Assembly: GCF_900110875.1 (NCBI RefSeq)
Contig: NZ_FOFM01000010.1
Location: 1 to 64,000, forward strand
Length of the DNA: 64,000 bases
Direction of reading: 5' to 3'
Origin: Pseudovibrio axinellae
GTDB taxonomy: Bacteria; Pseudomonadota; Alphaproteobacteria; Rhizobiales; Stappiaceae
The translations under genes were made by a program, and so were the position numbers. The stretch's first letter is position 1. Each line of letters starts with the position of its first letter. The notes under the pieces were generated by a model, which worked only from the letters and a program-made list of their open reading frames with translations, made no database searches and had not been told where the DNA came from. Shown here one piece after another: positions 1 to 64,000 of this stretch.

Positions 1-86
1 CCGGGCAGATAGGGCTGGAAATGATAGCCGCATAAGGCTTGAATACAAACAATGGATCCTCACAAAAACTGGAGGAAACTTGGGTC

Positions 87-299
87 TCAGGTCACGAGGA
101 CAATCGTATGGAAAGCCGGTGCTCCGTATTCTTCCATCCAATGACATATCAAAGCTCCAGATAGTCCGCTGGCAGTGCCAATTTCTACAAATACTTTTGG
201 CTTCCACTCTTCAATCTTGGCTTTTATATAATTGCCCTCTTCCTCGTTAATACTCCTGAGGGTTGTCCCATTTATTTCATTGAAAATATTGCAGATCAT
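87..299 (-). pseudogene. class I SAM methyltransferase-like N-terminal fragment, probably frameshifted
   Basis: This 70-codon ORF starts at an ATG preceded by GGGAGG eight bases upstream. It contains the sequence VEIGTASGLSGA, which looks like the glycine-rich SAM-binding motif I (E-x-G-x-x-x-G) of a class I methyltransferase. It stops about 25 residues after that motif, far too early for a working domain of roughly 200 residues. A different minus-strand frame stays open from just before this stop to the window edge, so a frameshift is plausible, but I cannot confirm homology of the downstream frame. It lies 21 bases behind the GT8/Kdo-transferase gene on the same strand, so it may once have been its co-transcribed partner in surface glycan synthesis. 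Family assignment is tentative. Confidence 0.45.
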
Positions 300-320
300 G
301 TCCTAAGCCTCCCAACAACC

Positions 321-2495
321 TTAAGATGCCAAACTTTCCTTTTGGGTGGCGTCCAATTCTGCACGCATTTTCAATATGTTCTCGATGGATTGCTCCATGG
401 ATATGGTGTTTCCTGTTTTCCCTTCGAAATATATAGAGTTTTTAACACAGGTTAGATAAAACAGTTCCTCGATTGTCCGCTTCTCTGTTCTTCTGTGGTT
501 TTTGTTCCTGTCATCTGTCAGCCCCCAGCCAGAATAAAATGGCTGTCCGTAGACGACGACCTCCTTGTCTCTTAGCAAGGCTTCAAATCCGACCTGTGAA
601 GATATTGTATAAACCTTTGAACAAACGTCTAAAATATCTACAGTAGAGAACTCGTCTCTAACTTCTATAATCATTTCTCTATTTTTAATGTGTATCTCAG
701 CATTCATATGTATATTATCAGGGTGCCACTTAAACAGGATCACTTTATTGGGGTTCTCAGAGAGAGCCTGATCCAACATATTAGTTACAACACCATTGTC
801 TGAACGCGCCAACTCGATAGACATATCGCTTCGCTTTTGATCCACAACGAGCACAACACCTTCAAATGCAGACATATCTTTTCTCTCATTAGAGACGTAG
901 GCATTGTACTTTGTTATTCTGCTATCTATAATTTTTCTAATAAGACTTTTAGATCGCGCGATCTGCTTATCATTAATAATTGGACCGCTTTTATTTAGCT
1001 CAATCTCAAGTCGTGATGGTCCTCTTGCATCAAAGTAATATCTAATATCATCTATTACAAAACCAATAGGCCTTCTGTATTTACCATCCAATGTATCGTC
1101 AAAATAGCCACCAAATGAAGCAAAAAAACTTGATTCAATAAAGTACGTTGGTAATCCGTAAAATGATGACTGTTCGATACATTTCCAAAACTGCTCTGTA
1201 TCAGGTCTATAAACTGTTAAGGCAACAAAGCTCGAGTTATTAATATATCTTTGACCAACTGAATTACTTGAAAATAACCAAGTTAGGTTTGAATTATATT
1301 CTTGCAGATCGATTTTCCGCATATTCGTGAGCACATTTCCACCTTGCCTTAGATTATCAAGAGCAATCGATGCTGAAAACTCTGCCTCGCCAACCCGTTG
1401 GTATAGCAATTCATGGAACTGATTAGAAAGCATTCCGCTATTGTAAGCTAATCTATAATCAACTTTGACTTTGGAAGGCCAGCTTCTCCGATATATATCT
1501 CTTGATATTTTCCAAATATCTGTTTTCGTAATCGCTTTTTTTATCTTGCTCCAAGTCTTGGTGATGTATTCGGTGTTGCGCGCAATTAATTTATTCTTAT
1601 TCGTTCCAGCAATTAGAATATCTATTCTGGCGATTTTATCTTCAAATCCGCATCCTTTTACATACTCATACCATTCTCTTGCTCTAGGATGGTTCAGTGA
1701 CGTCCAGGGCTTCCTTTTGTATGTGTAGTGAATGCCGCTCGGGTCCTGTATTGCGTCTAGGGCTTCATTGAGAGACATTTTGTTGCGCACACCGACTGTG
1801 TTACTTGGCCAGTTCTTCTCGAACATCGAACCGTGCACATTCCAGCGTACTGGCAAGTAGGTGATTTGATCTGAGAACACTTCATTAATGATCTGCTGAT
1901 CCCCTAGCTCGATACGCTGACCGTGTTCCTCGATAAAGTTCATGCAAAGGTCGGTGAACGGAATGGATCTCATCAGTTTAATGTCGACCAACAAGACCCC
2001 CGCATTAACATGCGGAGCATCGGGCGGTACATCAAATTTCTCATTATAATAAGTACTTACTGAGTCTTCGACACCTGCAAAGAGATTCCCTTTTAGGTCG
2101 GCTTTAAATAACTCTGAAATACAACTTTTAAATATGACATCACTATCTGTATAAACAACCCGTTTGCAGTCTTCTGGAAGCATATAGTGCATGTTGAGGC
2201 GGTAAAAAGTAGCCTCTGATATGCCTGGGGTCGTTCTTATACCAGCATACCGACCAGCAGAAGCTACTAAAAATATGATTGAAGCTTTATCTTTGCTTTG
2301 TAAGAGAACATTGAATCTGAATTTGTAGGCCTCATTGGGCTCTTTATCGACCAGTATGAATATTCTAAGCATTGAGGAGCTGCGCCAGTGACGTAGTATC
2401 GAGTTAATAGTCACCGCAGTATATGGTAAGAATTTATGATCGGCTGCTAAAACAACGTCTATGCTTTTTTGAGCTTTTACGGAAGTATTTTCCAT
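321..2495 (-). CDS. GT8 glycosyltransferase fused to KpsC/KpsS-type capsule polysaccharide (Kdo) transferase domain
   Basis: A 724-residue two-domain protein. Residues about 10-285 look like a GT8 galactosyl/glucosyltransferase: the metal-binding DxD motif is in VVYTDSDV (116-120), followed by HVNAGVLLVD and LGDQQIINE, all typical of GT8. Residues about 540-710 match the capsule biosynthesis (Kdo transferase) fold: VVLVVDQKRSDMS, a KWHPDN motif, and SQVGFEALL followed by QPFYSGWGLTDD, which is the KpsC/KpsS signature. The linker (about 290-540) is not recognised. The start is an ATG in AT-rich sequence. No signal peptide or membrane span is seen, so it is probably cytoplasmic and works on nucleotide-sugar and lipid-linked acceptors. 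Likely role: assembly of a capsular or surface polysaccharide. The exact sugars cannot be read from sequence. Confidence 0.8.
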   Translation of the reverse strand: MENTSVKAQKSIDVVLAADHKFLPYTAVTINSILRHWRSSSMLRIFILVDKEPNEAYKFRFNVLLQSKDKASIIFLVASAGRYAGIRTTPGISEATFYRLNMHYMLPEDCKRVVYTDSDVIFKSCISELFKADLKGNLFAGVEDSVSTYYNEKFDVPPDAPHVNAGVLLVDIKLMRSIPFTDLCMNFIEEHGQRIELGDQQIINEVFSDQITYLPVRWNVHGSMFEKNWPSNTVGVRNKMSLNEALDAIQDPSGIHYTYKRKPWTSLNHPRAREWYEYVKGCGFEDKIARIDILIAGTNKNKLIARNTEYITKTWSKIKKAITKTDIWKISRDIYRRSWPSKVKVDYRLAYNSGMLSNQFHELLYQRVGEAEFSASIALDNLRQGGNVLTNMRKIDLQEYNSNLTWLFSSNSVGQRYINNSSFVALTVYRPDTEQFWKCIEQSSFYGLPTYFIESSFFASFGGYFDDTLDGKYRRPIGFVIDDIRYYFDARGPSRLEIELNKSGPIINDKQIARSKSLIRKIIDSRITKYNAYVSNERKDMSAFEGVVLVVDQKRSDMSIELARSDNGVVTNMLDQALSENPNKVILFKWHPDNIHMNAEIHIKNREMIIEVRDEFSTVDILDVCSKVYTISSQVGFEALLRDKEVVVYGQPFYSGWGLTDDRNKNHRRTEKRTIEELFYLTCVKNSIYFEGKTGNTISMEQSIENILKMRAELDATQKESLAS

Positions 2496-3006
2496 ATTTT
2501 ATTAGCCTTTGAAAGTTAAGTAGCAAATTAGGCTGCAAAAAGCTATATATTTTTCTTAATACACAAATGTATTGGTTGGCAGTTAATAGAATTGGTGTTC
2601 AGAGCCATAAGTTTTACGCTACCCGTTTATTCAAAATCCATCTTAGTTAAATTGGGTTTATAGGAAATCCCCGTGTAATCGCCCCTGCAATTGCTCTGGT
2701 TTAAAAATGGAGATATTTTGCGCTTCATATCGAGGTCTGAAACTATGAAAATATCTCGCTTCAACAGCACGCTATTTACCCGGTAAACTCGGCTGCGATT
2801 AGACGGACCAAAAACGAATGCGGTCTTTGATATCGTAGTCGTTTTCTAAACTTCGTCTCTTGGCCATGAAACACTCCTCAACACCTCAATTAAGAAACAT
2901 TTGCTCTTGCATCAAACTGCCTGGGGAAATAATTCCGTTTACGTAAAGTGGAGACTTACGCGCAAGGAAAGTGTGTCTCTGCTAATTGGAGCCAGAGGAG
3001 GATTGA
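2496..3006. other. divergent intergenic region between glycosyltransferase and lipase genes
   Basis: About 510 bases, AT-rich near the glycosyltransferase start, which must carry the promoters of both divergent genes. It contains a 13-base palindrome (TTTACC-C-GGTAAA, 2775-2787) that could be an operator. A minus-strand 22-codon ORF (2799-2867) begins MAKRRSLENDYDIK, vaguely like the start of an IS3-type transposase OrfA, but it is too short to assign. A strong ribosome binding site (AGAGGAGG, 2994-3001) serves the lipase gene. Confidence 0.5.
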
Positions 3007-4377
3007 ATGGCATTTTTTGAATATAAGGACGAAGACGCGTCGGAATTGGTTGTAAATGCGATGGCGCTTGCAACCTATGCAAATCAAACCTACCAATCGG
3101 TTTATGCAGCAGGCGATACCTCTATTGTAATTAGTAGTGAGCAAGTTGTGGGTGGATGGACCATACTTGCTCCCGAAGTCTTAGGGTATTCGGGCTCCGT
3201 TGACGAGAACGGGGCGTATCATGGTGAAACAGAGGAATTTAAAGACGCTCAGGCTGAAGTCTTTGCCCAATATGACGAAAACGGCAAAGTAACATCAGTT
3301 GCTTTTGCTATTCGTGGGACCGACGAGTTTGGTGACATATTTGATTACCTGGAGTTTTTGAAATCTGAGCCAGAATACGTCGAAAAAGCCTTTGCTGACT
3401 TACTCGCGTCGCTCAAGGACTTCATGATTGCAAATGGTTTGACTGCACAAGACCTGATCGTTACTGGTCACTCACTCGGCGGGGGCGCAGTGACGAATAT
3501 GGCGGAACGGAGCGACCAGTTTTTAGAGGGCTTCTTTGTAGATGCGAACTATGTTGGGTTTGCCTCCCATTACACGCCTGAGGACGGCGACAGCCTGCTG
3601 GATTCAGGAGCGGAGATCTTCAGTGTTGACTTTGAGAATGATCCGGTCCCTTCAGGTATCTCCGAGGGTTCAGCAGATGTCTTCGGAAATGATCAAGATT
3701 ATGAGTACGCGACCAGTAATTTGATCTTCTATAATGCATATTACGGGACGCCGCTTTATTGGGATGGGGGTAATATCTACAACCCGTTCGCGTGGGATTC
3801 ACATTCTTCAGTCAATTATGCCAAGGCTGTCAACGTAATCGCATCCTCAATGTTTTACGAGGAGATGGAGCGCGACAGTCTTGTTATTGTCTCTGGTTTG
3901 GACGAGGACACAGCGGATGATCGGTGGGTTGAGGACGAATTCATTCCTCTTGATGACCCCGGCCATTTAGGTGATGACGCCTTCATACTCGGATCTAACG
4001 CAGACGACTGGTTGCGTGGCAATACCGGAGACGATGCGATTGAAGGGTTTGACGGGGACGACCACATCACCGCGGGCAATGGCGATGACCGGATATGTGA
4101 CGGTGAGGGCATGGATGAGCTGACTGGTGGGGCAGGTGCTGATATCTTCATCTTTGTTGCAGATGGACAAACAGACACGATCACCGACTTTACAGTAGGT
4201 GAAGATAAGATCGACTTAAGCCAAGCTGGCGTCACTTCAATTGATCAGTTGAGTTTTGATGATGGCGGCTGGTTTGATGATTATGAGGTGGCCTATTTCG
4301 ACGACGTTATCGTGCTCGAAGAAGGTTGGTTTGATGGTTATAACACTCTCAGTGCCGACGACTTCCTCTTTGCATAA
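3007..4377 (+). CDS. RTX-containing secreted lipase (family I.3-like)
   Basis: A 456-residue alpha/beta hydrolase with a C-terminal RTX region. The nucleophile elbow is VTGHSLGGG with Ser156. The sequence FENDPV (Asp212, or Asp208 just before) and WDSHSS (His266) sit at spacings close to those of the Ser-Asp-His triad of family I.3 lipases. Residues about 325-385 carry glycine/aspartate nonapeptide-like repeats (GNTGDDAIEG, GNGDDRI, GGAGADIF) that bind calcium, followed by TDTITDFTVGEDKIDLS, the usual end of an RTX C-terminal domain. There is no N-terminal signal peptide, as expected for type I (ABC-MFP-TolC) secretion. No secretion genes are adjacent. A strong AGGAGG site five bases upstream supports the ATG. 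It is shorter than classical I.3 lipases (about 475-615 residues). Substrate (triglyceride or other ester) is not determinable. Confidence 0.82.
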   Translation: MAFFEYKDEDASELVVNAMALATYANQTYQSVYAAGDTSIVISSEQVVGGWTILAPEVLGYSGSVDENGAYHGETEEFKDAQAEVFAQYDENGKVTSVAFAIRGTDEFGDIFDYLEFLKSEPEYVEKAFADLLASLKDFMIANGLTAQDLIVTGHSLGGGAVTNMAERSDQFLEGFFVDANYVGFASHYTPEDGDSLLDSGAEIFSVDFENDPVPSGISEGSADVFGNDQDYEYATSNLIFYNAYYGTPLYWDGGNIYNPFAWDSHSSVNYAKAVNVIASSMFYEEMERDSLVIVSGLDEDTADDRWVEDEFIPLDDPGHLGDDAFILGSNADDWLRGNTGDDAIEGFDGDDHITAGNGDDRICDGEGMDELTGGAGADIFIFVADGQTDTITDFTVGEDKIDLSQAGVTSIDQLSFDDGGWFDDYEVAYFDDVIVLEEGWFDGYNTLSADDFLFA

Positions 4378-4388
4378 GCTTTAACAAT

Positions 4389-4415
4389 AGCGGTACTTTT
4401 CACAAAAGTACCGCT
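4389..4415. terminator. bidirectional terminator between convergent lipase and cfa genes
   Basis: A perfect 12-bp stem (AGCGGTACTTTT / AAAAGTACCGCT) with a three-base CAC loop lies in the 74-base gap between the convergent lipase and cfa genes. The A/T ends of the stem can give a short U-tract on either strand. Confidence 0.7.
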
Positions 4416-4451
4416 TAGTTCAAAGTGCGATTGTGCGTATCAGCATCTGGG

Positions 4452-5690
4452 CTATCCCGCTTGGACCGGCGTCTTTGCGCTATTCATTGCCCGCTCATTG
4501 TCTACGGTAAAGTCGCGAAGGAGTGGGACAGCGTCACGTTCTTTTGATAGCATGAGCTGAAATACCATGTTGGAGCCGTGGAGGAAGCCGAGTTCAACCG
4601 CACAAAGATAGAACTCCCACATCCTGCAAAATTTCTCGTCGTACAAGGCCTTAACCTCTTCGTGGCGTGCCTCGAAACGGCCTCGCCAATCTCGAATGGT
4701 GTAGTAATAATGCAGTCGCAAAACCTCGGCATCGCATACCCAAAGACCAAGGCGCTCAGTAGAAGCAAAGACCTCCGACAAAGCCGGAACATACCCTCCT
4801 GGAAAAATATACTTGCGTATAAACGGCCCAGTGGTGCCGGGAGGTGTCATCCGCCCAATAGAATGGATCACCGCAAAGCCATTATCGCTCAGACACTCAC
4901 CAACCTTCGCAAAATATGCGTCCAGATGACCAATACCCACATGCTCCATCATGCCAACCGAAATCACCCGGTCGAATTTGCCTTCAAATTCGCGGTAATC
5001 CTTTAAAAGAAACTCAACTCGATCATCCAGTCCAGCCTCAATAGTCCGCTGCTTGGCGATGTTCACTTGCTCAGGCGAAACATTGAGTGACGTGACTTTT
5101 GCTCCTGCCTGCGCCATGCGAATAGCAAGGCTCCCCCAGCCTCCGCCAATTTCCAAAACTCTCATTCCTGGCTTTAAATCAAGTTTGGCCACAAGATGCG
5201 TGAGTTTAGCTTCTTGCGCGTCTTCCAATGTGTCATCAGCGCTACGATAGTAGGCACAGCTGTAATTCAGCCCGCCCTCCAAAAACAAACGGTAAAGGTC
5301 CGTGGACAGATCATAGTGGTGACGCGCCTGCTTTTTGGCGCGCTCCACGCTGTTTTTCTGCTGATGGCGCCGAAGCGATTTCCAACCTTTGCGCAGCAGG
5401 CTTTGGACGGGATGAGCACCTAGCGGCGCGCGGTTGATTGAGAACAAGAACAGAAAGTCATAACAAGAAGACCCTTGCTCCATGGTCAGCGTGCCATTCA
5501 TATAAGCCTCGCCAGCCGCGAGTTCAGGATTTAGGAACAAGGAGCGATATAGCTTTTTGTCGTGTAGCCTAATTGTTACGGTGGGGCCATCATCGCCAGA
5601 GCCGAAGCTATGCAAAGCACCTTTAACATCATAAACGCGCATCTGACCGCGTTTGATAAATGACCGCAGTAACCCAGATAACAAACGCAT
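4452..5690 (-). CDS. cfa: cyclopropane-fatty-acyl-phospholipid synthase
   Basis: A 412-residue SAM-dependent enzyme that adds a methylene bridge to unsaturated acyl chains of membrane phospholipids. Visible family features: HHYDLST (about 125-131), YSCAYY (144-149, motif near the bicarbonate/acyl site), SAM motif I VLEIGGGWGSLA (about 179-190), and ISVGMMEHVG. The N-terminal ~120 residues form the lipid-binding domain found in CFA synthases; the length matches the family. I chose ATG 5690 rather than the adjacent TTG because a GGGGG tract lies about eight bases upstream. The gene stands alone, convergent with the lipase and divergent from the small DUF6500-like gene. Expression in stationary phase is usual for the family but not visible here. 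Confidence 0.93.
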   Translation of the reverse strand: MRLLSGLLRSFIKRGQMRVYDVKGALHSFGSGDDGPTVTIRLHDKKLYRSLFLNPELAAGEAYMNGTLTMEQGSSCYDFLFLFSINRAPLGAHPVQSLLRKGWKSLRRHQQKNSVERAKKQARHHYDLSTDLYRLFLEGGLNYSCAYYRSADDTLEDAQEAKLTHLVAKLDLKPGMRVLEIGGGWGSLAIRMAQAGAKVTSLNVSPEQVNIAKQRTIEAGLDDRVEFLLKDYREFEGKFDRVISVGMMEHVGIGHLDAYFAKVGECLSDNGFAVIHSIGRMTPPGTTGPFIRKYIFPGGYVPALSEVFASTERLGLWVCDAEVLRLHYYYTIRDWRGRFEARHEEVKALYDEKFCRMWEFYLCAVELGFLHGSNMVFQLMLSKERDAVPLLRDFTVDNERAMNSAKTPVQAG

Positions 5691-6057
5691 CAATTATGCC
5701 CCCAGCACAAACAGGTGTTTTCAAAACGCAGAATGAACGCATAGTACTTTGGCAATATCGATAAATGCGCTTAGCCTGGTGACATCGCCAAAAACTACAT
5801 GCTGAAATTTTGGAAAAACAGAGCATGAACCTTGTTCTTTATTGGCCCTTGCTGCAATCCCAAGAATTCTCCCACAAATTTCACAGGCAACTCTAACTCC
5901 AGGATGCGCCTACCTTGGTTTGCTCACAGCCTTCGGCAGGATGTTGGGGCAAAGGGCATGGTTGTTTGCACAAAGGAGTGTATGACGTTTCTTTCTGACC
6001 ACCTGTGGGCTGGCAACGGCTTATACAAAGAGGGCTTTGAACATTAGGAAACCAGAG
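5691..6057. other. divergent promoter region of cfa and the downstream small gene
   Basis: About 365 bases without a convincing gene. Short ORFs exist but have no recognisable product. It must hold the promoters of cfa (minus) and of the small plus-strand gene. I could not pick out clear -35/-10 elements. Confidence 0.4.
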
Positions 6058-6276
6058 ATGAGATCAAGCTTAAGAGAGAAAGCCATTAAGGTGTGCGATG
6101 AAAAAATCGCGAAGAAAGGCGAGGGGGTAGGCCTTTCATTTTATGCGTTCTTTGCAAATAAAAATGATGATCCAGACTTACTGATGGAAGCAGCACAATG
6201 GTGGATAAAAACCCATGCGCTCGATCATTTTGAAAAGGCCGTTAAAATCCGAGATCTGATCAGCACAGGAAAGTAA
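6058..6276 (+). CDS. small conserved protein, DUF6500-like
   Basis: A 72-residue soluble protein, charged and helical in appearance, with the compact conserved-looking block GEGVGLSFYAFFANKNDDP followed by a tryptophan pair (QWWIKTH). I recall this pattern as the DUF6500 family of marine proteobacteria, but that recollection cannot be checked here and no function is known. The ATG at 6058 is preferred over the upstream in-frame TTG at 6037, because AGGAAA sits six bases before it. A hairpin follows the stop codon, so it is probably monocistronic. Confidence 0.6.
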   Translation: MRSSLREKAIKVCDEKIAKKGEGVGLSFYAFFANKNDDPDLLMEAAQWWIKTHALDHFEKAVKIRDLISTGK

Positions 6277-6282
6277 ACAAGG

Positions 6283-6317
6283 GAGCCAGATGGAATTTCC
6301 TTTCCGACCATCTGCTC
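6283..6317 (+). terminator. possible terminator after the DUF6500-like gene
   Basis: An imperfect stem (GAG-c-CAGATGG / CCATCTG-CTC) with a 14-base loop lies directly after the stop codon. It is followed by TAAATATC rather than a clean T-run, so it is a weak candidate. Confidence 0.35.
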
Positions 6318-6444
6318 TAAATATCAGTTTACACCTTTATCTGCTGGCTGCTCCCATGAGCGCGCGCCCTATGATCCAGACTTAGTTTTTAAGGGGAATG
6401 AGCCATCGTCCAACGCGATAAAACTGCAAAACATCGGGTTGGGC

Positions 6445-6844
6445 TCAATCTTGAACGTTCACAAGCACGAACGCTCGCGAGTCCCGGTCATATTCCATCT
6501 TAAGGTTTAAGCGATGAAATGCCTGCGCTGCGGTATCATCTGAGTTTATTAGCTGCTCTAGCTCAACATTTGAAAACTCACTCGTAAGACGTGCAACCAG
6601 CTGCGCGGACAGGTCAGTTCGCCCTCTATCAAATATCCGCGTGCTCTTGCGCGGTGATTGGGTCTTTCCTCATATAGATATCAAAGATCACCCCTCGCAA
6701 CTCATTAAGCGTTGTGTCGCTTAATTTTGCTAGCATTTGGGTTTGCTCCAAATACTGCGTTGCAAGTTGCTCTTTGCTCGCACCAGCCAGTGCGGGCGCT
6801 GTAAGAAGCGCAACGCAAAGTGAAACCATATAGATTTGCTTCAT
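6445..6844 (-). pseudogene. small secreted protein (DUF2059-like) interrupted by a frameshift
   Basis: The first 71 codons encode a signal peptide (hydrophobic core then APALAGA) and a helical stretch ending ...AQEHADI, where a TGA at 6629 stops the frame. The neighbouring frame is open right across that point and continues FDRGRTDLSAQLVARLTSEF... for about 62 more codons to a TGA at 6445, ending in a plausible C-terminus (AFVLVNVQD). Joined, the two give a roughly 131-residue periplasmic protein resembling the helical DUF2059 family (family call tentative). The simplest explanation is a one-base insertion or two-base deletion near 6633-6640. It could be a real pseudogene or a sequencing error; nothing resembles a programmed slippery site. 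Confidence 0.55.
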
Positions 6845-7172
6845 TTAAAATCCCTGCACACAGCGTAAACGGCAATTGTCGCGATTAAAATACACCTCCT
6901 GCCTCAGGTAGGATAACGAAAAGAATTCAGGGAATTTCACTCAAAACGGGATAGCACGCTTGAACTGTGTCAGCATAAGGCACGTGACGGAAGCAACAAA
7001 TACCGATTATAAACCTGCCTAACGACCTGACTATACTACCTAGTAATACTACACGTATAATCAAAGGTTATTTATATATGGCTTTGCGATTAAAGTATAA
7101 TCGAGCAAATTGAATAACACATAATATTAAATACATTATTCATTCTGCATATTAGTTAAGAGATTGGCTTTT
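6845..7172. other. divergent AT-rich promoter region
   Basis: About 330 bases between two divergent genes for exported proteins. The part from about 7010 to 7160 is very AT-rich (for example TTATTTATATATGG, ACATAATATTAAATAC) and probably contains the promoter of the outer-membrane protein gene. No ORF or RNA gene is recognisable. Confidence 0.4.
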
Positions 7173-7850
7173 ATGACTAGGAAATATCTAAATTGTCGCT
7201 CTATTTGCTATAGATATTACTTAGAGTTAATTTCTTTGTTGCTGTTTTTTGGGTTAGCTCCGCACCATACATATGCGCAGGAGGCTTCAGGTTGGCAATG
7301 GAGCAAGCCTAATGCGCCATGCATGGGTAAATGTGCCGTCAGCGTATATGGTGGCCGTTTTGTGAAGACCGGTATGAGCGATATTGCGACCACCGGGCTG
7401 CCTGCATGGAACTGGGACTACAACAACGACTATTTTGTGGGAGCAACAATCTCAAGGTCTTTGCTGTCGTTCAAGAATATTTTGGACTTTGAGCCTGAAC
7501 TTGGCGTCGGACAGCGGTTCGGCGTTCAGCATGAAACGGAGTTTTGGGCAGCCCTTTATGTACGGTATTCGGCGTTTCCGTGGAATGACTATCTAATGAC
7601 AAGCATAGCTGTTTCGACAGGGGTAAACTATGCCACCGGCGTGAGTGATATTGAACAAAAGCGCGGCGGGCAGGGAGGTGGAAGCAGGCTTCTTCATTTC
7701 CTATCGCCAGAAATTACTTTTGCACTCCCATCAGCTCCAGACAAACAGCTTTTTTTTAGGTTTCACCATCGCTCAGGTGCCTATGGCATTATCAGCGATA
7801 CAAAGGGTGGTTCTCAATACGCAACTGGGGGCTTTCGCTATAAGTTCTAA
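7173..7850 (+). CDS. outer-membrane beta-barrel protein, PagL/acyloxyacyl hydrolase-like
   Basis: About 225 residues with an N-terminal signal peptide (hydrophobic stretch ISLLLFFGLAP, likely cleavage after TYAQ/A) and alternating polar/aromatic strands that end in GGFRYKF; a terminal aromatic is the usual outer-membrane barrel signature. The segment FFRFHHRSGAYG resembles the H-x-S region of lipid A 3-O-deacylases (PagL), but I do not see the catalytic Glu at the expected distance after the Ser, so enzymatic activity is doubtful. I chose ATG 7173 over the upstream TTG 7164 (weak AAGAGA site about ten bases upstream). No neighbours suggest a pathway. Location in the outer membrane is well supported; function is not. 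Confidence 0.6.
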   Translation: MTRKYLNCRSICYRYYLELISLLLFFGLAPHHTYAQEASGWQWSKPNAPCMGKCAVSVYGGRFVKTGMSDIATTGLPAWNWDYNNDYFVGATISRSLLSFKNILDFEPELGVGQRFGVQHETEFWAALYVRYSAFPWNDYLMTSIAVSTGVNYATGVSDIEQKRGGQGGGSRLLHFLSPEITFALPSAPDKQLFFRFHHRSGAYGIISDTKGGSQYATGGFRYKF

Positions 7851-7979
7851 GTGTATTGGCTTCATCAGGATCTCAAGTTGCAAAGTTTTAAGCCCACGCA
7901 GTATGCAAACCGGCTCTGTCCGTCACAGGCAATAAAGGCTGGGCAGCGCGAAACCTGAACATTTGAAAATCTTCTATAG

Positions 7980-8029
7980 GCATACAGTGCAACTTGCTTA
8001 ATTGGTCGGCCTAATAGATCATTGTATGC
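7980..8029. promoter_or_regulatory. inverted repeat upstream of bioB
   Basis: GCATACAGTG (7980-7989) and CATTGTATGC (8020-8029) are complementary in 9 of 10 positions across a 30-base spacer, 55 bases before the chosen bioB start. It could be a repressor site or an mRNA stem-loop. It does not resemble the BioR consensus (TTATAGATAA) known from alphaproteobacteria. Confidence 0.3.
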
Positions 8030-8083
8030 GCTTCGTTTTTGTTGTATTTCACGGCAAAACACGCCCTAGGGGAAATCTACGAG

Positions 8084-9082
8084 TTGAACCGCTTGCAAAA
8101 TTCATCTGAAATTCGGAACACCTGGACACGTGAAGAGGCTGAAGCTCTTTACAATCTGCCATTCAATGATCTTCTGTTTAAAGCTCACTGCGTTCACCGC
8201 GAGCATTTTGACCCCAATGAGGTCCAGCAAAGTCAGCTTTTGAGCATCAAGACAGGCGGTTGCCCCGAGGATTGTTCTTATTGCAGCCAGTCTGCCCGAA
8301 ACAATGCAGACCTACCGGCATCCAAGCTTTTGGAAGTGCAAACTGTTCTTGCAGAGGCCAAAAAGGCGAGGGACGGCGGCGCTACACGCTACTGTATGGG
8401 CGCTGCGTGGCGTTCCCCTAAAGATCGTGACATGCGTGCGATTGAAATGATGGTGGAAGGCGTCAAAGAGCTTGGCATGGAAAGCTGTATGACGCTTGGT
8501 ATGTTGACCCCAGAGCAGATCTTACGCCTTAAAGACGCTGGTCTGGATTATTACAACCACAACATTGATACCTCAGAGCGTTACTATAGTGAGGTCATTT
8601 CCACGCGTAAGTTCTCAGATCGCCTTGAAACGCTCAATCTGGTCAAAGAGTCTGGCATTAAGGTATGTTCCGGCGGTATTGTTGGAATGGGTGAAGAAAA
8701 CATGGATCGCCTTGACATGCTGGTCTCACTCGCGACTCTGGAACAACACCCCGACAGCGTGCCGATCAATATGCTGATTCCGATTGAAGGGACACCGTTG
8801 CAGGATGCAAAGCCCGTTGAGCCGATCGAGTTTGTTCGCCTCATCGCAGTGGCGCGCATCATGATGCCCAAGTCTCATGTGCGACTTTCGGCAGGACGAA
8901 CAGAAATGTCAATAGAAACGCAAGCTATGTGCTTCTTTGCCGGCGCTAACTCCGTCTTCAAAGGCGAAACACTGCTCACGGCAGACAATCCGGAAGAGTC
9001 AAAAGACGCACATTTGTTTAAACGCCTAGGCATTCGCCCGATGGCGTTAAAGAGCTGCACAAAAGAAGCCGAAACTTGCTGA
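8084..9082 (+). CDS. bioB: biotin synthase
   Basis: A radical-SAM enzyme that inserts sulfur into dethiobiotin in the last step of biotin synthesis. The 4Fe-4S cluster motif CPEDCSYC (Cys60, 64, 67 from the chosen start) is intact, as are family blocks [27 protein letters not shown] and [11 protein letters not shown] chose TTG 8084: AGGGGAA ends nine bases before it and the resulting 332-residue protein starts just before the conserved R-x-x-W-T-x-E-E block. The frame is open further upstream to a TTG at 8039, but that start has no ribosome binding site. No other biotin genes are in the window, so bioB is detached from bioFDA here. Confidence 0.95.
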
Positions 9083-9483
9083 AGACCCACAATAGGCACT
9101 CTCCAGAGTAAGGCGCGTTCAGCTCTGGAAAGCGCACGGTTATCTATGCTTCTAGGGCTGGCCATAGGGCCAGCTCCTGATCGTCCCTCATGTGCAAACC
9201 TTGGCCAGCATACATCGGCAAATGACGACCAGGTGTCGCTCTCCCAAATCGCTTCGTTTGGAGCTTTGGGGGTGCACAGGCAGCGTTGAGAGCTATCAGG
9301 CTTGTTTACGAATGAAAGTGCAGGGGCTTGTAATGATCTTATACAGGATTGAGCAAGTACCCGGTGCGTTTTGCCCTCACTCTGCCTAAAAAACTACGCA
9401 TACGCGGTGCATTCTCACGAAATTAAATATTCGTGAGATAAAACAGTACTTAACGATGTTGGTGGATTGGTTGGAGTTTCGGT
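9083..9483. other. intergenic region after bioB
   Basis: About 400 bases without a convincing gene. It holds a hairpin (GCTGGCC-ATAG-GGCCAGC, 9157-9174) without a following T-run, which may be a weak bioB terminator, and then a region that must contain the promoter of the CitE-like gene. GGAG sits about nine bases before the 9484 ATG. Confidence 0.4.
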
Positions 9484-10356
9484 ATGAAGAGCATACTTTA
9501 CCTGCCTGCAGATAAAACCCATCTTTTTTCCAAGGCAGTCGGGTCCGGTGCCGAGTGTGTGTTGTTCGACTTGGAGGATGGGGTCTGTGATAACGCAAAA
9601 GAAGCAGCACGCGATCAGTTAGCAAACCTCCCACATGGACTTCGCGGCCAAAGTGCTTGCGAGATTGGAGTGCGGATTAGTCCGCTAAGCACCATCGATG
9701 GCATGAAGGACATGCAGTGTTTGATGGAGCTTCCTCAGCTGCCTGAGTGGATCTTTTTGCCAAAGTGCGAAAGCCCGAGAGACTTGGTAGTCCTTCATAA
9801 ATTAGTACATGAACACCCCACGAGAGAACTCGTAAAACTCTGTCCGTACCTTGAAACGCCGTCTGGTATTGCCAACGCAGAAGCGATTGCCTCTGCACCT
9901 GCGCCCTTGTATGCTCTGGCTTTTGGTGAGGTGGACTACTCGTTCTATACAGGTGCTACCATGAGCTGGGAAAGCCTGATATGGCCAAGAGGTATGCTTA
10001 TAAATGCAGCCGTCGAAAACCATTTATGGGCCATCGATGGGGTTTTTCTGGACTTTAACGACCCCGAACATCTTGAAGATGAATCCAAAAGCGCTCGGGA
10101 TATGGGCTTTAATGCCAAGTTTGCCATACACCCGTCGCAGGTCGAGGTTATCAATGCGTGCTTTGAACCTCGTGATGAAGAGGTTCAGTGGGCGCTGGGT
10201 ATCATCCAAAAGCATAAAGAAACCGCAGAAACTGGCCTTTTTATTGTCGATGGAGCCGTCATAGGAACGTCTGCAGTGATGCGCGCGCGCCGAATTTTGG
10301 GGTTGCCAAGCGATCCGCAAATAGCATCAAGACATACTAAAGATGTACCAAAGTAA
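9484..10356 (+). CDS. HpcH/HpaI aldolase/citrate lyase family protein (CitE-like)
   Basis: A 290-residue TIM-barrel lyase. Family motifs: VLFDLEDGV near residues 27-34, LPKCES, YLETPSGI, and AIHPSQVEVI near the C-terminus. The Glu/Asp residues in these motifs bind Mg2+, and the fold cleaves or forms C-C bonds in acyl-CoA or 2-keto acid substrates (CitE, malyl-CoA/beta-methylmalyl-CoA lyase, and stand-alone CitE-like paralogues). No citrate lyase alpha or gamma subunits are adjacent, so it is not part of a classical citrate lyase; a stand-alone malyl-CoA- or citramalyl-CoA-type lyase is more likely. Substrate unresolved. Start ATG with GGAG upstream. Confidence 0.8.
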   Translation: MKSILYLPADKTHLFSKAVGSGAECVLFDLEDGVCDNAKEAARDQLANLPHGLRGQSACEIGVRISPLSTIDGMKDMQCLMELPQLPEWIFLPKCESPRDLVVLHKLVHEHPTRELVKLCPYLETPSGIANAEAIASAPAPLYALAFGEVDYSFYTGATMSWESLIWPRGMLINAAVENHLWAIDGVFLDFNDPEHLEDESKSARDMGFNAKFAIHPSQVEVINACFEPRDEEVQWALGIIQKHKETAETGLFIVDGAVIGTSAVMRARRILGLPSDPQIASRHTKDVPK

Positions 10357-10362
10357 TATCTG

Positions 10363-10908
10363 TTAATTCCATAATCTACCTTATGCCTGTACCGAATATT
10401 TCGATATAATTACAGTAAATCAAAGTATATATAGATAAAATAAAATATATTTACTTACTCTTTAGCCTGTGATTTCCATGCGCGCCATGCAGTTGTTCAT
10501 TTCTTAGCATAGAGTAGGGAGGCTAGTCTGTAGCGGCACCCTTTAGATTGAACTATTATTTACCCGCGCGGCCCAAGGAAGATGAATAGCATGACCTTTG
10601 TTATGAGATACCCCGCAGCCTTGATGATGAGCCTACAATCATAACCCCCAAGCGTGCCTGAGCACTTGCATTCCTTAAAGGCAGCGAGCTTTGCGCTTCT
10701 GTAGTTTTATATTCTTGATGTTCATACATCGCTGCAAAGCCAAATAAACGTACCATCTGACAGATACGAAACGCATACAGCATTATTAAGGCTTTTAATT
10801 CTTGGCATGCAGACATGGATTGGACACTGTGAAGTGGCCAAGGCAGCATCATAGGTGTGTCATACCTAATCACAACCTAATTACGCATAAGGTAGATTAT
10901 GGAACTAA
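10363..10908. mobile_element. putative non-autonomous element (MITE-like) bounded by inverted repeats
   Basis: The left end (10367-10386) and right end (10885-10904) are a perfect 20-bp inverted repeat reading TTCCATAATCTACCTTATGC on the plus strand at the left and its exact complement at the right. Outside these, three more bases pair after one mismatch (to 10363 and 10908). The roughly 500 bases between hold no convincing gene; a minus-strand 90-codon ORF (10601-10873) has no recognisable product. The left part is strongly AT-rich (10395-10460). I found no clear target-site duplication. Alternatives: a decayed insertion sequence, or coincidental terminator arms, though 20 perfect pairs 500 bases apart argue against chance. 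Confidence 0.5.
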
Positions 10909-10927
10909 AAGTGAGAGCGGCTTATGG

Positions 10928-12097
10928 TTAGCCAACATTGCGGATCTTGATGTCATGCGTTGAGTTTATGTGTGTTTCGACGGCCTGAGCAATTCGTTGT
11001 GATGCATGCCCATCGCCAAATGGGTTCTTGCGATCTACCTTTGTCTGGTCTGATCGTAAGATGCGTGCGACTTCATCAACAATGGCTTTCTGATTAGTGC
11101 CGACGAGTTTTGCAAAACCACTGGTCAGTGCCTCAGGTCGTTCTGTCGTCTTACGTAAGATCAAGAGCGGCGTTCCAAACTCAGGTGCTTCTTCCTGGAT
11201 GCCGCCGCTGTCTGTGAGGATCAGATCTGCATCGCGTTCCAATGCAATAAGCGTTTCATATGACAGTGGCTCAACAAGATGCACGCGCGGCACTTTCTCG
11301 AGCACTGAGACCACAACATCTTTAACCGCCGGGTTTGGGTGCACTGGTAAAACGACCTGCAGATCAGTATGCGCATTAAGGCTCCGCTTGATAGCATTGC
11401 AAATATTGCGCATGGGTTGACCCCAGTTTTCGCGCCGGTGCGTCGTCACCAAAGCAATTCGCTTTTCGGGGCCCAGAACGCCTTGAAGCTCCGCTAGCTC
11501 GCGCGCCGGCTTAATTTCTCGCGCCAGATGACGCACAGCATCGACAACAGTGTTGCCCGTTGTCAGGATCTTGTCACTGCTTATTCCTTCACGAAGCAAG
11601 TTGTCTCGCGCTATAGATGTTGGTGCAAACATACGATGGCACAGCTGGTCAGCAAGCCGCCGGTTAGCTTCCTCAGGAAAAGGATCATACAAATCCCCGC
11701 TCCGCAAGCCTGCCTCAACATGTCCGACCGCGACTGAGCCGTAAAACGCTGCCAACGCTCCAACAAAGCCTGTTGTGGTATCGCCATGCGTTAAAACGTA
11801 TTCAGGATGATGCTCGCTGATATGTTTGCGTATGCCCTTGAGCAGTTCTCCGGCTTGGTCGGCCAGGTCATGACAACCCTTCGCAATCTTGAGCCAGTTC
11901 AACTGGAGAATGCCAAAACTCTCCAATGCTTGGGCCGCAATTTCGCGATGTTGTCCAGTCATCAGAACATGGGCGTGAAGCGATGGACATTTGGATATTG
12001 CTCGGATGACCGGAGCCATTTTTATGGCCTCAGGGCGTGTGCCAATAATGCACATAACTTTACAGGGACCCATGCCAAGTATTCTTGGTTCTGTCAT
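10928..12097 (-). CDS. wecB: UDP-N-acetylglucosamine 2-epimerase (non-hydrolysing)
   Basis: 389 residues interconverting UDP-GlcNAc and UDP-ManNAc in the cytoplasm. Motifs: GTRPEAIKMAPV (19-30), TGQHREI, HVEAGLRSGD with PFPEEANRR, TGNTVVDAV, TTHRRENWG, and SDSGGI-type LTDSGGIQEEAPEFG with RKTTERPEA. All are canonical, including the allosteric/catalytic Arg/Glu/His residues. It is the last gene of the four-gene minus-strand glycan operon, 19 bases behind the DUF4434 gene. In E. coli, WecB supplies ManNAc precursor for the NfrA/NfrB glycan, so its presence in this operon fits that system and suggests a ManNAc-containing product. Confidence 0.93.
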   Translation of the reverse strand: MTEPRILGMGPCKVMCIIGTRPEAIKMAPVIRAISKCPSLHAHVLMTGQHREIAAQALESFGILQLNWLKIAKGCHDLADQAGELLKGIRKHISEHHPEYVLTHGDTTTGFVGALAAFYGSVAVGHVEAGLRSGDLYDPFPEEANRRLADQLCHRMFAPTSIARDNLLREGISSDKILTTGNTVVDAVRHLAREIKPARELAELQGVLGPEKRIALVTTHRRENWGQPMRNICNAIKRSLNAHTDLQVVLPVHPNPAVKDVVVSVLEKVPRVHLVEPLSYETLIALERDADLILTDSGGIQEEAPEFGTPLLILRKTTERPEALTSGFAKLVGTNQKAIVDEVARILRSDQTKVDRKNPFGDGHASQRIAQAVETHINSTHDIKIRNVG

Positions 12098-12116
12098 GAT
12101 CTTATCACTATCAAGG

Positions 12117-13205
12117 TTATTGTGTTGCGGTCACAGCGGTCCTGAAGATCGACCTACCGCAGGTCTTAGCATTTTTACTTAAGAATTCTTCAATATCACG
12201 ACTGTGTTTATTGTCGTATTTCAGGATATGGCTGGAGAGCGAGAATAAGGCGACCGGCTGATTGGGGTCGAATCGAGCGTTATCCAGTCTGCGTTTCATG
12301 GTGCCTACAGTGGTTGGCATTGTTCTAAAGTCAGGTTTGCGTGGATCAATCTCAAAAATCTCCACAACAGGAATGACCGTATGGCCGTGTTGCTTGAATT
12401 GTGCACTTATGGCACGCTGTAATTTGCGACTGGAATAAGGCTCCATAAGCTTCGCCCCAAGACCATCTTGGAGAAGTAGAACATCCACGAGCGTATTATC
12501 TAAAAGTGTGTCCCAAAGACGTGCCAACTTCTTGGGTTCATGGGTAGAGTTCGTATACCCCGAAATCGAGACCGGCCCTGGAAGAATACGATTGAGTATG
12601 GCCTGCGTTTCCAGCATATACTGCGTCAACAGCTTTCGAAGCTTGTTATCCTGCAAAAGCGCAGCGTCAATCTCATCTGAAATGTACCAGCCTGCAAATA
12701 CCTCACTAGGATTTGCAGCGTAGCTCATCTGAGACTTGAGCGCCGTTGCAATCTGTTTGGTCTCATGAAGACGCGCATCGAGATATGGCTGCCCTTTGTT
12801 TTTAAGGTTCTCAATAAGAGAAGGATCATAGCGCAGCCCGAACCAAATCTTGGCGCCGGCTTGGTCTGCTCCCATAATCGCGGCCTCTACCCACACCGGT
12901 AACGTGATTTCTTTGTTTAAATCAGCGCCCCACATAGTCCACTGCAGGACAACCTCATCAACACCAAGCCTTTGATGTGAAAGGAATTCACTCCTCCATA
13001 GTCGTAGATTAGGAAAATATTCATCACCCCACGGCTGAAGGAAGCTCATGTGTATAGGAATACATTCCTTCTCGCCGAAGTCATAGCGTGCTTGAGCTTT
13101 ATCCATTGATAGGAAAGGTAAAGTTACAAGGAAAGCCACTCCTAAGAGCAACGCTTTAGAAGTTTGCTTGAAGTCCGAGAAGGATACGACTGGTTTGACT
13201 GTCAT
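12117..13205 (-). CDS. periplasmic DUF4434 TIM-barrel protein of the glycan operon
   Basis: 362 residues with a signal peptide (ALLLGVAFLVTLPFLS, probable cleavage AQA/RYD). The mature part begins with a glycosidase-like barrel pattern: SFLQPWGDEYFPNLRLW, LGVDEVVLQWTMWG, WFGLRYDPSL, and GWYISDEID, which resemble DUF4434, a family related to glycoside hydrolases. The acidic pair in YISDEID sits where barrel hydrolases often keep catalytic residues. Its start overlaps the end of the NfrA-like gene by 50 bases, so translation is coupled. In E. coli the third gene of the nfr system (ybcH) also encodes a periplasmic protein; I cannot show homology but the position is analogous. Likely role: trimming or modifying the exported polysaccharide. 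Confidence 0.65.
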   Translation of the reverse strand: MTVKPVVSFSDFKQTSKALLLGVAFLVTLPFLSMDKAQARYDFGEKECIPIHMSFLQPWGDEYFPNLRLWRSEFLSHQRLGVDEVVLQWTMWGADLNKEITLPVWVEAAIMGADQAGAKIWFGLRYDPSLIENLKNKGQPYLDARLHETKQIATALKSQMSYAANPSEVFAGWYISDEIDAALLQDNKLRKLLTQYMLETQAILNRILPGPVSISGYTNSTHEPKKLARLWDTLLDNTLVDVLLLQDGLGAKLMEPYSSRKLQRAISAQFKQHGHTVIPVVEIFEIDPRKPDFRTMPTTVGTMKRRLDNARFDPNQPVALFSLSSHILKYDNKHSRDIEEFLSKNAKTCGRSIFRTAVTATQ

Positions 13206-16200
13206 CGGTGTTCAGTACTTCGTGTCCTACACGCCCAAACAACTCAAGAAAAAGAATGTCACCATAGGTTTCGGTGTACAAAGTCTTCCACTTGAAAGAT
13301 GCTCCCAGCCCTGCTTCGATGGAAACAGCGCTGATAAGGGAGTTCCAGTTTCCGCTGCCAATAGAATACGCAAAAGTTGAGAAAAGCAGGTTAGGATCAA
13401 GCCTAAAAGTGTAACCAAGCCGCCCATCGCCATAAAACAAAATTGTCTTTTCGTTTTCAAAGAAACGCCCAGTTTCAAGATAGAGATGGAGGTAAGGTTC
13501 TTTTTCAATTGGCTCCCCGGTTTCATAATCGTAAAGCGGAAGAAAGTCATGTCCGGTGGTAAAGGACCAGAGCACCCTGCCCAGCCAGTTATCTTCTGTG
13601 AGTTCACCGCCTTCAAAGAAACGCTCCAGCCCCAACTTTAAATTCTGGGTCATAAAGGGTTTGAAGCGTAAGCCAACAATGGATTGGAATGTATCGGGAT
13701 TAGGCCTGAAACTGTAACGATCATTGAGCCACTGCGCGCGGGCAATGACTTCAAAGGTACGGCCATTTTGATAACCGATGACGGGTGGCCGCCAGGCCAC
13801 TTCAACTGTACCAAAGGGGCTGCTGGATGGAATACCCAATATGGCTCCCGTAATATCCTGTTCGTCCTGTCGTGAAGGGCTTATGCCGTCAAAAATAAGG
13901 AAACTGAACGGGATCTCCAAAATCCGAAGCTGACGCCTGAAACGTTCCAGCTTGTCGCGCTCATAAATATCGATCTGCTCTTGGTTCAAAGCCTCAATAC
14001 GCTGGCGAAACAATGCAGCTGCCTTCTTGTTTTCGAACACCGCCATATAAGTGTAGGCAAGGTCCTCCTGAACGTCCGGCTGGTCAGGCTGATATTCCAG
14101 CGAAGCTTCAAAGCGAATGATAGCCAGATCATCGTCATCCAGCGCGCGTGCAAGATACGCACCCAAAGCCAGCGTGGCAGGGTTTTGTTTGTCACGAGGT
14201 GGAAGGCTTTGATATTCAGCTTCGGCCTCCTCAAGTCGGCCGAGTTGGAAAAGGACCTGCACAACAGAAAAACGAATGTCCTCCGTTGTTTCAATGGCGC
14301 GTGCCCTGCGCAAGTCTGATAAGGCCTGCTCAAGAGACTCTGGGCTCTGGTTGTCGTTATGCAGTGTAATCTGCGCACGGGCGGCATAGTAACGGGCCAT
14401 TTGCATGCGCGTTAATGATGCTGGGGTAAGACGCACCAAAATGCGCTGCGCCTCGCCAAACCTCATTTGTTTCAAGTTGATGTAAAGAAGAGCCATACCA
14501 GCGCTCTGGTCGTTGTATTTTTCAAAGCTTTCGCTGAACCATCTTTGCGCTGCTGCATGGTCACCCATTTCCTGACTAAGAAAACCAAGCTGGCTAGCCG
14601 CTGAAGCACTGGGGCTTAGCTCGTAGGCTTTCTCAAGCTGTTCGTGTGCTTTTCTTTTCTCGCCAAGGTTTTGATAGATCCCAGCCAACGTAAGTCGCCT
14701 GACGTGATCGTTGGGGTGTTTGTGGACATCTTGCAGCGCACAGCTCAAAGCTTCCCCATCACGCCTCAATGCACGATAGGCCTCACATTTGATCGCTACT
14801 GTTTGATCGGTCTCATCCAGACTCTCAACAAGAACCAGCGCATCGCCGGGTTGTTTTAGTTCCAATGCAAGATAAGCTGATTCAAGGCGTGTTTCCGGCT
14901 GTGAATCCAGTTGTAAAGCCCTACTATAAACCCGTGATGCCTCGTTGGTTTCTCCACTGGCTTTTAAAATGCGCGCCAATGAAAGAAAAGCGGCTGCATA
15001 CTTGCTCTTACTCTCATCAGATAGATTGTTTGAACTGGCGTAATTTGAGACGTAGTCCAACCACATGTCAGGCGTTACATTCTTTGATGTGCTTTCACGA
15101 AGCATCAGGTAGGCTGGTACAACCAGTGTCGGTTCCGGTTGAACATCCCAGTCTGCAACCAGGTATTTTAACGCATCCTCCCAATCCTCGTTGGCCGCCG
15201 AAACAGCCGCAAGATCAAATAAAAGCCGTGTATAGGCTTTTGTATCGTCATCGCTGAACTGATCAGTTGCACGCGCTTTGGTCGCTTGGTTTAAAGCATC
15301 CACCAATAGAGCAACAGCAGCCTGATTGTCGTTGGAAAGCAGGGCGATCTGCCCCCTTTTGGCAGTAATGCGCCAATTGGGTATCAGCACGCCAGCTTCT
15401 TTCAGCACTTCATTGGCAAGGTCCAAATCCCCTGCCCGCCGCGCAAGATCAGCAAGTGATTGGAGCATCTGAGCCCAAGCCTCCGGGGCTTTTAGGCGCT
15501 CAGCTTCATTCACGAGGGATCTGAGCTCAACAAGGATGCCAACTGCAGCCGTGTCCCAACCATTATTAAGGGCCAGCTTGCTTAAACGAAGACCATATTC
15601 CGGGCTTCTTGTAAGTTCGATAAGCAACCGTGCTGCTTCAAGCGCTCTGGCATCGTCACCAGCACGAATGGAAATATCGGCAAGTGCAAGATAGTAATTG
15701 GCAATCTCTTCGCGACCAGAGGCTTTGGTACTAAGAATCTTACCTTCTGGCGTAAGGAGCGCCATTTCCGCCTCGGCACTGGAACCTTGCTTCACAAGCG
15801 CATAAGCCAACTGAACGCGAGAGGATAGACCCAGCAGCTCAATCTTGCCAGCTTGCAGAAAGTCCAAAAGCTCAGGCAAATGACCGGAATTGAGAGCGCT
15901 GGCAGATAAGGCCCTTGCAAATGTGTGCTGCTCCAAAGCCGTCGCCAGCCGACCAGTGAACAAGCCCTTCCTTTCAGCTCCCATGAGAAGCTGATAAGCC
16001 TCCTCATCCAATCCTTGATTGAGCAGGAGGAACGCCTCATTTAATATGGCTGTTCGTTGGGTCTGAGGTGCGTTTTCAAGTTTTGAGAGCTCTTGCCATT
16101 CTTGGCGTGCTTCATCCAACTGGTTGAGGTTCCGCAGCAAGTCAGCACGTACGAGCCGGTGGCGCGGTGTTCCAGCGCCTGATTCAATGAGAATATTGAG

Positions 16201-16815
16201 CGCCTGCAACGCATCCTGTGTCCGCCCAAGCTTTATGGCGACCTCAGCGGTACCTTCAAGCGCCTGCTCCCGATCAATTTCCAGGAGCTTTCCGGTTTCC
16301 AGTGCCTGTCTGAAGTTTTTTGCTGCCTGCATATACTCGCCAGCCTGAGTATACAACTGAGCGAGCGTGAGATAACCGCGGCTGAAAGCAGGAGCTTGCG
16401 ATTGCAAGGTCTTGAGTTGCTCAACGGCTGTAACAGGCCGGTTAAGCGAAATCAGTAACTGAATTTTTTGCCAACGTGCGACCAAGTGATCCGGATCCCC
16501 TTGCAGCAACTCATCTAATGTCGATAAAGCCTCTTCATTCCTGCCTTCCGCCAACAGACGATAAGCCAGATCCAACAATGGATAAGAGCGGTAGTCACGC
16601 CATGTTTTATTTAAAAAAGACCGACTGTCCTGCTTGTCTTTCAATAAGCTGGCGTAATAGGCATCTTTCTGGGAGGCCGTGTAAGAGTCAGCAGGGTTTT
16701 GCGAAAGCGTTGGAATGGCAAGACCCAGCACAAAAATGCCAATCCATAGGAGATGAAAGGCAGACCTTCCATTGGCCTGCTTTCTAGCTTCATGGGATTT
16801 GCGAAACGGGGTCAT
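13156..16815 (-). CDS. NfrA-like TPR outer-membrane protein
   Basis: 1219 residues. After an N-terminal signal/membrane segment (LLWIGIFVLGLAIPTLS) there is a long superhelix of tetratricopeptide repeats (about 60-950), for example LDELLQGDPDHLVARWQKIQ and LAQLYTQAGEYMQAAKNF. The last ~260 residues are beta-rich and match what I know of the NfrA C-terminal domain: FGTVEVAWRPPVIGYQNGR, GLRFKPF, NLKLGLERFF, ending in LLGLQANF with a terminal Phe typical of barrels. This architecture, TPR solenoid plus outer-membrane barrel, is that of polysaccharide exporters (NfrA, BcsC, PgaA). It is longer than E. coli NfrA (about 990). The start overlaps the end of the NfrB-like gene by four bases (ATGA), showing translational coupling. 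Confidence 0.8.
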   Translation of the reverse strand: MTPFRKSHEARKQANGRSAFHLLWIGIFVLGLAIPTLSQNPADSYTASQKDAYYASLLKDKQDSRSFLNKTWRDYRSYPLLDLAYRLLAEGRNEEALSTLDELLQGDPDHLVARWQKIQLLISLNRPVTAVEQLKTLQSQAPAFSRGYLTLAQLYTQAGEYMQAAKNFRQALETGKLLEIDREQALEGTAEVAIKLGRTQDALQALNILIESGAGTPRHRLVRADLLRNLNQLDEARQEWQELSKLENAPQTQRTAILNEAFLLLNQGLDEEAYQLLMGAERKGLFTGRLATALEQHTFARALSASALNSGHLPELLDFLQAGKIELLGLSSRVQLAYALVKQGSSAEAEMALLTPEGKILSTKASGREEIANYYLALADISIRAGDDARALEAARLLIELTRSPEYGLRLSKLALNNGWDTAAVGILVELRSLVNEAERLKAPEAWAQMLQSLADLARRAGDLDLANEVLKEAGVLIPNWRITAKRGQIALLSNDNQAAVALLVDALNQATKARATDQFSDDDTKAYTRLLFDLAAVSAANEDWEDALKYLVADWDVQPEPTLVVPAYLMLRESTSKNVTPDMWLDYVSNYASSNNLSDESKSKYAAAFLSLARILKASGETNEASRVYSRALQLDSQPETRLESAYLALELKQPGDALVLVESLDETDQTVAIKCEAYRALRRDGEALSCALQDVHKHPNDHVRRLTLAGIYQNLGEKRKAHEQLEKAYELSPSASAASQLGFLSQEMGDHAAAQRWFSESFEKYNDQSAGMALLYINLKQMRFGEAQRILVRLTPASLTRMQMARYYAARAQITLHNDNQSPESLEQALSDLRRARAIETTEDIRFSVVQVLFQLGRLEEAEAEYQSLPPRDKQNPATLALGAYLARALDDDDLAIIRFEASLEYQPDQPDVQEDLAYTYMAVFENKKAAALFRQRIEALNQEQIDIYERDKLERFRRQLRILEIPFSFLIFDGISPSRQDEQDITGAILGIPSSSPFGTVEVAWRPPVIGYQNGRTFEVIARAQWLNDRYSFRPNPDTFQSIVGLRFKPFMTQNLKLGLERFFEGGELTEDNWLGRVLWSFTTGHDFLPLYDYETGEPIEKEPYLHLYLETGRFFENEKTILFYGDGRLGYTFRLDPNLLFSTFAYSIGSGNWNSLISAVSIEAGLGASFKWKTLYTETYGDILFLELFGRVGHEVLNTDDSQTSRILLGLQANF

Positions 16816-18278
16816 TGGTGCGGATCATTCTTTCCAGTTTTGGATGGCGAACTGTTGTTATGCGGATAGTCATGCGCGGTTTTATCCCAACCGATGACAT
16901 CGCCGGTAATCAGGTGCCTGATCCAGGTTTTACTCGCTCGTATCATGGCGAAATAATTGATTGTGATGGAGACGAAGTAGCGCACAGTGACTGGAAGTAA
17001 CGCCCGAAATCCATAATGATATCCGGTCCAGATATGACGCTGAATAAGTCGGTGAAGGATAAGGATTAGGTTGAACCAGATAACATACCAAAACGGACTG
17101 TTCTCAGGCAGCAAAGGAGGCAAATTGTAGGCATCAGGAGCAAGGCGCTGGTAAAGACTAAGACCCCAGTAAAAGATCAATGCGATGTAGCCGATAACGA
17201 TGGCGTGGCTAAAGAAAACCATTTTTCTGTCGCGCCAATAGAAGTATTTATCAGCGATTTTTCCCTTCCAACCTAATTGCGCCCAGCCTTGAAACGCAAT
17301 GCCGATCGTCCAGCGCGTCTTCTGGCGCACACTGCGCCAGTACCTGGAGGGAAACAGCTCTTGCGTGACAGCAAAGCTGGTGTATTCATTCTTCTTGGAT
17401 GGATGGACCCAGAGCAGGCGATGTGTGAGCCCCTTGCCTGCAAGCCGCATGGCCAGATCATAATCTTCGGTCAATGAACCCGTATTAAAGATCTCATGAA
17501 TACCGTTTTCATCCACTTCACAAATGGATTTTGCGGTTTCTAGTGTTTTTCTGGAATAACAAGTCCCCACGCCCGCGCCAGGCACTGTCCCGGTCAAAGC
17601 GCCTCGTACAAGCACTTCCTTGGAGTGGAACTCAGCAAATTCATCCATGTAATGGCCAGCCGTGAACTGAAGGCCCCTTCTGGGTAACGACAGTACGGGA
17701 AGCTGAACCACATCGGCCAGCTCAAGGCTGGCATTGAAAACGCGCAGCGCATTGGGATTGAGAATATCCTCCGCGTCTTGCATCACAAAACCAGCAAAAG
17801 AGATATCTTGTTCGTGTTCAAACGTTTCGATCGCAGCAAGAATTGTGTTCACACAATCTGCTTTACAGGTTGGCCCTTCATCTTGGGTGACGACGACACG
17901 CAGGTTGTCATGTTCCGCAGCAAGCTTATTGGCGGCTTGAACTGTTGCTTCGTCATTGGGGTAAACGCCGATAAAGACCCAGTAGTTGGGGTAATCCAGC
18001 TGAGACATAATATCTGTAACAGCTGGGTAAAGAATTTCGGCCTCATCCCAAGCCGGCATCATGATGGCAAGTGGTTTTGGGTCTGGCTCGCCAGCTTCTT
18101 CAAAGATAGCTTCTTCCGTTATCCCGGCCATCGGCCCGCGATACCAAGCAACAAAAAAGTAATAGAGCGTATCGACAAATAGGTCGTCTGCGCCTGAAAC
18201 AGCAAAGACGTAAGATGCGACAAGAAAAAGGCTCTGGGTAATGAGAAATAGCAGTACAAATGCGTCTGTTACTAACAT
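16812..18278 (-). CDS. NfrB-like inner-membrane family 2 glycosyltransferase
   Basis: About 488 residues. One N-terminal membrane span (VLLFLITQSLFLVASYVFA), a GT2 domain with MQDAEDI (DxD-type), LTEDYDL (catalytic base region) and RQKTRWTIG (QxxRW-like motif), then three or more C-terminal spans. The stretches VQLPVLSLPRRG, TAGHYMDEFAEFHSKE and VPGAGVGTCYSR closely resemble NfrB. E. coli NfrB is about 745 residues and carries a C-terminal c-di-GMP-binding MshEN module; this protein ends soon after the last membrane span and lacks it. The first possible start is GTG 18290; ATG 18278 is preferred, though neither has a strong ribosome site. First gene of the glycan operon. Confidence 0.82.
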   Translation of the reverse strand: MLVTDAFVLLFLITQSLFLVASYVFAVSGADDLFVDTLYYFFVAWYRGPMAGITEEAIFEEAGEPDPKPLAIMMPAWDEAEILYPAVTDIMSQLDYPNYWVFIGVYPNDEATVQAANKLAAEHDNLRVVVTQDEGPTCKADCVNTILAAIETFEHEQDISFAGFVMQDAEDILNPNALRVFNASLELADVVQLPVLSLPRRGLQFTAGHYMDEFAEFHSKEVLVRGALTGTVPGAGVGTCYSRKTLETAKSICEVDENGIHEIFNTGSLTEDYDLAMRLAGKGLTHRLLWVHPSKKNEYTSFAVTQELFPSRYWRSVRQKTRWTIGIAFQGWAQLGWKGKIADKYFYWRDRKMVFFSHAIVIGYIALIFYWGLSLYQRLAPDAYNLPPLLPENSPFWYVIWFNLILILHRLIQRHIWTGYHYGFRALLPVTVRYFVSITINYFAMIRASKTWIRHLITGDVIGWDKTAHDYPHNNSSPSKTGKNDPHQ

Positions 18279-18395
18279 TCTCGCGTGCACCTTTTCGCAG
18301 GAACTCCAATAGAGTAACCCTAGGTGATTCGATCAGTCGTTCTCATTCACGGAATGTTCTGAAGGGTTTAGCGCGAGACACTTTTACCATTGCAG

Positions 18396-18414
18396 GGAGT
18401 GCTACTCGCACTCC
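18396..18414. terminator. hairpin downstream of the CoA-transferase gene
   Basis: Perfect 7-bp stem GGAGTGC-TACTC-GCACTCC in the gap between the CoA-transferase gene (upstream on the minus strand) and the nfrB-like gene. On the minus strand there is no U-run after it; on the plus strand ACTGTTTTT follows, but no plus-strand gene precedes it. It may separate the two minus-strand operons. Confidence 0.35.
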
Positions 18415-18450
18415 ACTGTTTTTGTGTTCTCCATCGCTAAATACTGCTGT

Positions 18451-19593
18451 TTATGCCAAAACCTGCTTCTCCTGCATATGTTTGATATCGTCGAGCGTAA
18501 ATCCAAGCTCTTGTAAAACTTGTGAATTATGCTCTCCGGTGCGATTTGCTGGTGACGGCGTATCTGGTTGGCTGCGGCTAAACCGTGGAGCAGGCGCTGC
18601 CTGTGTGATGCCGTTAAGCCGGATCCGGTTGCCACGTTCAGTGTTAAGCGCAGCAGCATTTGCCTCTTCAATGGACAAAACGGGCGCAACACATGCATCC
18701 GTCCCCACAAACACTGCACTCCAGTGGTCTAGAGTTTTGGCCTTAATTGCATTGCCTATGGCCTCTTCCAGAGCGGGCCACTCCTGCCTGTTCATCTGCT
18801 TTCTGGAAAACTCTGCGGGCAAGCAGAGCCCCTCCAGCAGAAGCGCAAAGAACTGAGGTTCCAGTGCCCCTACAGAAAGATAGCGCCCGTCAGACGTCTC
18901 ATAGCAGCGATAAAACGGAGCGCCGCCATCGAGCAGGTTGTCCTGGCGTTTGTCCTGCCACAAACCGCTGCCAAGCATAGAGTAGATCAACCCCAGCATA
19001 GCTGGAACACCGTCAACCATAGCCGCGTCAATCACCTGCCCTTTGCCGCTTTGTGAGCGCTCAAACAACGCTGAAAGCACCCCTAGAAGCAGGAACATAG
19101 ACCCACCGCCATAGTCCGCTGCAATGTTGAGCGGCGGTACCGGCGCACGCCCGGCTTCACCAATGGCGTGCAACATCCCGGTCATGGCAAGGTAGTTCAG
19201 GTCATGGCCTGCGCAATGCGAGAGAGGACCCTCCTGCCCCCAACCTGTCATACGTCCATAAATCAGCCGAGGGTTTTTCTGGAGGCAGACATCAGGCCCA
19301 AGCCCAAGGCGCTCCATAACCCCAGGGCGAAAGCCCTCAAGTAAAATATCCGCGTTCGTGATCAGCGAGAAGAAGACCTTCACAGCCTCCTCATTCTTCA
19401 TATTCAAGGCGATTGACTTTTTGCCTCTACGATTGACATCCTTGTCAATCCGCTCACCTGCTCGCTTGTCAATCACTGTGACATGCGCGCCCAGGTCTGC
19501 TAGCAACTGACCAGCCATAGGCGCAGGACCTAAACCAGTCATCTCTACCACTTGTAACCCGACCAATGGTCCTGATTTTTGTGCTGCAGACAC
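18451..19593 (-). CDS. CaiB/BaiF CoA-transferase family, alpha-methylacyl-CoA racemase-like
   Basis: 380 residues of the family III CoA-transferase fold. The N-terminal EMTGLGPAPMAGQLLADLGA block is typical. AGHDLNYLAMTG and NIAADYGGG carry the His and Asp used by alpha-methylacyl-CoA racemases, which favours racemase over formyl-CoA-type transferase activity. Racemases swap the 2-methyl configuration of acyl-CoAs so that they can enter beta-oxidation. I chose GTG 19593, five bases after GGGAGG; a further GTG at 19599 overlaps the ribosome site. It follows the catabolic operon on the same strand after a 243-base gap, so it may be expressed separately; a role in the same pathway is possible but unproven. 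Confidence 0.8.
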   Translation of the reverse strand: MSAAQKSGPLVGLQVVEMTGLGPAPMAGQLLADLGAHVTVIDKRAGERIDKDVNRRGKKSIALNMKNEEAVKVFFSLITNADILLEGFRPGVMERLGLGPDVCLQKNPRLIYGRMTGWGQEGPLSHCAGHDLNYLAMTGMLHAIGEAGRAPVPPLNIAADYGGGSMFLLLGVLSALFERSQSGKGQVIDAAMVDGVPAMLGLIYSMLGSGLWQDKRQDNLLDGGAPFYRCYETSDGRYLSVGALEPQFFALLLEGLCLPAEFSRKQMNRQEWPALEEAIGNAIKAKTLDHWSAVFVGTDACVAPVLSIEEANAAALNTERGNRIRLNGITQAAPAPRFSRSQPDTPSPANRTGEHNSQVLQELGFTLDDIKHMQEKQVLA

Positions 19594-19836
19594 ATGCACC
19601 TCCCATACACCTTATCCAAACACGGTGCAGCAGGATGACCTGCTGACCGTAGCGTTGACTAACTCTAGAGTGGCAAGGGCTAAGCCCACAATTCTCCATT
19701 TGGTGAATGGGTTGTCCAATAGGTCAAGAATACGGTGGCAAGTCCGCTCAAAAAAACGCAGCTATAACCTAAAAAACGCAAACCAGCGCAAAAGCAACTC
19801 AAACCGTTATATGTGATAGATGTCAGTGGCTTAAGT

Positions 19837-20643
19837 CTATGTATTAAACAGTGTTGTGAGGATAGGACTATGAGCTACTTCCAGTCCTTCAACCACCGTA
19901 AAATGGTTTTTGCCAGGGTCTTCATAGGCCGCAATTTTGGTTTCAAACCCTTCCCAAACAGCACAATGCGCAGCATTTTGACGCCGGAATTCAGTCAATT
20001 CGTCCGCGCCAACCCAGCCAGTAAAGACGAGATTTTCTAATGGATCATGCAGAACCGGGCTCTCCAAGCGAGCCTCTTCAGCATCGATCTGGAGTGTTTC
20101 GTTCATCTGGGTAAGCCGAATTGGACGCAAATCATAAACACCGCTAATGCCCAATATGTGCTTTATCCGCTGGCCAACCGTATCCGGAAGATTGCGATTT
20201 TCGCAGCCTAACCGCGCAACAAGATGCCCACCGGCGGAGTGGCCCGTCAGATAAATTGGCCCCTCTACAATCTCAGCAACGACTTCAAGAGCAGCCTGCA
20301 TCTGATTGGAAATATTGGATATTTTGGCATGTGGGCACAAATCATATGACGGAACAGCAACAGCATATCCCATCTCAACAGCCCCTTTTGCCAAATGGCT
20401 GAAAGAAGATTTATCGAACGCCTTCCAGTAACCACCATGTACAATCAACACAACTCCCTTTGGAGCTGTCTCCTTCGGAAAAAAGAGATCTAATTTCTCC
20501 CGCTCACCGCTTCCATAAGCGATATCCAGCCGATTTTTGGAGCTCGCTCGAAAGGCCTTAGAGCGTTCAACCCATTGATCAAATAACTCTCCTGCGTTTG
20601 GTACCGCACCAGAGTTATGATAGGCCGCATCCCAATCCCGCAT
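19837..20643 (-). CDS. alpha/beta hydrolase, kynurenine formamidase-like
   Basis: 268 residues with HGGYW (69-73), the oxyanion-hole motif shared by animal-type kynurenine formamidases and related esterases, and the nucleophile elbow TGHSAGGHL (Ser136). A C-terminal His (NHFTVVEG) completes a plausible triad. Kynurenine formamidase hydrolyses N-formylkynurenine in tryptophan breakdown, the route that yields anthranilate. Its place as the last gene of a probable anthranilyl-CoA operon, five bases after the RidA-like gene, supports that reading, but the same motif occurs in carbamate and ester hydrolases. Cytoplasmic, no signal peptide. Confidence 0.72.
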   Translation of the reverse strand: MRDWDAAYHNSGAVPNAGELFDQWVERSKAFRASSKNRLDIAYGSGEREKLDLFFPKETAPKGVVLIVHGGYWKAFDKSSFSHLAKGAVEMGYAVAVPSYDLCPHAKISNISNQMQAALEVVAEIVEGPIYLTGHSAGGHLVARLGCENRNLPDTVGQRIKHILGISGVYDLRPIRLTQMNETLQIDAEEARLESPVLHDPLENLVFTGWVGADELTEFRRQNAAHCAVWEGFETKIAAYEDPGKNHFTVVEGLEVAHSPILTTLFNT

Positions 20644-20648
20644 TGTTT

Positions 20649-21065
20649 TTATCCTGCCCTTGGCAATACTGCCGTTGCTTCAATTTCCACTTTCGCACGT
20701 TCTTCCACCAGATCGGCAACCTGTACCATTGTCATGGACGGAAAGTGCTTTCCAAAGACCGCGCGATAAGCCCGCCCGACTTCACGCAAGCGCGATGTAT
20801 AGTCTTTTTTATCTGTCACATACCAAGTCAGACGCACGACATGGTGTGGCTCAGCCCCCGCGGCAGTCAAAATTGTTCTAATGTTTTCAAGAGTTTGTTT
20901 TATCTGGTCGACAAGGTCGTCGCTTTCAAATTCCTGTTGGGCGTTCCAGCCAATTTGGCCTCCTAAAAAGATCGGCATACCTTCAGCCATGATGCCATTT
21001 GCATAGCCGGAGGCTGGCTTCCACCCCTCTGGTTGCAAGAATTTAAATAGTGCTTGCTGTGTCAT
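20649..21065 (-). CDS. RidA/YjgF-family protein lacking the canonical arginine
   Basis: 138 residues of the chorismate-mutase-like trimeric RidA fold: GGQIGWNAQQEF, VVRLTWYVTD and VEIEATAVLP are recognisable. RidA proteins with imine deaminase activity carry an Arg in a P-A-R-[ST] motif; here the matching sequence reads PSMTMVQV, so the Arg is missing, as in other Rid subfamilies of unknown activity. The ATG at 21065 overlaps the thioesterase stop codon (ATGA), which fixes the start; the frame upstream is open but is not coding. In this operon an enamine/imine hydrolase would make sense after ring reduction of 2-aminobenzoyl-CoA, but the missing Arg weakens that idea. Confidence 0.85.
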   Translation of the reverse strand: MTQQALFKFLQPEGWKPASGYANGIMAEGMPIFLGGQIGWNAQQEFESDDLVDQIKQTLENIRTILTAAGAEPHHVVRLTWYVTDKKDYTSRLREVGRAYRAVFGKHFPSMTMVQVADLVEERAKVEIEATAVLPRAG

Positions 21066-21484
21066 GAAGCTTCCTCTTCCTGCAAGAAAACGCTCATTTT
21101 CTCTTTGATGGCCTGTGGCCAGCTTGCAGGTTTCTTTTCTTGTCCTTTGACGTAAACAAGCACTGAGCGGCTCGTTAGGCGCAGCTCGCCATTGCAAGTA
21201 ACATTGAACTGCAAATGAACACTGGAACGTCCCAGCTGTGTCACTGAAAGAGTGAATAAGAGTTTATCGCCAAGTTGGCTCGGCTTCTTAAAGTCTGTTT
21301 CTATCTTGGCGGTGGGAACGGCATCCCCTTGTTTTATATGAATATCTACAAAGGATGCGTCCAAAGAGTGCTCAAACCATTCCTCTGTAACTTGATTGAT
21401 CATCTCAAAGTATCGTGGATAGAAGACAATTCCAGCCGGATCACAGTGCTGAAAGATCACCGGCATCGTGCGTTCAAAGACCAA
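21062..21484 (-). CDS. 4-hydroxybenzoyl-CoA thioesterase-family (hotdog) thioesterase
   Basis: 140 residues with the classic 4HBT motif HCDPAGIVFYPRYF; Asp15 is the expected catalytic residue. It hydrolyses acyl- or aryl-CoA thioesters, probably to release trapped CoA if a downstream step stalls. Starts at TTG 21484, with AAGGA nine bases upstream, and overlaps the end of the LivF-like gene by 11 bases; an internal ATG at 21466 would cut into the fold. Overlaps the RidA-like gene by ATGA. Thioesterases occur in the same position in aromatic-CoA operons such as those for 2-aminobenzoate. Confidence 0.85.
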   Translation of the reverse strand: MVFERTMPVIFQHCDPAGIVFYPRYFEMINQVTEEWFEHSLDASFVDIHIKQGDAVPTAKIETDFKKPSQLGDKLLFTLSVTQLGRSSVHLQFNVTCNGELRLTSRSVLVYVKGQEKKPASWPQAIKEKMSVFLQEEEAS

Positions 21485-22157
21485 GATATCTGTCCTTCAT
21501 TTCTTCTGTCAGCGCTGACGGTTGCCCTGCCCAAACTGACTCGCCTTTTTCCAAGATGATAGCCTGATCAGCGAGCGGAAGAAGCTCCTTAAGCGTTTTG
21601 TCGACGATAAGAATGGACAGGCCTTCCTTTTTAAGGGTCGCAATCGCTTGCCAGATCTCCCCACGCACCACCGGCGCCAATCCTTCTGTCGCTTCATCAA
21701 GGATCAGCAATTTCGGGTTTGTCATCAATGCTCTGGAGATGGCGAGCATCTGCTGTTCACCGCCAGATAAAGTGTTCGCACTTTGGTTTTTCCGCTCTTT
21801 AAGACGCGGAAACAGCGCATACACCCGCTCCAAAGTCCATTGCCCTTTGCGCGCGGCAGCACTTAAGTTTTCCAGCACGGAGAGATTTGGAAAGCACCTG
21901 CGGCCTTCCGGAACCAACCCCAATCCAAGGCGGGCAGCTTTGTGGCTGGACATGCGGTTAAGGGTTTGACCACAAAACTCAATTGTTCCCTTTGTTGGCG
22001 TCATCATCTGACATATGGAACTGATCGTAGTGGATTTGCCCATGCCATTGCGCCCAAGCATTGCCACCATTTCACCCTCATTGATGGAAAGATCCACACC
22101 AAAGAGAGCCTGCGCAGCTCCATAATGAACCTCTAAGCCTCTGACTTTTAACAGCAT
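21474..22157 (-). CDS. livF: branched-chain-type ABC transporter ATP-binding protein (LivF-like)
   Basis: 227 residues with Walker A GRNGMGKST, signature LSGGEQQML and Walker B LLILDEATEGL. It is the second ATPase of a hydrophobic amino acid uptake (HAAT) importer and closely follows LivG, which ends where this gene starts. In this operon the importer probably takes up the aromatic acid rather than leucine; several benzoate-type operons use HAAT importers that way. Start ATG. Confidence 0.92.
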   Translation of the reverse strand: MLLKVRGLEVHYGAAQALFGVDLSINEGEMVAMLGRNGMGKSTTISSICQMMTPTKGTIEFCGQTLNRMSSHKAARLGLGLVPEGRRCFPNLSVLENLSAAARKGQWTLERVYALFPRLKERKNQSANTLSGGEQQMLAISRALMTNPKLLILDEATEGLAPVVRGEIWQAIATLKKEGLSILIVDKTLKELLPLADQAIILEKGESVWAGQPSALTEEMKDRYLGL

Positions 22158-22906
22158 TAGGCTTCCTCTCCCAAATATGCTTCTCGCACCAATGCACTTG
22201 CTCGAATTTCGTCAACTGAGCCAGATAAGATAGCAGCACCGCCAACAAGAACAGTTATGCGATCAGCAAGTCGAAAAACGGCATCCATGTCATGTTCGAT
22301 GAGCAAGATTGGGATTTCGGGACGAATTTCCTCAAGAAACTCAGTAAGCTGCACAGAACCAGTCGGGCCAAGGCCTGCCATCGGCTCATCCAGCAGCAGC
22401 GCTTTGGGTTTCAACGCCAAAGCACAGGCAACCTCCACCTGACGACGCTCACCATGAGAAAGCTCTGAAACAGCAACATCTTCGCGGCCACTCAAACCAA
22501 CTTTTACAAGCCAGTGCCCCGCTGTCTCGCGCAGGTCACGATCAGATTTGATCTGCCCCCAGAAGCGAAAACTGGACCCCTGACTGGCCTGAACAGAAAG
22601 CATCACATTGCGACGAGCACTCACCTCCATAGCCAATGAAGAGACCTGAAAACTGCGCCCAAGTCCCTTTTGCGAACGGCTTGCCACAGTTTCTCCTGTC
22701 ACGTCCTCACCATCAAGAATGATGGAGCCGCTATCAGGTGTAATCCACCCCGCGATTTGACCAATCAAGGTCGATTTACCCGCTCCATTGGGTCCAATAA
22801 GTGCATGAATCTCATTGGGTTTCAGATCCAGACTAACATTCTTGGTAGCCTGCAAAGCCCCAAAGGATTTGTGCAGGCCTTTGACTTGAAGTACCGGCTT
22901 AGTCAT
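22157..22906 (-). CDS. livG: branched-chain-type ABC transporter ATP-binding protein (LivG-like)
   Basis: 249 residues with Walker A GPNGAGKST, signature LSHGERRQVEVA and Walker B LLLDEPMAGLG. First ATPase of the HAAT importer. I chose ATG 22906, with GGGAG nine bases upstream, rather than the TTG at 22924; the start lies inside the last codons of the LivM-like gene. One-base overlap with the LivF-like gene. Confidence 0.92.
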   Translation of the reverse strand: MTKPVLQVKGLHKSFGALQATKNVSLDLKPNEIHALIGPNGAGKSTLIGQIAGWITPDSGSIILDGEDVTGETVASRSQKGLGRSFQVSSLAMEVSARRNVMLSVQASQGSSFRFWGQIKSDRDLRETAGHWLVKVGLSGREDVAVSELSHGERRQVEVACALALKPKALLLDEPMAGLGPTGSVQLTEFLEEIRPEIPILLIEHDMDAVFRLADRITVLVGGAAILSGSVDEIRASALVREAYLGEEA

Positions 22907-23924
22907 GGCGCGCTCTCCCTGCAATCAATCCCATAACGCCACCACGTGCAAACAAAACAACGCCAAGCAACGCAAACCCCAGCAACAGTTGCCAATGCTC
23001 TGTCCATTCGCCGATATAAGTCTCAAGCAACACGAACAGTGATGCGCCAATGACAGGGCCATACAAACGCCCGACACCGCCAAGGATGACAAAGACCATG
23101 ATCTCCCCTGAACGGTGCCACGACAGCATTGAAGGCCCGACAAAGCCGTTCAGCTCTGCAAACAACGCCCCAGCCAACCCCGTGATCATAGCGGAGATGA
23201 TAAAACCGGTAAGTTTGATCGGAAAAGGATTGATGCCTGATGTTGCCAGTCTGGTTTCGTTCATGCGTGCAGTGCCAAGGGCTGCTCCAAAACGAGAGCC
23301 AGACAAACGGGCAGACACAAAGATTGCAGCGAGCAATAAGCCAAAACAGATCAGAAAAAACGTCAGAGCATGGTCTGTGTCGACAGCACCTATTTGATTT
23401 CGCAGGTAAATCGACAGCCCGTCTTCACCCCCATATGTGGGCCATGAAATAGCGAAGTAATAGATCATCTGGGCAAACGCCAGTGTGATCATAATGAAGT
23501 ACACCCCTTCCGTACGCAGAGAAATGGCACCAATGGCAAGCGCAGCAAGGCCACACAGCGCCATTGCAACAACCCAGATAATCAGCATCTGATTGGTGCC
23601 AGAAATCGCAAATGGAACGGACATGAAGAGCGTTTCTTCAAAACTATGAAAGGCCGCAATGCCAGCTGTATACCCGCCAATACCAAAGAAGGCCGCATGC
23701 CCAAAGCTGACCATGCCACCTTGCCCGATAGCAAAATTGAGGCCCACGCCTGCGATCGCAAAGATCGTGATAAGGCTCGCCAGATTGACGTAATAGTCCT
23801 CACCAACAGAAGAGGCCCACAGCGGCAAGGCCAACAGAACAGCCATAACAGCCACATTGGTGGCACCTTCACGGTTGAACTTAAATCCTGTAACAGGTTT
23901 TGGAGCTGTATCAGTTACTTGCAT
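22899..23924 (-). CDS. livM: branched-chain-type ABC transporter permease (LivM-like)
   Basis: 341 residues, strongly hydrophobic with about eight to ten membrane spans after a short cytoplasmic N-terminus. LNFAIGQGGMVSFGHAAFFG and the cytoplasmic loop region ARMNETRLATSGIN...KLTGFIISAM match the LivM family, the latter being the coupling segment for the ATPases. Overlaps LivH by 14 bases and LivG by 8, so the four transport genes are translated together. Confidence 0.92.
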   Translation of the reverse strand: MQVTDTAPKPVTGFKFNREGATNVAVMAVLLALPLWASSVGEDYYVNLASLITIFAIAGVGLNFAIGQGGMVSFGHAAFFGIGGYTAGIAAFHSFEETLFMSVPFAISGTNQMLIIWVVAMALCGLAALAIGAISLRTEGVYFIMITLAFAQMIYYFAISWPTYGGEDGLSIYLRNQIGAVDTDHALTFFLICFGLLLAAIFVSARLSGSRFGAALGTARMNETRLATSGINPFPIKLTGFIISAMITGLAGALFAELNGFVGPSMLSWHRSGEIMVFVILGGVGRLYGPVIGASLFVLLETYIGEWTEHWQLLLGFALLGVVLFARGGVMGLIAGRARHD

Positions 23925-24831
23925 TGAAAAGCCCCTTTGGTTTTACAGCCAAAATACCGGCCATCATCAGGTAAATGAGCATCGAGGACAAAGCCGCTCC
24001 AACACTGTTGGCACTGGAATTTTCCATAAAGAATTTCAAAATTACGGGTAGGAATATGCGCCCGAGCGTATCAACCAGACCAATCAGGATTGAGCCAATC
24101 AATGCCCCTTTTATGGATCCGATACCGCCAATGACGATAACCACAAAGGCCAGAATAAGAACAGGTTCTCCCATGCCAACCTGCACAGACCTCAAAGCCC
24201 CAACAAGCGCGCCAGATAGACCTGCGATAGCTGCGCCCAGAGCAAAAACGATTGTATAAAGCGTTTTAATATCAACGCCCAAAGCTGCAATCATCTCGCG
24301 ATCACTTTCGCCAGCGCGAATGCGCATGCCAAGGCGGGTCTTCGAGATCAAAGCGTAAAGCAGCAGAGCCACGGCGATCGCTGCCAAGATGATAAAGAGC
24401 CGGTAGAGTGGATATGCCTCAACGCCTGGAAGCGCGACCGTTCCCGTGAGCGCATTAGGAATATTCAGGTAAAGCGGCATGGAACCAAAGACCATGCGTG
24501 TGCCTTCTGAAAAAATCAGAATAAGCGCAAACGTTGCTAACACTTGATCCAGGTGATCACGGTCATAAAGCCGACGGATGACCAACGCCTCAATCAACGC
24601 CCCCGCAGCAGCAGCCCCAATCACACCTCCCCCAAGCCCTAACCAGAACGATCCAGTCTGCTGAGTTACCCAAGCACAACAAAAGGCACCAACCATATAA
24701 AGTGAGCCGTGAGCGAGGTTTATGAGGCCCATCACGCCGAATACCAGCGTCAGGCCTGCTGCCATGAGAAACAGTGTCAGGCCAAATTGCAGGCCATTTA
24801 TTATCTGTTCGAAAATCAAAGCTGCCGTCAT
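23911..24831 (-). CDS. livH: branched-chain-type ABC transporter permease (LivH-like)
   Basis: 306 residues with about eight membrane spans. GLTLVFGVMGLINLAHGSLYM is the LivH family N-terminal block, and GMRIRAGESDREMIAALGVD is the cytoplasmic coupling loop. It pairs with the LivM-like permease to form the translocation channel in the inner membrane. Separated from the binding-protein gene by 160 bases that hold a stem-loop, the usual arrangement when the binding protein is made in excess. Confidence 0.92.
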   Translation of the reverse strand: MTAALIFEQIINGLQFGLTLFLMAAGLTLVFGVMGLINLAHGSLYMVGAFCCAWVTQQTGSFWLGLGGGVIGAAAAGALIEALVIRRLYDRDHLDQVLATFALILIFSEGTRMVFGSMPLYLNIPNALTGTVALPGVEAYPLYRLFIILAAIAVALLLYALISKTRLGMRIRAGESDREMIAALGVDIKTLYTIVFALGAAIAGLSGALVGALRSVQVGMGEPVLILAFVVIVIGGIGSIKGALIGSILIGLVDTLGRIFLPVILKFFMENSSANSVGAALSSMLIYLMMAGILAVKPKGLFNASN

Positions 24832-24929
24832 CTATTAAAATTCCCGAGGCTTCTTTTTCATTAATATTTTAAATTCATGCGTATCGTTGTGCACCTGCCA
24901 AAACACATGCACAGTATACGCTTAAGGGG

Positions 24930-24965
24930 ATCAGCGGAGGAAAGCATCACACTCCCACCGCTGAT
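24930..24965 (-). promoter_or_regulatory. stem-loop between binding-protein and permease genes
   Basis: Eight-bp stem ATCAGCGG / CCGCTGAT enclosing 20 bases, starting 26 bases after the binding-protein stop codon. There is no T-run, so it is more likely an mRNA-stabilising or partial attenuation structure that lets the binding protein be made in larger amounts than the permeases. Confidence 0.4.
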
Positions 24966-24991
24966 TAAACGTTATAATTAAGAGACTTGAA

Positions 24992-26131
24992 CTATTTCAT
25001 ACGGCACTTAGAAGCGTATACATCCTGATGGCCCTTAATGGCTACACCAACGATTTTGTTGGTAATCTGGCCATCTTCCTTCACCACTTCACGAACATAG
25101 ATGTCTTGAATCGGGTGATTGTTATTGCCAAATTTGAAGTCCCCGCGAACGGATTCAAAGTCTGCCTGTTTCAGAGCTGCGCGGAAAGCATCTTTGTCAC
25201 TCACGTCAGCTTTCGCCATCGCCGACAAGATCAAGTTCGCAGCATCATACCCTTGTGATGCGTAAAGGGATGGCAGGCGGCCGTATGTTTCTTTAAAGCC
25301 CGCAACGAATTTCGCATTTACATCGCTTTCAAGATCTTTCCCCCACTGAGAGGAGTTTGCAACGCCAAGTGCTGCATCCCCAATAGCTGGCAAAATGTCT
25401 TGCGAGAACGAAAATGCAGGGCCCATAACAGGTACATCCAACCCAGATTGGGCGTACTGCTTCATGAACGCAATGCCCATGCCTCCTGGCAGAAAAAAGA
25501 ACACGCTGTCTGCACCAGAAGCACGGATTTGTGCGATTTCGGCGGCATAGTCATCCTGCCCGAGTTTTGTAAACAGCTCACCAGCCAACTCACCTTCATA
25601 CATGCGCTGAAAGCCTTTGAGCGCATCCGTGCCAGCTGGGTAATTCGGAGCAAGAATAAAGGTCTTCTTGTAGCCAGCTTTATTAGCATGAGAGCCCATG
25701 GCCTCATGAAGGTTATCGTTTTGCCAAGCCACGTTGTAGTAGTTCTCGTGACAAGCTTTGCCTGCAAGCGCAGACGGGCCTGCATTTGGGCTGACGTAAA
25801 GCGTGCCTTTGCGCGTTGCTGCCGGAACAACCGCCATTGCAAGGTTCGACCAGATGATACCTGTCAGGATATCAACCTTGTCTTTTTGAATGAACTTATC
25901 AGCCAGTTTTTTGGCGACATCTGGCTTACGAGCGTCATCTTCAATGAGAAGTTCAATCTCAGTATTGCCGGATTGTTTAAGGGCAAGCTCAAAGCCGTCC
26001 CGTACATCAATACCAAGTGTGGAGCCACCGCCCGAAAGGGTGGTGATCATGCCGACTTTAACGTCGGCGTACGCTACGCTTGCTGTACAAGACAAAAGAG
26101 CAGCGATACCTGCTGAAACTAGTTTTTTCAT
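24992..26131 (-). CDS. ABC transporter substrate-binding protein, LivK-type, probably for an aromatic acid
   Basis: 379 residues with signal peptide MKKLVSAGIAALLSCTASVAYA/DV. The mature protein begins VKVGMITTLSGGGSTLGIDVRDGFELA, the typical start of type I periplasmic binding proteins, and continues with DARKPDVAKKLADKFI and a YPAGTDALKGFQRMYEG block. It captures the substrate in the periplasm and delivers it to the LivHM permease. It sits directly after the aryl-CoA ligase gene, overlapping it by ATGA, which suggests that the imported compound is the ligase substrate. Confidence 0.9.
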   Translation of the reverse strand: MKKLVSAGIAALLSCTASVAYADVKVGMITTLSGGGSTLGIDVRDGFELALKQSGNTEIELLIEDDARKPDVAKKLADKFIQKDKVDILTGIIWSNLAMAVVPAATRKGTLYVSPNAGPSALAGKACHENYYNVAWQNDNLHEAMGSHANKAGYKKTFILAPNYPAGTDALKGFQRMYEGELAGELFTKLGQDDYAAEIAQIRASGADSVFFFLPGGMGIAFMKQYAQSGLDVPVMGPAFSFSQDILPAIGDAALGVANSSQWGKDLESDVNAKFVAGFKETYGRLPSLYASQGYDAANLILSAMAKADVSDKDAFRAALKQADFESVRGDFKFGNNNHPIQDIYVREVVKEDGQITNKIVGVAIKGHQDVYASKCRMK

Positions 26132-27774
26132 ATAAGTTCCCCTGATTGGTCCGTGATGGGTTGTTCCTTCAGGCGGAATCTTTGAATTTTACCCGTCGCG
26201 GTCTTTGGTAGAGAATCTACCAGTTTTAATGAACGAGGATATTTATAAGGCGCTATAGTGGATTTTACATAGTCCTGAAGACGTTTAACTGTCTCCACGT
26301 CATGTGGGTGGCCCTCCACCAGCACCACATGCGCTTCTACAATTTGCCCTCTTGCCTCGTCAGCTACGCCAACAACGGCACATTCAGACACCTCAGGACT
26401 ACTTAAAAGAGCAGCTTCCACTTCAGGTCCGGCAACGTTGTAACCGGATGTTACGATCATATCATCGGCGCGAGCTGCAAAATGGAAATACCCTTTTTCA
26501 TCTTGATAGAAGGCATCTCCCGTCAAGTTCCACCCATCACGCACATATTTTTGTTGGCGTTCATCGTCCATGTACCGACACCCTGTCGGGCCTCTCACAG
26601 CAAGTTTCCCAACTGTGCCGCGTGGTACCTCGTTCATGTCATCATCGACCACCTTTGCAGCATAACCTGCAATCGGGCGCCCGGTTGTGGCTGGCATCGC
26701 ATCATTCAGATGATTGGAGATGAAAATATGCAACATTTCCGTTGCACCAATTCCATCCAGCATTGGGACGCCAGTTTTGTTTTTCCATTGCTCAAACACT
26801 GGCGCTGGAAGAGTTTCACCCGCTGAAACTGCGATACGCAGAGATGACAGATCAGCCCCTTCGTCCATAGCCGCCATCATTGCACGGTATGCCGTTGGTG
26901 CAGTAAAAGAGATAGTAGCTTTGTAAGTCTCAATAATCTCAATTAGTTGCTTTGGTCCTGCTGTTTCCAGAAGGGTTGCAGTTGCACCAAAGCGTAAAGG
27001 AAAGATCGCCAGACCACCAAGACCAAACGTGAAGGCCAATGGCGGGCTGCCTACAAACACATCTGATGGCTGAACGTTCAAAACCTCTTTTGCATAGGCA
27101 TCAGCTATAATCAAAAGATCCCTATGAAAGTGCATTGTCGCTTTGGGTTGACCAGTTGTACCGGACGTAAACCCGAGCAGACAAACATCATCCTGACCCG
27201 TTTTGACAGCGTCAAACTGCACTGGTTTGGACAATGCAATCTTATCCAACTCCCCCGCAAAGTTGGCCGTGCCGTCAAAGCTAACGACGCTCATGAGGTG
27301 ATCGTTCTGCTCGCGGCAAAGTTCCATTTCGTCCATAAGGCGCACGTCGCACAAAGCCAGTTTGATTTCAGCTTTATCGACAATTTGCCCCAGTTCCACG
27401 GCGCGCAGCATTGGCATCGTGTTCACCACCACGGCACCCGCCTTCGTTGCTGCCAGCCAGCAAGCAACCATGGCCGGGTTATTGGCAGAGCGGATGAGAA
27501 CCCGGTTACCCGGCTCCACCCCGTAATCTTCTTGTAAGGCACGTGCTATGCGGTTCGTCCAATCCGCAAGCTCTTTGTAGGTTCGTTTTCGACCATTGCC
27601 GATGAGAGCAATGTTGTCACCAAAGCCGCGCTCCACCATCTTGTCGGTGAGCTCTACTGCAGCATTGATATAATCTGGATACGCAAAGCCTTCCATCTGG
27701 AAGACGGGCTGCTGATCAACTGGCGGCAGCCTGTCCCTTGTGAAGGTGTCCCTGTGTGCGCTTGGTCCCAGCAT
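26128..27774 (-). CDS. aryl-CoA ligase, probably 2-aminobenzoate-CoA ligase
   Basis: 548 residues of the AMP-forming ANL superfamily. P-loop-like motif GFTSGTTGQPKATMH, adenine-binding region DGIGATEMLH, hinge YFHFAARADDMIVTSGYNV, and the catalytic Lys in TGKIQRFRLKE are all present. The N-terminus MLGPSAHRDTFTRDRLPP resembles 2-aminobenzoate-CoA and benzoate-CoA ligases. It activates the aromatic acid to its CoA thioester, the entry step. The start overlaps the acyl-CoA dehydrogenase gene by 59 bases. Benzoate or salicylate as substrate cannot be excluded; the neighbouring two-domain monooxygenase/reductase favours anthranilate (or salicylate). Confidence 0.85.
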   Translation of the reverse strand: MLGPSAHRDTFTRDRLPPVDQQPVFQMEGFAYPDYINAAVELTDKMVERGFGDNIALIGNGRKRTYKELADWTNRIARALQEDYGVEPGNRVLIRSANNPAMVACWLAATKAGAVVVNTMPMLRAVELGQIVDKAEIKLALCDVRLMDEMELCREQNDHLMSVVSFDGTANFAGELDKIALSKPVQFDAVKTGQDDVCLLGFTSGTTGQPKATMHFHRDLLIIADAYAKEVLNVQPSDVFVGSPPLAFTFGLGGLAIFPLRFGATATLLETAGPKQLIEIIETYKATISFTAPTAYRAMMAAMDEGADLSSLRIAVSAGETLPAPVFEQWKNKTGVPMLDGIGATEMLHIFISNHLNDAMPATTGRPIAGYAAKVVDDDMNEVPRGTVGKLAVRGPTGCRYMDDERQQKYVRDGWNLTGDAFYQDEKGYFHFAARADDMIVTSGYNVAGPEVEAALLSSPEVSECAVVGVADEARGQIVEAHVVLVEGHPHDVETVKRLQDYVKSTIAPYKYPRSLKLVDSLPKTATGKIQRFRLKEQPITDQSGELI

Positions 27775-28927
27775 TTCTCTCCTCCTGAGAAAGCAATTGC
27801 CTTGCTACTATGATCTTTTGAACATCGGAGGCCCCTTCATAAATGCGAAGGGCTCTGATTTCACGATAGAGTTTTTCGACGGTATTGCCAGATCGGACGC
27901 CTTCGCCCCCGTGGATTTGAACCGCCTTGTCAATTATTTGCTGTGCCTGATCAGTTGCGAACTGCTTAGCCATGGCCGCTTCACGCGATACACGTGCCGC
28001 TCCCATATCTTTCGTCCACGCAGCGCGGTAGATCAGAAGTGCAGAGGCATCAATGTCAATCGCCATCTCAGCCATATGGCCCTGCACCATTTGCATATCG
28101 GCAAGTACGCCATCACCAAGTTTGCGCGTTGTCGCGCGCGCAATGGTTTCTTCAAGTGCTCTACGTGCAAACCCAAGAGCTGCTGCTCCCACCGTGCAGC
28201 GGAACACATCCAACACCGACATCGCTATTTTGAAGCCCTGCCCAACTTCACCGATGCGGTTTGATGCTGGAATACGAAGCTGTTTGAACCCCAGCCGGGC
28301 CAGTGGATGTGGCGCCATCACATCCAGCCGTTCTTCCACCGTAAGCCCAGGTGTATCTGCAGGCACGATGAAAGCACTAATCCCTTTAGCACCGGCTGCT
28401 TCACCCGTTCTGGCAAACACAACATATACACCTGCAATGCCACCGTTCGAGATCCAGGTTTTTTCGCCATTCAAAACATAGTCATCACCATCACGAATGG
28501 CGGAAAGTTCAATATTGGCAACATCTGAGCCAGAGTTAGGCTCCGTCAATGCAAAAGCTGAGAGCGTTTCACCAGCTCTTGTCTTATTGAGCCACTGTTG
28601 CTGCTGGGAGTTGCCGAACAAACTGATCGCGCCTGTTCCCAACCCTTGCATAGCAAACGCGAAATCACCTAGGCCGTCATGGCGTGCCAATGTCTCTCGC
28701 ATGATACAAAGACTGCGCACATCCAAAGGCTTTGGATCAGACGGATCAACGGCTGATAACTTCAAAAAGCCAGCAGCTCCAAGATCGTTCACCAGTTTAA
28801 TGCAAGCAGCATCTGTGTCGGAATGGTCCGCAGGCAAGTTGATGCAACACCAACTTTCAATCGCATCGCGCAATTCGCGGTGCTTGTCTTCAAAAAATGG
28901 CCAGTCTAGAAATGTGGTATCAGCCAT
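27716..28927 (-). CDS. acyl-CoA dehydrogenase
   Basis: 403 residues of the FAD-dependent acyl-CoA dehydrogenase family. FALTEPNSGSDVAN and EKTWISNGG are the two PROSITE-type signatures; the catalytic-base region appears as RIYEGASDVQKI near the C-terminus. It oxidises the alpha-beta bond of a CoA-bound alicyclic intermediate after ring reduction. One base separates it from the enoyl-CoA hydratase gene, and it runs into the ligase gene by 59 bases. The last ~20 residues may be a divergent tail created by this overlap. Confidence 0.9.
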   Translation of the reverse strand: MADTTFLDWPFFEDKHRELRDAIESWCCINLPADHSDTDAACIKLVNDLGAAGFLKLSAVDPSDPKPLDVRSLCIMRETLARHDGLGDFAFAMQGLGTGAISLFGNSQQQQWLNKTRAGETLSAFALTEPNSGSDVANIELSAIRDGDDYVLNGEKTWISNGGIAGVYVVFARTGEAAGAKGISAFIVPADTPGLTVEERLDVMAPHPLARLGFKQLRIPASNRIGEVGQGFKIAMSVLDVFRCTVGAAALGFARRALEETIARATTRKLGDGVLADMQMVQGHMAEMAIDIDASALLIYRAAWTKDMGAARVSREAAMAKQFATDQAQQIIDKAVQIHGGEGVRSGNTVEKLYREIRALRIYEGASDVQKIIVARQLLSQEERNAGTKRTQGHLHKGQAAAS

Positions 28928-29749
28928 TTATGCGCCCTCAAACACAGGTTTTTCTTTAGCGACAAATGCGTTGTATGCCCTCTCAAAATCTTTGGTTTGC
29001 ATACAGATAGCCTGTGCCTGAGCTTCTGCTTCGATCGCTTGATCCAGACCCATGTTCCATTCTTGGTTCAGCTGTGTCTTGGTGATCCCATGAGCAAAAT
29101 TTGGCCCAGCTGTAATGCGCTGAGCCATTGTCACCGCAGCAGATTCAATTTCTTCTGATGTCGACATCGCATTGAAGTAGCCCCAGCTATAGCCTTCCTC
29201 AGCGCTCATGGAGCGACCCGTGTAAAGAAGCTCGGCGGCGCGCCCTTGACCAATGATACGCGGCAGCATTGCACAGGCGCCCATATCACAGCCGGCAAGG
29301 CCGACACGCGTAAACAAAAATGCTGTTTTTGCTTCCGGCGTTGCAAGGCGCATATCAGAGGCCATTGCCATAATAGCACCCGCCCCAACGCTGATACCAT
29401 CAACGGCTGAAATGATCGGCTTAGAGCAGTTGATCATGGCTTTCACCAAGTCCCCTGTCATGCGCGTGAACTTCAGGAGATCCTTCATGTCCATTGAGAC
29501 AAGCGGACCAATGATGTCATGCACATCCCCTCCGGAGCAATAATTGCCTTCGTTAGGCGCAATGACCACAGCATTGACGTCATCAGCATAGGCAAGATTG
29601 CGGAATGTATCACGCAGTTCGATATAGCTTTCAAAGGTCAGTGGATTTTTGCGATCTGGACGGTCAAGTTTGATAACCGCAACATCGCCTTCCATGCGCC
29701 AAAGAAAGTGATTTGGCTTCAAATCAGCCATTTTATAGGTTGTTAGCAT
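28928..29749 (-). CDS. enoyl-CoA hydratase/isomerase family protein
   Basis: 273 residues of the crotonase fold: [14 protein letters not shown] forms the first oxyanion-hole segment and [22 protein letters not shown] the second, with [20 protein letters not shown] following. Adds water to, or isomerises, the CoA-bound unsaturated ring product in the beta-oxidation-like part of the pathway. ATG 29749 follows GGAGG by seven bases and overlaps the MarR stop codon (TAATG), so I reject the longer reading from 29770. Confidence 0.9.
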
Positions 29750-30228
29750 TATCGGGCCTCCCCTTCCCAATCACTCGCAAATACCTTCAAGGTCTCAGCA
29801 AGAACTTCAGACTCTTTCGTGGTAAAGTGAGAGAGTAACTCATTTACCCACGCGCGATGGCTTGCAGCCATTATCTCAAAATTCTCACGCCCAGCTTCTG
29901 TAAGCAGCACCACGGAGGTTCTTCGGTCTCCGTCACGCAATGTGCGCTGAACCAAGCCATCTGTGGTCAAACGATCAATTAAGCCCGTGACGTTTCCATT
30001 TGATACCATCAGGTACTTAGAGAGCTGAGACATAAGCATGCCGTCCGGCTCTCGATAAAGAGCTGCCATCACATCAAAGCGCGGCAACGTCACATTAAAC
30101 GTTGTACGCAATCGCTCTCGAAGCTCGCCCTCAATCGCGCGTGAGGCCCTAAGGAGCCTTAGCCAGAGGCGAACACGGGACTTGTCATCTGTTGTTTCCG
30201 GGTCCATTAGCACTTCCTGGGAGGTCAT
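29749..30228 (-). CDS. MarR-family transcriptional regulator
   Basis: 159 residues with a winged helix-turn-helix: [40 protein letters not shown] is the DNA-recognition region and [15 protein letters not shown] the wing. MarR proteins usually repress aromatic catabolic genes until a CoA thioester or aromatic ligand binds. It lies inside the operon, with TAATG overlaps on both sides, and the palindrome at 33433-33466 upstream of the first gene is a candidate operator, so autoregulation of the whole operon is likely. Confidence 0.9.
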
Positions 30229-30980
30229 TATTGTGTCTCACCTCCTGATACAGAAACGGCCTGTCCAGTGACTGAACGGGCTCCATCACTAATGAGCCAA
30301 GCAACAGTTGCAGCGATTTCATCTGGCTGAATAAAGCGCTGTTGCGGATTATCTTTAAACAGTGCAGCGCTTGCCTGCTCTTCGCTCATCCCTGTTTTTT
30401 GCATGATGTTTTCAATCGAGCGCCTTAACATCGGTGTTTCTGTAAAACCGGGGCACACCGCATTGACCGTAATGGGCTTGCTGGCAAGCTCCAACGCAAG
30501 AGAGCGCACCATCCCGACCACACCATGCTTTGCCGCGGCGTAGTGAGAGACATATGTATAACCGCGCAACCCTGCCGTAGATGCAATCGCGATCAAACGT
30601 CCATAGTTTTTACCTTTCAGGCCTTCCAAACCCTTTTGAAAACTAAGGAATGTACCTGTCAGATTGACGTTGAGCATACGTTGGAAGCTGTCCATATCAA
30701 TCTTTGAAAAGGGCGCGGACTCCGCTGCACCAGCATTAGCAATCACGATATTCACCGGACCGTGCAGCTGAACGGCTTGTTGAAACATATCAGCAACGGA
30801 ATCTTCATTCGTCACGTCAGCTGTAACTGCACGAATTCGGTTGTTTTCAGCTGCCACCTGCTCCAGCGGTTCTGGTCTACGCCCAGTAATGGTGACGTTA
30901 ATTCCAAGGCCAGCAAGATGGCGAGCAATTTCTGCGCCAACTCCGGTCCCACCACCTGTGATAATTGCGTGTTTTTCCAA
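30228..30980 (-). CDS. SDR-family NAD(P)-dependent dehydrogenase
   Basis: 250 residues of the classical short-chain dehydrogenase fold: cofactor motif TGGGTGVGAEIARHL, NAG (ANAGAAES), catalytic Ser in IAIASTAG and YAAAK. Probably oxidises a 3-hydroxyacyl-CoA intermediate formed by the hydratase, in place of a FadB-type enzyme. Starts at TTG 30980; AAGGA eight bases upstream supports this start and there is no ATG nearby. The gene ends in a TAATG overlap with MarR. Confidence 0.88.
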   Translation of the reverse strand: MEKHAIITGGGTGVGAEIARHLAGLGINVTITGRRPEPLEQVAAENNRIRAVTADVTNEDSVADMFQQAVQLHGPVNIVIANAGAAESAPFSKIDMDSFQRMLNVNLTGTFLSFQKGLEGLKGKNYGRLIAIASTAGLRGYTYVSHYAAAKHGVVGMVRSLALELASKPITVNAVCPGFTETPMLRRSIENIMQKTGMSEEQASAALFKDNPQQRFIQPDEIAATVAWLISDGARSVTGQAVSVSGGETQ

Positions 30981-30991
30981 TTAGTTATTCC

Positions 30992-33289
30992 TTAGACCCG
31001 AACTTTCATCGTCTCAGCGCGCTCTGCCAGACGGTACAGTTGATCTCGACCAGCATGGTATGGTTCTGGCCAGTGAACGCCCTTATCACCAAGTCCAGCT
31101 GCTGCATGTAGTGTCCAATAAGGGTCAGAAAGATGTGGACGCGCAAGGCACACAAGGTCAGCGCGACCTGCCATAAGAATGGAGTTTACATGGTCAGGCT
31201 CAAAGATGTTTCCAACGGCCATCGTCTTCATACCCGCATCATTACGGATGCGGTCCGAGAACGGTACTTGAAACATGCGCCCGTATACCGGCTGTGCGTT
31301 GATACTGGTCTGACCTGCTGAAACATCGCAGATGTCAATTTCGGCCGCGTCTAGCATCCTTGCAATATCAACGGCTTCTTCTGGGCTCAAACCCTCATCT
31401 TCCACCCAGTCTGTTGCGGAGATACGAACGGACATAGGCTTTTCCTGCGGCCATATTTCCCTAACGGCTTTAATGACTTCGAGCGGATACCTCATCCTAT
31501 TTTCTAAGGACCCGCCAAATTCATCCTGGCGTTTATTGGTTAGCGGTGAAATGAAGGATGATAACAGGTAGCCATGAGCACAGTGAAGTTCGAGCATATC
31601 AAAGCCCGCAGCTTGTGCCATTTTCGCCGCGCTGACGAAGTCGGCTTTAACCCGGTCCATGTCGGCACGGTCCATCTGCTTTGGAACCTGATTGCGTTCA
31701 GACCATGGGACGTTGGATGCAGCAATGAGTGGCCAGTTGTCGCTTTTCAGCGGCGCATCCATCTCCTCCCACCCAAGCTGGGTTGAGCCTTTTGGCCCTG
31801 CATGACCGACCTGGCAACAAATCTTTGCTTGGCTGTGTTCATGGACAAAGTTTGTTATGCGCTTCCATGCCGCCTCGTGTTCGCGCTCATATAGACCCGG
31901 GCACCCTGGCGTAATACGCCCTGTGGCGCTTACGCAGGTCATCTCAACAACAACCATCCCTGCGCCGCCCTTGGCACGTTCACCATAATGCGCCAGATGC
32001 CAGTCGGTTACAGTACCATTGATCGCCTTGTACTGTGCCATTGGGGAGACAACCACCCGGTTGTTCAACTCCATGTCACGTAACATGAACGGAGCAAACA
32101 TTGGCGGACGCGGGGCATTTCCTTCCTCAAATACACCGGCCTCACTTTGGAACCAGCCCTCTGCCGTTGCCAGCCATTCAGCATCCCGCTCCCGCAAATT
32201 CTCATGAGAGATGCGTTGGGAGCGCGTAAGTAGCGAGTAGTTTAACTGGATCGGGTCGAGGTGAAGGTAGCGCTCGACGTTCTCAAACCATTCCAGCGAA
32301 TTGCGGGCGGCGGACTGGAGTTTAAGGACCTCCAAACGCCGTTCATCCTCATATTTCTGGAAGGCATCTTGAATAGAACTCTCACTGTGAAGGTAGTTTG
32401 CCAGTGCGATGGCACTTTCCATAGCAAGCTTGGAGCCTGAGCCGATTGAGAAATGCGCTGTTGCGGCGGCATCTCCCATCAGCACAAGATTTTCATGAGA
32501 CCACTTCTCACATAGCACACGCGGAAAATTGATCCATGCTGAACCACGAATGTGGTTCGCATTTGTCATCAACTCATTGCCAGCCAGATGTTTTTCGAAG
32601 ATCTTCTCACATGTACGACATGAGTCCGCTTGGCTCATATCGCCAAACCCAAACGCCTCATAGGTTTCTTCGCTACACTCTACGATGAACGTGGCGGTGT
32701 CACTGTCAAATTGATAAGCATGAGCCCAGACCCAACCGTACTCGGTCTCTTCAAAAATGAATGTGAATGCATCATCAAACTTCTGGTGTGTTCCGAGCCA
32801 AACAAATTTACATTTACGGGTGTCAATGTCAGGTTTGAAATGCGTAGCAAACTCGGTGCGGCTTGAAGAATTTAAGCCGTCTGCTGCAACAACAAGATCA
32901 TAGTCAGCCATGAACTCGGTTGCGCTTGTGTAAGCACGCTCAAACTCCATCTTCACCCCAAGTTCACGAGCCCGCTCTTGGAGCAGGAAGAGCAATTGCT
33001 TGCGACCGATGCCACAAAAACCATGCCCACTGGAAACGTTGCAGGTGCCGCGGTAATGAACAGCAATGTCATCCCAATAGGCAAAGTGCGAGCGAATGGA
33101 TTCAGCGCTTTTAGCGTCGTTTATCTTGAGATTTTCCAGGGTCTCAGCTGAAAGTACAACACCCCATCCAAAAGTGTCGTCGAATTTGTTGCGTTCAATC
33201 ACTGTGACGTCGTGTTCCGGATCACGCAGTTTCATGCTAATAGCAAAATACAGTCCTGCTGGGCCACCTCCAAGGCATATGACCTTCAT
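30992..33289 (-). CDS. two-domain aryl-CoA monooxygenase/reductase, probably 2-aminobenzoyl-CoA monooxygenase/reductase
   Basis: 765 residues. The N-terminal half (about 1-390) is a flavin monooxygenase: FAD motif [31 protein letters not shown], and [18 protein letters not shown] (second FAD motif). The C-terminal half (about 400-760) is an old-yellow-enzyme flavin reductase: [45 protein letters not shown]. This fusion is known as 2-aminobenzoyl-CoA monooxygenase/reductase of Azoarcus evansii and as salicylyl-CoA 5-hydroxylase homologues. The former hydroxylates and reduces the ring with NADH. ATG 33289 follows GGGGAG by six bases; the upstream 27 codons are not coding. First gene of the catabolic operon. 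Confidence 0.88.
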
Positions 33290-33622
33290 CGTTTTCTCCC
33301 CATCAGAACATATCGGTTGATCAACGCCAATCAACTGAACATGTAATGCGCTGCAAACACCCAATTTCAACTTGAGATAAGCGTGACAGGTTTCTTAAAT
33401 TATTTCAAACATAAAATATCTAAGTATAAAGCATATGTTGCATACCAAAAAATATACGTAACATATTGTGTAATATAGATTAATTATAGAAATCAGAAAT
33501 ATAAAAGGGTGAGACTTGGAATAAAAAGTACTCCGTCGCCCACCCTATATACCTTCAGAAGGTACAAATTCGCCATCTCGCAGAGCTGCGATTCTATGCG
33601 TTCATCATAAGAAGCAAAAGAT
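33290..33622 (-). promoter_or_regulatory. promoter region of the aromatic catabolic operon
   Basis: 333-base gap, strongly AT-rich between 33385 and 33500. It ends the MBL-hydrolase unit and must hold the promoter for the monooxygenase-led operon. It contains the paired palindrome listed separately. No gene is recognisable. Confidence 0.55.
33433..33466. promoter_or_regulatory. candidate MarR operator
   Basis: ATATGTTGCATA (33433-33444) and TACGTAACATAT (33455-33466) are inverted copies matching in 10 of 12 positions with their centres 22 bases apart, about two helical turns. They lie about 145-175 bases upstream of the first gene of the operon that also encodes a MarR regulator. Assignment to that regulator is inference. 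Confidence 0.45.
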
Positions 33623-34441
33623 TCATGCAACCGAATGTATTGGATACTCAATTGCCCAACCATCATAAGCAGGGCAAATGTTCTCAGGCAGTTCTGATTT
33701 AAGCTTCTGATAGTCCAAATCACAATGCAGGTTTGTGAGAACACTTTGAGCAGGCTTCATTTTGCTAACCCATTCCAAAGCGTCCTGGACGCAAAAGTGA
33801 CTTTGGTGTGGCTTTTCACGCAGAGCATCTATGATCCATGTATCCAGCCCTTCAAGAGCATGCAAACTACTGTCAGGAATGTCTTTTACATCCGGCGTGT
33901 AGGCAAGGTCCTCAAAGCGGAAACCAAGCGCATCAATATCGCCATGATTGACCTTAAATGGCAAAGCCGTGATTGGGCCACCTGCCCCTTCAATCGTGAC
34001 GTGCTCTGCGTCCGTTAAACGGTTTTCTTCCAAAATTGGCGGATAGCTTGAGCCTGGTGGGGTTGCAAAGCAATAGTCAAAGGCGGCACGAGCGCGCTTA
34101 GATGTAAAACTGTCCATATAGACAGGGATTTTGGCACGCTGCATCAATGCGTAGAACCGCAGATCGTCAATGCCGTGCAGATGGTCAGCATGGGCATGTG
34201 TGTAAAGGACTGCATCCACATGCTTGACCCCGGCAGAAAGCATCTGTTCGCGTAAATCTGGCCCGGTATCGACAAGAACCGTGGTTACCCCTTCACTGGA
34301 GAACCGCTCAACCAGAAGAGCGCACCTACGACGACGATTCTTCGGTTCATTTGGGTCGCAATGTCCCCAATCACCGCCAATTCTTGGAACGCCCGTGGAA
34401 GATCCGGAGCCCAGTATTGTGACCTTAAAATTGCTGGTCAT
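33623..34441 (-). CDS. MBL-fold metallohydrolase (PhnP-like)
   Basis: 272 residues of the metallo-beta-lactamase fold: GSGSSTGVPRIGG opens the sheet, and THAHADHLHGIDDLR is the metal-binding HxHxDH motif; NHGDIDALGF and a late HCD supply further ligands. Closest in pattern to PhnP-type phosphoribosyl cyclic phosphodiesterases and RNase Z relatives. In alphaproteobacteria a gene of this kind commonly follows tatD, as here (49 bases). ATG 34441 is chosen: the frame also opens at a TTG 12 bases upstream, but that codon forms part of the ribosome site (GAGAGGAA). Substrate uncertain. Confidence 0.82.
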   Translation of the reverse strand: MTSNFKVTILGSGSSTGVPRIGGDWGHCDPNEPKNRRRRCALLVERFSSEGVTTVLVDTGPDLREQMLSAGVKHVDAVLYTHAHADHLHGIDDLRFYALMQRAKIPVYMDSFTSKRARAAFDYCFATPPGSSYPPILEENRLTDAEHVTIEGAGGPITALPFKVNHGDIDALGFRFEDLAYTPDVKDIPDSSLHALEGLDTWIIDALREKPHQSHFCVQDALEWVSKMKPAQSVLTNLHCDLDYQKLKSELPENICPAYDGWAIEYPIHSVA

Positions 34442-34490
34442 AGTTCCTCTCAATCAATAGCGGCGATACCAACGGGACCGGTTTAGCCAA

Positions 34491-35273
34491 TTATCGTGTC
34501 TTTGGTACCTTAGAAAAAAGGCGCAGGAAGTTCTTCGTCGTCGCACTCGCCATCTCACCTTCACTTACACCAAGTGCTTCTGCCAAAATCTTATTGGTGT
34601 GTGCGACATAGGCTGGCTCATTGCGTTTTCCGCGCCATGGCTGCGGGGCAAGGTATGGTGCATCTGTTTCAACAAGCAAACGGTCCATTGGAAGCTCAGC
34701 TGCAATATCGCGCAGTTCCTGAGAACGTTTGAAGGTTAATATGCCAGAGAACGAAACATAAAGACCAAGCTCCAGGCCTTTTTGTGCCAGTTCCTTACCC
34801 GAGGAGAAGCAGTGAAGCAGCGCTGGGAAGCTGCCAATCTTCATTTCCTCTTCCAAAATGCGCATCATGTCTTCATCGGCATCCCGGCTGTGAATCACGA
34901 GTGGCAACTGAGTTTCGCGGGCCGCAGTTATATGTGTGCGTAGCACTTTTTCCTGAACATCTCGCGGGGCATTGTCGTAAAAATAATCCAGTCCAGCCTC
35001 GCCAATGGCAACTACTTTGGGGTGTTTAGCAAGCTCCAGAATCTCTTCAAGCGTAACGTCCGCCTCTTCCTCCGCCTGATGCGGGTGAGTCCCAACGGAG
35101 CAATATACGCTGTCGTAAGCTTCAGCAATTTCTTTGATCTGATCAAAACGACGGACACGTGTACAGATTGTGACCATCAACTTCACCCCGGCTTCATGTG
35201 CTCGGGAAATGATCTCATCACGCTCTTCTGCAAAATCTGGAAAGTCCAGATGACAATGACTATCAACTAACAT
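34491..35273 (-). CDS. tatD: TatD-family metal-dependent hydrolase
   Basis: 260 residues of the amidohydrolase-like TIM barrel. Metal ligands are visible in DSHCHLDF (residues 4-11), GEAGLDYFYD, VIHSRDADEDM, LLHCFSSG and LVETDAPYLAP. TatD proteins act as 3'-5' DNA exonucleases and may repair oxidised DNA or trim RNA. ATG 35273 starts right at the conserved N-terminal motif; the open frame upstream is not coding. It follows metG across an intrinsic terminator, so it may have its own promoter or depend on readthrough. Confidence 0.92.
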   Translation of the reverse strand: MLVDSHCHLDFPDFAEERDEIISRAHEAGVKLMVTICTRVRRFDQIKEIAEAYDSVYCSVGTHPHQAEEEADVTLEEILELAKHPKVVAIGEAGLDYFYDNAPRDVQEKVLRTHITAARETQLPLVIHSRDADEDMMRILEEEMKIGSFPALLHCFSSGKELAQKGLELGLYVSFSGILTFKRSQELRDIAAELPMDRLLVETDAPYLAPQPWRGKRNEPAYVAHTNKILAEALGVSEGEMASATTKNFLRLFSKVPKTR

Positions 35274-35373
35274 GGTCACAGCAAAAACGCCTCCAGCGCA
35301 AACTGTCAATAGGCCATCCAGGCCAACTGTTTCAACAACAAGAGAAACGTGTGTTCTATAACCGGTTTCTCTC

Positions 35374-35401
35374 ATAAAAAAGGGAGGCTTTTATGCCTCC
35401 C
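35374..35401 (-). terminator. intrinsic terminator after metG
   Basis: On the minus strand the sequence forms GGGAGGC-ATAAAA-GCCTCCC followed by TTTTTT: a clean rho-independent terminator 24 bases after the metG stop codon. Confidence 0.85.
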
Positions 35402-35424
35402 TCAAACCAAAATAATTTGGTTGT

Positions 35425-36981
35425 TTATTCAGCACTTTCCGGCTCTACGTAGCGTGGGAACACACCTTGTGGCTTTGGTAATTCACGGCCACCTTTAAGG
35501 CGTCCGGCTTCGCCAAGCTGTGCGAAAGTCCGTTCGTCTTCACCAAGAACTAAAAAATCCAACAGTTTTGCAGCAGATCCCGGCATAACCGGTTGAGCCA
35601 GAATACCAACCTGCCGGATGATTTCGGCAGTTGTGTAAAGAACTGTCGCCATGCGTTCTGGATCGGTTTTCTTCAGCGCCCAAGGCTCTTGAGAGGCGAA
35701 GTAGCGGTTTGCTTCTCCCACCGTTGCCCAAACACAAGCCAGTGCGTTGTGAATTTCCTGCTTGGCCATAAAGCCACGGCACTTCTCAAGCATTTCATCG
35801 GCCTGCACCAGAATTGCCTTATCTTCTGCAGAAAACTCGCCCGCAACTGGAAGCTTGCCTTCACAGTTTTTGAAAATCATGGACAAAGAGCGTTGCGCCA
35901 GGTTGCCAATATCATTTGCAAGGTCAGCGTTGATACGGTTGACCATAGCTTCATGATTGTAGTTGCCATCCTGACCAAACGGAACTTCACGCAAGAAGAA
36001 GTAACGGATCTGATCCAGACCGTAGGTTTCCACCAAATCACGCGGTGCAATGACGTTGCCAAGAGACTTGGACATCTTTTCACCGGAGTTAAAGAGGAAG
36101 CCATGCGCAAACACGCGCTCAGGTAATGGCACACCCGCGGACATCAAAAACGCTGGCCAGTACACCGCATGGAAGCGGATGATATCTTTACCAATGATAT
36201 GAGTATTGGCAGGCCAGAACTTCGCCATGCCGCCATCCATATCTGGATAGCCAAGTGCTGTGATGTAGTTGGTGAGTGCATCCACCCAAACGTACATGAC
36301 ATGCTTTTCATCACCAGGAACAGGAATACCCCAGTCAAATGTGGTGCGAGAAATAGACAGGTCTTTCAAACCGCCCTTAACAAAGCTCATAACCTCATTT
36401 CGGCGCGCATTAGGGCCGATGAAATCAGGTTGACCTTCGTAAAGCGCCATCAGTTTGTCTTCATAAGCTGACAAACGGAAGAAATAGCTTTCCTCCTCCA
36501 CCCACTCAACAGGTGTGTTTTGCGGACCGTAACGCACGCCATCTTCTCGTAGCTCGGTCTCACCTTCCTGATAGTAGGCTTCATCGCGAACAGAATACCA
36601 GCCAGCGTAGCTGTCTTTGTAAATGTCGCCAGCGTCCATCATCTTTTGCCAGATTGCCTGACAAGACTTGTAATGACGCTCTTCATTGGTCTGGATAAAG
36701 TCATCATTAGAACACCCAAGCATCTCAACCATTTCGCGGAAGAGCTTGGAGTTCTTATCGGCTAGATCTGAAGGTGACATGCCTTCCTTGACGGCGGTCT
36801 GAAGCATCTTTTGACCATGCACATCGGTACCTGTCAGAAAGTGTACTTCACGGCCATCCAGTCTCTGGAAGCGGGCCAGCACATCAGTTGCAATTGCCTC
36901 ATAGGCGTGGCCGATATGTGGCTCACCATTTGGGTAGGAAATTGCAGTTGTAATGTAGAAAGGCGTTTTTTTTTTTGTCAT
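35425..36981 (-). CDS. metG: methionyl-tRNA synthetase
   Basis: 518 residues of a class I aminoacyl-tRNA synthetase charging initiator and elongator tRNA-Met. The HIGH-type motif is PHIGHAYEA (near residue 21), [10 protein letters not shown] follows, and the KMSKS loop is [10 protein letters not shown]. There is no cysteine-rich zinc knuckle and no C-terminal dimerisation domain, giving the short form common in alphaproteobacteria. The codons after ATG form a run of 11 A (Thr-Lys-Lys-Lys-Thr), a spot prone to polymerase slippage. Fifth gene of the rlpA-dacC-tmk-holB-metG string. Confidence 0.97.
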
Positions 36982-37061
36982 GTCCTAAAGCGATCTTTTG
37001 ATGCGGGATCTAAATCTGGAAAGATCTTTGAGCAAAACACCCAAAGACAACAATAAACACG

Positions 37062-38123
37062 TTAGCTTGCGTGGGCTTTCCGCAAATCAATGAGGAAAGA
37101 CAAAACAACCTGCTTCCGGTCAAGGTTCAAAGCATCTGCCGTTGCTGCAGCGCGGCCCACCTTTTCCCACAAGTCAGCCCACCTGACAAGCGCATCAGGC
37201 CTTGTGCTTGCATCTTTACGCAACTGATTGCTCAAGAATGTTCTCGCGAGCTCCAAAAACGTATTCCAAGCATCCTCTGCACCACGCCCTGCAACCTTAT
37301 CGGCAAAACTGTGAACGCGGATCATGTCCACATTGGCAGCGGTCTCTACCAAACGTGTAAACTCCTGAGCAATCTCCAGTGCGCCGCCATTGATTGCAAG
37401 TGCAGCTTGACGCAGACTGCCATCAGCCAGTGTATGCAAAGCTTGCAAATTACGTGGCGGCCCGACGTGACTTTCAGTGAGCGCTTGCTCAATAATCGGT
37501 TCATCCAGCTTGCGCATCGTAAGCTTACGACATCTGGAACGCACCGTAGGTAAAAGACGGCCTGGATTGTGCGACAGAAGGATGAACAAAGACTGTTTGG
37601 GAGGCTCCTCAAGAATCTTCAGAAGTGCGTTGGCTGCTGACTGGTTCATATCATCAGCTGAATCCACGATGCAAATACGCCAATTTCCACCAGCAGCTGT
37701 TGCCCCGAAGAAACCAGTCGTTTTACGCACCTCATCAACGGGAAGGTCTCGCTTAAAGCGCTTGGTCTTTAAGTCCCATGGTCGCCGCAAATGCAAAATA
37801 TCTGCATGCGAACCGGCAGCAACCATCTGCGCATTATGGCTTTCTGGCGGAACATAAAGACTATTGGCCGCCATAGCATGTGTCGAAAAACGATCAGGGT
37901 GTTCAAGAATAAATCGGGCAAATCGGAAAGCAAGTGTTGCCTTGCCTATGCCTTTCGGGCCACCAAGTATCCATGCATGGTGAAACCTCTGTGATCTATA
38001 TGCATCAAGAAGCTCAGTTTCGGCAATTTCGTGGCCATAAAGACGGGTTTGCTCACGTGGCAAAGGCAAGCCATCAATCTCGTCAAACTCTGGTGTCGCT
38101 TCTAGGATGGGTGCCTTAGCCAT
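37062..38123 (-). CDS. holB: DNA polymerase III delta' subunit
   Basis: 353 residues of the clamp-loader AAA+ fold. Walker A-like GGPKGIGKATLAFRF, sensor/Walker B region VDSADDMNQSAANALLKILEEPP, and SRCRKL (SRC motif) are present. It loads the sliding clamp together with tau and delta. ATG 38123 is preferred because AGGG lies five bases before it; GTG 38129 is the alternative that overlaps the tmk stop. Position directly after tmk is the usual bacterial arrangement. Confidence 0.92.
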   Translation of the reverse strand: MAKAPILEATPEFDEIDGLPLPREQTRLYGHEIAETELLDAYRSQRFHHAWILGGPKGIGKATLAFRFARFILEHPDRFSTHAMAANSLYVPPESHNAQMVAAGSHADILHLRRPWDLKTKRFKRDLPVDEVRKTTGFFGATAAGGNWRICIVDSADDMNQSAANALLKILEEPPKQSLFILLSHNPGRLLPTVRSRCRKLTMRKLDEPIIEQALTESHVGPPRNLQALHTLADGSLRQAALAINGGALEIAQEFTRLVETAANVDMIRVHSFADKVAGRGAEDAWNTFLELARTFLSNQLRKDASTRPDALVRWADLWEKVGRAAATADALNLDRKQVVLSFLIDLRKAHAS

Positions 38124-38125
38124 AT

Positions 38126-38809
38126 TCACCCTTTCTCGTGTGGCAGCTGGTCAGTTGTAGAGTTTTCCATCACAGATGCAAAACGTCTTTGAACCGCCTG
38201 CCAAATATCATCAGTTACGTTGTCTTGCGGCTGATCGCCATCAATAACCACGATGCGCTCTGGCTCCTTATCCGCAAGCTCAAGAAAGATCTTCTGCCGG
38301 CGACGGTGAGTTTCCAGCGTATCAGTTTCAAAGCGATCTGGACCATCAAATTCAACTGGCGCCGTACGTTTTGAAACGCGCGTCAGGCCAACTTCAGGTG
38401 TCACATTGATAAGCAGCGTCATATCTGGATTATGGCCTGCTATGGCAACTTGTTGCAAGGCCTCAACGGTTTGCGATGGGACACCGGATTCCCCTTGATA
38501 TACGCGTGAGGAATCTGCAAAGCGATCGCACAAGACCCACTTTCCATCTTGCAATGCCGGTTTGATGAGTGTGTCAATATGATCTGCCCGTGCGGCAGCA
38601 AAGAGAATGGCTTCAGCTGTCACACCATATTTCTTGGCAGCGCCCGACAACAGAACTTCGCGCACCAGTTCAGCTCCCTGTGAGCCCCCCGGTTCGCGCG
38701 TTACAATCGTTTCGATGCCTTTCGACGCGAGTTTATCGCGTAAACGCTGGATTTGGGTGGATTTACCCGCACCTTCACCGCCTTCAAAACTGATAAAAAT
38801 ACCCGACAA
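38126..38809 (-). CDS. tmk: thymidylate kinase
   Basis: Phosphorylates dTMP to dTDP for DNA synthesis. P-loop FEGGEGAGKSTQIQRL near the N-terminus, DR-motif LCDRFADSS, and VTREPGGS are typical; length about 227 residues fits. No ATG is available: TTG 38809 lies ten bases after GGAGG and starts the protein right before the conserved GIFISFEGG, while TTG 38827 is a longer alternative with poor spacing. Overlaps holB. Confidence 0.94.
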   Translation of the reverse strand: MSGIFISFEGGEGAGKSTQIQRLRDKLASKGIETIVTREPGGSQGAELVREVLLSGAAKKYGVTAEAILFAAARADHIDTLIKPALQDGKWVLCDRFADSSRVYQGESGVPSQTVEALQQVAIAGHNPDMTLLINVTPEVGLTRVSKRTAPVEFDGPDRFETDTLETHRRRQKIFLELADKEPERIVVIDGDQPQDNVTDDIWQAVQRRFASVMENSTTDQLPHEKG

Positions 38810-38863
38810 GGTCGCACAGGCCTCCAAGACCTCCGGCGTTTCAAAAAACTGAAATCCGCTAAA

Positions 38864-40081
38864 TTAGAACAACTGGTAGAAGAACTCTCCAAGTGCATCC
38901 CAAGCACGGCCCTGAAGGTCTCCCATGGCTACATCCTCTCCTGTAACCAGTGTTGCGCGATAAATCACGTCATTTTTGGAAAGAACTTGAACTTCTCCCA
39001 CCTCCATTCCTTTGGTAACAGGTGCAGGAATGGGCCCATTATAGACAACACGAAGTTTGTAATTGTCCTTTTGACCGGGGTTGATGAGCGTTGCGACCAC
39101 ATCGGTTACCTCTAAAGGGACGGTCATTTGTTTGCCGCCGTAAACCTGTGCAGTGCTCACCCGGTCGCCTTTTTGATAAAGTTGCTGGAGTTTCAGGCCT
39201 GAAAAGGACGGAAGTAACAAGATCTTCATATCCTGAATACGGTCTTGTACCGTCGGAGATCCTGCAATCGCAGCAACGTACCTCCGTCCATTGCTGTCCA
39301 GCGTCCCAATCCCGGCAAATCCCTCTCTTTCAGAAAAACCAGCCCCAAACCCATCAAGACCCTCAATCTCACGCATCAAAGGGTTTTTGTTTCTTTGCGT
39401 AATATTATTCCAGGTAAAGCGGTCAGTCATGAACATAGAATGTAATTCGGGTTCATGTTCAATCACATAAGCTGCTAAAATGGAGAGATCTTCTAGCGTT
39501 GTTTTGTGGTTTTCATCTGGAAAGCCCGTTGGATTGGTAAAGTTGGAATTTTGCATACCAATGGACTTTGCAAACTTGTTCATTTCCCTCGCAAAGTTTG
39601 CTTCACTACCAGCAAGCCCCTCAGCAAGAACAATAGCTGCATCATTTGCACTTTGAACGGTCAGGCCGTACATCAGATCACGCACGGGCACTGCTGAATT
39701 TAAACGCGCAAACATTGTGGTGACACGCGCTGGTGCACCACCAGTTCGCCAGGCATGCTCGCTAACAGGAAAGGTCGTTAACGGCGTAATATCACCGGCA
39801 TGAATTGCTTGTTGCACAGTGACAGCTGTCATAAGCTTTGTCAGGTTAGCTGGGGCCAGCTTAACCCGCGAATTTTTGGAGAAAATCTGAGATTTATTAG
39901 TAAAATCGTAAAGCGTCGCGGCCTTTGCTTTAATCTCAACCGCTTCCGCACGTACACCTGCCACCATAAGCACAAGCGCCATGCTCACAAGTGCGCGGCT
40001 CCCCCAAAGACGTAAAGACAATCGGCCAACAACATTTCCGAGAGAGCTAAACGCCCCGCACTTATTCGGCCCAACTTTCAC
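38864..40081 (-). CDS. D-alanyl-D-alanine carboxypeptidase homologue (PBP5 family) with inactivated active site
   Basis: 405 residues: N-terminal export signal (LVSMALVLMVAGVRAEA), peptidase S11 domain (about 50-290), PBP5-type C-terminal beta domain and a final amphipathic helix (GRAWDALGEFFYQLF) that would anchor it to the inner membrane. The catalytic motifs are damaged: S-x-x-K reads N79-L-T-K82 and K-T-G reads G246-A-G248, while S-x-N (S144-A-N146) remains. Without the nucleophilic serine it cannot act as a DD-carboxypeptidase, so a structural or regulatory pseudoenzyme role is likely. The frame is intact, so it is not a simple pseudogene. Starts at GTG 40081 after GGGAG (eight bases). 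Position before tmk is conserved for active dacC/dacF genes. Confidence 0.88.
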   Translation of the reverse strand: MKVGPNKCGAFSSLGNVVGRLSLRLWGSRALVSMALVLMVAGVRAEAVEIKAKAATLYDFTNKSQIFSKNSRVKLAPANLTKLMTAVTVQQAIHAGDITPLTTFPVSEHAWRTGGAPARVTTMFARLNSAVPVRDLMYGLTVQSANDAAIVLAEGLAGSEANFAREMNKFAKSIGMQNSNFTNPTGFPDENHKTTLEDLSILAAYVIEHEPELHSMFMTDRFTWNNITQRNKNPLMREIEGLDGFGAGFSEREGFAGIGTLDSNGRRYVAAIAGSPTVQDRIQDMKILLLPSFSGLKLQQLYQKGDRVSTAQVYGGKQMTVPLEVTDVVATLINPGQKDNYKLRVVYNGPIPAPVTKGMEVGEVQVLSKNDVIYRATLVTGEDVAMGDLQGRAWDALGEFFYQLF

Positions 40082-40189
40082 GCCTGCATCTCCCAGATTG
40101 CTTTTGGTTGGGCAATGTTACGCCCATCCACTAAAACAAACACTAACGCAGGCGCACAGGTTAGGTAAAGCCGCTTAAAACCAAACGAC

Positions 40190-41350
40190 TTAGTGATTTT
40201 CACCCCTACGTACTAAGAGTAGGTCTTTCAAACTAGAACCGCCAGAAAATGACTTAAATGCGTCATGAGCGCCCTCAAGCCTTTGCTGCGATGCATAAGA
40301 TGAAATTGCATTGCCACTTTGGAGTGCGGGTGCACCATTGCTTGACGGCGTAACCGACGTTCCAGAACTTGGTGGAAGCAGAACCGAACCACCAAACGAC
40401 GCAGAAACTGGCTGTACTGCATTTGCGCCAGCTGCTGTATTTGGTGTTGCGCTCGATGCTAGTGCGCTATTGATCCGGTTTTCAAAGCTGCTGATAGAGG
40501 CAACTTTCGTTGTGCTCAAATTACGTTCATAGACCACCGCTGGATCCAGCTGTTGCGCACTATAGCTCAACATATTTTGTGCTGCCAAGATAGGCAGGTC
40601 ATACGGCCTGCTCTTCGGCGTGGGAGCAGCTCCTGTAATCTGGTCCAGTGGTCTTGCAGAGGCAAACATTGTTCCCGTTGCAGATCGCCCACCATTCCAC
40701 TTGCCACCGCGGCCAGAATATGAGGCAAGCAGCTTTTTCTCATCCAGTCCATGCAGTGGAGCCCGGCCAACATATTCAACGCGAACCTTTCCTACACCAC
40801 TCGATTTGGTACCAAGCATGCCAGCAACGCGTTCAGAAAGGTCAATAATACGGTTGTCATGGAATGGACCACGATCGTTCACTCGAACAATCATGGACTT
40901 GCCATTTTGCGTATTGGTGACCTTTGCGTAGCTTGGAAGTGGCATGGTCGGGTGTGCAGCGGTCAGAGCGTTGCGGTCGAAAATCTCGCCATTTGCAGTC
41001 TTGCGGCCATGGAAGGTTGGACCGTACCAAGATGCCTTACCGGTTTTGCTATAGTCATCATCCTTCTTAGGATAGTACCATTTGCCCGCAATCTTATATG
41101 GCTTCCCAACAACGTAATACCCACCACCTTTAGGGACGGGTTTTGCGTCGGTGACAATCAGTGGACTCGCAGCCACGCCGTATTTCTTAGAGCTGAACTT
41201 CACCTTCTTGGTGTCGCCACCACAGGCTGCGATACCTGCGCATAAGGCAAATATAGATATACCAGTCGCTACGCGTTTGATTGTTTCAGGAGCTGGCGCT
41301 TTGACCGAGCGTTCCCAATTCAGCAAAAAAGTCATACCGTTGTTACTCAC
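40190..41350 (-). CDS. rlpA: RlpA-family septal lytic transglycosylase lipoprotein
   Basis: About 386 residues. The N-terminus ends in a lipobox-like FALCAGIAAC/GG, so it is probably a lipoprotein. The double-psi beta-barrel domain follows: GKASWYGPTFHGRKTANGE, LTAAHPTMPLPS, VRVNDRGPFHDNRIIDLS, carrying the catalytic Glu and Asp of RlpA that cut peptide-free glycan at the septum. The C-terminal third is low complexity rich in Ala/Ser; I see no SPOR domain. Start GTG 41350 or ATG 41335; neither has a strong ribosome site. First gene of the housekeeping string; the next gene follows 108 bases later. Confidence 0.88.
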   Translation of the reverse strand: MSNNGMTFLLNWERSVKAPAPETIKRVATGISIFALCAGIAACGGDTKKVKFSSKKYGVAASPLIVTDAKPVPKGGGYYVVGKPYKIAGKWYYPKKDDDYSKTGKASWYGPTFHGRKTANGEIFDRNALTAAHPTMPLPSYAKVTNTQNGKSMIVRVNDRGPFHDNRIIDLSERVAGMLGTKSSGVGKVRVEYVGRAPLHGLDEKKLLASYSGRGGKWNGGRSATGTMFASARPLDQITGAAPTPKSRPYDLPILAAQNMLSYSAQQLDPAVVYERNLSTTKVASISSFENRINSALASSATPNTAAGANAVQPVSASFGGSVLLPPSSGTSVTPSSNGAPALQSGNAISSYASQQRLEGAHDAFKSFSGGSSLKDLLLVRRGENH

Positions 41351-41639
41351 TACATGTTCGGCACTGACGGACTTCAGGATGATTGAGCCATATTACCCGA
41401 GCTCATTACAAACTGAACCAATATTAAAAGGATAGTCTATAAATCTTAACTGAATCCCTTCTCAATGTCTCCACAAGAAACAACGATTTTCGCAAGACCA
41501 AACTGCCCAAGGGGAATTGGCGGTTTTGATGCTATCAGTTGATTGCATTGCGAAAAAATTAAATTCATGCTGTGGAACAAGTTTTCATTGGCTTGACTTT
41601 GGAGGCGCCATGAACCAAATAGAGCCCACCACACACCTC

Positions 41640-41729
41640 GGAGGGGTGGCAGAGTGGTCGAATGCACCGGTCTTGAAAACCGGCGAGCGTGTAAGCGTTC
41701 CGTGGGTTCGAATCCCACCCCCTCCGCCA
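41640..41729 (+). tRNA. tRNA-Ser (anticodon UGA)
   Basis: A 90-base class II tRNA. Acceptor GGAGGGG pairs with CCCCTCC; D-arm GCAGAGTGGTCGAATGC; anticodon stem CCGGT/ACCGG with loop CTTGAAA, anticodon TGA; long variable arm GAGCGTGTAAGCGTTC; T-arm GTGGG-TTCGAAT-CCCAC; discriminator G and encoded CCA (41727-41729). It reads UCA/UCG-type serine codons. Its 3' end faces the prophage, the classic arrangement for integration into a tRNA gene. Confidence 0.97.
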
Positions 41730-41755
41730 CCTTATCTTATTGATAAGTAAGGCCA

Positions 41756-41784
41756 AAAAAGCCCGCCCTTGAGGCGGGTTTTTT
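41756..41784 (+). terminator. intrinsic terminator after tRNA-Ser
   Basis: CCCGCC-CTTGA-GGCGGG followed by TTTTTT (41762-41784), preceded by AAAAAA so that it can also act on the other strand. Confidence 0.8.
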
Positions 41785-41825
41785 GCTGTTCGAATGAGAA
41801 CAAAACATGGTCAAAATCCGGCAAA

Positions 41826-41879
41826 TCCCTACGAAAATCCCAGAAAAGTCCCGAAAGTCCCAGAAAAGTCCCAGAAAAT
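41826..41879. repeat. tandem ~11-bp direct repeats next to the tRNA
   Basis: Units TCCCAGAAAAG (41838-41848), TCCCGAAAG (41849-41857), TCCCAGAAAAG (41858-41868) and TCCCAGAAAAT (41869-41879) lie head to tail, preceded by a diverged TCCCTACGAAAA. They sit between the tRNA-Ser terminator and the first prophage gene. Possible role: integrase arm-binding sites or the prophage attachment region; unproven. Confidence 0.5.
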
Positions 41880-41942
41880 GGAGAACAAGCGTTCCATTCC
41901 TGTTCAGGGTTCGATCACGGATTAAATTCAAGGTTTGACAAA

Positions 41943-41975
41943 CAAAAAAAAGACCCGCTGAGTTTCCTCGGCGGG
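41943..41975 (-). terminator. intrinsic terminator at the end of the prophage late operon
   Basis: On the minus strand, a 9-bp stem (CCCGCCGAG / CTCAGCGGG-like with one G-T pair, loop GAAA) followed by a run of eight T. It closes transcription after the holin candidate. Confidence 0.8.
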
Positions 41976-42018
41976 CGTTATTCAAAACTCAATAGATGGG
42001 GCCTCCATCTCATGTCGA

Positions 42019-42225
42019 TCATTCCTTTTCTTCTTCGTAATTTTGAATTTTGAGGCGCTTGAGACGAATGTCAAGGTATCGACCGTAAGCAAGCAGTACC
42101 GCGCCTATCAAGACTGCGATCAAAAGTGCAAATTGTAGGACTGGCTCAAGATAGCTACTCGCATATCCTAAGATTCCATAGACACTTAGTCCGGTAACAG
42201 TACCAAATTCAGTCTTTGGCGTCAT
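42019..42225 (-). CDS. small membrane protein, holin candidate
   Basis: 69 residues: short N-terminus, one or two hydrophobic segments (VTGLSVYGILGYASSYLEP and VLQFALLIAVLIGAVLLAY), and a charged C-terminal tail (RLKRLKIQNYEEEKE). Size, topology and place next to the spanin and lysozyme genes fit a holin or antiholin that sets lysis timing. ATG 42225 overlaps the stop of the Rz1-like gene (ATGA) and has GAGGGGAA before it, so the longer reading is rejected. Confidence 0.6.
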   Translation of the reverse strand: MTPKTEFGTVTGLSVYGILGYASSYLEPVLQFALLIAVLIGAVLLAYGRYLDIRLKRLKIQNYEEEKE

Positions 42226-42491
42226 GTTGAATTCCCCTCGTCCTGAGCGGAGCGGTAAAGCTCTTGCCAACCCTCCCGCTTTGCTTCACACACAATCAGC
42301 GCCGCTCGGTGTCTGATTGCATCAACGCCTTTATCCCCGGATAGTCCAGGGTCTTTACATTTGGTGGTTAAGTCTGGCGGTGGATCCGGGAGGTTATTGA
42401 GCGCCACCGAATTGGAGTGCTCGCATCCGCTCAATATAAGCAGGATCAGCAGGACAGGCAGATATGCTGCCTTTTTCAAGCTCAATTTCAT
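42222..42491 (-). CDS. Rz1-like outer-membrane spanin lipoprotein
   Basis: About 89 residues starting MKLSLKKAAYLPVLLILLILSGC: signal with a lipobox LSGC, then a proline-containing mature part (LPDPPPDLT) typical of Rz1. The gene begins inside the Rz-like gene in another frame and runs past its end, the nested Rz/Rz1 arrangement of lambda-like and P2-like phages. The o-spanin connects with the i-spanin to fuse inner and outer membranes at lysis. Confidence 0.75.
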   Translation of the reverse strand: MKLSLKKAAYLPVLLILLILSGCEHSNSVALNNLPDPPPDLTTKCKDPGLSGDKGVDAIRHRAALIVCEAKREGWQELYRSAQDEGNST

Positions 42492-42828
42492 AATCCGCGA
42501 CCTGTTGTTGGAGACTACCGACCTGCACAATACGTTCTAGCAGGTCAGCGTTGGTTTTTTGAGCGATGCGCTTGTGTACCTGCGCAATGCGGTCAAGCGC
42601 GGCTACCCGAGCCTTTAGGTCTGCAACCTCTTCATATCGCGCATAATGGAGCGCAGAGAAGGACCAGACTGAAACACACAAAAGCAGCACAGATACGAGT
42701 GTTGAGAGGGCTTTGGGTATTCGAGGGTCCAGCCTTGCAGCAAAGGCAAGAGCCGCACCGGCAAGCGCCAGATAAGCAACCAGCGTATGCAGACCTACGC
42801 CGATCGTTGAGAGAATAAAGCCAATCAC
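42394..42828 (-). CDS. Rz-like inner-membrane spanin
   Basis: 144 residues: two hydrophobic N-terminal segments (VAYLALAGAALAFAA and LVSVLLLCVSVWSFSAL), then a long charged coiled coil (YEEVADLKARVAALDRIAQVHKRIAQ...LLERIVQVGSLQQQV) as in i-spanins; canonical Rz has one N-terminal span, so the extra one is unusual. Starts at GTG 42828 with GGAGGG upstream and overlaps the lysozyme gene by GTGA. Identity rests mainly on coiled coil, position and the nested lipoprotein gene. Confidence 0.65.
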   Translation of the reverse strand: MIGFILSTIGVGLHTLVAYLALAGAALAFAARLDPRIPKALSTLVSVLLLCVSVWSFSALHYARYEEVADLKARVAALDRIAQVHKRIAQKTNADLLERIVQVGSLQQQVADYEIELEKGSISACPADPAYIERMRALQFGGAQ

Positions 42829-43289
42829 TTTAGGCCCTCCATGCAGAGTTTGTATTCAGCGCTCCGACGGTTCACCAGACCTTTGACCTTCTTGCCCCCG
42901 GCCCGGTTGTACCAGGTTGCCGCCTCACAGGCCCCCGCCAGATCGCCTTTGTTTAATCGTTTCGCTGCGGTTGATCTGCAAAACGCACCACTGCCGATAT
43001 TGTAGGTAAGAGAGACAAGAGCGACATACGACTTAGCCGGGATCTTGTCCGGCTCCTTCAGACAGCGCCGCATGTCCGTTTCGTGACGCTTAAGGCCCTC
43101 TAAAAGCATCGCGTCACATTCGGATTTACTGTAGCTGTCACCAAGCCTGACGCCTTTCGTTTCGCCGTAGCATACTGTTTCAACGCCAACGATATCTGTA
43201 TAGGCTTCAGTCCTAAGCCCCTCCCAAACGCCAACAAATCCGCAGGCCAATAGCGCAAGAGCACCAGTCAGACGGGTTTTATTTCCCAT
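42825..43289 (-). CDS. phage endolysin, GH24 lysozyme, probably SAR type
   Basis: 154 residues. The T4-lysozyme-family catalytic triad is spaced E-8-D-5-T: Glu23 in VWEGLR, Asp32 in YTDIVG and Thr38. SLTYNIGSGAFCRST and YNRAGGKKVKGLVNRR are family blocks. The N-terminal hydrophobic ALALLACGFVGVW is uncleaved-looking and weakly hydrophobic, as in signal-anchor-release endolysins (P1 Lyz, phage 21), which reach the periplasm by Sec and are released when the membrane is depolarised. ATG start. First gene of the lysis cassette, just after an intrinsic terminator. Confidence 0.9.
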   Translation of the reverse strand: MGNKTRLTGALALLACGFVGVWEGLRTEAYTDIVGVETVCYGETKGVRLGDSYSKSECDAMLLEGLKRHETDMRRCLKEPDKIPAKSYVALVSLTYNIGSGAFCRSTAAKRLNKGDLAGACEAATWYNRAGGKKVKGLVNRRSAEYKLCMEGLK

Positions 43290-43302
43290 TGGTCAAACTC
43301 CA

Positions 43303-43324
43303 TAAAAAAACCCGCCGAAGCGGG
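43303..43324 (-). terminator. intrinsic terminator between tail and lysis genes
   Basis: Minus strand CCCGC-TTCG-GCGGG followed by seven T, located after the tail X gene and before the lysozyme gene. Confidence 0.75.
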
Positions 43325-43345
43325 CCGAATAATCTATTCTTGGCG

Positions 43346-43579
43346 TTAATCCCAAAGCCGTATCATACGGGTAACTTTGCGAGGTGGCTCTGGTGGGAGA
43401 ATAACGAAGTCTCCTACCGACAGAACTGGACCTTTTGCTGCCAGTCCTCGATTGGCGTTTAACACAAGTTCTAAAGTGCCATCGTGATGGCCGTAAAACT
43501 GGAATGCAATCAGATCGACAGCATCACCGTCGATAGCACGATAAGCGTAGTTTCCGTTCTCCAGCGGGATAAAATCCAT
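43346..43579 (-). CDS. phage tail protein X (P2 gpX-like)
   Basis: 77 residues matching the small LysM-like gpX family: YRAIDGDAVDLIAFQFYG, then NRGLAAKGPVLSVGDFVILP. In P2, gpX is an essential tail protein of the baseplate region and probably binds peptidoglycan or the tail tip. Follows the gpD gene by eight bases. Confidence 0.85.
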   Translation of the reverse strand: MDFIPLENGNYAYRAIDGDAVDLIAFQFYGHHDGTLELVLNANRGLAAKGPVLSVGDFVILPPEPPRKVTRMIRLWD

Positions 43580-43587
43580 TGATAACC

Positions 43588-44730
43588 CTATTCTGGGCCG
43601 TCGCCCTCATTCAGACCGATATTGTTGGGATTTGGCGCGTAAGGACTGCTAAGACGCGCTTTTGGATCAGGGATTACCTCCCCAGCTTGAGCAGCTTTAG
43701 CAGCTTCAGTCCGCCCCACGGTCGGCACTTCACACTGAAAGGTTGTATAATAATAGCTATCACCCTTAAAGTGATGCGTAATGGAAGTACTCGACCAGAG
43801 CCCGTCTGCCTCCGGCCTGATATTTCTCGAAAGGACAAAGCAACCGGCCTGTACCCAAATATCACCGCGAGTATTGAATGTTGCCTTGCCTGTTGCTCTA
43901 GCAAGTGCAGTTGCCTTAGACTTGGCCGCTGTTTGCGCCTCTTCCTGTGAAGGGAACACTTCTGGTATCTCGAAAGTTGGGCCGTCTTCGACCACCTCTT
44001 CCTCTTCAATTTCCTGCTCTGCCTTAGCCCGATCATACCATTTGGCTTTAACCGTGCCGTATTTGGGCCTTTGAAGATCTTCAACGGAGTAGCCGTTATC
44101 TGCTAATAGGTTGAAGCCAGGTTCAATTAAATATGGCTCTATTTCTCTTCCTGAAATAGTTTTGCCTGTCCCTTTTTTCATGACAACGAGATTACGGTCT
44201 TTGATGGACACACTTGCATCGAACTTGGCCCCCAGTCGAGATGCGAACTCTGTGTCATCTTCTTCGGACTGAGCCTGATATCGGTTCTTTTCATTACCAA
44301 CGTCGTCGCTGATTTTGAGTGTCCAGTCATTGCGTCTGGCAATTTCATCAAAGATATCGCGAAAGGTCGGGTAGTCCTTGGATTTATAAGCCCTGGTCTG
44401 TTTTTCCTTCACTGAGGAGCCAGCATCAAGAGACTGCGCTGAAATGAAAATCGCATGCGGGTAGCCAGTTGGCCTGATCTGGTCGACTTTGAACTTACCA
44501 AAGTCCCGACCAAAACGCTCACCTGATGCAGAGTCTTTAAAACCCGCAACAAGATTAAACTCCGTTCCCTTCTCGGGAGGCTCAATTTCGGCGTTAGGGT
44601 CCGTGATTGTGAATGTTACAGTATCTGAGTTTCCTCCTGCGTTCTCAGTAATGGAACATTCAATTCCATAGGCGCGCATGCGACCAGAAATATCTTCGCC
44701 TTCAGACCAGACTTCAAAAAATGGTGTCAT
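43588..44730 (-). CDS. phage late control/tail protein D (P2 gpD-like)
   Basis: 380 residues with the gpD/gp27-like hub fold pattern: TPFFEVWSEGEDISGRM at the N-terminus, FKVDQIRPTGYPHAIFISAQSLD, and DEIARRNDWTLKI. In P2, gpD forms the baseplate hub that links tube and spike. A short acidic stretch (EQEIEEEEVVEDG) is present. Overlaps gpU by ATGA. The terminal region is poorly conserved as usual. Confidence 0.88.
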   Translation of the reverse strand: MTPFFEVWSEGEDISGRMRAYGIECSITENAGGNSDTVTFTITDPNAEIEPPEKGTEFNLVAGFKDSASGERFGRDFGKFKVDQIRPTGYPHAIFISAQSLDAGSSVKEKQTRAYKSKDYPTFRDIFDEIARRNDWTLKISDDVGNEKNRYQAQSEEDDTEFASRLGAKFDASVSIKDRNLVVMKKGTGKTISGREIEPYLIEPGFNLLADNGYSVEDLQRPKYGTVKAKWYDRAKAEQEIEEEEVVEDGPTFEIPEVFPSQEEAQTAAKSKATALARATGKATFNTRGDIWVQAGCFVLSRNIRPEADGLWSSTSITHHFKGDSYYYTTFQCEVPTVGRTEAAKAAQAGEVIPDPKARLSSPYAPNPNNIGLNEGDGPE

Positions 44731-45170
44731 ATGGATATCGAAATGAAGCTATCGATGGCTTGCTGGCGGTCAGCATCCTCCGGCGCGATGTATTGAGTGA
44801 GAGCAAGCGAGGTCACAAATTTTTGCGGAACAGGGTGGACCCCCCAGATGCTTTCAGTTTCGTCGCTTAAGCGTCCGACCCACATACCAAGCACACTTCC
44901 TGTACCATGAACTAGAAGGGACGGTTCTTGAGACCGTACGGCTGCCTGAATTCCCCGGAGCTGTGTCAACCCAAACCGATTTAGATGATGGGGGTAGAAT
45001 GTACTTTGCAGTGTAATCGTATCGGGGTTTGCTCCAAGGGTATGAACCTGCGCAACAGCACCAACAACAGGGACAGAAGAGACCCGCCCCTCAACTTTGC
45101 GCTTCAGCTCTTCTACAGAGTAAGTGGGAACGGAAAATATAAACCGTCCCCATCGCATCATTACTGGCAT
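44727..45170 (-). CDS. phage tail protein U (P2 gpU-like, tail terminator)
   Basis: 147 residues: MRWGRFIFSVPTYSVEELKR start and the VHTLGANPDTITLQSTFYP, GTGSVLGMWVG blocks are gpU-like. gpU caps the tail tube and sets its end during assembly. It lies nine bases after the tape measure gene and overlaps gpD by four bases. Confidence 0.85.
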   Translation of the reverse strand: MPVMMRWGRFIFSVPTYSVEELKRKVEGRVSSVPVVGAVAQVHTLGANPDTITLQSTFYPHHLNRFGLTQLRGIQAAVRSQEPSLLVHGTGSVLGMWVGRLSDETESIWGVHPVPQKFVTSLALTQYIAPEDADRQQAIDSFISISI

Positions 45171-45179
45171 TGCTTTACC

Positions 45180-48100
45180 TTATCCAAATTGAGTTCGACC
45201 ACTGAGGGATATTTGCAATGAGCGATTCATCTGCCTCTCCATAACCGCAAGAACTTTCCGTGCATGAGCTTCTGGGTCTGCTGCAGAAAGATGCCAATGG
45301 TTTGTAAACGACACAGCTCCACCTAGCTGCTGTGAAGAAGAACCCGTCATAGCATTGCCAATCTGGTTGTTTGGAATGACGTTGCCATCCTGCCCCATTT
45401 CAAGGAGTTCAGGCCCATCTTCACCAACAAGGAATAGACCACCCTTCCACACGGGGCCGCCACGCCGACGCGCTCCGTCAATTTTTTTGCCAGGTTCTGG
45501 TGCGCCAAAAGCCACACCAGGAGTGAAGATTGTTGAGTTATGACCATTCCAGACCCCCTTCAAAGAGAGGAGGTTCGAACGAAGAGCGCTCACTTTGGAA
45601 TTAGCAGCATCAATACTACTGGTATCAATGGTTGGTTTGGCTGTTACGCTCAAACTGGATTGAGTTTTCTTTCCTACTTGCTCAGCGCGCTCACGGAAGC
45701 GCTGCAAATATTTATCTTGATACAGTTGTTCAATGGACTGTTCTCCGGCAGCAGCTTTTCTGATACCAGCCTCCAGCTGACCAGCAATTGCACGCGCACG
45801 TTCTCCACCTTTACTGAGCATTGCCATGTAGGCTTCCAGCGCAATTTTTAGATCTTCTGGCCAGTCGCTTACAGCGGCCACAAGGGTTTGGTCAGTTTCT
45901 GCCATTGACCGTCGAGCACCCTGATCAGCTCCATTTATTGCGTGGCGGGAACGGTTCATTTGGTCAGCACGCAATTGCGCAACAGTCATGATTTCTTCGA
46001 AAGAGTACTCTCGCGTATTCTTTGAATTAGGCTGTGCCTTGTTTAGAAAACTCTGTGAAGGGACGGGTGCTTGCGATGGCCCTTTATAGTTATAGTTTGC
46101 AGCAGCCCAAGATTTTTCCGCATGTTCAGCGGCGGCCAGCTCTTCTGGCGTTAGGTTTTCAACCCATAACGTGCGCCAAATATCTTTCAAACGGAGCACG
46201 AGTGCACGTAATTCTTTCTCAGCGTCACCTGAGGCAAAGTACTCGCGCCAAGGCGGCGGACCATCGAACACCAAGCCCCAAGCAAATGTTCCAAGTTCCT
46301 CTGCAAGCAGCGCCCATCCGATAGGACCAATTAGCCCTTTCCAAATCGATTTGCTCAAAAAAGGGATCACTGATGCCCAAGGAAATTTCCCCAGGATACC
46401 CTTCATAGCAACCCATGGTATTTTCCCAATTCGTCTCTTCCAAAATGACGGTCTAAGAAGTGGGATGAGAACTGTCCATTTTAAAGCCCCAGCGAGACCC
46501 TTCCAATTTTCAATAGGATTAATGATGTCCCCCCAAGGGATGGGGTCAATCAAATTCTTCCATACAGGCGGAAAGATAATCCCTGACCAGTCGTTCAAAG
46601 CGGGAAGCAAATCTTTCCATACAAAGGAGGTAGTTGCCGCTATCGCATCAATCGGGCTTGGGATCACCCAATCCCAATTCAGAAACCAAACCTTCAAGTC
46701 AGAAAAGGTTGCTTTAACCGCATTGATGCTATCTGTTGCACTGTTAGCCCAGCCAGCGATCCCCTGCCCCATCTGAGAGCCCCAGCGCCGCCAGCTAAAC
46801 GTATTTGTGTTTCCAGTTAGTGTGGTGAACAAAGAGGTGAACGCAGATCCAATGTCGTCTAGGAGGTTCAACGTATCGTTACTTAGGCCAGTAGTGAGTC
46901 CGGCCCAAAAACCGTCTGCAGCAACAGAAAACTGTTTCCATTTCAGATGAACGAATTTGGCAAAACCTTTGAAAAATTGTAGCGCTGGTCCTTTGATCTT
47001 ATCCCAGTTCATAGCTGCAATCGTGGCCAGTCCGGCACCAACCCAGGTGATCGGGTTCAATGCAAATGCAGCTGTTGCGGCAAGACCGCTCAAAACAAAT
47101 CCCAAGGGCGCAAGCGCACCAATAGAGAGAGCAGCATAAGCGCCAAATTTTAAAAGTTCAGGATTGGCTTTCGAAAGATCCTTTATGCCTCTCGTCATCC
47201 CTGAGATCGCAGTGGAAACGTCTTCCAACATACCCGTTTTAGATAGACTGATCGTGAAGTTCTCCCAAGCAGCCTGTATACGCATCCAGACGCCAACGAT
47301 ACCTTTTACACGAATTCGAGACATTCGGTCAGCTGCACCAACATAGTGCTCAGCCAGCGAGGCAATAGTGCCTTCAAGATCAGACCCCTGCATTGCAAGC
47401 ATCTTGGCAGAGTGACGTACTCCAAATAACATTGGAAAAAGACGTGCTGCATCTGGGTTCTTTTGTGAGTCAATCAGCAACTGAATTAGATCAACTTCAG
47501 TACCAAGAGCAGAAACAGTTTGGAATATCGAGTCTGATAATTGTTTCTTGTCTAAAATACTGTCACCGGCCAGCGATTTGCTTATCAAATCAGTCAGTGC
47601 CGCAGTCAGTTTTAGAGGAGAGCGACCAAGATCCGGCGATTCTAACGTCGACTTGATCTTGCCTTCAATCGCTGAGACATTAATACCATCAAGTGAGAGC
47701 TGCTTTACCAACTCTTTGGAAGATATTTGGCGCGCTCCCTTAACATAATCTGCGGTAGTTTTACCCATGCGTTGTAAGGCGGCTTCAACCTCTTTTGTGG
47801 GCTTAATCAAGCGAGTAATTGCAAATCGTAACCCTGTGCCAGCTCCTGAGGCTTTAATCCCGTTATTGGCTAATACCATCGTCATGGCAGCCATTTCTTT
47901 TAGGCTCATACCTGTAGCAGCTGCCAGCGGAGCAACGTACTTAAAGGTCGTTGCCATTTGCTCAATATCAGTATTGGATTTCGTGGCAGCATAGGCAAGG
48001 ACGTCTTCAACTTCCTTCATGCTGGAAGCTACCTGCTCACGAGTTGCCATCGGCAGACGCATTGCCTGAGCGATGTTCGTCATGATATCGGCAGTTTTGG

Positions 48101-48575
48101 GGATTTCGATATCACCAGCAAGAGAAACATTCAGCGTGGAACGCAAAGAACCCATCATCTGTTCAAAGTTCATCCCAGCACGGTTGAGCTCAAAGGCTGC
48201 TCCGAGAATGTCTTTGTTCAGAGCGGGGAAGTCTGAGTTGAGCGCCATCACATAATTTTCAAGCGATACGCGTTGCTCGTCAGTGATCTGCCCTACTGCC
48301 TGTGCAGCATTGCCCATCTTTTTGTAATCGTAAACTGCACGGGCAGAAGCCGTCGCGGCCATTAAAATACCGGCAGACAAGGGCGCTGTATTTACAGCAG
48401 AACGACGTGCAGCGTTTCCAACGGCCCCCATAGCAGCCGGTGCCGCAAGAGAGGCAGTCCTTAAAGATCTCGTTGCAGCAGTAACGGCTGCAAGTGAACC
48501 GGCAACAGCTTTGCCAGGTCCACTCACACCGTCAATCAGCCGCATTATCAGCTTGGCTTCGCGACCAGAGGACAT
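45180..48575 (-). CDS. phage tail tape measure protein (P2 gpT-like, TP901 family)
   Basis: 1131 residues. N-terminal TP901-type core: GIKASGAGTGLRFAITRLIKP is a hallmark, followed by hydrophobic segments (LSIGALAPLGFVLSGLAATAAFALNPI) in the middle and a C-terminal RRGGPVWKGGLFLVGEDGPELLE block common in tape measure proteins. Its length sets tail length; about 1.5 angstrom per residue would suggest a tail near 170 nm (family rule, not measured). The start overlaps the end of the E' frame by 28 bases. TMP proteins also reach the host membrane on infection. Confidence 0.93.
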   Translation of the reverse strand: MSSGREAKLIMRLIDGVSGPGKAVAGSLAAVTAATRSLRTASLAAPAAMGAVGNAARRSAVNTAPLSAGILMAATASARAVYDYKKMGNAAQAVGQITDEQRVSLENYVMALNSDFPALNKDILGAAFELNRAGMNFEQMMGSLRSTLNVSLAGDIEIPKTADIMTNIAQAMRLPMATREQVASSMKEVEDVLAYAATKSNTDIEQMATTFKYVAPLAAATGMSLKEMAAMTMVLANNGIKASGAGTGLRFAITRLIKPTKEVEAALQRMGKTTADYVKGARQISSKELVKQLSLDGINVSAIEGKIKSTLESPDLGRSPLKLTAALTDLISKSLAGDSILDKKQLSDSIFQTVSALGTEVDLIQLLIDSQKNPDAARLFPMLFGVRHSAKMLAMQGSDLEGTIASLAEHYVGAADRMSRIRVKGIVGVWMRIQAAWENFTISLSKTGMLEDVSTAISGMTRGIKDLSKANPELLKFGAYAALSIGALAPLGFVLSGLAATAAFALNPITWVGAGLATIAAMNWDKIKGPALQFFKGFAKFVHLKWKQFSVAADGFWAGLTTGLSNDTLNLLDDIGSAFTSLFTTLTGNTNTFSWRRWGSQMGQGIAGWANSATDSINAVKATFSDLKVWFLNWDWVIPSPIDAIAATTSFVWKDLLPALNDWSGIIFPPVWKNLIDPIPWGDIINPIENWKGLAGALKWTVLIPLLRPSFWKRRIGKIPWVAMKGILGKFPWASVIPFLSKSIWKGLIGPIGWALLAEELGTFAWGLVFDGPPPWREYFASGDAEKELRALVLRLKDIWRTLWVENLTPEELAAAEHAEKSWAAANYNYKGPSQAPVPSQSFLNKAQPNSKNTREYSFEEIMTVAQLRADQMNRSRHAINGADQGARRSMAETDQTLVAAVSDWPEDLKIALEAYMAMLSKGGERARAIAGQLEAGIRKAAAGEQSIEQLYQDKYLQRFRERAEQVGKKTQSSLSVTAKPTIDTSSIDAANSKVSALRSNLLSLKGVWNGHNSTIFTPGVAFGAPEPGKKIDGARRRGGPVWKGGLFLVGEDGPELLEMGQDGNVIPNNQIGNAMTGSSSQQLGGAVSFTNHWHLSAADPEAHARKVLAVMERQMNRSLQISLSGRTQFG

Positions 48576-48811
48576 ACCATTCTCTCAGATTGTCTTTGAA
48601 AAATGCGCCGAGCGCGGGGGTGCCATTTCCCGATCAATTCATCAAATGGCGTGTCGAGTAAATCTTGTCGGGAAAAGCCGAGTTCTCTTGCAACTTCTGC
48701 AGCGTGATCAAACCACAGATCTGTGATCTCTTCCCAAAAGGAGAAATGAGGGACCTCTAACTGTCGTTGTCCCGAATTTGCTCTTGCGCCTGCATTATCA
48801 AGCGCTTCGGC
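48548..48811 (-). CDS. E' extension of the tail assembly chaperone, made by -1 frameshift
   Basis: The -1 frame relative to gpE is open from the slippery site to a TGA at 48548 and adds 87 residues, including FWEEITDLWFDHAAEVARELGF-like tail-chaperone sequence (short pieces only quoted). There is no suitable start codon and ribosome site at its beginning, so it is probably only made as a fusion of about 235 residues with the first 148 residues of gpE. In P2 the analogous E+E' fusion chaperones the tape measure protein. It runs 28 bases into the tape measure gene. Confidence 0.72.
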   Translation of the reverse strand, partial: AEALDNAGARANSGQRQLEVPHFSFWEEITDLWFDHAAEVARELGFSRQDLLDTPFDELIGKWHPRARRIFQRQSERMVCPLVAKPS

Positions 48812-49254
48812 AAAAAAGGCACTGCCTTCTCCGTCAGAGTATAAAAGTCTTCCCCGTCCAGACCGTCAAACTCTTCATTCGTCAAACCGCATACGACGGC
48901 AAGGACGTTGGTATCATTGGCCTGTGCCTGAACAATGGTCCGGCCAAAGGGCCTGTTCAAAGTTACGTGAGTGATTTCTTTCACAAGAACATCGCCCTCA
49001 TAAATCTCAATCGGAAATGTCAAGCTCACTGTAACAGGCGCAGGTGCCCCTCTTCGCAACACTCTGCGCTCAGGTGCCCGCTGTACAGCTGTCTCCTTTA
49101 TGGCGCGAGGTTCCTCCTGTGTTTCTTTGTTCTTTGGAAAAAACTCAGCAGACCCCATCGAGGGCTCCATCTGCATTGTCTTTTCAAGTTCCGATTCAGT
49201 GAGTTTATCAAGCTCTGACATAGAACCAACGTTGGGGGTATCATGAGTAGTCAT
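48757..49254 (-). CDS. phage tail assembly chaperone (P2 gpE-like)
   Basis: 165 residues. The C-terminal two thirds (VSLTFPIEIYEGDVLVKEITHVTLNRP, LTNEEFDGLDGEDFYTL type sequence) match the tail assembly chaperone family (P2 gpE/Mu gp41). The N-terminal ~60 residues are polar and probably disordered; the protein is longer than P2 gpE (91). It contains the T TTT TTG slippery heptamer near its end. Lies between the tail tube and tape measure genes as expected. Confidence 0.82.
   Translation of the reverse strand: MTTHDTPNVGSMSELDKLTESELEKTMQMEPSMGSAEFFPKNKETQEEPRAIKETAVQRAPERRVLRRGAPAPVTVSLTFPIEIYEGDVLVKEITHVTLNRPFGRTIVQAQANDTNVLAVVCGLTNEEFDGLDGEDFYTLTEKAVPFLPKRLIMQAQEQIRDNDS
48811..48817 (-). 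promoter_or_regulatory. programmed -1 ribosomal frameshift slippery site
   Basis: Minus-strand T-TTT-TTG, read in gpE as CCT TTT TTG (Pro-Phe-Leu). It fits X-XXY-YYZ exactly and is the same heptamer as in P2 gene E. Slipping by -1 enters the E' frame, which is open for 87 further codons. Confidence 0.75.
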
Positions 49255-49308
49255 GCAACGCTCCTTGGAGGGTAAAGGATTTCAGTTTGCAAGAGGCAGT
49301 GCCTTGGA

Positions 49309-49818
49309 CTAGTAGCCCAAAGCGTTGTTGACTTGCTCAAGGTGATCCACACCATTAATAATGCGCTTTGGCGGATACGCCTGCAAATGGTGGATGATCT
49401 GAGTTCCAGCCATGCGCTTATAATAGCTCACACCTTGAATGAGTGCATCAAATCCAGCCTTTTCACCGCGTTGAAGATCGTCTGTGGAGTCTCCGTTAAA
49501 CTCGCCTTCAACCACAGCAACATGAGGAATGACGTTGCCATTCGCCTTGTCCTTCACGGCCAGCCGGAAGGTTGTACGAATTTTCATGCCTGGTTGCTGC
49601 CCAATCATGGCTGCTATGTCTGTATTCAAACCAGAAAATTTGATACCAATCTCGATCGGTTCAAGGGCAGCCATAGGCTGATTTATCCCTAGATCCATAC
49701 CACCGCCACGATACTCTTGGGTGACTGATTTGGGCATCATGAGCTTTACTACTTCCGTGTCGATACCATGATCTTTTCCTGCAACGAACATGGTAAATCC
49801 CAGCATAACGTCACGCAT
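49309..49818 (-). CDS. major tail tube protein (P2 FII-like)
   Basis: 169 residues. MPKSVTQEYRGGGMDLG and a final IINGVDHLEQVNNALGY are typical of P2 FII tube proteins, as is the length. It forms the inner tube of the contractile tail inside the sheath. Begins 57 bases after the sheath gene. Confidence 0.93.
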   Translation of the reverse strand: MRDVMLGFTMFVAGKDHGIDTEVVKLMMPKSVTQEYRGGGMDLGINQPMAALEPIEIGIKFSGLNTDIAAMIGQQPGMKIRTTFRLAVKDKANGNVIPHVAVVEGEFNGDSTDDLQRGEKAGFDALIQGVSYYKRMAGTQIIHHLQAYPPKRIINGVDHLEQVNNALGY

Positions 49819-49875
49819 CAGGCTGTCTCCTAATTTTTATATAAGGGAAAAAAGGCGTCAAAAACGCCGTGAATA

Positions 49876-51339
49876 TCAGAGAGCTGCAGAGTTCATGCGA
49901 CCAATTTCTCGGGTCACGCTTTCGGCCAGTTTAGCGTAGTATCCGTTGTTACGGTTGAACTCGAAGACAATGGTTTCAATTGGCGCAGGTGTTTCTGCGT
50001 CGTAGGAAACGTAGAGTTTTCCGGATTGCCACGTCAGCGGTGTGTTCAACTGTGGATCAAACCAAACCTCGCCACCCAGCGTAGCACCTAGCCCCGCCCA
50101 TCGGCGTAATGCACCGTTGACTGTCTCGGCAATATCCGTAAGCGTTTGCAGGTTAAATGGCTTATCAATGAAAGGTGCATGAGCGATCTCGATGCTCTCA
50201 ATGATGATATCGTGACCACGACGAACAGACCAAAACTTGTTGAGTGGATCCGCACTTAGGTTTCGACCACCAAATAGCTTAAACCCACCGGTCTCTTCAC
50301 GAACGACCGTTGTGATATTGTTGCGGTTTAAATGTTGAGACTCAGCAGAAACGTCATACATGGAATGTTCAATTGGACGGCTGGTGCCCAAAACCCCTTC
50401 CAGGACCCGGTTTGATGGCGAGTGCCAGAACCCTTTTTCATAATCAACACGAGCCTGCAACCCTGCAGCACGAGCGGAAGTAGGTTCAGAAATAATCTCA
50501 CCATCACGCTCTACCTTAACGAAGGGATCAATCATCATGAATGGCCGGTCGCTATCATACCCCAATCGGTAATCGAGAGCGTCTTCAAGAAGACCGTTTG
50601 GCCCATCAACAATCACACCAGCTCGTAAAGTTCGGCAAAGTGAATGAAGGCCAGCGGCAACCGGGTTATTCACTGTCCCAACCGTTGCAGTCGCAGCTGC
50701 ACCTGTTCCTTCACCACCTGTAAAAGTAACGGAAGGAGCGGTCGTGTAACCCCACCCAGGGTTGCTCACGATAATTTCGGTGAGTTTACCAGTACTACTG
50801 TCAATGATTGCAAGGGCCTCTGCCCCTTGACCACCACCACCGGTAAGTTGGAGGTTAGGCGCACTGGTATAACCACTGCCAGCATCTGTAAGTTCAATCG
50901 ATGCCAATCCATCAGTCGGTTTTAATGACGTAAAGCTAGGTGCGATGAGGAGTTTCGGCTTTGCTCCCAGCAATGGATAGGCAAGGCGAAGTGCATGCAT
51001 ACCTGTACGAGCAGCAGAATTGCCAAGAACATTACTCATGGTATCAGCAATGTTGTCTTCTTCTTCAACACGGATAGCCACAACAGTCTGAGAAACTTTG
51101 CGACTACTGTGATCATGAATACCTTTAAGAAATTGCGGGAGTGTTCCGTTATCACCAAGGCCCTGCATATCGTCACCATCACCAAGGATCAACTTAGCTT
51201 TGTCCTTGCTCCATAACGTATCGTCCGCGTCTGGTGCAGTTCCAATGATGCCAATCACGCCTGTATCAATAGTTTGAACAGGACGCGGGCCGTTGTTATT
51301 CTCGACCGTTTCGATGCCGTGAAGTTGAATATCAGACAT
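49876..51339 (-). CDS. contractile tail sheath protein (P2 FI-like) with inserted repeat domain
   Basis: 487 residues. The ends match P2 FI: HGIETVENNNGPRPVQTIDTGVIG near the N-terminus and LYVSYDAETPAPIETIVFEFNRN with AKLAESVTREIGR at the C-terminus. P2 FI has 396 residues; the extra ~90 (about residues 137-225) form two related repeats built around GSGYTSAP and GWGYTTAP with glycine-rich tails (TGGGGQGAEA, TGGEGTGAAA). This insertion most likely forms a surface domain on the sheath. Starts with ATG; it follows an intrinsic terminator. Confidence 0.92.
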   Translation of the reverse strand: MSDIQLHGIETVENNNGPRPVQTIDTGVIGIIGTAPDADDTLWSKDKAKLILGDGDDMQGLGDNGTLPQFLKGIHDHSSRKVSQTVVAIRVEEEDNIADTMSNVLGNSAARTGMHALRLAYPLLGAKPKLLIAPSFTSLKPTDGLASIELTDAGSGYTSAPNLQLTGGGGQGAEALAIIDSSTGKLTEIIVSNPGWGYTTAPSVTFTGGEGTGAAATATVGTVNNPVAAGLHSLCRTLRAGVIVDGPNGLLEDALDYRLGYDSDRPFMMIDPFVKVERDGEIISEPTSARAAGLQARVDYEKGFWHSPSNRVLEGVLGTSRPIEHSMYDVSAESQHLNRNNITTVVREETGGFKLFGGRNLSADPLNKFWSVRRGHDIIIESIEIAHAPFIDKPFNLQTLTDIAETVNGALRRWAGLGATLGGEVWFDPQLNTPLTWQSGKLYVSYDAETPAPIETIVFEFNRNNGYYAKLAESVTREIGRMNSAAL

Positions 51340-51360
51340 GATTTCCTCATGGATTGTGTA

Positions 51361-51416
51361 CCCGGCATCAAACTCCGGGCATTAAAAAACCCGCTCCAGC
51401 GATCTGCTGTGCGGGT
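51361..51416 (-). terminator. tandem hairpins before the sheath gene
   Basis: Minus strand ACCCGC...GCGGGT with an inner CAGC/GCTG stem, followed by a T-run (51384-51389), and a second hairpin CCCGG...CCGGG (51361-51379) after it. Sits between the DUF4376 gene and the sheath gene. Confidence 0.6.
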
Positions 51417-51444
51417 GGGTTAGACTGGGGTAAGTGATGTTGGT

Positions 51445-52083
51445 TTAGGAGGCTACAGCCTCTGAATTCAGAATATCAGGAAGGGTTTGTGACTGGTCCC
51501 ACAGCTCGTCCTGGGAAGGGTCAGGGATCGGGTCAAGTTGCTGGATTTGTGCAGAACGCTCCAAAACAAATGATCGGTACAGGATTGCAGCGCTGTAGAC
51601 CGCTTCGACCTGCTCGCGGGTGGTAAACGTGAGCGTATCGCCTGCCTCTGTTGAGTATGTGCGACCCTCTGCTTCTACCAAGCCCATGTCGAATACGTCC
51701 ATGAGTTCGCGGAGCCTTTGGAGGGATTGCTCGTTGGTTTTAAATTGCGTGCCGTTGATTTGAGCGCCAATCTCAATAAGTGCCTCAGCCTGATAAGCGA
51801 CTTGCAAGCGCTCAAAAGTCACCGGCACATCAACCCATGTTTCAGCCCCAGCGTCCCACTCACAATTTGCATTAGGTTTAAGAGGAACCTCTACCGTCCC
51901 CTCTGGGTAATCATCAGTAAAATGGTGAGGCCGATCAGGCGTTACCCAACCTCCCGGTACCGTGTTTCCGTCCTCATCAACGCTATCTGGTAACTGATAG
52001 TCCTCAGGCACAACAGGTGCATGGTAATCATTAACCTGCCAATAGCCGCGCTCTGAGTGGTAAAAGCCTTTATCCATAACCAT
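51445..52083 (-). CDS. DUF4376-like phage tail protein, possible fibre assembly factor
   Basis: 212 residues. The C-terminal half, IGAQINGTQFKTNEQSLQRLRELMD, DTLTFTTREQVEAVYSA, LERSAQI, has the pattern of DUF4376, found downstream of phage tail fibre genes. The N-terminal half has a short aromatic repeat (GYWQVNDYHAPVVPEDY). Start overlaps the fibre stop codon (TAATG), so the two are coupled, as fibre and its chaperone often are. Function inferred only from position. Confidence 0.65.
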   Translation of the reverse strand: MVMDKGFYHSERGYWQVNDYHAPVVPEDYQLPDSVDEDGNTVPGGWVTPDRPHHFTDDYPEGTVEVPLKPNANCEWDAGAETWVDVPVTFERLQVAYQAEALIEIGAQINGTQFKTNEQSLQRLRELMDVFDMGLVEAEGRTYSTEAGDTLTFTTREQVEAVYSAAILYRSFVLERSAQIQQLDPIPDPSQDELWDQSQTLPDILNSEAVAS

Positions 52084-53390
52084 TAGCTACTGCACTCCAT
52101 CCATTTCGTGAAGTTGCCCAATACCTGATAATAACTACCGGGCGGAATTGGGATAGGTGCGGAACCAGCATAGATTGATAGGTGTTGTGAATTGTCGCTT
52201 GAAACAGACATGGCTACATAGGTCGCATTGTAAGATATGAAAATTAAACCATCACTTGTATTTTGATAGACAGTATTAGGGCTGCGAGATGCGGTCACAT
52301 CCTTCCACTCCATGCCCTGTAACCAGCCATCAACCTGCCCGATTCCTGCTGCTTCGGCCATTGCCGCCAAGTTGCCTTCATGGACACCTTCATGATCTCC
52401 AACAAGCACCTTGCCTATTTGAATAATAGAGTTTCCCTTGGCTTTGTATTCCTTATCAGACACGCAGTGCCAAGTATTAGTAACATCGTCATGCCAGAAG
52501 TGATCTACATTTTCACTGGTTTCATACGTGTCGATGCCCCCAGAGCAACTAGTAATAATTGCATTGTTGGGAATAAATAGGGGCTTTTCAAAGCTCTGGA
52601 AATCGCTAAATGTATTTTCCTGATCCAGTGAGGCCAATCCTGCCGCCTCTGCCATTTCAGCGAGGTTGCCCTCGTTTACATACATGACCCAATTTGAGCC
52701 CCACGTTTCGGCGTCAATGGATGCACGAGTGTATAATGCGCCAGTCTCTTTTCCTACAAACACTTGTAAACAACGTATATCGCTTTCTCTTACAGTTAGG
52801 CACGTGCCATGATTTACAGGTCCACCACCACTAGCACTCACTTGTTGGTGAGACAGGCCAAACGGGTAATTTTTAGGTGGTAGATTTAGATCGTTTTCAG
52901 ACGTTGACTGAAATGAAGGAGCGCTTTGGGTTCCGCTGAACGCGTTTACAGCATCAAGTTTTGCCTTGCCAGCAAGCGCGTCCGATAGACCAGTAATTGT
53001 GCTCAAATCGTGCGTGTGGCTATTGTCTGCCTTACCTGCCAGCACTGCAGTTAGAGCTGTGGTAGTGACAAGATTTTGCCCCAGTCCCCACCCGTTATTG
53101 ATGCGCATCAACACGGCACCAACAGCAGCCCCTTGGACGCTTACATCACTTAAGTCATCAAGAGCGTGATCATGGGTTACTGGTGCCAGGCCAGACAGGC
53201 TTTCGATTAACCCGTTGATGCCGGACACCTCGTGCCCGTGGCCCTCTGATGATTTGCCAGTTATATCAATCAGGACTTGCGCGAGGACAGTGTCCAGGTG
53301 AGAAATAAGTTGATTGACTTTACCATGATCGAGGGATACCTGCGCACTGCTGTCAAGCAACGGCAGGCCGAGATTGGGTGTGGTTGCCAT
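52083..53390 (-). CDS. tail fibre protein with His-x-His repeats
   Basis: 435 residues. The N-terminus has three HxH clusters (HGHEVSG, HDHALDDL, HTHDLSTITGLSDAL), a pattern known from phage fibres where His residues bind metal ions along a trimer axis. Two repeats with GNLAEMAEAAG and GNLAAMAEAAG follow. The C-terminal ~150 residues are likely receptor binding and not recognised. Follows the DUF4815 gene after 11 bases. No adhesin homologue can be named. Confidence 0.75.
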   Translation of the reverse strand: MATTPNLGLPLLDSSAQVSLDHGKVNQLISHLDTVLAQVLIDITGKSSEGHGHEVSGINGLIESLSGLAPVTHDHALDDLSDVSVQGAAVGAVLMRINNGWGLGQNLVTTTALTAVLAGKADNSHTHDLSTITGLSDALAGKAKLDAVNAFSGTQSAPSFQSTSENDLNLPPKNYPFGLSHQQVSASGGGPVNHGTCLTVRESDIRCLQVFVGKETGALYTRASIDAETWGSNWVMYVNEGNLAEMAEAAGLASLDQENTFSDFQSFEKPLFIPNNAIITSCSGGIDTYETSENVDHFWHDDVTNTWHCVSDKEYKAKGNSIIQIGKVLVGDHEGVHEGNLAAMAEAAGIGQVDGWLQGMEWKDVTASRSPNTVYQNTSDGLIFISYNATYVAMSVSSDNSQHLSIYAGSAPIPIPPGSYYQVLGNFTKWMECSS

Positions 53391-53401
53391 CGGTAGCCTC
53401 C

Positions 53402-56400
53402 TTAAATTGCAGTCGCACGCAGCTCAGCCAACATGGGACGCACTGCAGGTGCTCCAGTCAGCTCAATCTCAATCGCACTCGTGGAACCCACGGCCCGATC
53501 AAGCTCATAAGTCACGTCTTCCCAGCCACCAATTTGCAAAATTTCCGCTGATTTCTTGGGAACATCAACAAAGCTTCCATCTGCCTGCCTCAGGCGTACG
53601 GAAACAGCAGACCCACTAGGCACATACTGTTTCAATCGTACAGGAAACCGCAGAGCGCCATCCGTATCAAATGCACGGCTTACGTAATTGGCAGCTTCAG
53701 CCATCGAGCCTTCACGTACCTGTATGCCTGGGAACAGGCGCGGACTGGCGTAGGCCGTGCCTTTCAAAATCGCTGCAACTGAAATATCCTCTGTGATCCA
53801 ATTATCAAATTGATAGTTTTCAAAGGGTTGCAAAAGAATTTTCTCGCTGTTCGCACGGGTGATCTCAAACAATACTGAACAGCCTGTATCTGGCAGGTCA
53901 CAGGTGGCAGCCACTTGTAAGTCCGAGCAGCGATCCAACGAAACACTACCCAGCTCAACGCGTGCTGTATCCAGCGTGAAAAGCGCCGCCCCCACCTTGA
54001 AAGTTAAGTCAGAACTATGGATCGGGACCCAGGTTGAATTGTTCGAGCTCTCAAGTTCAACGCCATTTGTGTACGGTTGTGCAGTTAATTTCCGCTTATT
54101 GATCTCATCGTACCCACCCAGTTCCGCCGCCGATATTGAATGCTCAGGGTCCGGTGTTTGTGCGATCAATGCCCATTGCCGGGTATTGCTCAAGTAGGGC
54201 AAACTTTCAAAAAAGCATTCATGCGGTGCGCCGATTGTCACTGTGTTCATGTCAATCAGTGTGCGGGCAACGCTTACATGTGTTGGGTAGCCGGACTCGT
54301 CCAGCTCACGGATTTCAACAAGTACCGGCACATCGGGATCGCCAAGATGGCAGAACCACAAGGTTGCGCTGGCGCAGTGCCGCGAATGAAACGGCCAGCT
54401 AAATGTTTGCCCGCGAGGGTCAACATCGCCATCGCTGCCATCGCGATCATTATTGTTGCTTGGTGTCGGCGGCGGTGCTGGGGTTGGGTCCGGTTCTGGC
54501 ACAGGTACAGGCACCGGCACCTCTGTAATCACTTCCCGGATAATCACTTCAGGCGGTGGCAGCTGCAGCACTGTGGTTGTAATCTGTTGCATGGTCCGTG
54601 TAGTGATCATGCCCTGTCCAACGTGCTGTCCATAAGCGCGAGAGCCACCCTCACCATAAGCCTCGATCAGCTTGGTCCCGGCTGCAAAGGTGTTGCTGGG
54701 AATATCAAGATTGAATGAGATCTTCCCCTCATTATCCCCGATCAGATCATCCGAAGGGGTCATATCTACTTCATCAAAAAATACCTTCTCCAGCTTTTCA
54801 CCATCGCCAAACCCCTCAAGATCAATCACGAGAGATTTTGCGCGGATAAACTCAGCAGGTTCTTCCGCTTCACCAACCACACTGTTTTCAACCACAGTGC
54901 CAGGTTCATCTCCATAAACCCGATGAGATACAGCTGACAGCCATGTCTCATCAATATCAGTCCAGTAATCAACAGCTGGTATTACCGTCATTTTTGCAGG
55001 AAACGGGGTGTGGTTGGCAAAGCGGTTGATCAACTTGCAGGTCGTCTGTGTGGTCTGCTCAACCACCTGTTCCACCTCATATGGCAGCATTTCAATAGCA
55101 CCGTGAGCAAGCTCATGGACGGTCACCGTAAGGGGCGCTCGCAGTAACCCTTCACGGGTCGCTGCATTTTGAGAGATGCCTGCGTCACGCCAGCGGTCAT
55201 CGACGAATGAGTCAACAAACATGCCCTTTTTTGCAACAGGTTCCTTGTCATGAATATCCAGTTGCAATCGATTGAGCGCGACCAAATCGAGCGCCTGCAC
55301 CAAGCGATAATACATTGCTGCAATTGCATCGAACGTAAAGTTATGTGTGCCGTTGTTGATGACAGCCGGAACGCCATCAAATGAATTATGCACTTCCGCA
55401 AGCTTTAGCAGATGTTGCGGTGCAGCTGGGACCACAGGGCGGACATGCGGTAATCCGTGCACGTACTGGGGCACCCCATTTTGATCAAGGCAAACCAGAT
55501 CAATCCGAGGTAAACGTTTTTTGTAGGTGATCTGCACATCACCGCCGTCCTGACCGGCAGGCAGGCGCAACCGATAAAGCTCAGTATCAAGCGGCTGAAC
55601 AGCTTCAAAATAACGATAGGAAACAGTCATACTCGAACCGGAAGAGGGTTCATCGCCACTCAAAGACCAGTCAATCTGATCGGCTGTCAGTTGCCAGCTC
55701 TGCCCTTCTTGATAGCTTGTAGATCCTACCTTGACAGAAAGAATTTCCCGCACACTGTCAAATGCAAGGGCATCGCGACCACCAGCCACGCCTTTGGTGA
55801 CTGCCTCGGTGTGCTCACGCTCAATCAAGGTCTGTACAACACTGTCAATTGGACCTTGCCGGATATCGACCCAAAAGTCAGAGCTGCCCTCAACACTGTG
55901 AAATTCAGCATCAATCTGGGCAGTCGCCCATCCTTCTTCCGCCAAAAGACGCAGCGCCCCTTCGCGTTGGCGCTTAAAGCCGTTAATGTTGGCAATGCCG
56001 CCCGCAATTGAAAACGCCTGTGCTATGCCGTCTATCCCTAGCGCGGTTACCTGGCAGCCCTCAACAATATAGTGGCCTCTAGCCTGCACATCATAAAGGC
56101 TGATCGCCTGCATCGTGGTAGAAAGCTCAGTTGGTGATGAGGTATCCAACAACACGCCACCAATGACGCGGTGGACAGGGTAGAATATCCCCTCGCCGCC
56201 ATCATCAGGCAGCGCCCAGACAAGGCTCTTTTCTTCGCGGCAAGCCCCACCCTCACCTTCAGCTTCAGTTCCCGGTGCCAGCCCTACCAGCGTTGGATCG
56301 TCTTCAGGGCCAGTGTTTTTTGACATCAACCGAACACCTACATCCAGCGTGCCGGAAAACTCTACACCCTCAAAAAGTGCAGCCACTACAGGGCGCACGT

Positions 56401-56662
56401 CACCATCAATATAAATTTCACCTTCCTGCAGCTGCAGGGTCCCTGCGCCCACATTCACTTGCAGACCAGCCCCAGAAACCCGATCCCCATCACGGGAGGA
56501 TAAAGAGCCAGCCCGAGCTGCCTGCCTTGCTGCAATAGCCTGCATTTCATTGAGCTCAGCACCTTGCAAAAACTGCCCTTCCCGGAAAATCAGCGAGGAG
56601 TCATTGGGACGAGCGGACGAGCGGTCATAGGCACCCGGTACAAGCGGATGTTCAAAAGCCAT
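53402..56662 (-). CDS. large DUF4815 phage structural protein
   Basis: 1086 residues. The N-terminus AYDRSSARPNDSSLIFREGQFLQGAELNEMQ matches the DUF4815 family of phage tail/baseplate proteins (only short pieces quoted). About residues 705-745 form a proline/acidic hinge (PVPVPVPEPDPTPAPPP then DRDGSDGD) that separates two large beta-rich parts. It sits between the gpI-like gene and the tail fibre gene where P2 has gpH, so it may connect fibre to baseplate. Its C-terminal beta domains suggest a surface-exposed role. Start ATG with 15 bases from the gpI stop. Confidence 0.78.
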   Translation of the reverse strand: MAFEHPLVPGAYDRSSARPNDSSLIFREGQFLQGAELNEMQAIAARQAARAGSLSSRDGDRVSGAGLQVNVGAGTLQLQEGEIYIDGDVRPVVAALFEGVEFSGTLDVGVRLMSKNTGPEDDPTLVGLAPGTEAEGEGGACREEKSLVWALPDDGGEGIFYPVHRVIGGVLLDTSSPTELSTTMQAISLYDVQARGHYIVEGCQVTALGIDGIAQAFSIAGGIANINGFKRQREGALRLLAEEGWATAQIDAEFHSVEGSSDFWVDIRQGPIDSVVQTLIEREHTEAVTKGVAGGRDALAFDSVREILSVKVGSTSYQEGQSWQLTADQIDWSLSGDEPSSGSSMTVSYRYFEAVQPLDTELYRLRLPAGQDGGDVQITYKKRLPRIDLVCLDQNGVPQYVHGLPHVRPVVPAAPQHLLKLAEVHNSFDGVPAVINNGTHNFTFDAIAAMYYRLVQALDLVALNRLQLDIHDKEPVAKKGMFVDSFVDDRWRDAGISQNAATREGLLRAPLTVTVHELAHGAIEMLPYEVEQVVEQTTQTTCKLINRFANHTPFPAKMTVIPAVDYWTDIDETWLSAVSHRVYGDEPGTVVENSVVGEAEEPAEFIRAKSLVIDLEGFGDGEKLEKVFFDEVDMTPSDDLIGDNEGKISFNLDIPSNTFAAGTKLIEAYGEGGSRAYGQHVGQGMITTRTMQQITTTVLQLPPPEVIIREVITEVPVPVPVPEPDPTPAPPPTPSNNNDRDGSDGDVDPRGQTFSWPFHSRHCASATLWFCHLGDPDVPVLVEIRELDESGYPTHVSVARTLIDMNTVTIGAPHECFFESLPYLSNTRQWALIAQTPDPEHSISAAELGGYDEINKRKLTAQPYTNGVELESSNNSTWVPIHSSDLTFKVGAALFTLDTARVELGSVSLDRCSDLQVAATCDLPDTGCSVLFEITRANSEKILLQPFENYQFDNWITEDISVAAILKGTAYASPRLFPGIQVREGSMAEAANYVSRAFDTDGALRFPVRLKQYVPSGSAVSVRLRQADGSFVDVPKKSAEILQIGGWEDVTYELDRAVGSTSAIEIELTGAPAVRPMLAELRATAI

Positions 56663-56677
56663 GGGGCAATCCTTATT

Positions 56678-57787
56678 TTATGAAAAGCTGAGCAAAAGCT
56701 TGATGCGCTCGCGGCGTGTATGTTGAAACTCAAAGGCCAACGGCTGGTGAAGCACAGGAGCAATCGGCGTGACGATCTGGTCAGGGAGCAGCCAGCTTTG
56801 CGCCTGAGGCAAACCCACGACTGGCTTTGCTCCCATCAAAAGCGCTATTGAGTGGAGCTCCTCACCAGCTCCGTTTCCAAACCCGGTCAAGGCCTCAATG
56901 AAAACCCGTTGTCCAGCAGGGTCAGGCCCGACCTTTTCACCATTAATTTGATATGTTGTGGTTTCCGATGAAACCTGCTGTGTGATTTTAAACCGCCGAG
57001 CACCAATCAGTGACCCGTCTTCCCGGTAAAAGCCCAGATACCCACCAAGGCGGACAAACTCGCCCGCCATAAATCGTTGTGCCGTCCCTGCGCCTAAATC
57101 TTCCCAGGGAACATCAACGCCTTCCCATGGCACGGTTAGGTCATCCCAGCTCAACCCGTCTCCGCCATCAATGTGGATACCAAGAGCCTGCTGAGTTGCT
57201 TTATCAAGTGCCAACGCGATTTCGTGATACTGCCCAAAGCTCCACTTGGTTTGATCTTCGCCAACCCGAACGCCGGAATGCGCAGATAAAATTGTAGACC
57301 CGAGTTTTGAATAAGAGAGTTCCAGCGCTCTGATATCGTAACCACGGAAAACGCGAGCAACTTTAGTCCTTCGGGAAACAGACAACCGGGCAACCCCGGC
57401 AACACGAGGCAGATCAGCCTCAGTTATTGGCAGCCTATCAAGAGCCAGTTGGTCCCAGTGCCACTTGCGCCGCCTGCTTGGAGCAACTTCAAGCGTTCCG
57501 CCGTACCCGATAAACCCAAGACCTTTGTAAACAGCCGCCTCAAACCCGCGAATACGCAGCCATTCCAACCCGTCATCATATAGCTCATAAACGTTGTCAA
57601 CGTATGGGCTTAGCATCCCCAAGCCGGTTTCTTCTATCAGGTGCGGCATGATACGCGGTTGTGGGTTTGCCCACTTCATGCCCATGTTTTCAATATGTGG
57701 TCGTAATTGTTCAACTTCACTTTGTAAGTTTTTGCCAACTAAGCGGACCCATAGCTCTGCCGACTGCGGCGTCAATCCAGAACTCAT
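56678..57787 (-). CDS. phage tail protein I (P2 gpI-like), extended
   Basis: 369 residues, about twice the usual gpI length. Position directly after gpJ (ATGA overlap) and the N-terminal LIEETGLGMLSPYVDN...LRIRGFEAAVYKGLGFIGYGG support the gpI family. The C-terminal ~150 residues are not recognised and end in a compact beta pattern. gpI is part of the baseplate wedge that fixes tail fibres. Confidence 0.65.
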   Translation of the reverse strand: MSSGLTPQSAELWVRLVGKNLQSEVEQLRPHIENMGMKWANPQPRIMPHLIEETGLGMLSPYVDNVYELYDDGLEWLRIRGFEAAVYKGLGFIGYGGTLEVAPSRRRKWHWDQLALDRLPITEADLPRVAGVARLSVSRRTKVARVFRGYDIRALELSYSKLGSTILSAHSGVRVGEDQTKWSFGQYHEIALALDKATQQALGIHIDGGDGLSWDDLTVPWEGVDVPWEDLGAGTAQRFMAGEFVRLGGYLGFYREDGSLIGARRFKITQQVSSETTTYQINGEKVGPDPAGQRVFIEALTGFGNGAGEELHSIALLMGAKPVVGLPQAQSWLLPDQIVTPIAPVLHQPLAFEFQHTRRERIKLLLSFS

Positions 57788-58644
57788 CGCCCACGGCCCA
57801 TTGATGTTATGCTGATTGACCCGAGCGCAATTGCCTCATTTGGATCTGCAATCACATCAGCAAAAGGTGCCTCAACAATCACATTGTTAATCCCGTCACG
57901 CATCGCAGTGCTGACCAACCAGGCCCGTGTAAGGTCTAGCCCAAGACGATCTTCAACCTCCCATGCAGCTCTCAGTTTCTCTTCCAACTCGATAGGCGCA
58001 GTGTCTCTGGCGTACTCCTCAAGCTGCACAATGAGTGCAACGTCAACAATCTTAGTCACAGCAGATACGACATTGAAGCGGTCAGAGGTCACTCTATTAT
58101 CTGGTAAAATCAGGTGGGAATACACCGCCACCAAAAGCTCAGGCCCCGCAATGCCTCCAGGTACTGTTGACAGAACTCCGACGTTTAGCGTTGGATCAAT
58201 ACCATCATCCCAGATTGCAACATCCATCACATCAATATGCGCATCCATCGCAAGCGCTTTGTAGCGCTCCTCTGGCCCGCCACCAGAGCGTCCGGCAATA
58301 TGAAGAAGGAGCCGTTCACGAAAGCGAGTATCTTCTTCGCCCGTCATGCGAGCAACACCGTAAAAGTCAGCTAACTTATCCAATGGGACGCCTTGTGAAT
58401 ACATCACAAAATGAGAAACCCATTCGTCATTTATATGGTGCCGGGTATTGATGAGTTCCGTTGCAAAAGTCTCAAGTACTCGCCTTAGCGGGTCGGCCTG
58501 AATATTCAACGTTGTGTAAGAGACGTCATGAGCGCTGAAATCAGTCATAACATTTTGTATCAATCGATCCGCGATTGTCTCAAAGGAAGTGTCGGTTATC
58601 AGCTCTGGAGGAAGAAGAGTATTATCGCTCATGACAGGTTCCAT
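57784..58644 (-). CDS. baseplate assembly protein J (P2 gpJ-like)
   Basis: 286 residues with the baseplate J pattern: LPPELITDTSFETIADRLI near the start, SYTTLNIQADPLRRVLETFA, LDKLADFYGVAR, DTRFRERLL, AVYSHLILPDN. It forms the wedge of the baseplate with gpW and gpI. Two possible starts, ATG 58644 and ATG 58632; neither is clearly better. Ends in an ATGA overlap with gpI. Confidence 0.9.
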   Translation of the reverse strand: MEPVMSDNTLLPPELITDTSFETIADRLIQNVMTDFSAHDVSYTTLNIQADPLRRVLETFATELINTRHHINDEWVSHFVMYSQGVPLDKLADFYGVARMTGEEDTRFRERLLLHIAGRSGGGPEERYKALAMDAHIDVMDVAIWDDGIDPTLNVGVLSTVPGGIAGPELLVAVYSHLILPDNRVTSDRFNVVSAVTKIVDVALIVQLEEYARDTAPIELEEKLRAAWEVEDRLGLDLTRAWLVSTAMRDGINNVIVEAPFADVIADPNEAIALGSISITSMGRGR

Positions 58645-58655
58645 GTCTTAGGCTC

Positions 58656-59057
58656 TTACGCAAGCAAGTCTGGCTTCGAATATGCGACGTCTTTCCGTTC
58701 AGCTCGTTCAAAAGAACCCAAGTGGCCCAAGGGAAAATAGATACCTGATAATATCGTAGTTAACTTCGCAGGAACTGAAGCATCTATCGAAATATTCTCT
58801 AGATGAAATCGTGGCTCTCCATACCAAGTGCCACGAACCAAACGTGGCTGTAATGCAAGTGCGATAGAAAAGTAAAAGTCGACAATCAAATCTTGATGTT
58901 GAGGTTTATCGATAAGCTTAGAGATGTCACAACCCCAGTCTCGACGTTGAGCATATGAACCCAACTCGGCTTTAAGCGTGGTCAATATACAGTCTGTTGT
59001 ATTTTCCCAGCCAGAATTCAATTCCGGCTGGGAAGTGCTAAAACCGAAGCTCGACAT
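58656..59057 (-). CDS. baseplate assembly protein W (P2 gpW/T4 gp25-like)
   Basis: 133 residues with QRRDWGCDISKLIDKPQ and a final conserved-looking ISIDASV segment. The T4 gp25/P2 gpW fold stabilises the baseplate and nucleates the sheath. Sits 11 bases before gpJ and after the small hypothetical gene. Confidence 0.82.
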   Translation of the reverse strand: MSSFGFSTSQPELNSGWENTTDCILTTLKAELGSYAQRRDWGCDISKLIDKPQHQDLIVDFYFSIALALQPRLVRGTWYGEPRFHLENISIDASVPAKLTTILSGIYFPLGHLGSFERAERKDVAYSKPDLLA

Positions 59058-59257
59058 TATTTGTCCACGTCTGTTTTATCTTTAGACACACTCTGGCGCA
59101 CCGAACTGTTTTTCTTTGCAGCAGGTTCTTTTTCTTCTACCAAATTGCCAGCTCTGCGATCAGCATCAGTGGCGAAAGGTGTACTGGTGATAACTTCATC
59201 TTTCTTACGCAAAGTACCATCAAACCAGAATGGCTTAAGGCAACGATATTTTTTCAT
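59057..59257 (-). CDS. small phage protein of unknown function
   Basis: 66 residues: a basic aromatic N-terminus (MKKYRCLKPFWFDGTLRK) and a lysine-rich, likely disordered C-terminus. Ends in a one-base overlap with gpW. Not recognised. Its layout, a short beta-like start and charged tail, is similar to the 70-residue protein at 60978, but no sequence match is clear. Confidence 0.6.
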   Translation of the reverse strand: MKKYRCLKPFWFDGTLRKKDEVITSTPFATDADRRAGNLVEEKEPAAKKNSSVRQSVSKDKTDVDK

Positions 59258-59271
59258 GTTTTTCTCCTAAA

Positions 59272-59793
59272 TTATGCTGGCGGGCCGGTGTTTTGGTTGC
59301 CCGGTTCAATGCCCTGATGCTGATGATCATGACCAACGTTCTTATCGTTATGCGTGAGACTTTCGCCATTAACTTTCACGTCCCCGACAAGCCTGATTGT
59401 CGATGCCGAGATGATCATTTCTTCATCGGACATTTTCATGCTTGTATCGCCTACTCCTTTAAACCACTGTCCGAGTTGGTCATGCGGTTGCAGAAACTCA
59501 TCAGTGTATCCACCAGGCAAAACAAGGCCTCGCCCCGGTTCTCCTGTGGGATTAAGAACCAGAACCCTTTCTCCTTTTGAAAGAGGAGCCCACTCAGTAA
59601 TGGCGCCTGCGCGGGTCAACTGAGGGAGGCGGTCACTATCAAGCCCCTGCATTTTGACTTCAACGGTGCCATCCTCATAAGAGGCTGTAACCTTTGCTTC
59701 GCGCATGAAATTGTTCTGCGCACGCAAGAGGTGGCGTGTCAGATTCTCAAGGCGCTCCAACCGAAGCAGGAGCTCATCGATAAAGTTGGGCAT
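59272..59793 (-). CDS. baseplate assembly protein V (P2 gpV-like spike)
   Basis: 173 residues. FMREAKVTASYEDGTVEVKM, LTRAGAITEWAPLSKGERVLVLNPTGEPG and GLVLPGGYTDEF are gpV-like OB-fold sequence; the C-terminal STIRLVGDVKVNGESLTHNDKNVGHDHQHQG includes the His-rich end typical of the metal-binding spike tip. The ATG at 59793 starts one base after the previous stop codon, so the longer frame is rejected. gpV pierces the outer membrane. Confidence 0.88.
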   Translation of the reverse strand: MPNFIDELLLRLERLENLTRHLLRAQNNFMREAKVTASYEDGTVEVKMQGLDSDRLPQLTRAGAITEWAPLSKGERVLVLNPTGEPGRGLVLPGGYTDEFLQPHDQLGQWFKGVGDTSMKMSDEEMIISASTIRLVGDVKVNGESLTHNDKNVGHDHQHQGIEPGNQNTGPPA

Positions 59794-59794
59794 G

Positions 59795-60553
59795 TCACGA
59801 GCTGCCGTTTGAAGCGTGGAACACAATTTCAGGGGTAATAGATACCGGGGCATCAGGCTTAGGAATGCCGAGGGCTTCTCGCACCTTATTGGGGTAGTTC
59901 AGGTGCACAGCATGTTGCGTTGACAGAGAGAGTTCTTTGTCAAAAGCGTAGGCTTCAAGAAGGTCCTCAACGTACTCGCCGTACTCGCCCTTACTGCGAA
60001 GTTCTTCCAGAAAAGCGGTAACTTCTTCGCTTGGCTGGCCCACAATTGGGTCACGATCACACAGCACTTCAACCGTGATCTGGCGAGCAGCAACCTTGGA
60101 TCCTCCTTCAACAGTTGCCCCACGGCGACTGATAACATTGTCATAGCTATTGATCAGAGATCTATAGGCATCACAAGCAAGATTATCGCCATGCAGTGCT
60201 CGGAAAATCTGCGCCTCGAACATATCAAGCGAGTACTCAAGCTCAGCGTCTGTGTTGGGGAGGTTCAGGTTAAAGGTTTCGTCCTCATCAACATCAAAAG
60301 CACCTATGAACACCTCGAAGGTGATGGTGATCGTCCGCTTATCTCTCTCGTACCCAAGAGCAGGAGGTCCATTGAAATCATAGTCTGTGTAGACTACGCA
60401 CATTGGATACACGGTATCTTTCTTCTGCGTATGGACTGGCTCAATTTTACTATCAAAGATAAGCCTGCCCGCTATGGTTGGGAGTGGCTCATCCATATAG
60501 TTAGATAGTGCTGATACCACCGCCCACCGCAAGACTATCCGATTGAGGATCAT
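59795..60553 (-). CDS. phage protein of unknown function, possible tail completion factor
   Basis: 252 residues, mixed alpha/beta, with the sequence DKRTITITFEVFIGAFDVDEDE. Not recognised. It lies between the connector-like gene and gpV, a place where tail completion or tail-terminator proteins are common. Overlaps its upstream neighbour by ATGA. No signal peptide or membrane span. Confidence 0.6.
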   Translation of the reverse strand: MILNRIVLRWAVVSALSNYMDEPLPTIAGRLIFDSKIEPVHTQKKDTVYPMCVVYTDYDFNGPPALGYERDKRTITITFEVFIGAFDVDEDETFNLNLPNTDAELEYSLDMFEAQIFRALHGDNLACDAYRSLINSYDNVISRRGATVEGGSKVAARQITVEVLCDRDPIVGQPSEEVTAFLEELRSKGEYGEYVEDLLEAYAFDKELSLSTQHAVHLNYPNKVREALGIPKPDAPVSITPEIVFHASNGSS

Positions 60554-60972
60554 CGTGTGACCTCCAACACGCGAAGCCGCATTTCAATGCGCTCCATACC
60601 GTCTGGTTGAACATCTAAAATCTTGAATTTTGGGAATTCAGGTTTGGAGGTGATTTCGAAAATATCACCCTGCTCTGGATGAGTTTCCAAGTTCTCAAAG
60701 TAGTGAGCTGCAACCGAGGCAAAGGGAGCGCTACCGATTGAGATCGCTCTGAAATCGTTAGCTTCCCTGTAGGTCTTACGTACGCCCAATTGCATGCCAA
60801 ATTCTTTTGCTGCGTAAATAAAGGGGCAGCGCCCCACAACGACCGCTCTGTTGGGGTCAGGCTTGGCGCGACTGTTAGTGGTTTCATCAGACATAGGAGT
60901 GATTTTGAACTCATAATCTCCCATGACATCATCAATGGTGTCAGAAGCCATATGCACCAAGTCCTGAAACAT
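60550..60972 (-). CDS. small phage head-tail connector-like protein
   Basis: 140 residues with GDIFEITSKPEFPKFKILDVQPDGMERIEMRLRVLEVTR (short pieces: GDIFEITS, FKILDVQPDG) near the C-terminus, a pattern seen in lambda FII-type head-tail joining proteins. Family call is tentative. It follows the small 70-residue gene by five bases and overlaps the next by four bases. Confidence 0.5.
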   Translation of the reverse strand: MFQDLVHMASDTIDDVMGDYEFKITPMSDETTNSRAKPDPNRAVVVGRCPFIYAAKEFGMQLGVRKTYREANDFRAISIGSAPFASVAAHYFENLETHPEQGDIFEITSKPEFPKFKILDVQPDGMERIEMRLRVLEVTR

Positions 60973-60977
60973 CCCTC

Positions 60978-61190
60978 TTATCCCTTGGAAGTGGTCTTGC
61001 GGGGAGTGCCTCGTTTCGCAGGTGCTTTTTGGGCGTCCTGTTCAAGCGGCTCACCATCTTCATCCACTTCAATCAATAGCCCTGCTTTCACGTAGCCCTT
61101 CGCACCTTCTTCAGTTAGGCGCAGAGCAGTGTCTACAGCAAAGGGTTTGCCCTCAATTATCGTTCTGCCAGTGGTCTTGTAGTTTTTCAT
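60978..61190 (-). CDS. small phage protein of unknown function
   Basis: 70 residues. The N-terminus (TTGRTIIEGKPFAVDTALRLTEEGAKGYVKAG) looks like a compact folded unit; the rest is Lys/Pro rich and disordered. Located after the cement protein gene, in the connector region of the operon. Function unknown. Confidence 0.55.
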   Translation of the reverse strand: MKNYKTTGRTIIEGKPFAVDTALRLTEEGAKGYVKAGLLIEVDEDGEPLEQDAQKAPAKRGTPRKTTSKG

Positions 61191-61249
61191 CGTGGGCTCC
61201 GCAATGTGGGTGCGCTATGATCAGCGCACCCAATTGATAAGGTCAGCAC

Positions 61250-61588
61250 TTAGAAGCTGCGCAGCAGCATGATCCGCCCGATTGTGGCATCAACTGAAGC
61301 AGGCTGTTCTGCAACGCCCGCATAAGTGTTGTCGGTCGCGGTCGTGGTCATGGTGTCAGTATCTTCGTCGTAGTAGAGCTTTACGCCCTGCTCCCAGACT
61401 TGAGCACCTGTTTTGCCGTACTCGTAGACACCTCCGGTGGTGTCCAGTTCGTACTCATCGCCTTCTTCAGCGCTGGTTTGAGAAATTCCAGACATTGCGC
61501 CGACCGCGTAGAATTTGCCCGATTGGGCGCCACCGGTTCCAGCAACCACCGTCACGCGTTCACCGGATTTGATATAGTTCTGAGCCAT
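61250..61588 (-). CDS. DUF2190 capsid cement/decoration protein
   Basis: 112 residues rich in Gly and Thr with the DUF2190 pattern: NYIKSGERVTVVAGTGGAQSGKFYAVGA and VWEQGVKLYYDEDTDTMTTTATDN, then TYAGVAEQPA. Proteins of this family decorate and stabilise capsids of lambda-like and Mu-like phages. ATG 61588 follows AGGA by six bases; a GTG just before it is disregarded. Located between capsid and connector genes, after an intrinsic terminator. Confidence 0.82.
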   Translation of the reverse strand: MAQNYIKSGERVTVVAGTGGAQSGKFYAVGAMSGISQTSAEEGDEYELDTTGGVYEYGKTGAQVWEQGVKLYYDEDTDTMTTTATDNTYAGVAEQPASVDATIGRIMLLRSF

Positions 61589-61611
61589 CACTCTTCCTCA
61601 GAGTTTGGACA

Positions 61612-61634
61612 TAAAAAAACCGGCTAGAGCCGGT
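61612..61634 (-). terminator. intrinsic terminator after the major capsid gene
   Basis: Minus strand ACCGGC-TCTA-GCCGGT followed by six T, 26 bases after the capsid stop codon. Confidence 0.8.
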
Positions 61635-61660
61635 CGTTCATGTGCTGGTTTAAGTAAGGG

Positions 61661-63712
61661 TTATTCACCAGCGTTGCGCTGGATTGCTTTCCGATCAACA
61701 GGTGCTGCACCAAAGTCCAGACGAATCTTGAGCTGCATCCCATCAACTTTAAAGCCCATCTGAGTTTCAGTAGATGGGCCGTTCTCACCTTCCAGATAGG
61801 CAAACTCAACTGCAGGTGCCTGATTGGGATCAGCAACCATATGCCATGCTTTCCCGCTGATATCTGATAGACGATCTTCAACGATGCGTTCGTAGCCTGT
61901 CAGATACTCAGGAACAGTGTCTGTGGTCTTCGTTGGCGAGATCGGCGCAAATAGATGAGCTGCAGGCAACTCCAGTTCTGTCGGCAGTAGGATAAAGCGA
62001 GGACGTAAGCGCAACTTTACCTTGCCAGAAACGTCCAGCTGCTGAGACATCCTGATCCGTCCGGCAGCGATTGCATTCAGCGAGAGCGCCGATGCTGCGC
62101 CAGTGAGCAGGTTCTTGTGGTCAGCATGGAACAGAGCCTTGCCGTCCGACATTTTCTTGTTGTCGACCAAGCAGTTGTAAACAACGTCGGATTCCAGAAT
62201 TGAAACCTGATTACCAAACTTGCGTGGCAGGTCATTAAAGACGTTCAGGTCATCATTGACAATGGCTTGGCGGGTAATGCCGATGATGCGGCCATAAGTG
62301 CCGATGCGGTAGCTTTCTTTACCTTCACCGATAGTAGTGCTCTCGTATTCACCATTCTCATTGACCTTGCGCAGCTCGCCAACTTCGCCAACACTGATGC
62401 GGTGCATGTCACGGAAATCCGTTGCCGTTGCCTGCTTGGCCCAACCGCGGAATGTTTGAGTTTCTCCCTGATAGGCCTGCATCACCTGACGGTTTACAAC
62501 ACCTTCCAGAATGATCGGGAAATCACTGGTACCTTGGAATGCGCGTTCCGCCAGTTCCATGGCGCTCAAACCGCGAGTTCTTTCGCCAGCAAGCTCCAGA
62601 CATTCGCGAGCCATTTCCTTCAAGGTCAGGCCACGATAATCGCGAGCAGGGTCAGTGAGCTTATAGTGGCCGGGAGAACAACGATGCAATACCGCATTTG
62701 TCATTGCTTCGCGTCGCGTGTCTACTTCGTCCTGGCGGCCCCTAGGTTCAGCGGAGTTGGAGTGAGGGAAGGTCTCGCTTCGCTCCTCATCCTGTGCCTT
62801 TGCATCCAGAATTGCATCCTTGAAATCAGCAACAGACGTACCATCGTCGATTGCTTTGCGTACCTTGGCATCCGCCATGTTGTGCTGTTGCCCCAGAACA
62901 TGAATTGATCGGGCGCGCTCTCGCTCCTGCTCACGGGCTTCATCAGCAGCTGCTCCCCGTTCCGCATCAACATCCACAGGAGGTGTTGAAGAGGCGTCGT
63001 TAACAACGACAGGGGGTTGAGCATTGCGCTCGCCACCGGTTGCGGAAGGTTTGTTTGCATCAGGTGCCGGGTCCGCATTGCGCTTTGGCATGTCTTCATC
63101 CTCTTGAATTAATGCCGTATCTTCCACGGCAGCTTCGGAGCGTACTAGGACGCAGTCGAATTCGGTTTCATCATTAGGCTTGACTGAGCGTGAGTGCGCA
63201 CCGGCATCAGCTGGCACAGGAACAACAGAGATCTCTGAAGGCTCCCAATCAATTGCCCGCCATTCCGGAGCTGGCTCATCGTCTTTTTCGATTTTCTCAA
63301 ATTTGTAGACCCGATACCCAACACTCACTTGGAATGGATGGCCGTCACGCAAATCCTGAATGATCTGTTCTGATGTCTCTGAAGAGTTGAGTTTGACAAG
63401 GCAGTATCCCTTGCCGTCAGCCAGTCGCACGCTTCCAGGAACAATCGTACCAAGGCGATCTTTCATGCTCCACTGCGAGTGCGAGTCGAGCAGTGACATG
63501 CCTTTTTCAAAACGCTCCATTCGCATGGCTTCAGAAGACATGACCAGTACTTCATTGTAAGGGCCATGCTGCCAGGAGTTGCGCATGTAAGGCGTGTCGG
63601 TCGCGAAGATGACTTCAACCGTGCGCTCACCTTCGTTGAAGGTTGCTGAACGCACTTCTCCCGGGGCGTTCCCTTTAGGGATCCGGATATTCTCTTGCAG
63701 TCGCTTTGGCAT
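61661..63712 (-). CDS. fused prohead protease-scaffold-major capsid protein
   Basis: 683 residues in three parts. Residues about 1-200 are an HK97/Mu-type prohead protease: EGMSLLDSHSQWSMKDRLG-type sequence with the catalytic His in LLDSHSQ and Ser/Asp region in PFQVSVGYRVYKFE and EWEPSEISVVPVPAD. About 200-340 is a highly charged, Ala/Glu-rich coiled segment (AADEAREQERERARS) that could act as scaffold. About 340-683 is an HK97-fold capsid protein: DFPIILEGVVNRQVM, YGRIIGITRQAIVNDDLN, ALFHADHKNLL, RPRFILLPTELE. The protease probably cleaves the fusion during maturation. ATG is eight bases after the portal stop codon. Confidence 0.85.
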   Translation of the reverse strand: MPKRLQENIRIPKGNAPGEVRSATFNEGERTVEVIFATDTPYMRNSWQHGPYNEVLVMSSEAMRMERFEKGMSLLDSHSQWSMKDRLGTIVPGSVRLADGKGYCLVKLNSSETSEQIIQDLRDGHPFQVSVGYRVYKFEKIEKDDEPAPEWRAIDWEPSEISVVPVPADAGAHSRSVKPNDETEFDCVLVRSEAAVEDTALIQEDEDMPKRNADPAPDANKPSATGGERNAQPPVVVNDASSTPPVDVDAERGAAADEAREQERERARSIHVLGQQHNMADAKVRKAIDDGTSVADFKDAILDAKAQDEERSETFPHSNSAEPRGRQDEVDTRREAMTNAVLHRCSPGHYKLTDPARDYRGLTLKEMARECLELAGERTRGLSAMELAERAFQGTSDFPIILEGVVNRQVMQAYQGETQTFRGWAKQATATDFRDMHRISVGEVGELRKVNENGEYESTTIGEGKESYRIGTYGRIIGITRQAIVNDDLNVFNDLPRKFGNQVSILESDVVYNCLVDNKKMSDGKALFHADHKNLLTGAASALSLNAIAAGRIRMSQQLDVSGKVKLRLRPRFILLPTELELPAAHLFAPISPTKTTDTVPEYLTGYERIVEDRLSDISGKAWHMVADPNQAPAVEFAYLEGENGPSTETQMGFKVDGMQLKIRLDFGAAPVDRKAIQRNAGE

Positions 63713-63720
63713 GAGGTTTC

Positions 63721-64000
63721 CTAGCTTTCGTCGCTATCATTGCCCTCGCCAGATGGATCACCTGCGAGGAAAGCTTGCATTTGCTGGTGAAGCTGACCTT
63801 GGCTGGTCAAATAGCGCGGGTCGGAGTCCAAAATGATGCCCATGTCGTCGAGTAAAACATTGGCCTCTTGGATCTCCTCCAGCACCTTACGTGGGTTGCC
63901 ACCGCGTTCTGTTATCACTTGTTGCAGGGTCTTCATGCCCGATCTGATCGCGATTAAGTCTGCGCGAACATCATCAATCGGATTGATGTGCTCAAAAATC
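63721..64000 (-). CDS. phage portal protein, lambda type (C-terminal part only)
   Basis: The frame is open past the window edge and ends at TAG 63721; about 93 codons are visible. The sequence runs HINPIDDVRADLIAIRSGMKTLQQ then ITERGGNPRKVLEEIQEA, matching the conserved C-terminal region of lambda-type portal proteins, followed by a disordered acidic tail. The portal forms the 12-fold ring through which DNA is packaged. The gene start, terminase and other head genes lie beyond 64000. Confidence 0.8.
   Translation of the reverse strand, partial: IFEHINPIDDVRADLIAIRSGMKTLQQVITERGGNPRKVLEEIQEANVLLDDMGIILDSDPRYLTSQGQLHQQMQAFLAGDPSGEGNDSDES

Follow-up and report, generated by a model that had tools for sequence, protein, structure and literature searches.

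An Nfr-type exopolysaccharide operon of Pseudovibrio with its own wecB and a synthase that lacks the MshEN sensor

Introduction

Infection of Escherichia coli by phage N4 requires NfrA, NfrB and WecB and, in the portions of PMC8669469 and PMC8669472 drawn on here, neither WecC nor YbcH. The Nfr polymer of E. coli is a surface glycan and the phage receptor; the same portions of these papers propose that it is derived from UDP-ManNAc and call its chemistry uncharacterised. NfrB homologs were counted at 1,841 or 1,842 in PMC8669469, with occasional examples in alphaproteobacteria, and 1,705 of them carried the c-di-GMP sensor MshEN. A 2021 paper (PMC8669469) described linkage of wecB to the nfr genes, and nfrA, nfrB and wecB are reported to be clustered in Achromobacter (PMC8669472).

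A system that works in a similar manner is PgaABCD, which produces PNAG and, like comparable systems, combines a GT2 synthase, a periplasmic hydrolase-like protein and an exporter made of a TPR region and a barrel. The TPR region of PgaA binds PgaB, and the complex shows raised hydrolase activity, as described in the section of PMC9384988 consulted. Hydrolases encoded in exopolysaccharide operons (BcsZ, PslG, PgaB) have been called an "emerging trend" in the excerpted text of PMC5933820.

The window, i.e., the whole 64,000-nucleotide stretch of DNA that was analysed, is contig C61 of the 5.13-Mb genome of a marine Pseudovibrio. It contains a four-gene operon belonging to the known Nfr system, as a variant that lacks the c-di-GMP sensor and in which the sole wecB is part of the operon. 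To the published descriptions are added the lack of MshEN in Pseudovibrio NfrB, the sole linked WecB and the prediction that DUF4434/YbcH is a hydrolase.

Organization of the operon

The four genes all lie on the minus strand and are transcribed in the order nfrB, nfrA, DUF4434 gene, wecB (Table 1). The first two overlap by 4 bases (16812-16815), nfrA and the DUF4434 gene overlap by 50 bases (13156-13205), and a gap of 19 bases (12098-12116) precedes wecB; the coupling described in the initial annotation agrees with these ORF coordinates. The start of nfrB is an ATG, and 12 bases before it, at 18290, is an alternative GTG in the same frame. By ORF coordinates, the 50-base overlap is also present in six of eight Pseudovibrio loci (L011-L015 and L017), including L012, in which nfrA and the DUF4434 gene are both broken; with mechanically assigned starts, the overlap is 71 bases in L016 and 74 bases in L018.

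Table 1. Genes of the operon, listed in the order of transcription.
Feature	Position	Strand	Properties
nfrB-like GT2 polysaccharide synthase	16812..18278	-	488 aa from ATG; DxD, TED and QxxRW motifs intact; no MshEN
nfrA-like outer-membrane exporter	13156..16815	-	1219 aa; PF13283 and TPR models; 4-base overlap with nfrB
ybcH-like DUF4434 gene	12117..13205	-	362 aa; PF14488; phmmer match to E. coli YbcH; structure model and conservation
wecB, non-hydrolysing UDP-GlcNAc 2-epimerase	10928..12097	-	389 aa; TIGR00236; similarity to 1vgv

By Pfam, the neighbours are a gene of CoA-transferase family III upstream, on the minus strand (18451-19599), and a gene of the HpcH/HpaI aldolase family downstream, on the plus strand (9484-10356). 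The four-gene set is therefore bounded by unrelated genes. Promoter-like sites occurred at chance level (8 found, 9.3 expected). Terminator-like sites were above chance overall (15 against 9.1 expected), with only weak ones just past wecB. An Rfam scan of the window returned one tRNA (41640-41726).

In E. coli MG1655 (K-12), nfrB, nfrA and ybcH occupy one strand in the same order, belong to the same families and retain the GT2 motifs. YbcH is the DUF4434 protein of that species, and its gene follows nfrA as it does in the window. The placement of the third gene in its family, as made in the initial annotation, is supported by the PF14488 match, but the gene is no addition to the known system, being the counterpart of ybcH in the same position. 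The two loci differ in that wecB lies inside the operon in the window, unlike in E. coli, and in the lengths of two proteins: NfrB has 488 aa and ends before the position of MshEN, against 745 aa in E. coli, and NfrA has 1219 aa against 990.

The synthase

The product of nfrB matched PF13641 in Pfam (E 4.6e-29). Two NCBIfam models, PRK15489 (9.4e-128, model positions 19-484 of 703) and the NfrB model PRK11234 (6.4e-116, positions 7-479 of 723), were matched over their first two thirds and scored below cut-off, the equivalog cut-off in the case of PRK11234, because the C-terminal third is absent. The GT2 residues D169, E266, D267, Q326, R329 and W330 (E. coli numbering) were identical in all of the 70 NfrB sequences compared, comprising that of E. 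coli, that of the window, six from a survey of the order and those of 62 further loci; T265 was identical in 69. The closest named relatives at nfrB were Pseudovibrio species (eight loci, 55-83% identity).

An AlphaFold model of NfrB built from 35 sequences had a pLDDT of 92.2. Its closest solved folds were bacterial cellulose synthase, an archaeal mannosyltransferase and hyaluronan synthases, at 12-16% identity. These matches to the model fit a membrane-embedded polymerising GT2 and leave the sugar unfixed. Sequence searches of solved structures, with either NfrB or an NfrB alignment, returned no match at E 0.01. A cellulose (Bcs) or PNAG (Pga) operon was rejected, as the profiles give NfrB and NfrA_C and neither Pga nor Bcs; the fold similarity of NfrB to BcsA is distant (13-15% identity). 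The families of PgaABCD differ from those of the window, and by Pfam none of the four proteins contains a deacetylase domain. The assignment of the GT2 and TPR proteins to NfrB and NfrA, which had been made from the letters of the DNA, was borne out by the profile searches, which placed neither protein in an unrelated family.

Absence of the MshEN sensor

In the window NfrB, 488 residues long, the WDKT motif starts at W464, and the protein ends 24 residues beyond that tryptophan: the ORF stops soon after WDKTAHDYP, where MshEN-bearing relatives continue into the sensor. At E 0.001, no MshEN match was found anywhere in the genome, and no c-di-GMP-binding Pfam family was found in the four operon proteins. 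Sixteen Pseudovibrio genomes were searched, and on none of the full-length NfrB proteins encoded by 12 of them was MshEN found. The NfrB frames of these 12 genomes span 486-542 codons from stop to stop, the 542-codon frame being that of G680, which has a TGA inside. Two of the 16 genomes have MshEN matches, the frames being 568-570 aa long: G680, where MshEN lies on a contig other than that of nfrB, and G688, a genome without an NfrB match.

The absence of MshEN is a real difference from the usual Nfr system. It is no bar to membership of that system, since some of the published homologs also lack the domain, and it means that c-di-GMP cannot switch NfrB directly through MshEN. The linked-wecB loci of Pseudomonas soli, Haematospirillum and Geobacter that were seen (L020, L021, L035) carry MshEN, unlike the window. 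Most pseudomonads have a linked GGDEF protein, according to the portion of PMC8669469 available, whereas none is linked in the window.

At a cut-off of 60 bits, MshEN was absent from the window protein and from 27 of the other 69 NfrB sequences, and a tree was made from the GT part of all 70 (42 with and 28 without MshEN). The presence of MshEN changes at least eight times on this tree, or at least six times by well-supported branches; it is a quick tree in which several MshEN-less rows are long branches, and the counts are blind to gain versus loss. The reading favoured here is that MshEN was lost repeatedly. The Pseudovibrio clade falls inside a supported group of 15 rows that contains four MshEN-bearing rows (two Haematospirillum, L022 and L062) and two further MshEN-less rows, L019 and L023. 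Two closely related metagenome sequences, L039 and L057, differ by the sensor segment and retain a similar C-terminal tail, a difference that looks like a clean deletion of the sensor. A sensor concealed in another frame was rejected: in the 24 of 62 loci without MshEN, none was found in stop-to-stop frames of at least 60 aa.

Indirect c-di-GMP control of NfrB is possible because the genome contains nine GGDEF matches and three PilZ matches, the latter in two frames. Control might thus be retained through another receptor, such as a PilZ protein or a partner of NfrB, in which case the absence of MshEN would be of little consequence. Neither GGDEF nor PilZ is matched on the window contig, however, and the lack of c-di-GMP-binding families in the four proteins and of MshEN in the genome also argues against retained control, which is considered rather unlikely.

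The exporter and the DUF4434 protein

NfrA matched PF13283 (NfrA_C; 34.5 bits against a cut-off of 25, E 1.9e-8) and many TPR models in Pfam. Its N-terminus is signal-like, judged by eye, and is followed by the TPR region and then by the NfrA_C barrel region, which has Phe as the C-terminal residue. A long NfrA accompanies DUF4434: a frame of at least 989 aa was present in 19 of the 22 loci with DUF4434 (NfrA is broken in L012, split in L037 and unmatched in L050) and in none of the 29 that have NfrA and lack DUF4434, some of which end inside NfrA and in which the longest frame, a fused one, has 934 aa; the pairing is counted across related sequences. Three loci from the same order (L075, L078 and L079) are exceptions, combining DUF4434 with NfrA frames of 767-801 aa. 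The pairing of a long NfrA with DUF4434 recalls PgaA and PgaB.

The DUF4434 protein has a hydrophobic N-terminal segment, judged by eye, and matched PF14488 (E 4.5e-26, 92.5 bits) and E. coli YbcH (1e-13 by phmmer); a Pfam scan matched PF14488 in 20 of 22 DUF4434 proteins. Its model, built from 22 sequences (pLDDT 86.9, pTM 0.82), has eight barrel-like strands (51-56, 84-87, 119-123, 170-180, 212-217, 242-246, 276-282 and 318-321) and two short extra ones. In the model, E178 is close to the end of strand 4, with two more residues of the DSSP strand following it, and E282 is at the end of strand 7. All 24 aligned sequences, that of E. coli YbcH among them, have E178; E282 is conserved in 23, the exception (L018) stopping earlier at a contig end. 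Strands 4 and 7 bear the catalytic pair in enzymes of clan GH-A. The predicted structure thus has the clan GH-A pattern of a (beta/alpha)8 barrel with a glutamate at each of these strands, and DUF4434/YbcH is probably a glycoside hydrolase because the predicted TIM barrel bears conserved glutamates there.

The nearest solved fold to the model is 4h41, i.e., Bacteroides BT_0435, a putative alpha-L-fucosidase that is the best match by both profile and fold and that aligns in sequence through the GWYISxE stretch. Identity between the two is 16%, and 'putative' is the depositors' own word in naming a fucosidase. BT_0435 is not known to have an exopolysaccharide role. Galactanase, family 1, GH5, GH164 and GH10 enzymes follow; among the best 50, the folds beyond 4h41 are generic TIM barrels, some of them non-glycosidases, with TM-scores by query length of 0.38-0.56. 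DUF4434 is more widespread than Nfr, with matches in three of 14 control genomes (E. coli, Bacteroides ihuae and Thermotoga maritima); no relatives were found in a phage collection at E 0.01. A search of one literature library returned no papers on DUF4434 or on YbcH as a glycoside hydrolase.

Alternatively, DUF4434/YbcH could be a catalytically dead, sugar-binding scaffold. Junkermeier and Hengge name YbcH a putative scaffold protein that is dispensable for N4 (portion of PMC8669469 drawn on here), and DUF4434 was not found in 40 of the 62 loci. The conservation of E178 and E282, which the model places at the strands that bear the catalytic pair in clan GH-A, speaks against the loss of catalysis, and the scaffold is the less favoured of the two readings, an unlikely one beside the probable hydrolase.

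WecB and the nature of the polymer

WecB matched PF02350 (E 3.1e-104) and scored 425 bits with the wecB model TIGR00236, against a cut-off of 210; its similarity to the solved epimerase 1vgv was about 1e-98. The lysine of GTRPEAIKMAP is conserved and aligns with K15 of 1vgv. The K15A substitution inactivates E. coli WecB, as reported in the part of PMC8669472 consulted. Two Epimerase_2 (PF02350) proteins are encoded in the genome. The second is of the NeuC type (340.6 bits with NeuC_NnaA against 66.4 with wecB), and so the operon wecB is the only WecB-type copy found. As far as the extract of PMC8669469 extends, wecB was directly linked in every organism found to be without another wecB, and the window follows this published rule, the sole WecB-type gene of the genome being located in the operon.

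The initial annotation had proposed a dedicated ManNAc-type exopolysaccharide operon, distinguished by having all of its parts together, and possibly a phage receptor. The profiles support the presence, in an alphaproteobacterium, of an Nfr-type operon that includes a wecB, but the assembly of all parts at one locus is an already published pattern: linked wecB is also present, upstream or downstream, in loci of Pseudomonas soli (in the cited part of PMC8669469), Haematospirillum and Geobacter. The assignment of ManNAc as the Nfr sugar is inferred by analogy from E. coli genetics, on which it rests because the polymer chemistry is called uncharacterised in the two papers cited above.

A different polymer would be formed if UDP-ManNAc were converted further (e.g., to ManNAcA), if the chain were mixed, or if NfrB used UDP-GlcNAc while WecB served another glycan. 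The distant nearest folds of NfrB leave its substrate unfixed, and in P. hongkongensis (L017) nfrB, nfrA and DUF4434 are found without WecB across 16.6 kb, WecB being on another contig of the matching genome (G683). On the other hand, wecB is coupled to the operon and is the only gene of its type found in the genome, no WecC-like dehydrogenase is among the four genes, and in E. coli deletion of wecB blocks N4 and deletion of wecC does not (PMC8669469, in the portion seen). A polymer of another kind is therefore improbable, and somewhat more so than either the scaffold or retained c-di-GMP control.

Proposed mechanism

Gene content, order and coupling, the GT2 motifs, the absence of MshEN and the single WecB-type gene are direct observations. 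The set is very likely to produce a surface glycan resembling the N4 receptor of E. coli and to export it. In the proposed mechanism, WecB would convert UDP-GlcNAc to UDP-ManNAc, and NfrB, as an inner-membrane GT2 of the processive type, would polymerise the sugar (probably ManNAc, possibly a mixture) and deliver the chain to the periplasm. There, DUF4434/YbcH, by virtue of its predicted fold and glutamate pair, may act on the NfrA TPR scaffold as a glycoside hydrolase that trims the chain or proofreads it; export of the product would follow through the NfrA barrel. The substrate, hydrolase activity, route of export and mode of regulation are inferred: control would probably be transcriptional or exerted through the supply of UDP-ManNAc, with the operon wecB coupling supply to the synthase. 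A complete, synthase-dependent exopolysaccharide operon of the Nfr type that works by this whole mechanism, including trimming by DUF4434 and the lack of direct control through MshEN, is regarded as highly probable.

A broader proposal is advanced tentatively and is, in its entirety, somewhat doubtful: that Pseudovibrio and several other lineages independently freed Nfr from direct c-di-GMP control by loss of MshEN and tied the synthase to precursor supply through a sole wecB in the operon, and that DUF4434/YbcH forms a hitherto unrecognised family of glycoside hydrolases, with the TPR scaffold of NfrA as the site where it trims the Nfr polymer. If the reading of DUF4434/YbcH is correct, it would explain a gene without an assigned function and provide an enzyme able to cut, and to help identify, the uncharacterised Nfr polymer. 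Pseudovibrio, with its sensor-less synthase and, in the genome of the window, a single WecB encoded in the operon, may offer easier access to the polymer than E. coli does. The literature matches listed contained no lead to an N4-like phage of Pseudovibrio.

Distribution and origin

At E 1e-30 or better, NfrB was found in seven genomes, that of the window among them, out of 297 from the order, and in none of the 11 listed genomes from other genera of the family; NfrA_C was found in 13 of 385 genomes of the class, again including that of the window. Within Pseudovibrio, 12 of the 16 genomes (window's included) encode a full-length NfrB, one (G689) a fragment and three none. DUF4434 adjoins nfrB on the same contig in all 12, in two pieces in G680, and WecB adjoins NfrB in 10, being on another contig in G682 and G683. 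The coordinates of G682 are those of L018, which stops inside DUF4434 at the contig end, so that adjacency of WecB is not readable there; those of G683 are those of L017, where 3 kb beyond DUF4434 contain no WecB. Among the four Pseudovibrio genomes that lack a full-length NfrB, Epimerase_2 is unmatched in G688 and G689 and matched once in each of G690 and G691.

Co-occurrence of the four genes, as anticipated in the initial annotation, was found in other genomes, both within the genus and among the 62 NfrB loci, of which 50 contained NfrA_C, 38 WecB, 38 MshEN and 22 DUF4434; these counts are lower bounds, as the flanks are cut in several loci. Outside Pseudovibrio, the MshEN-less four-gene set is present in Desulfogranum japonicum (L019) and in an Elusimicrobiaceae MAG (L054). 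In two loci of the same order, L076 and L077 (16 kb read), WecB adjoins a distant NfrB-like GT2, and no NfrA was found; L010, a third locus, is covered over 3.5 kb only.

The 15-row group of the NfrB tree places Pseudovibrio with Haematospirillum, two gammaproteobacterial MAGs, Desulfogranum and a Rhodospirillaceae MAG. This grouping and the patchy spread of the operon allow an older transfer. Recent import was rejected on base composition, the GC content of the operon being 0.496 against a mean of 0.494 (sd 0.012) in windows of the same size. In a plasmid search, NfrB relatives were found on 27 records, some of them chromosome-sized.

Variant and partial loci

The wecB gene adjoined a distant NfrB-like GT2 of ~460 aa at two loci from the same taxonomic order as the window (L076 and L077), and no NfrA was found within 16 kb of either. 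These pairs perhaps represent a different ManNAc-using GT2 system.

Within Pseudovibrio, nfrA and the DUF4434 gene of P. denitrificans were each split over two frames, possibly as a result of draft errors or decay. In one further genome of the genus, the NfrB match comprised only the first 118 residues and lay within a 1335-codon open frame; no Epimerase_2 match was found in that genome. A single 919-aa open frame encoded both NfrB and NfrA at a locus from an alphaproteobacterial MAG, with the GT2 part followed by a hydrophobic stretch that appeared signal-like by eye and then by the TPR/barrel part. This frame may have arisen by natural gene fusion or through misassembly. A pair of closely related, metagenome-derived NfrB genes differed in that the MshEN segment was present in one and missing from the other, with similar C-terminal tails retained in both.

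The window's own genome also encodes a NeuC-type epimerase, and the adjoining frame resembled, by eye, a sialic-acid-synthase type protein. Together, these two genes suggest a second, sialic-acid-like surface sugar pathway.

Coordinates of the variant loci and the additional epimerase
Feature	Coordinates	Source
Split nfrA and DUF4434	L012:9463-14206	Pseudovibrio denitrificans JCM 12308
Partial NfrB match	G689:C6:43210-43563	Pseudovibrio genome
NfrB-NfrA frame	L044:7914-10673	alphaproteobacterial MAG
NfrB of close pair	L039:739-2265	metagenome-derived
NfrB of close pair	L057:7908-9401	metagenome-derived
NeuC-type epimerase	L003:1396-2586	contig C82, own genome
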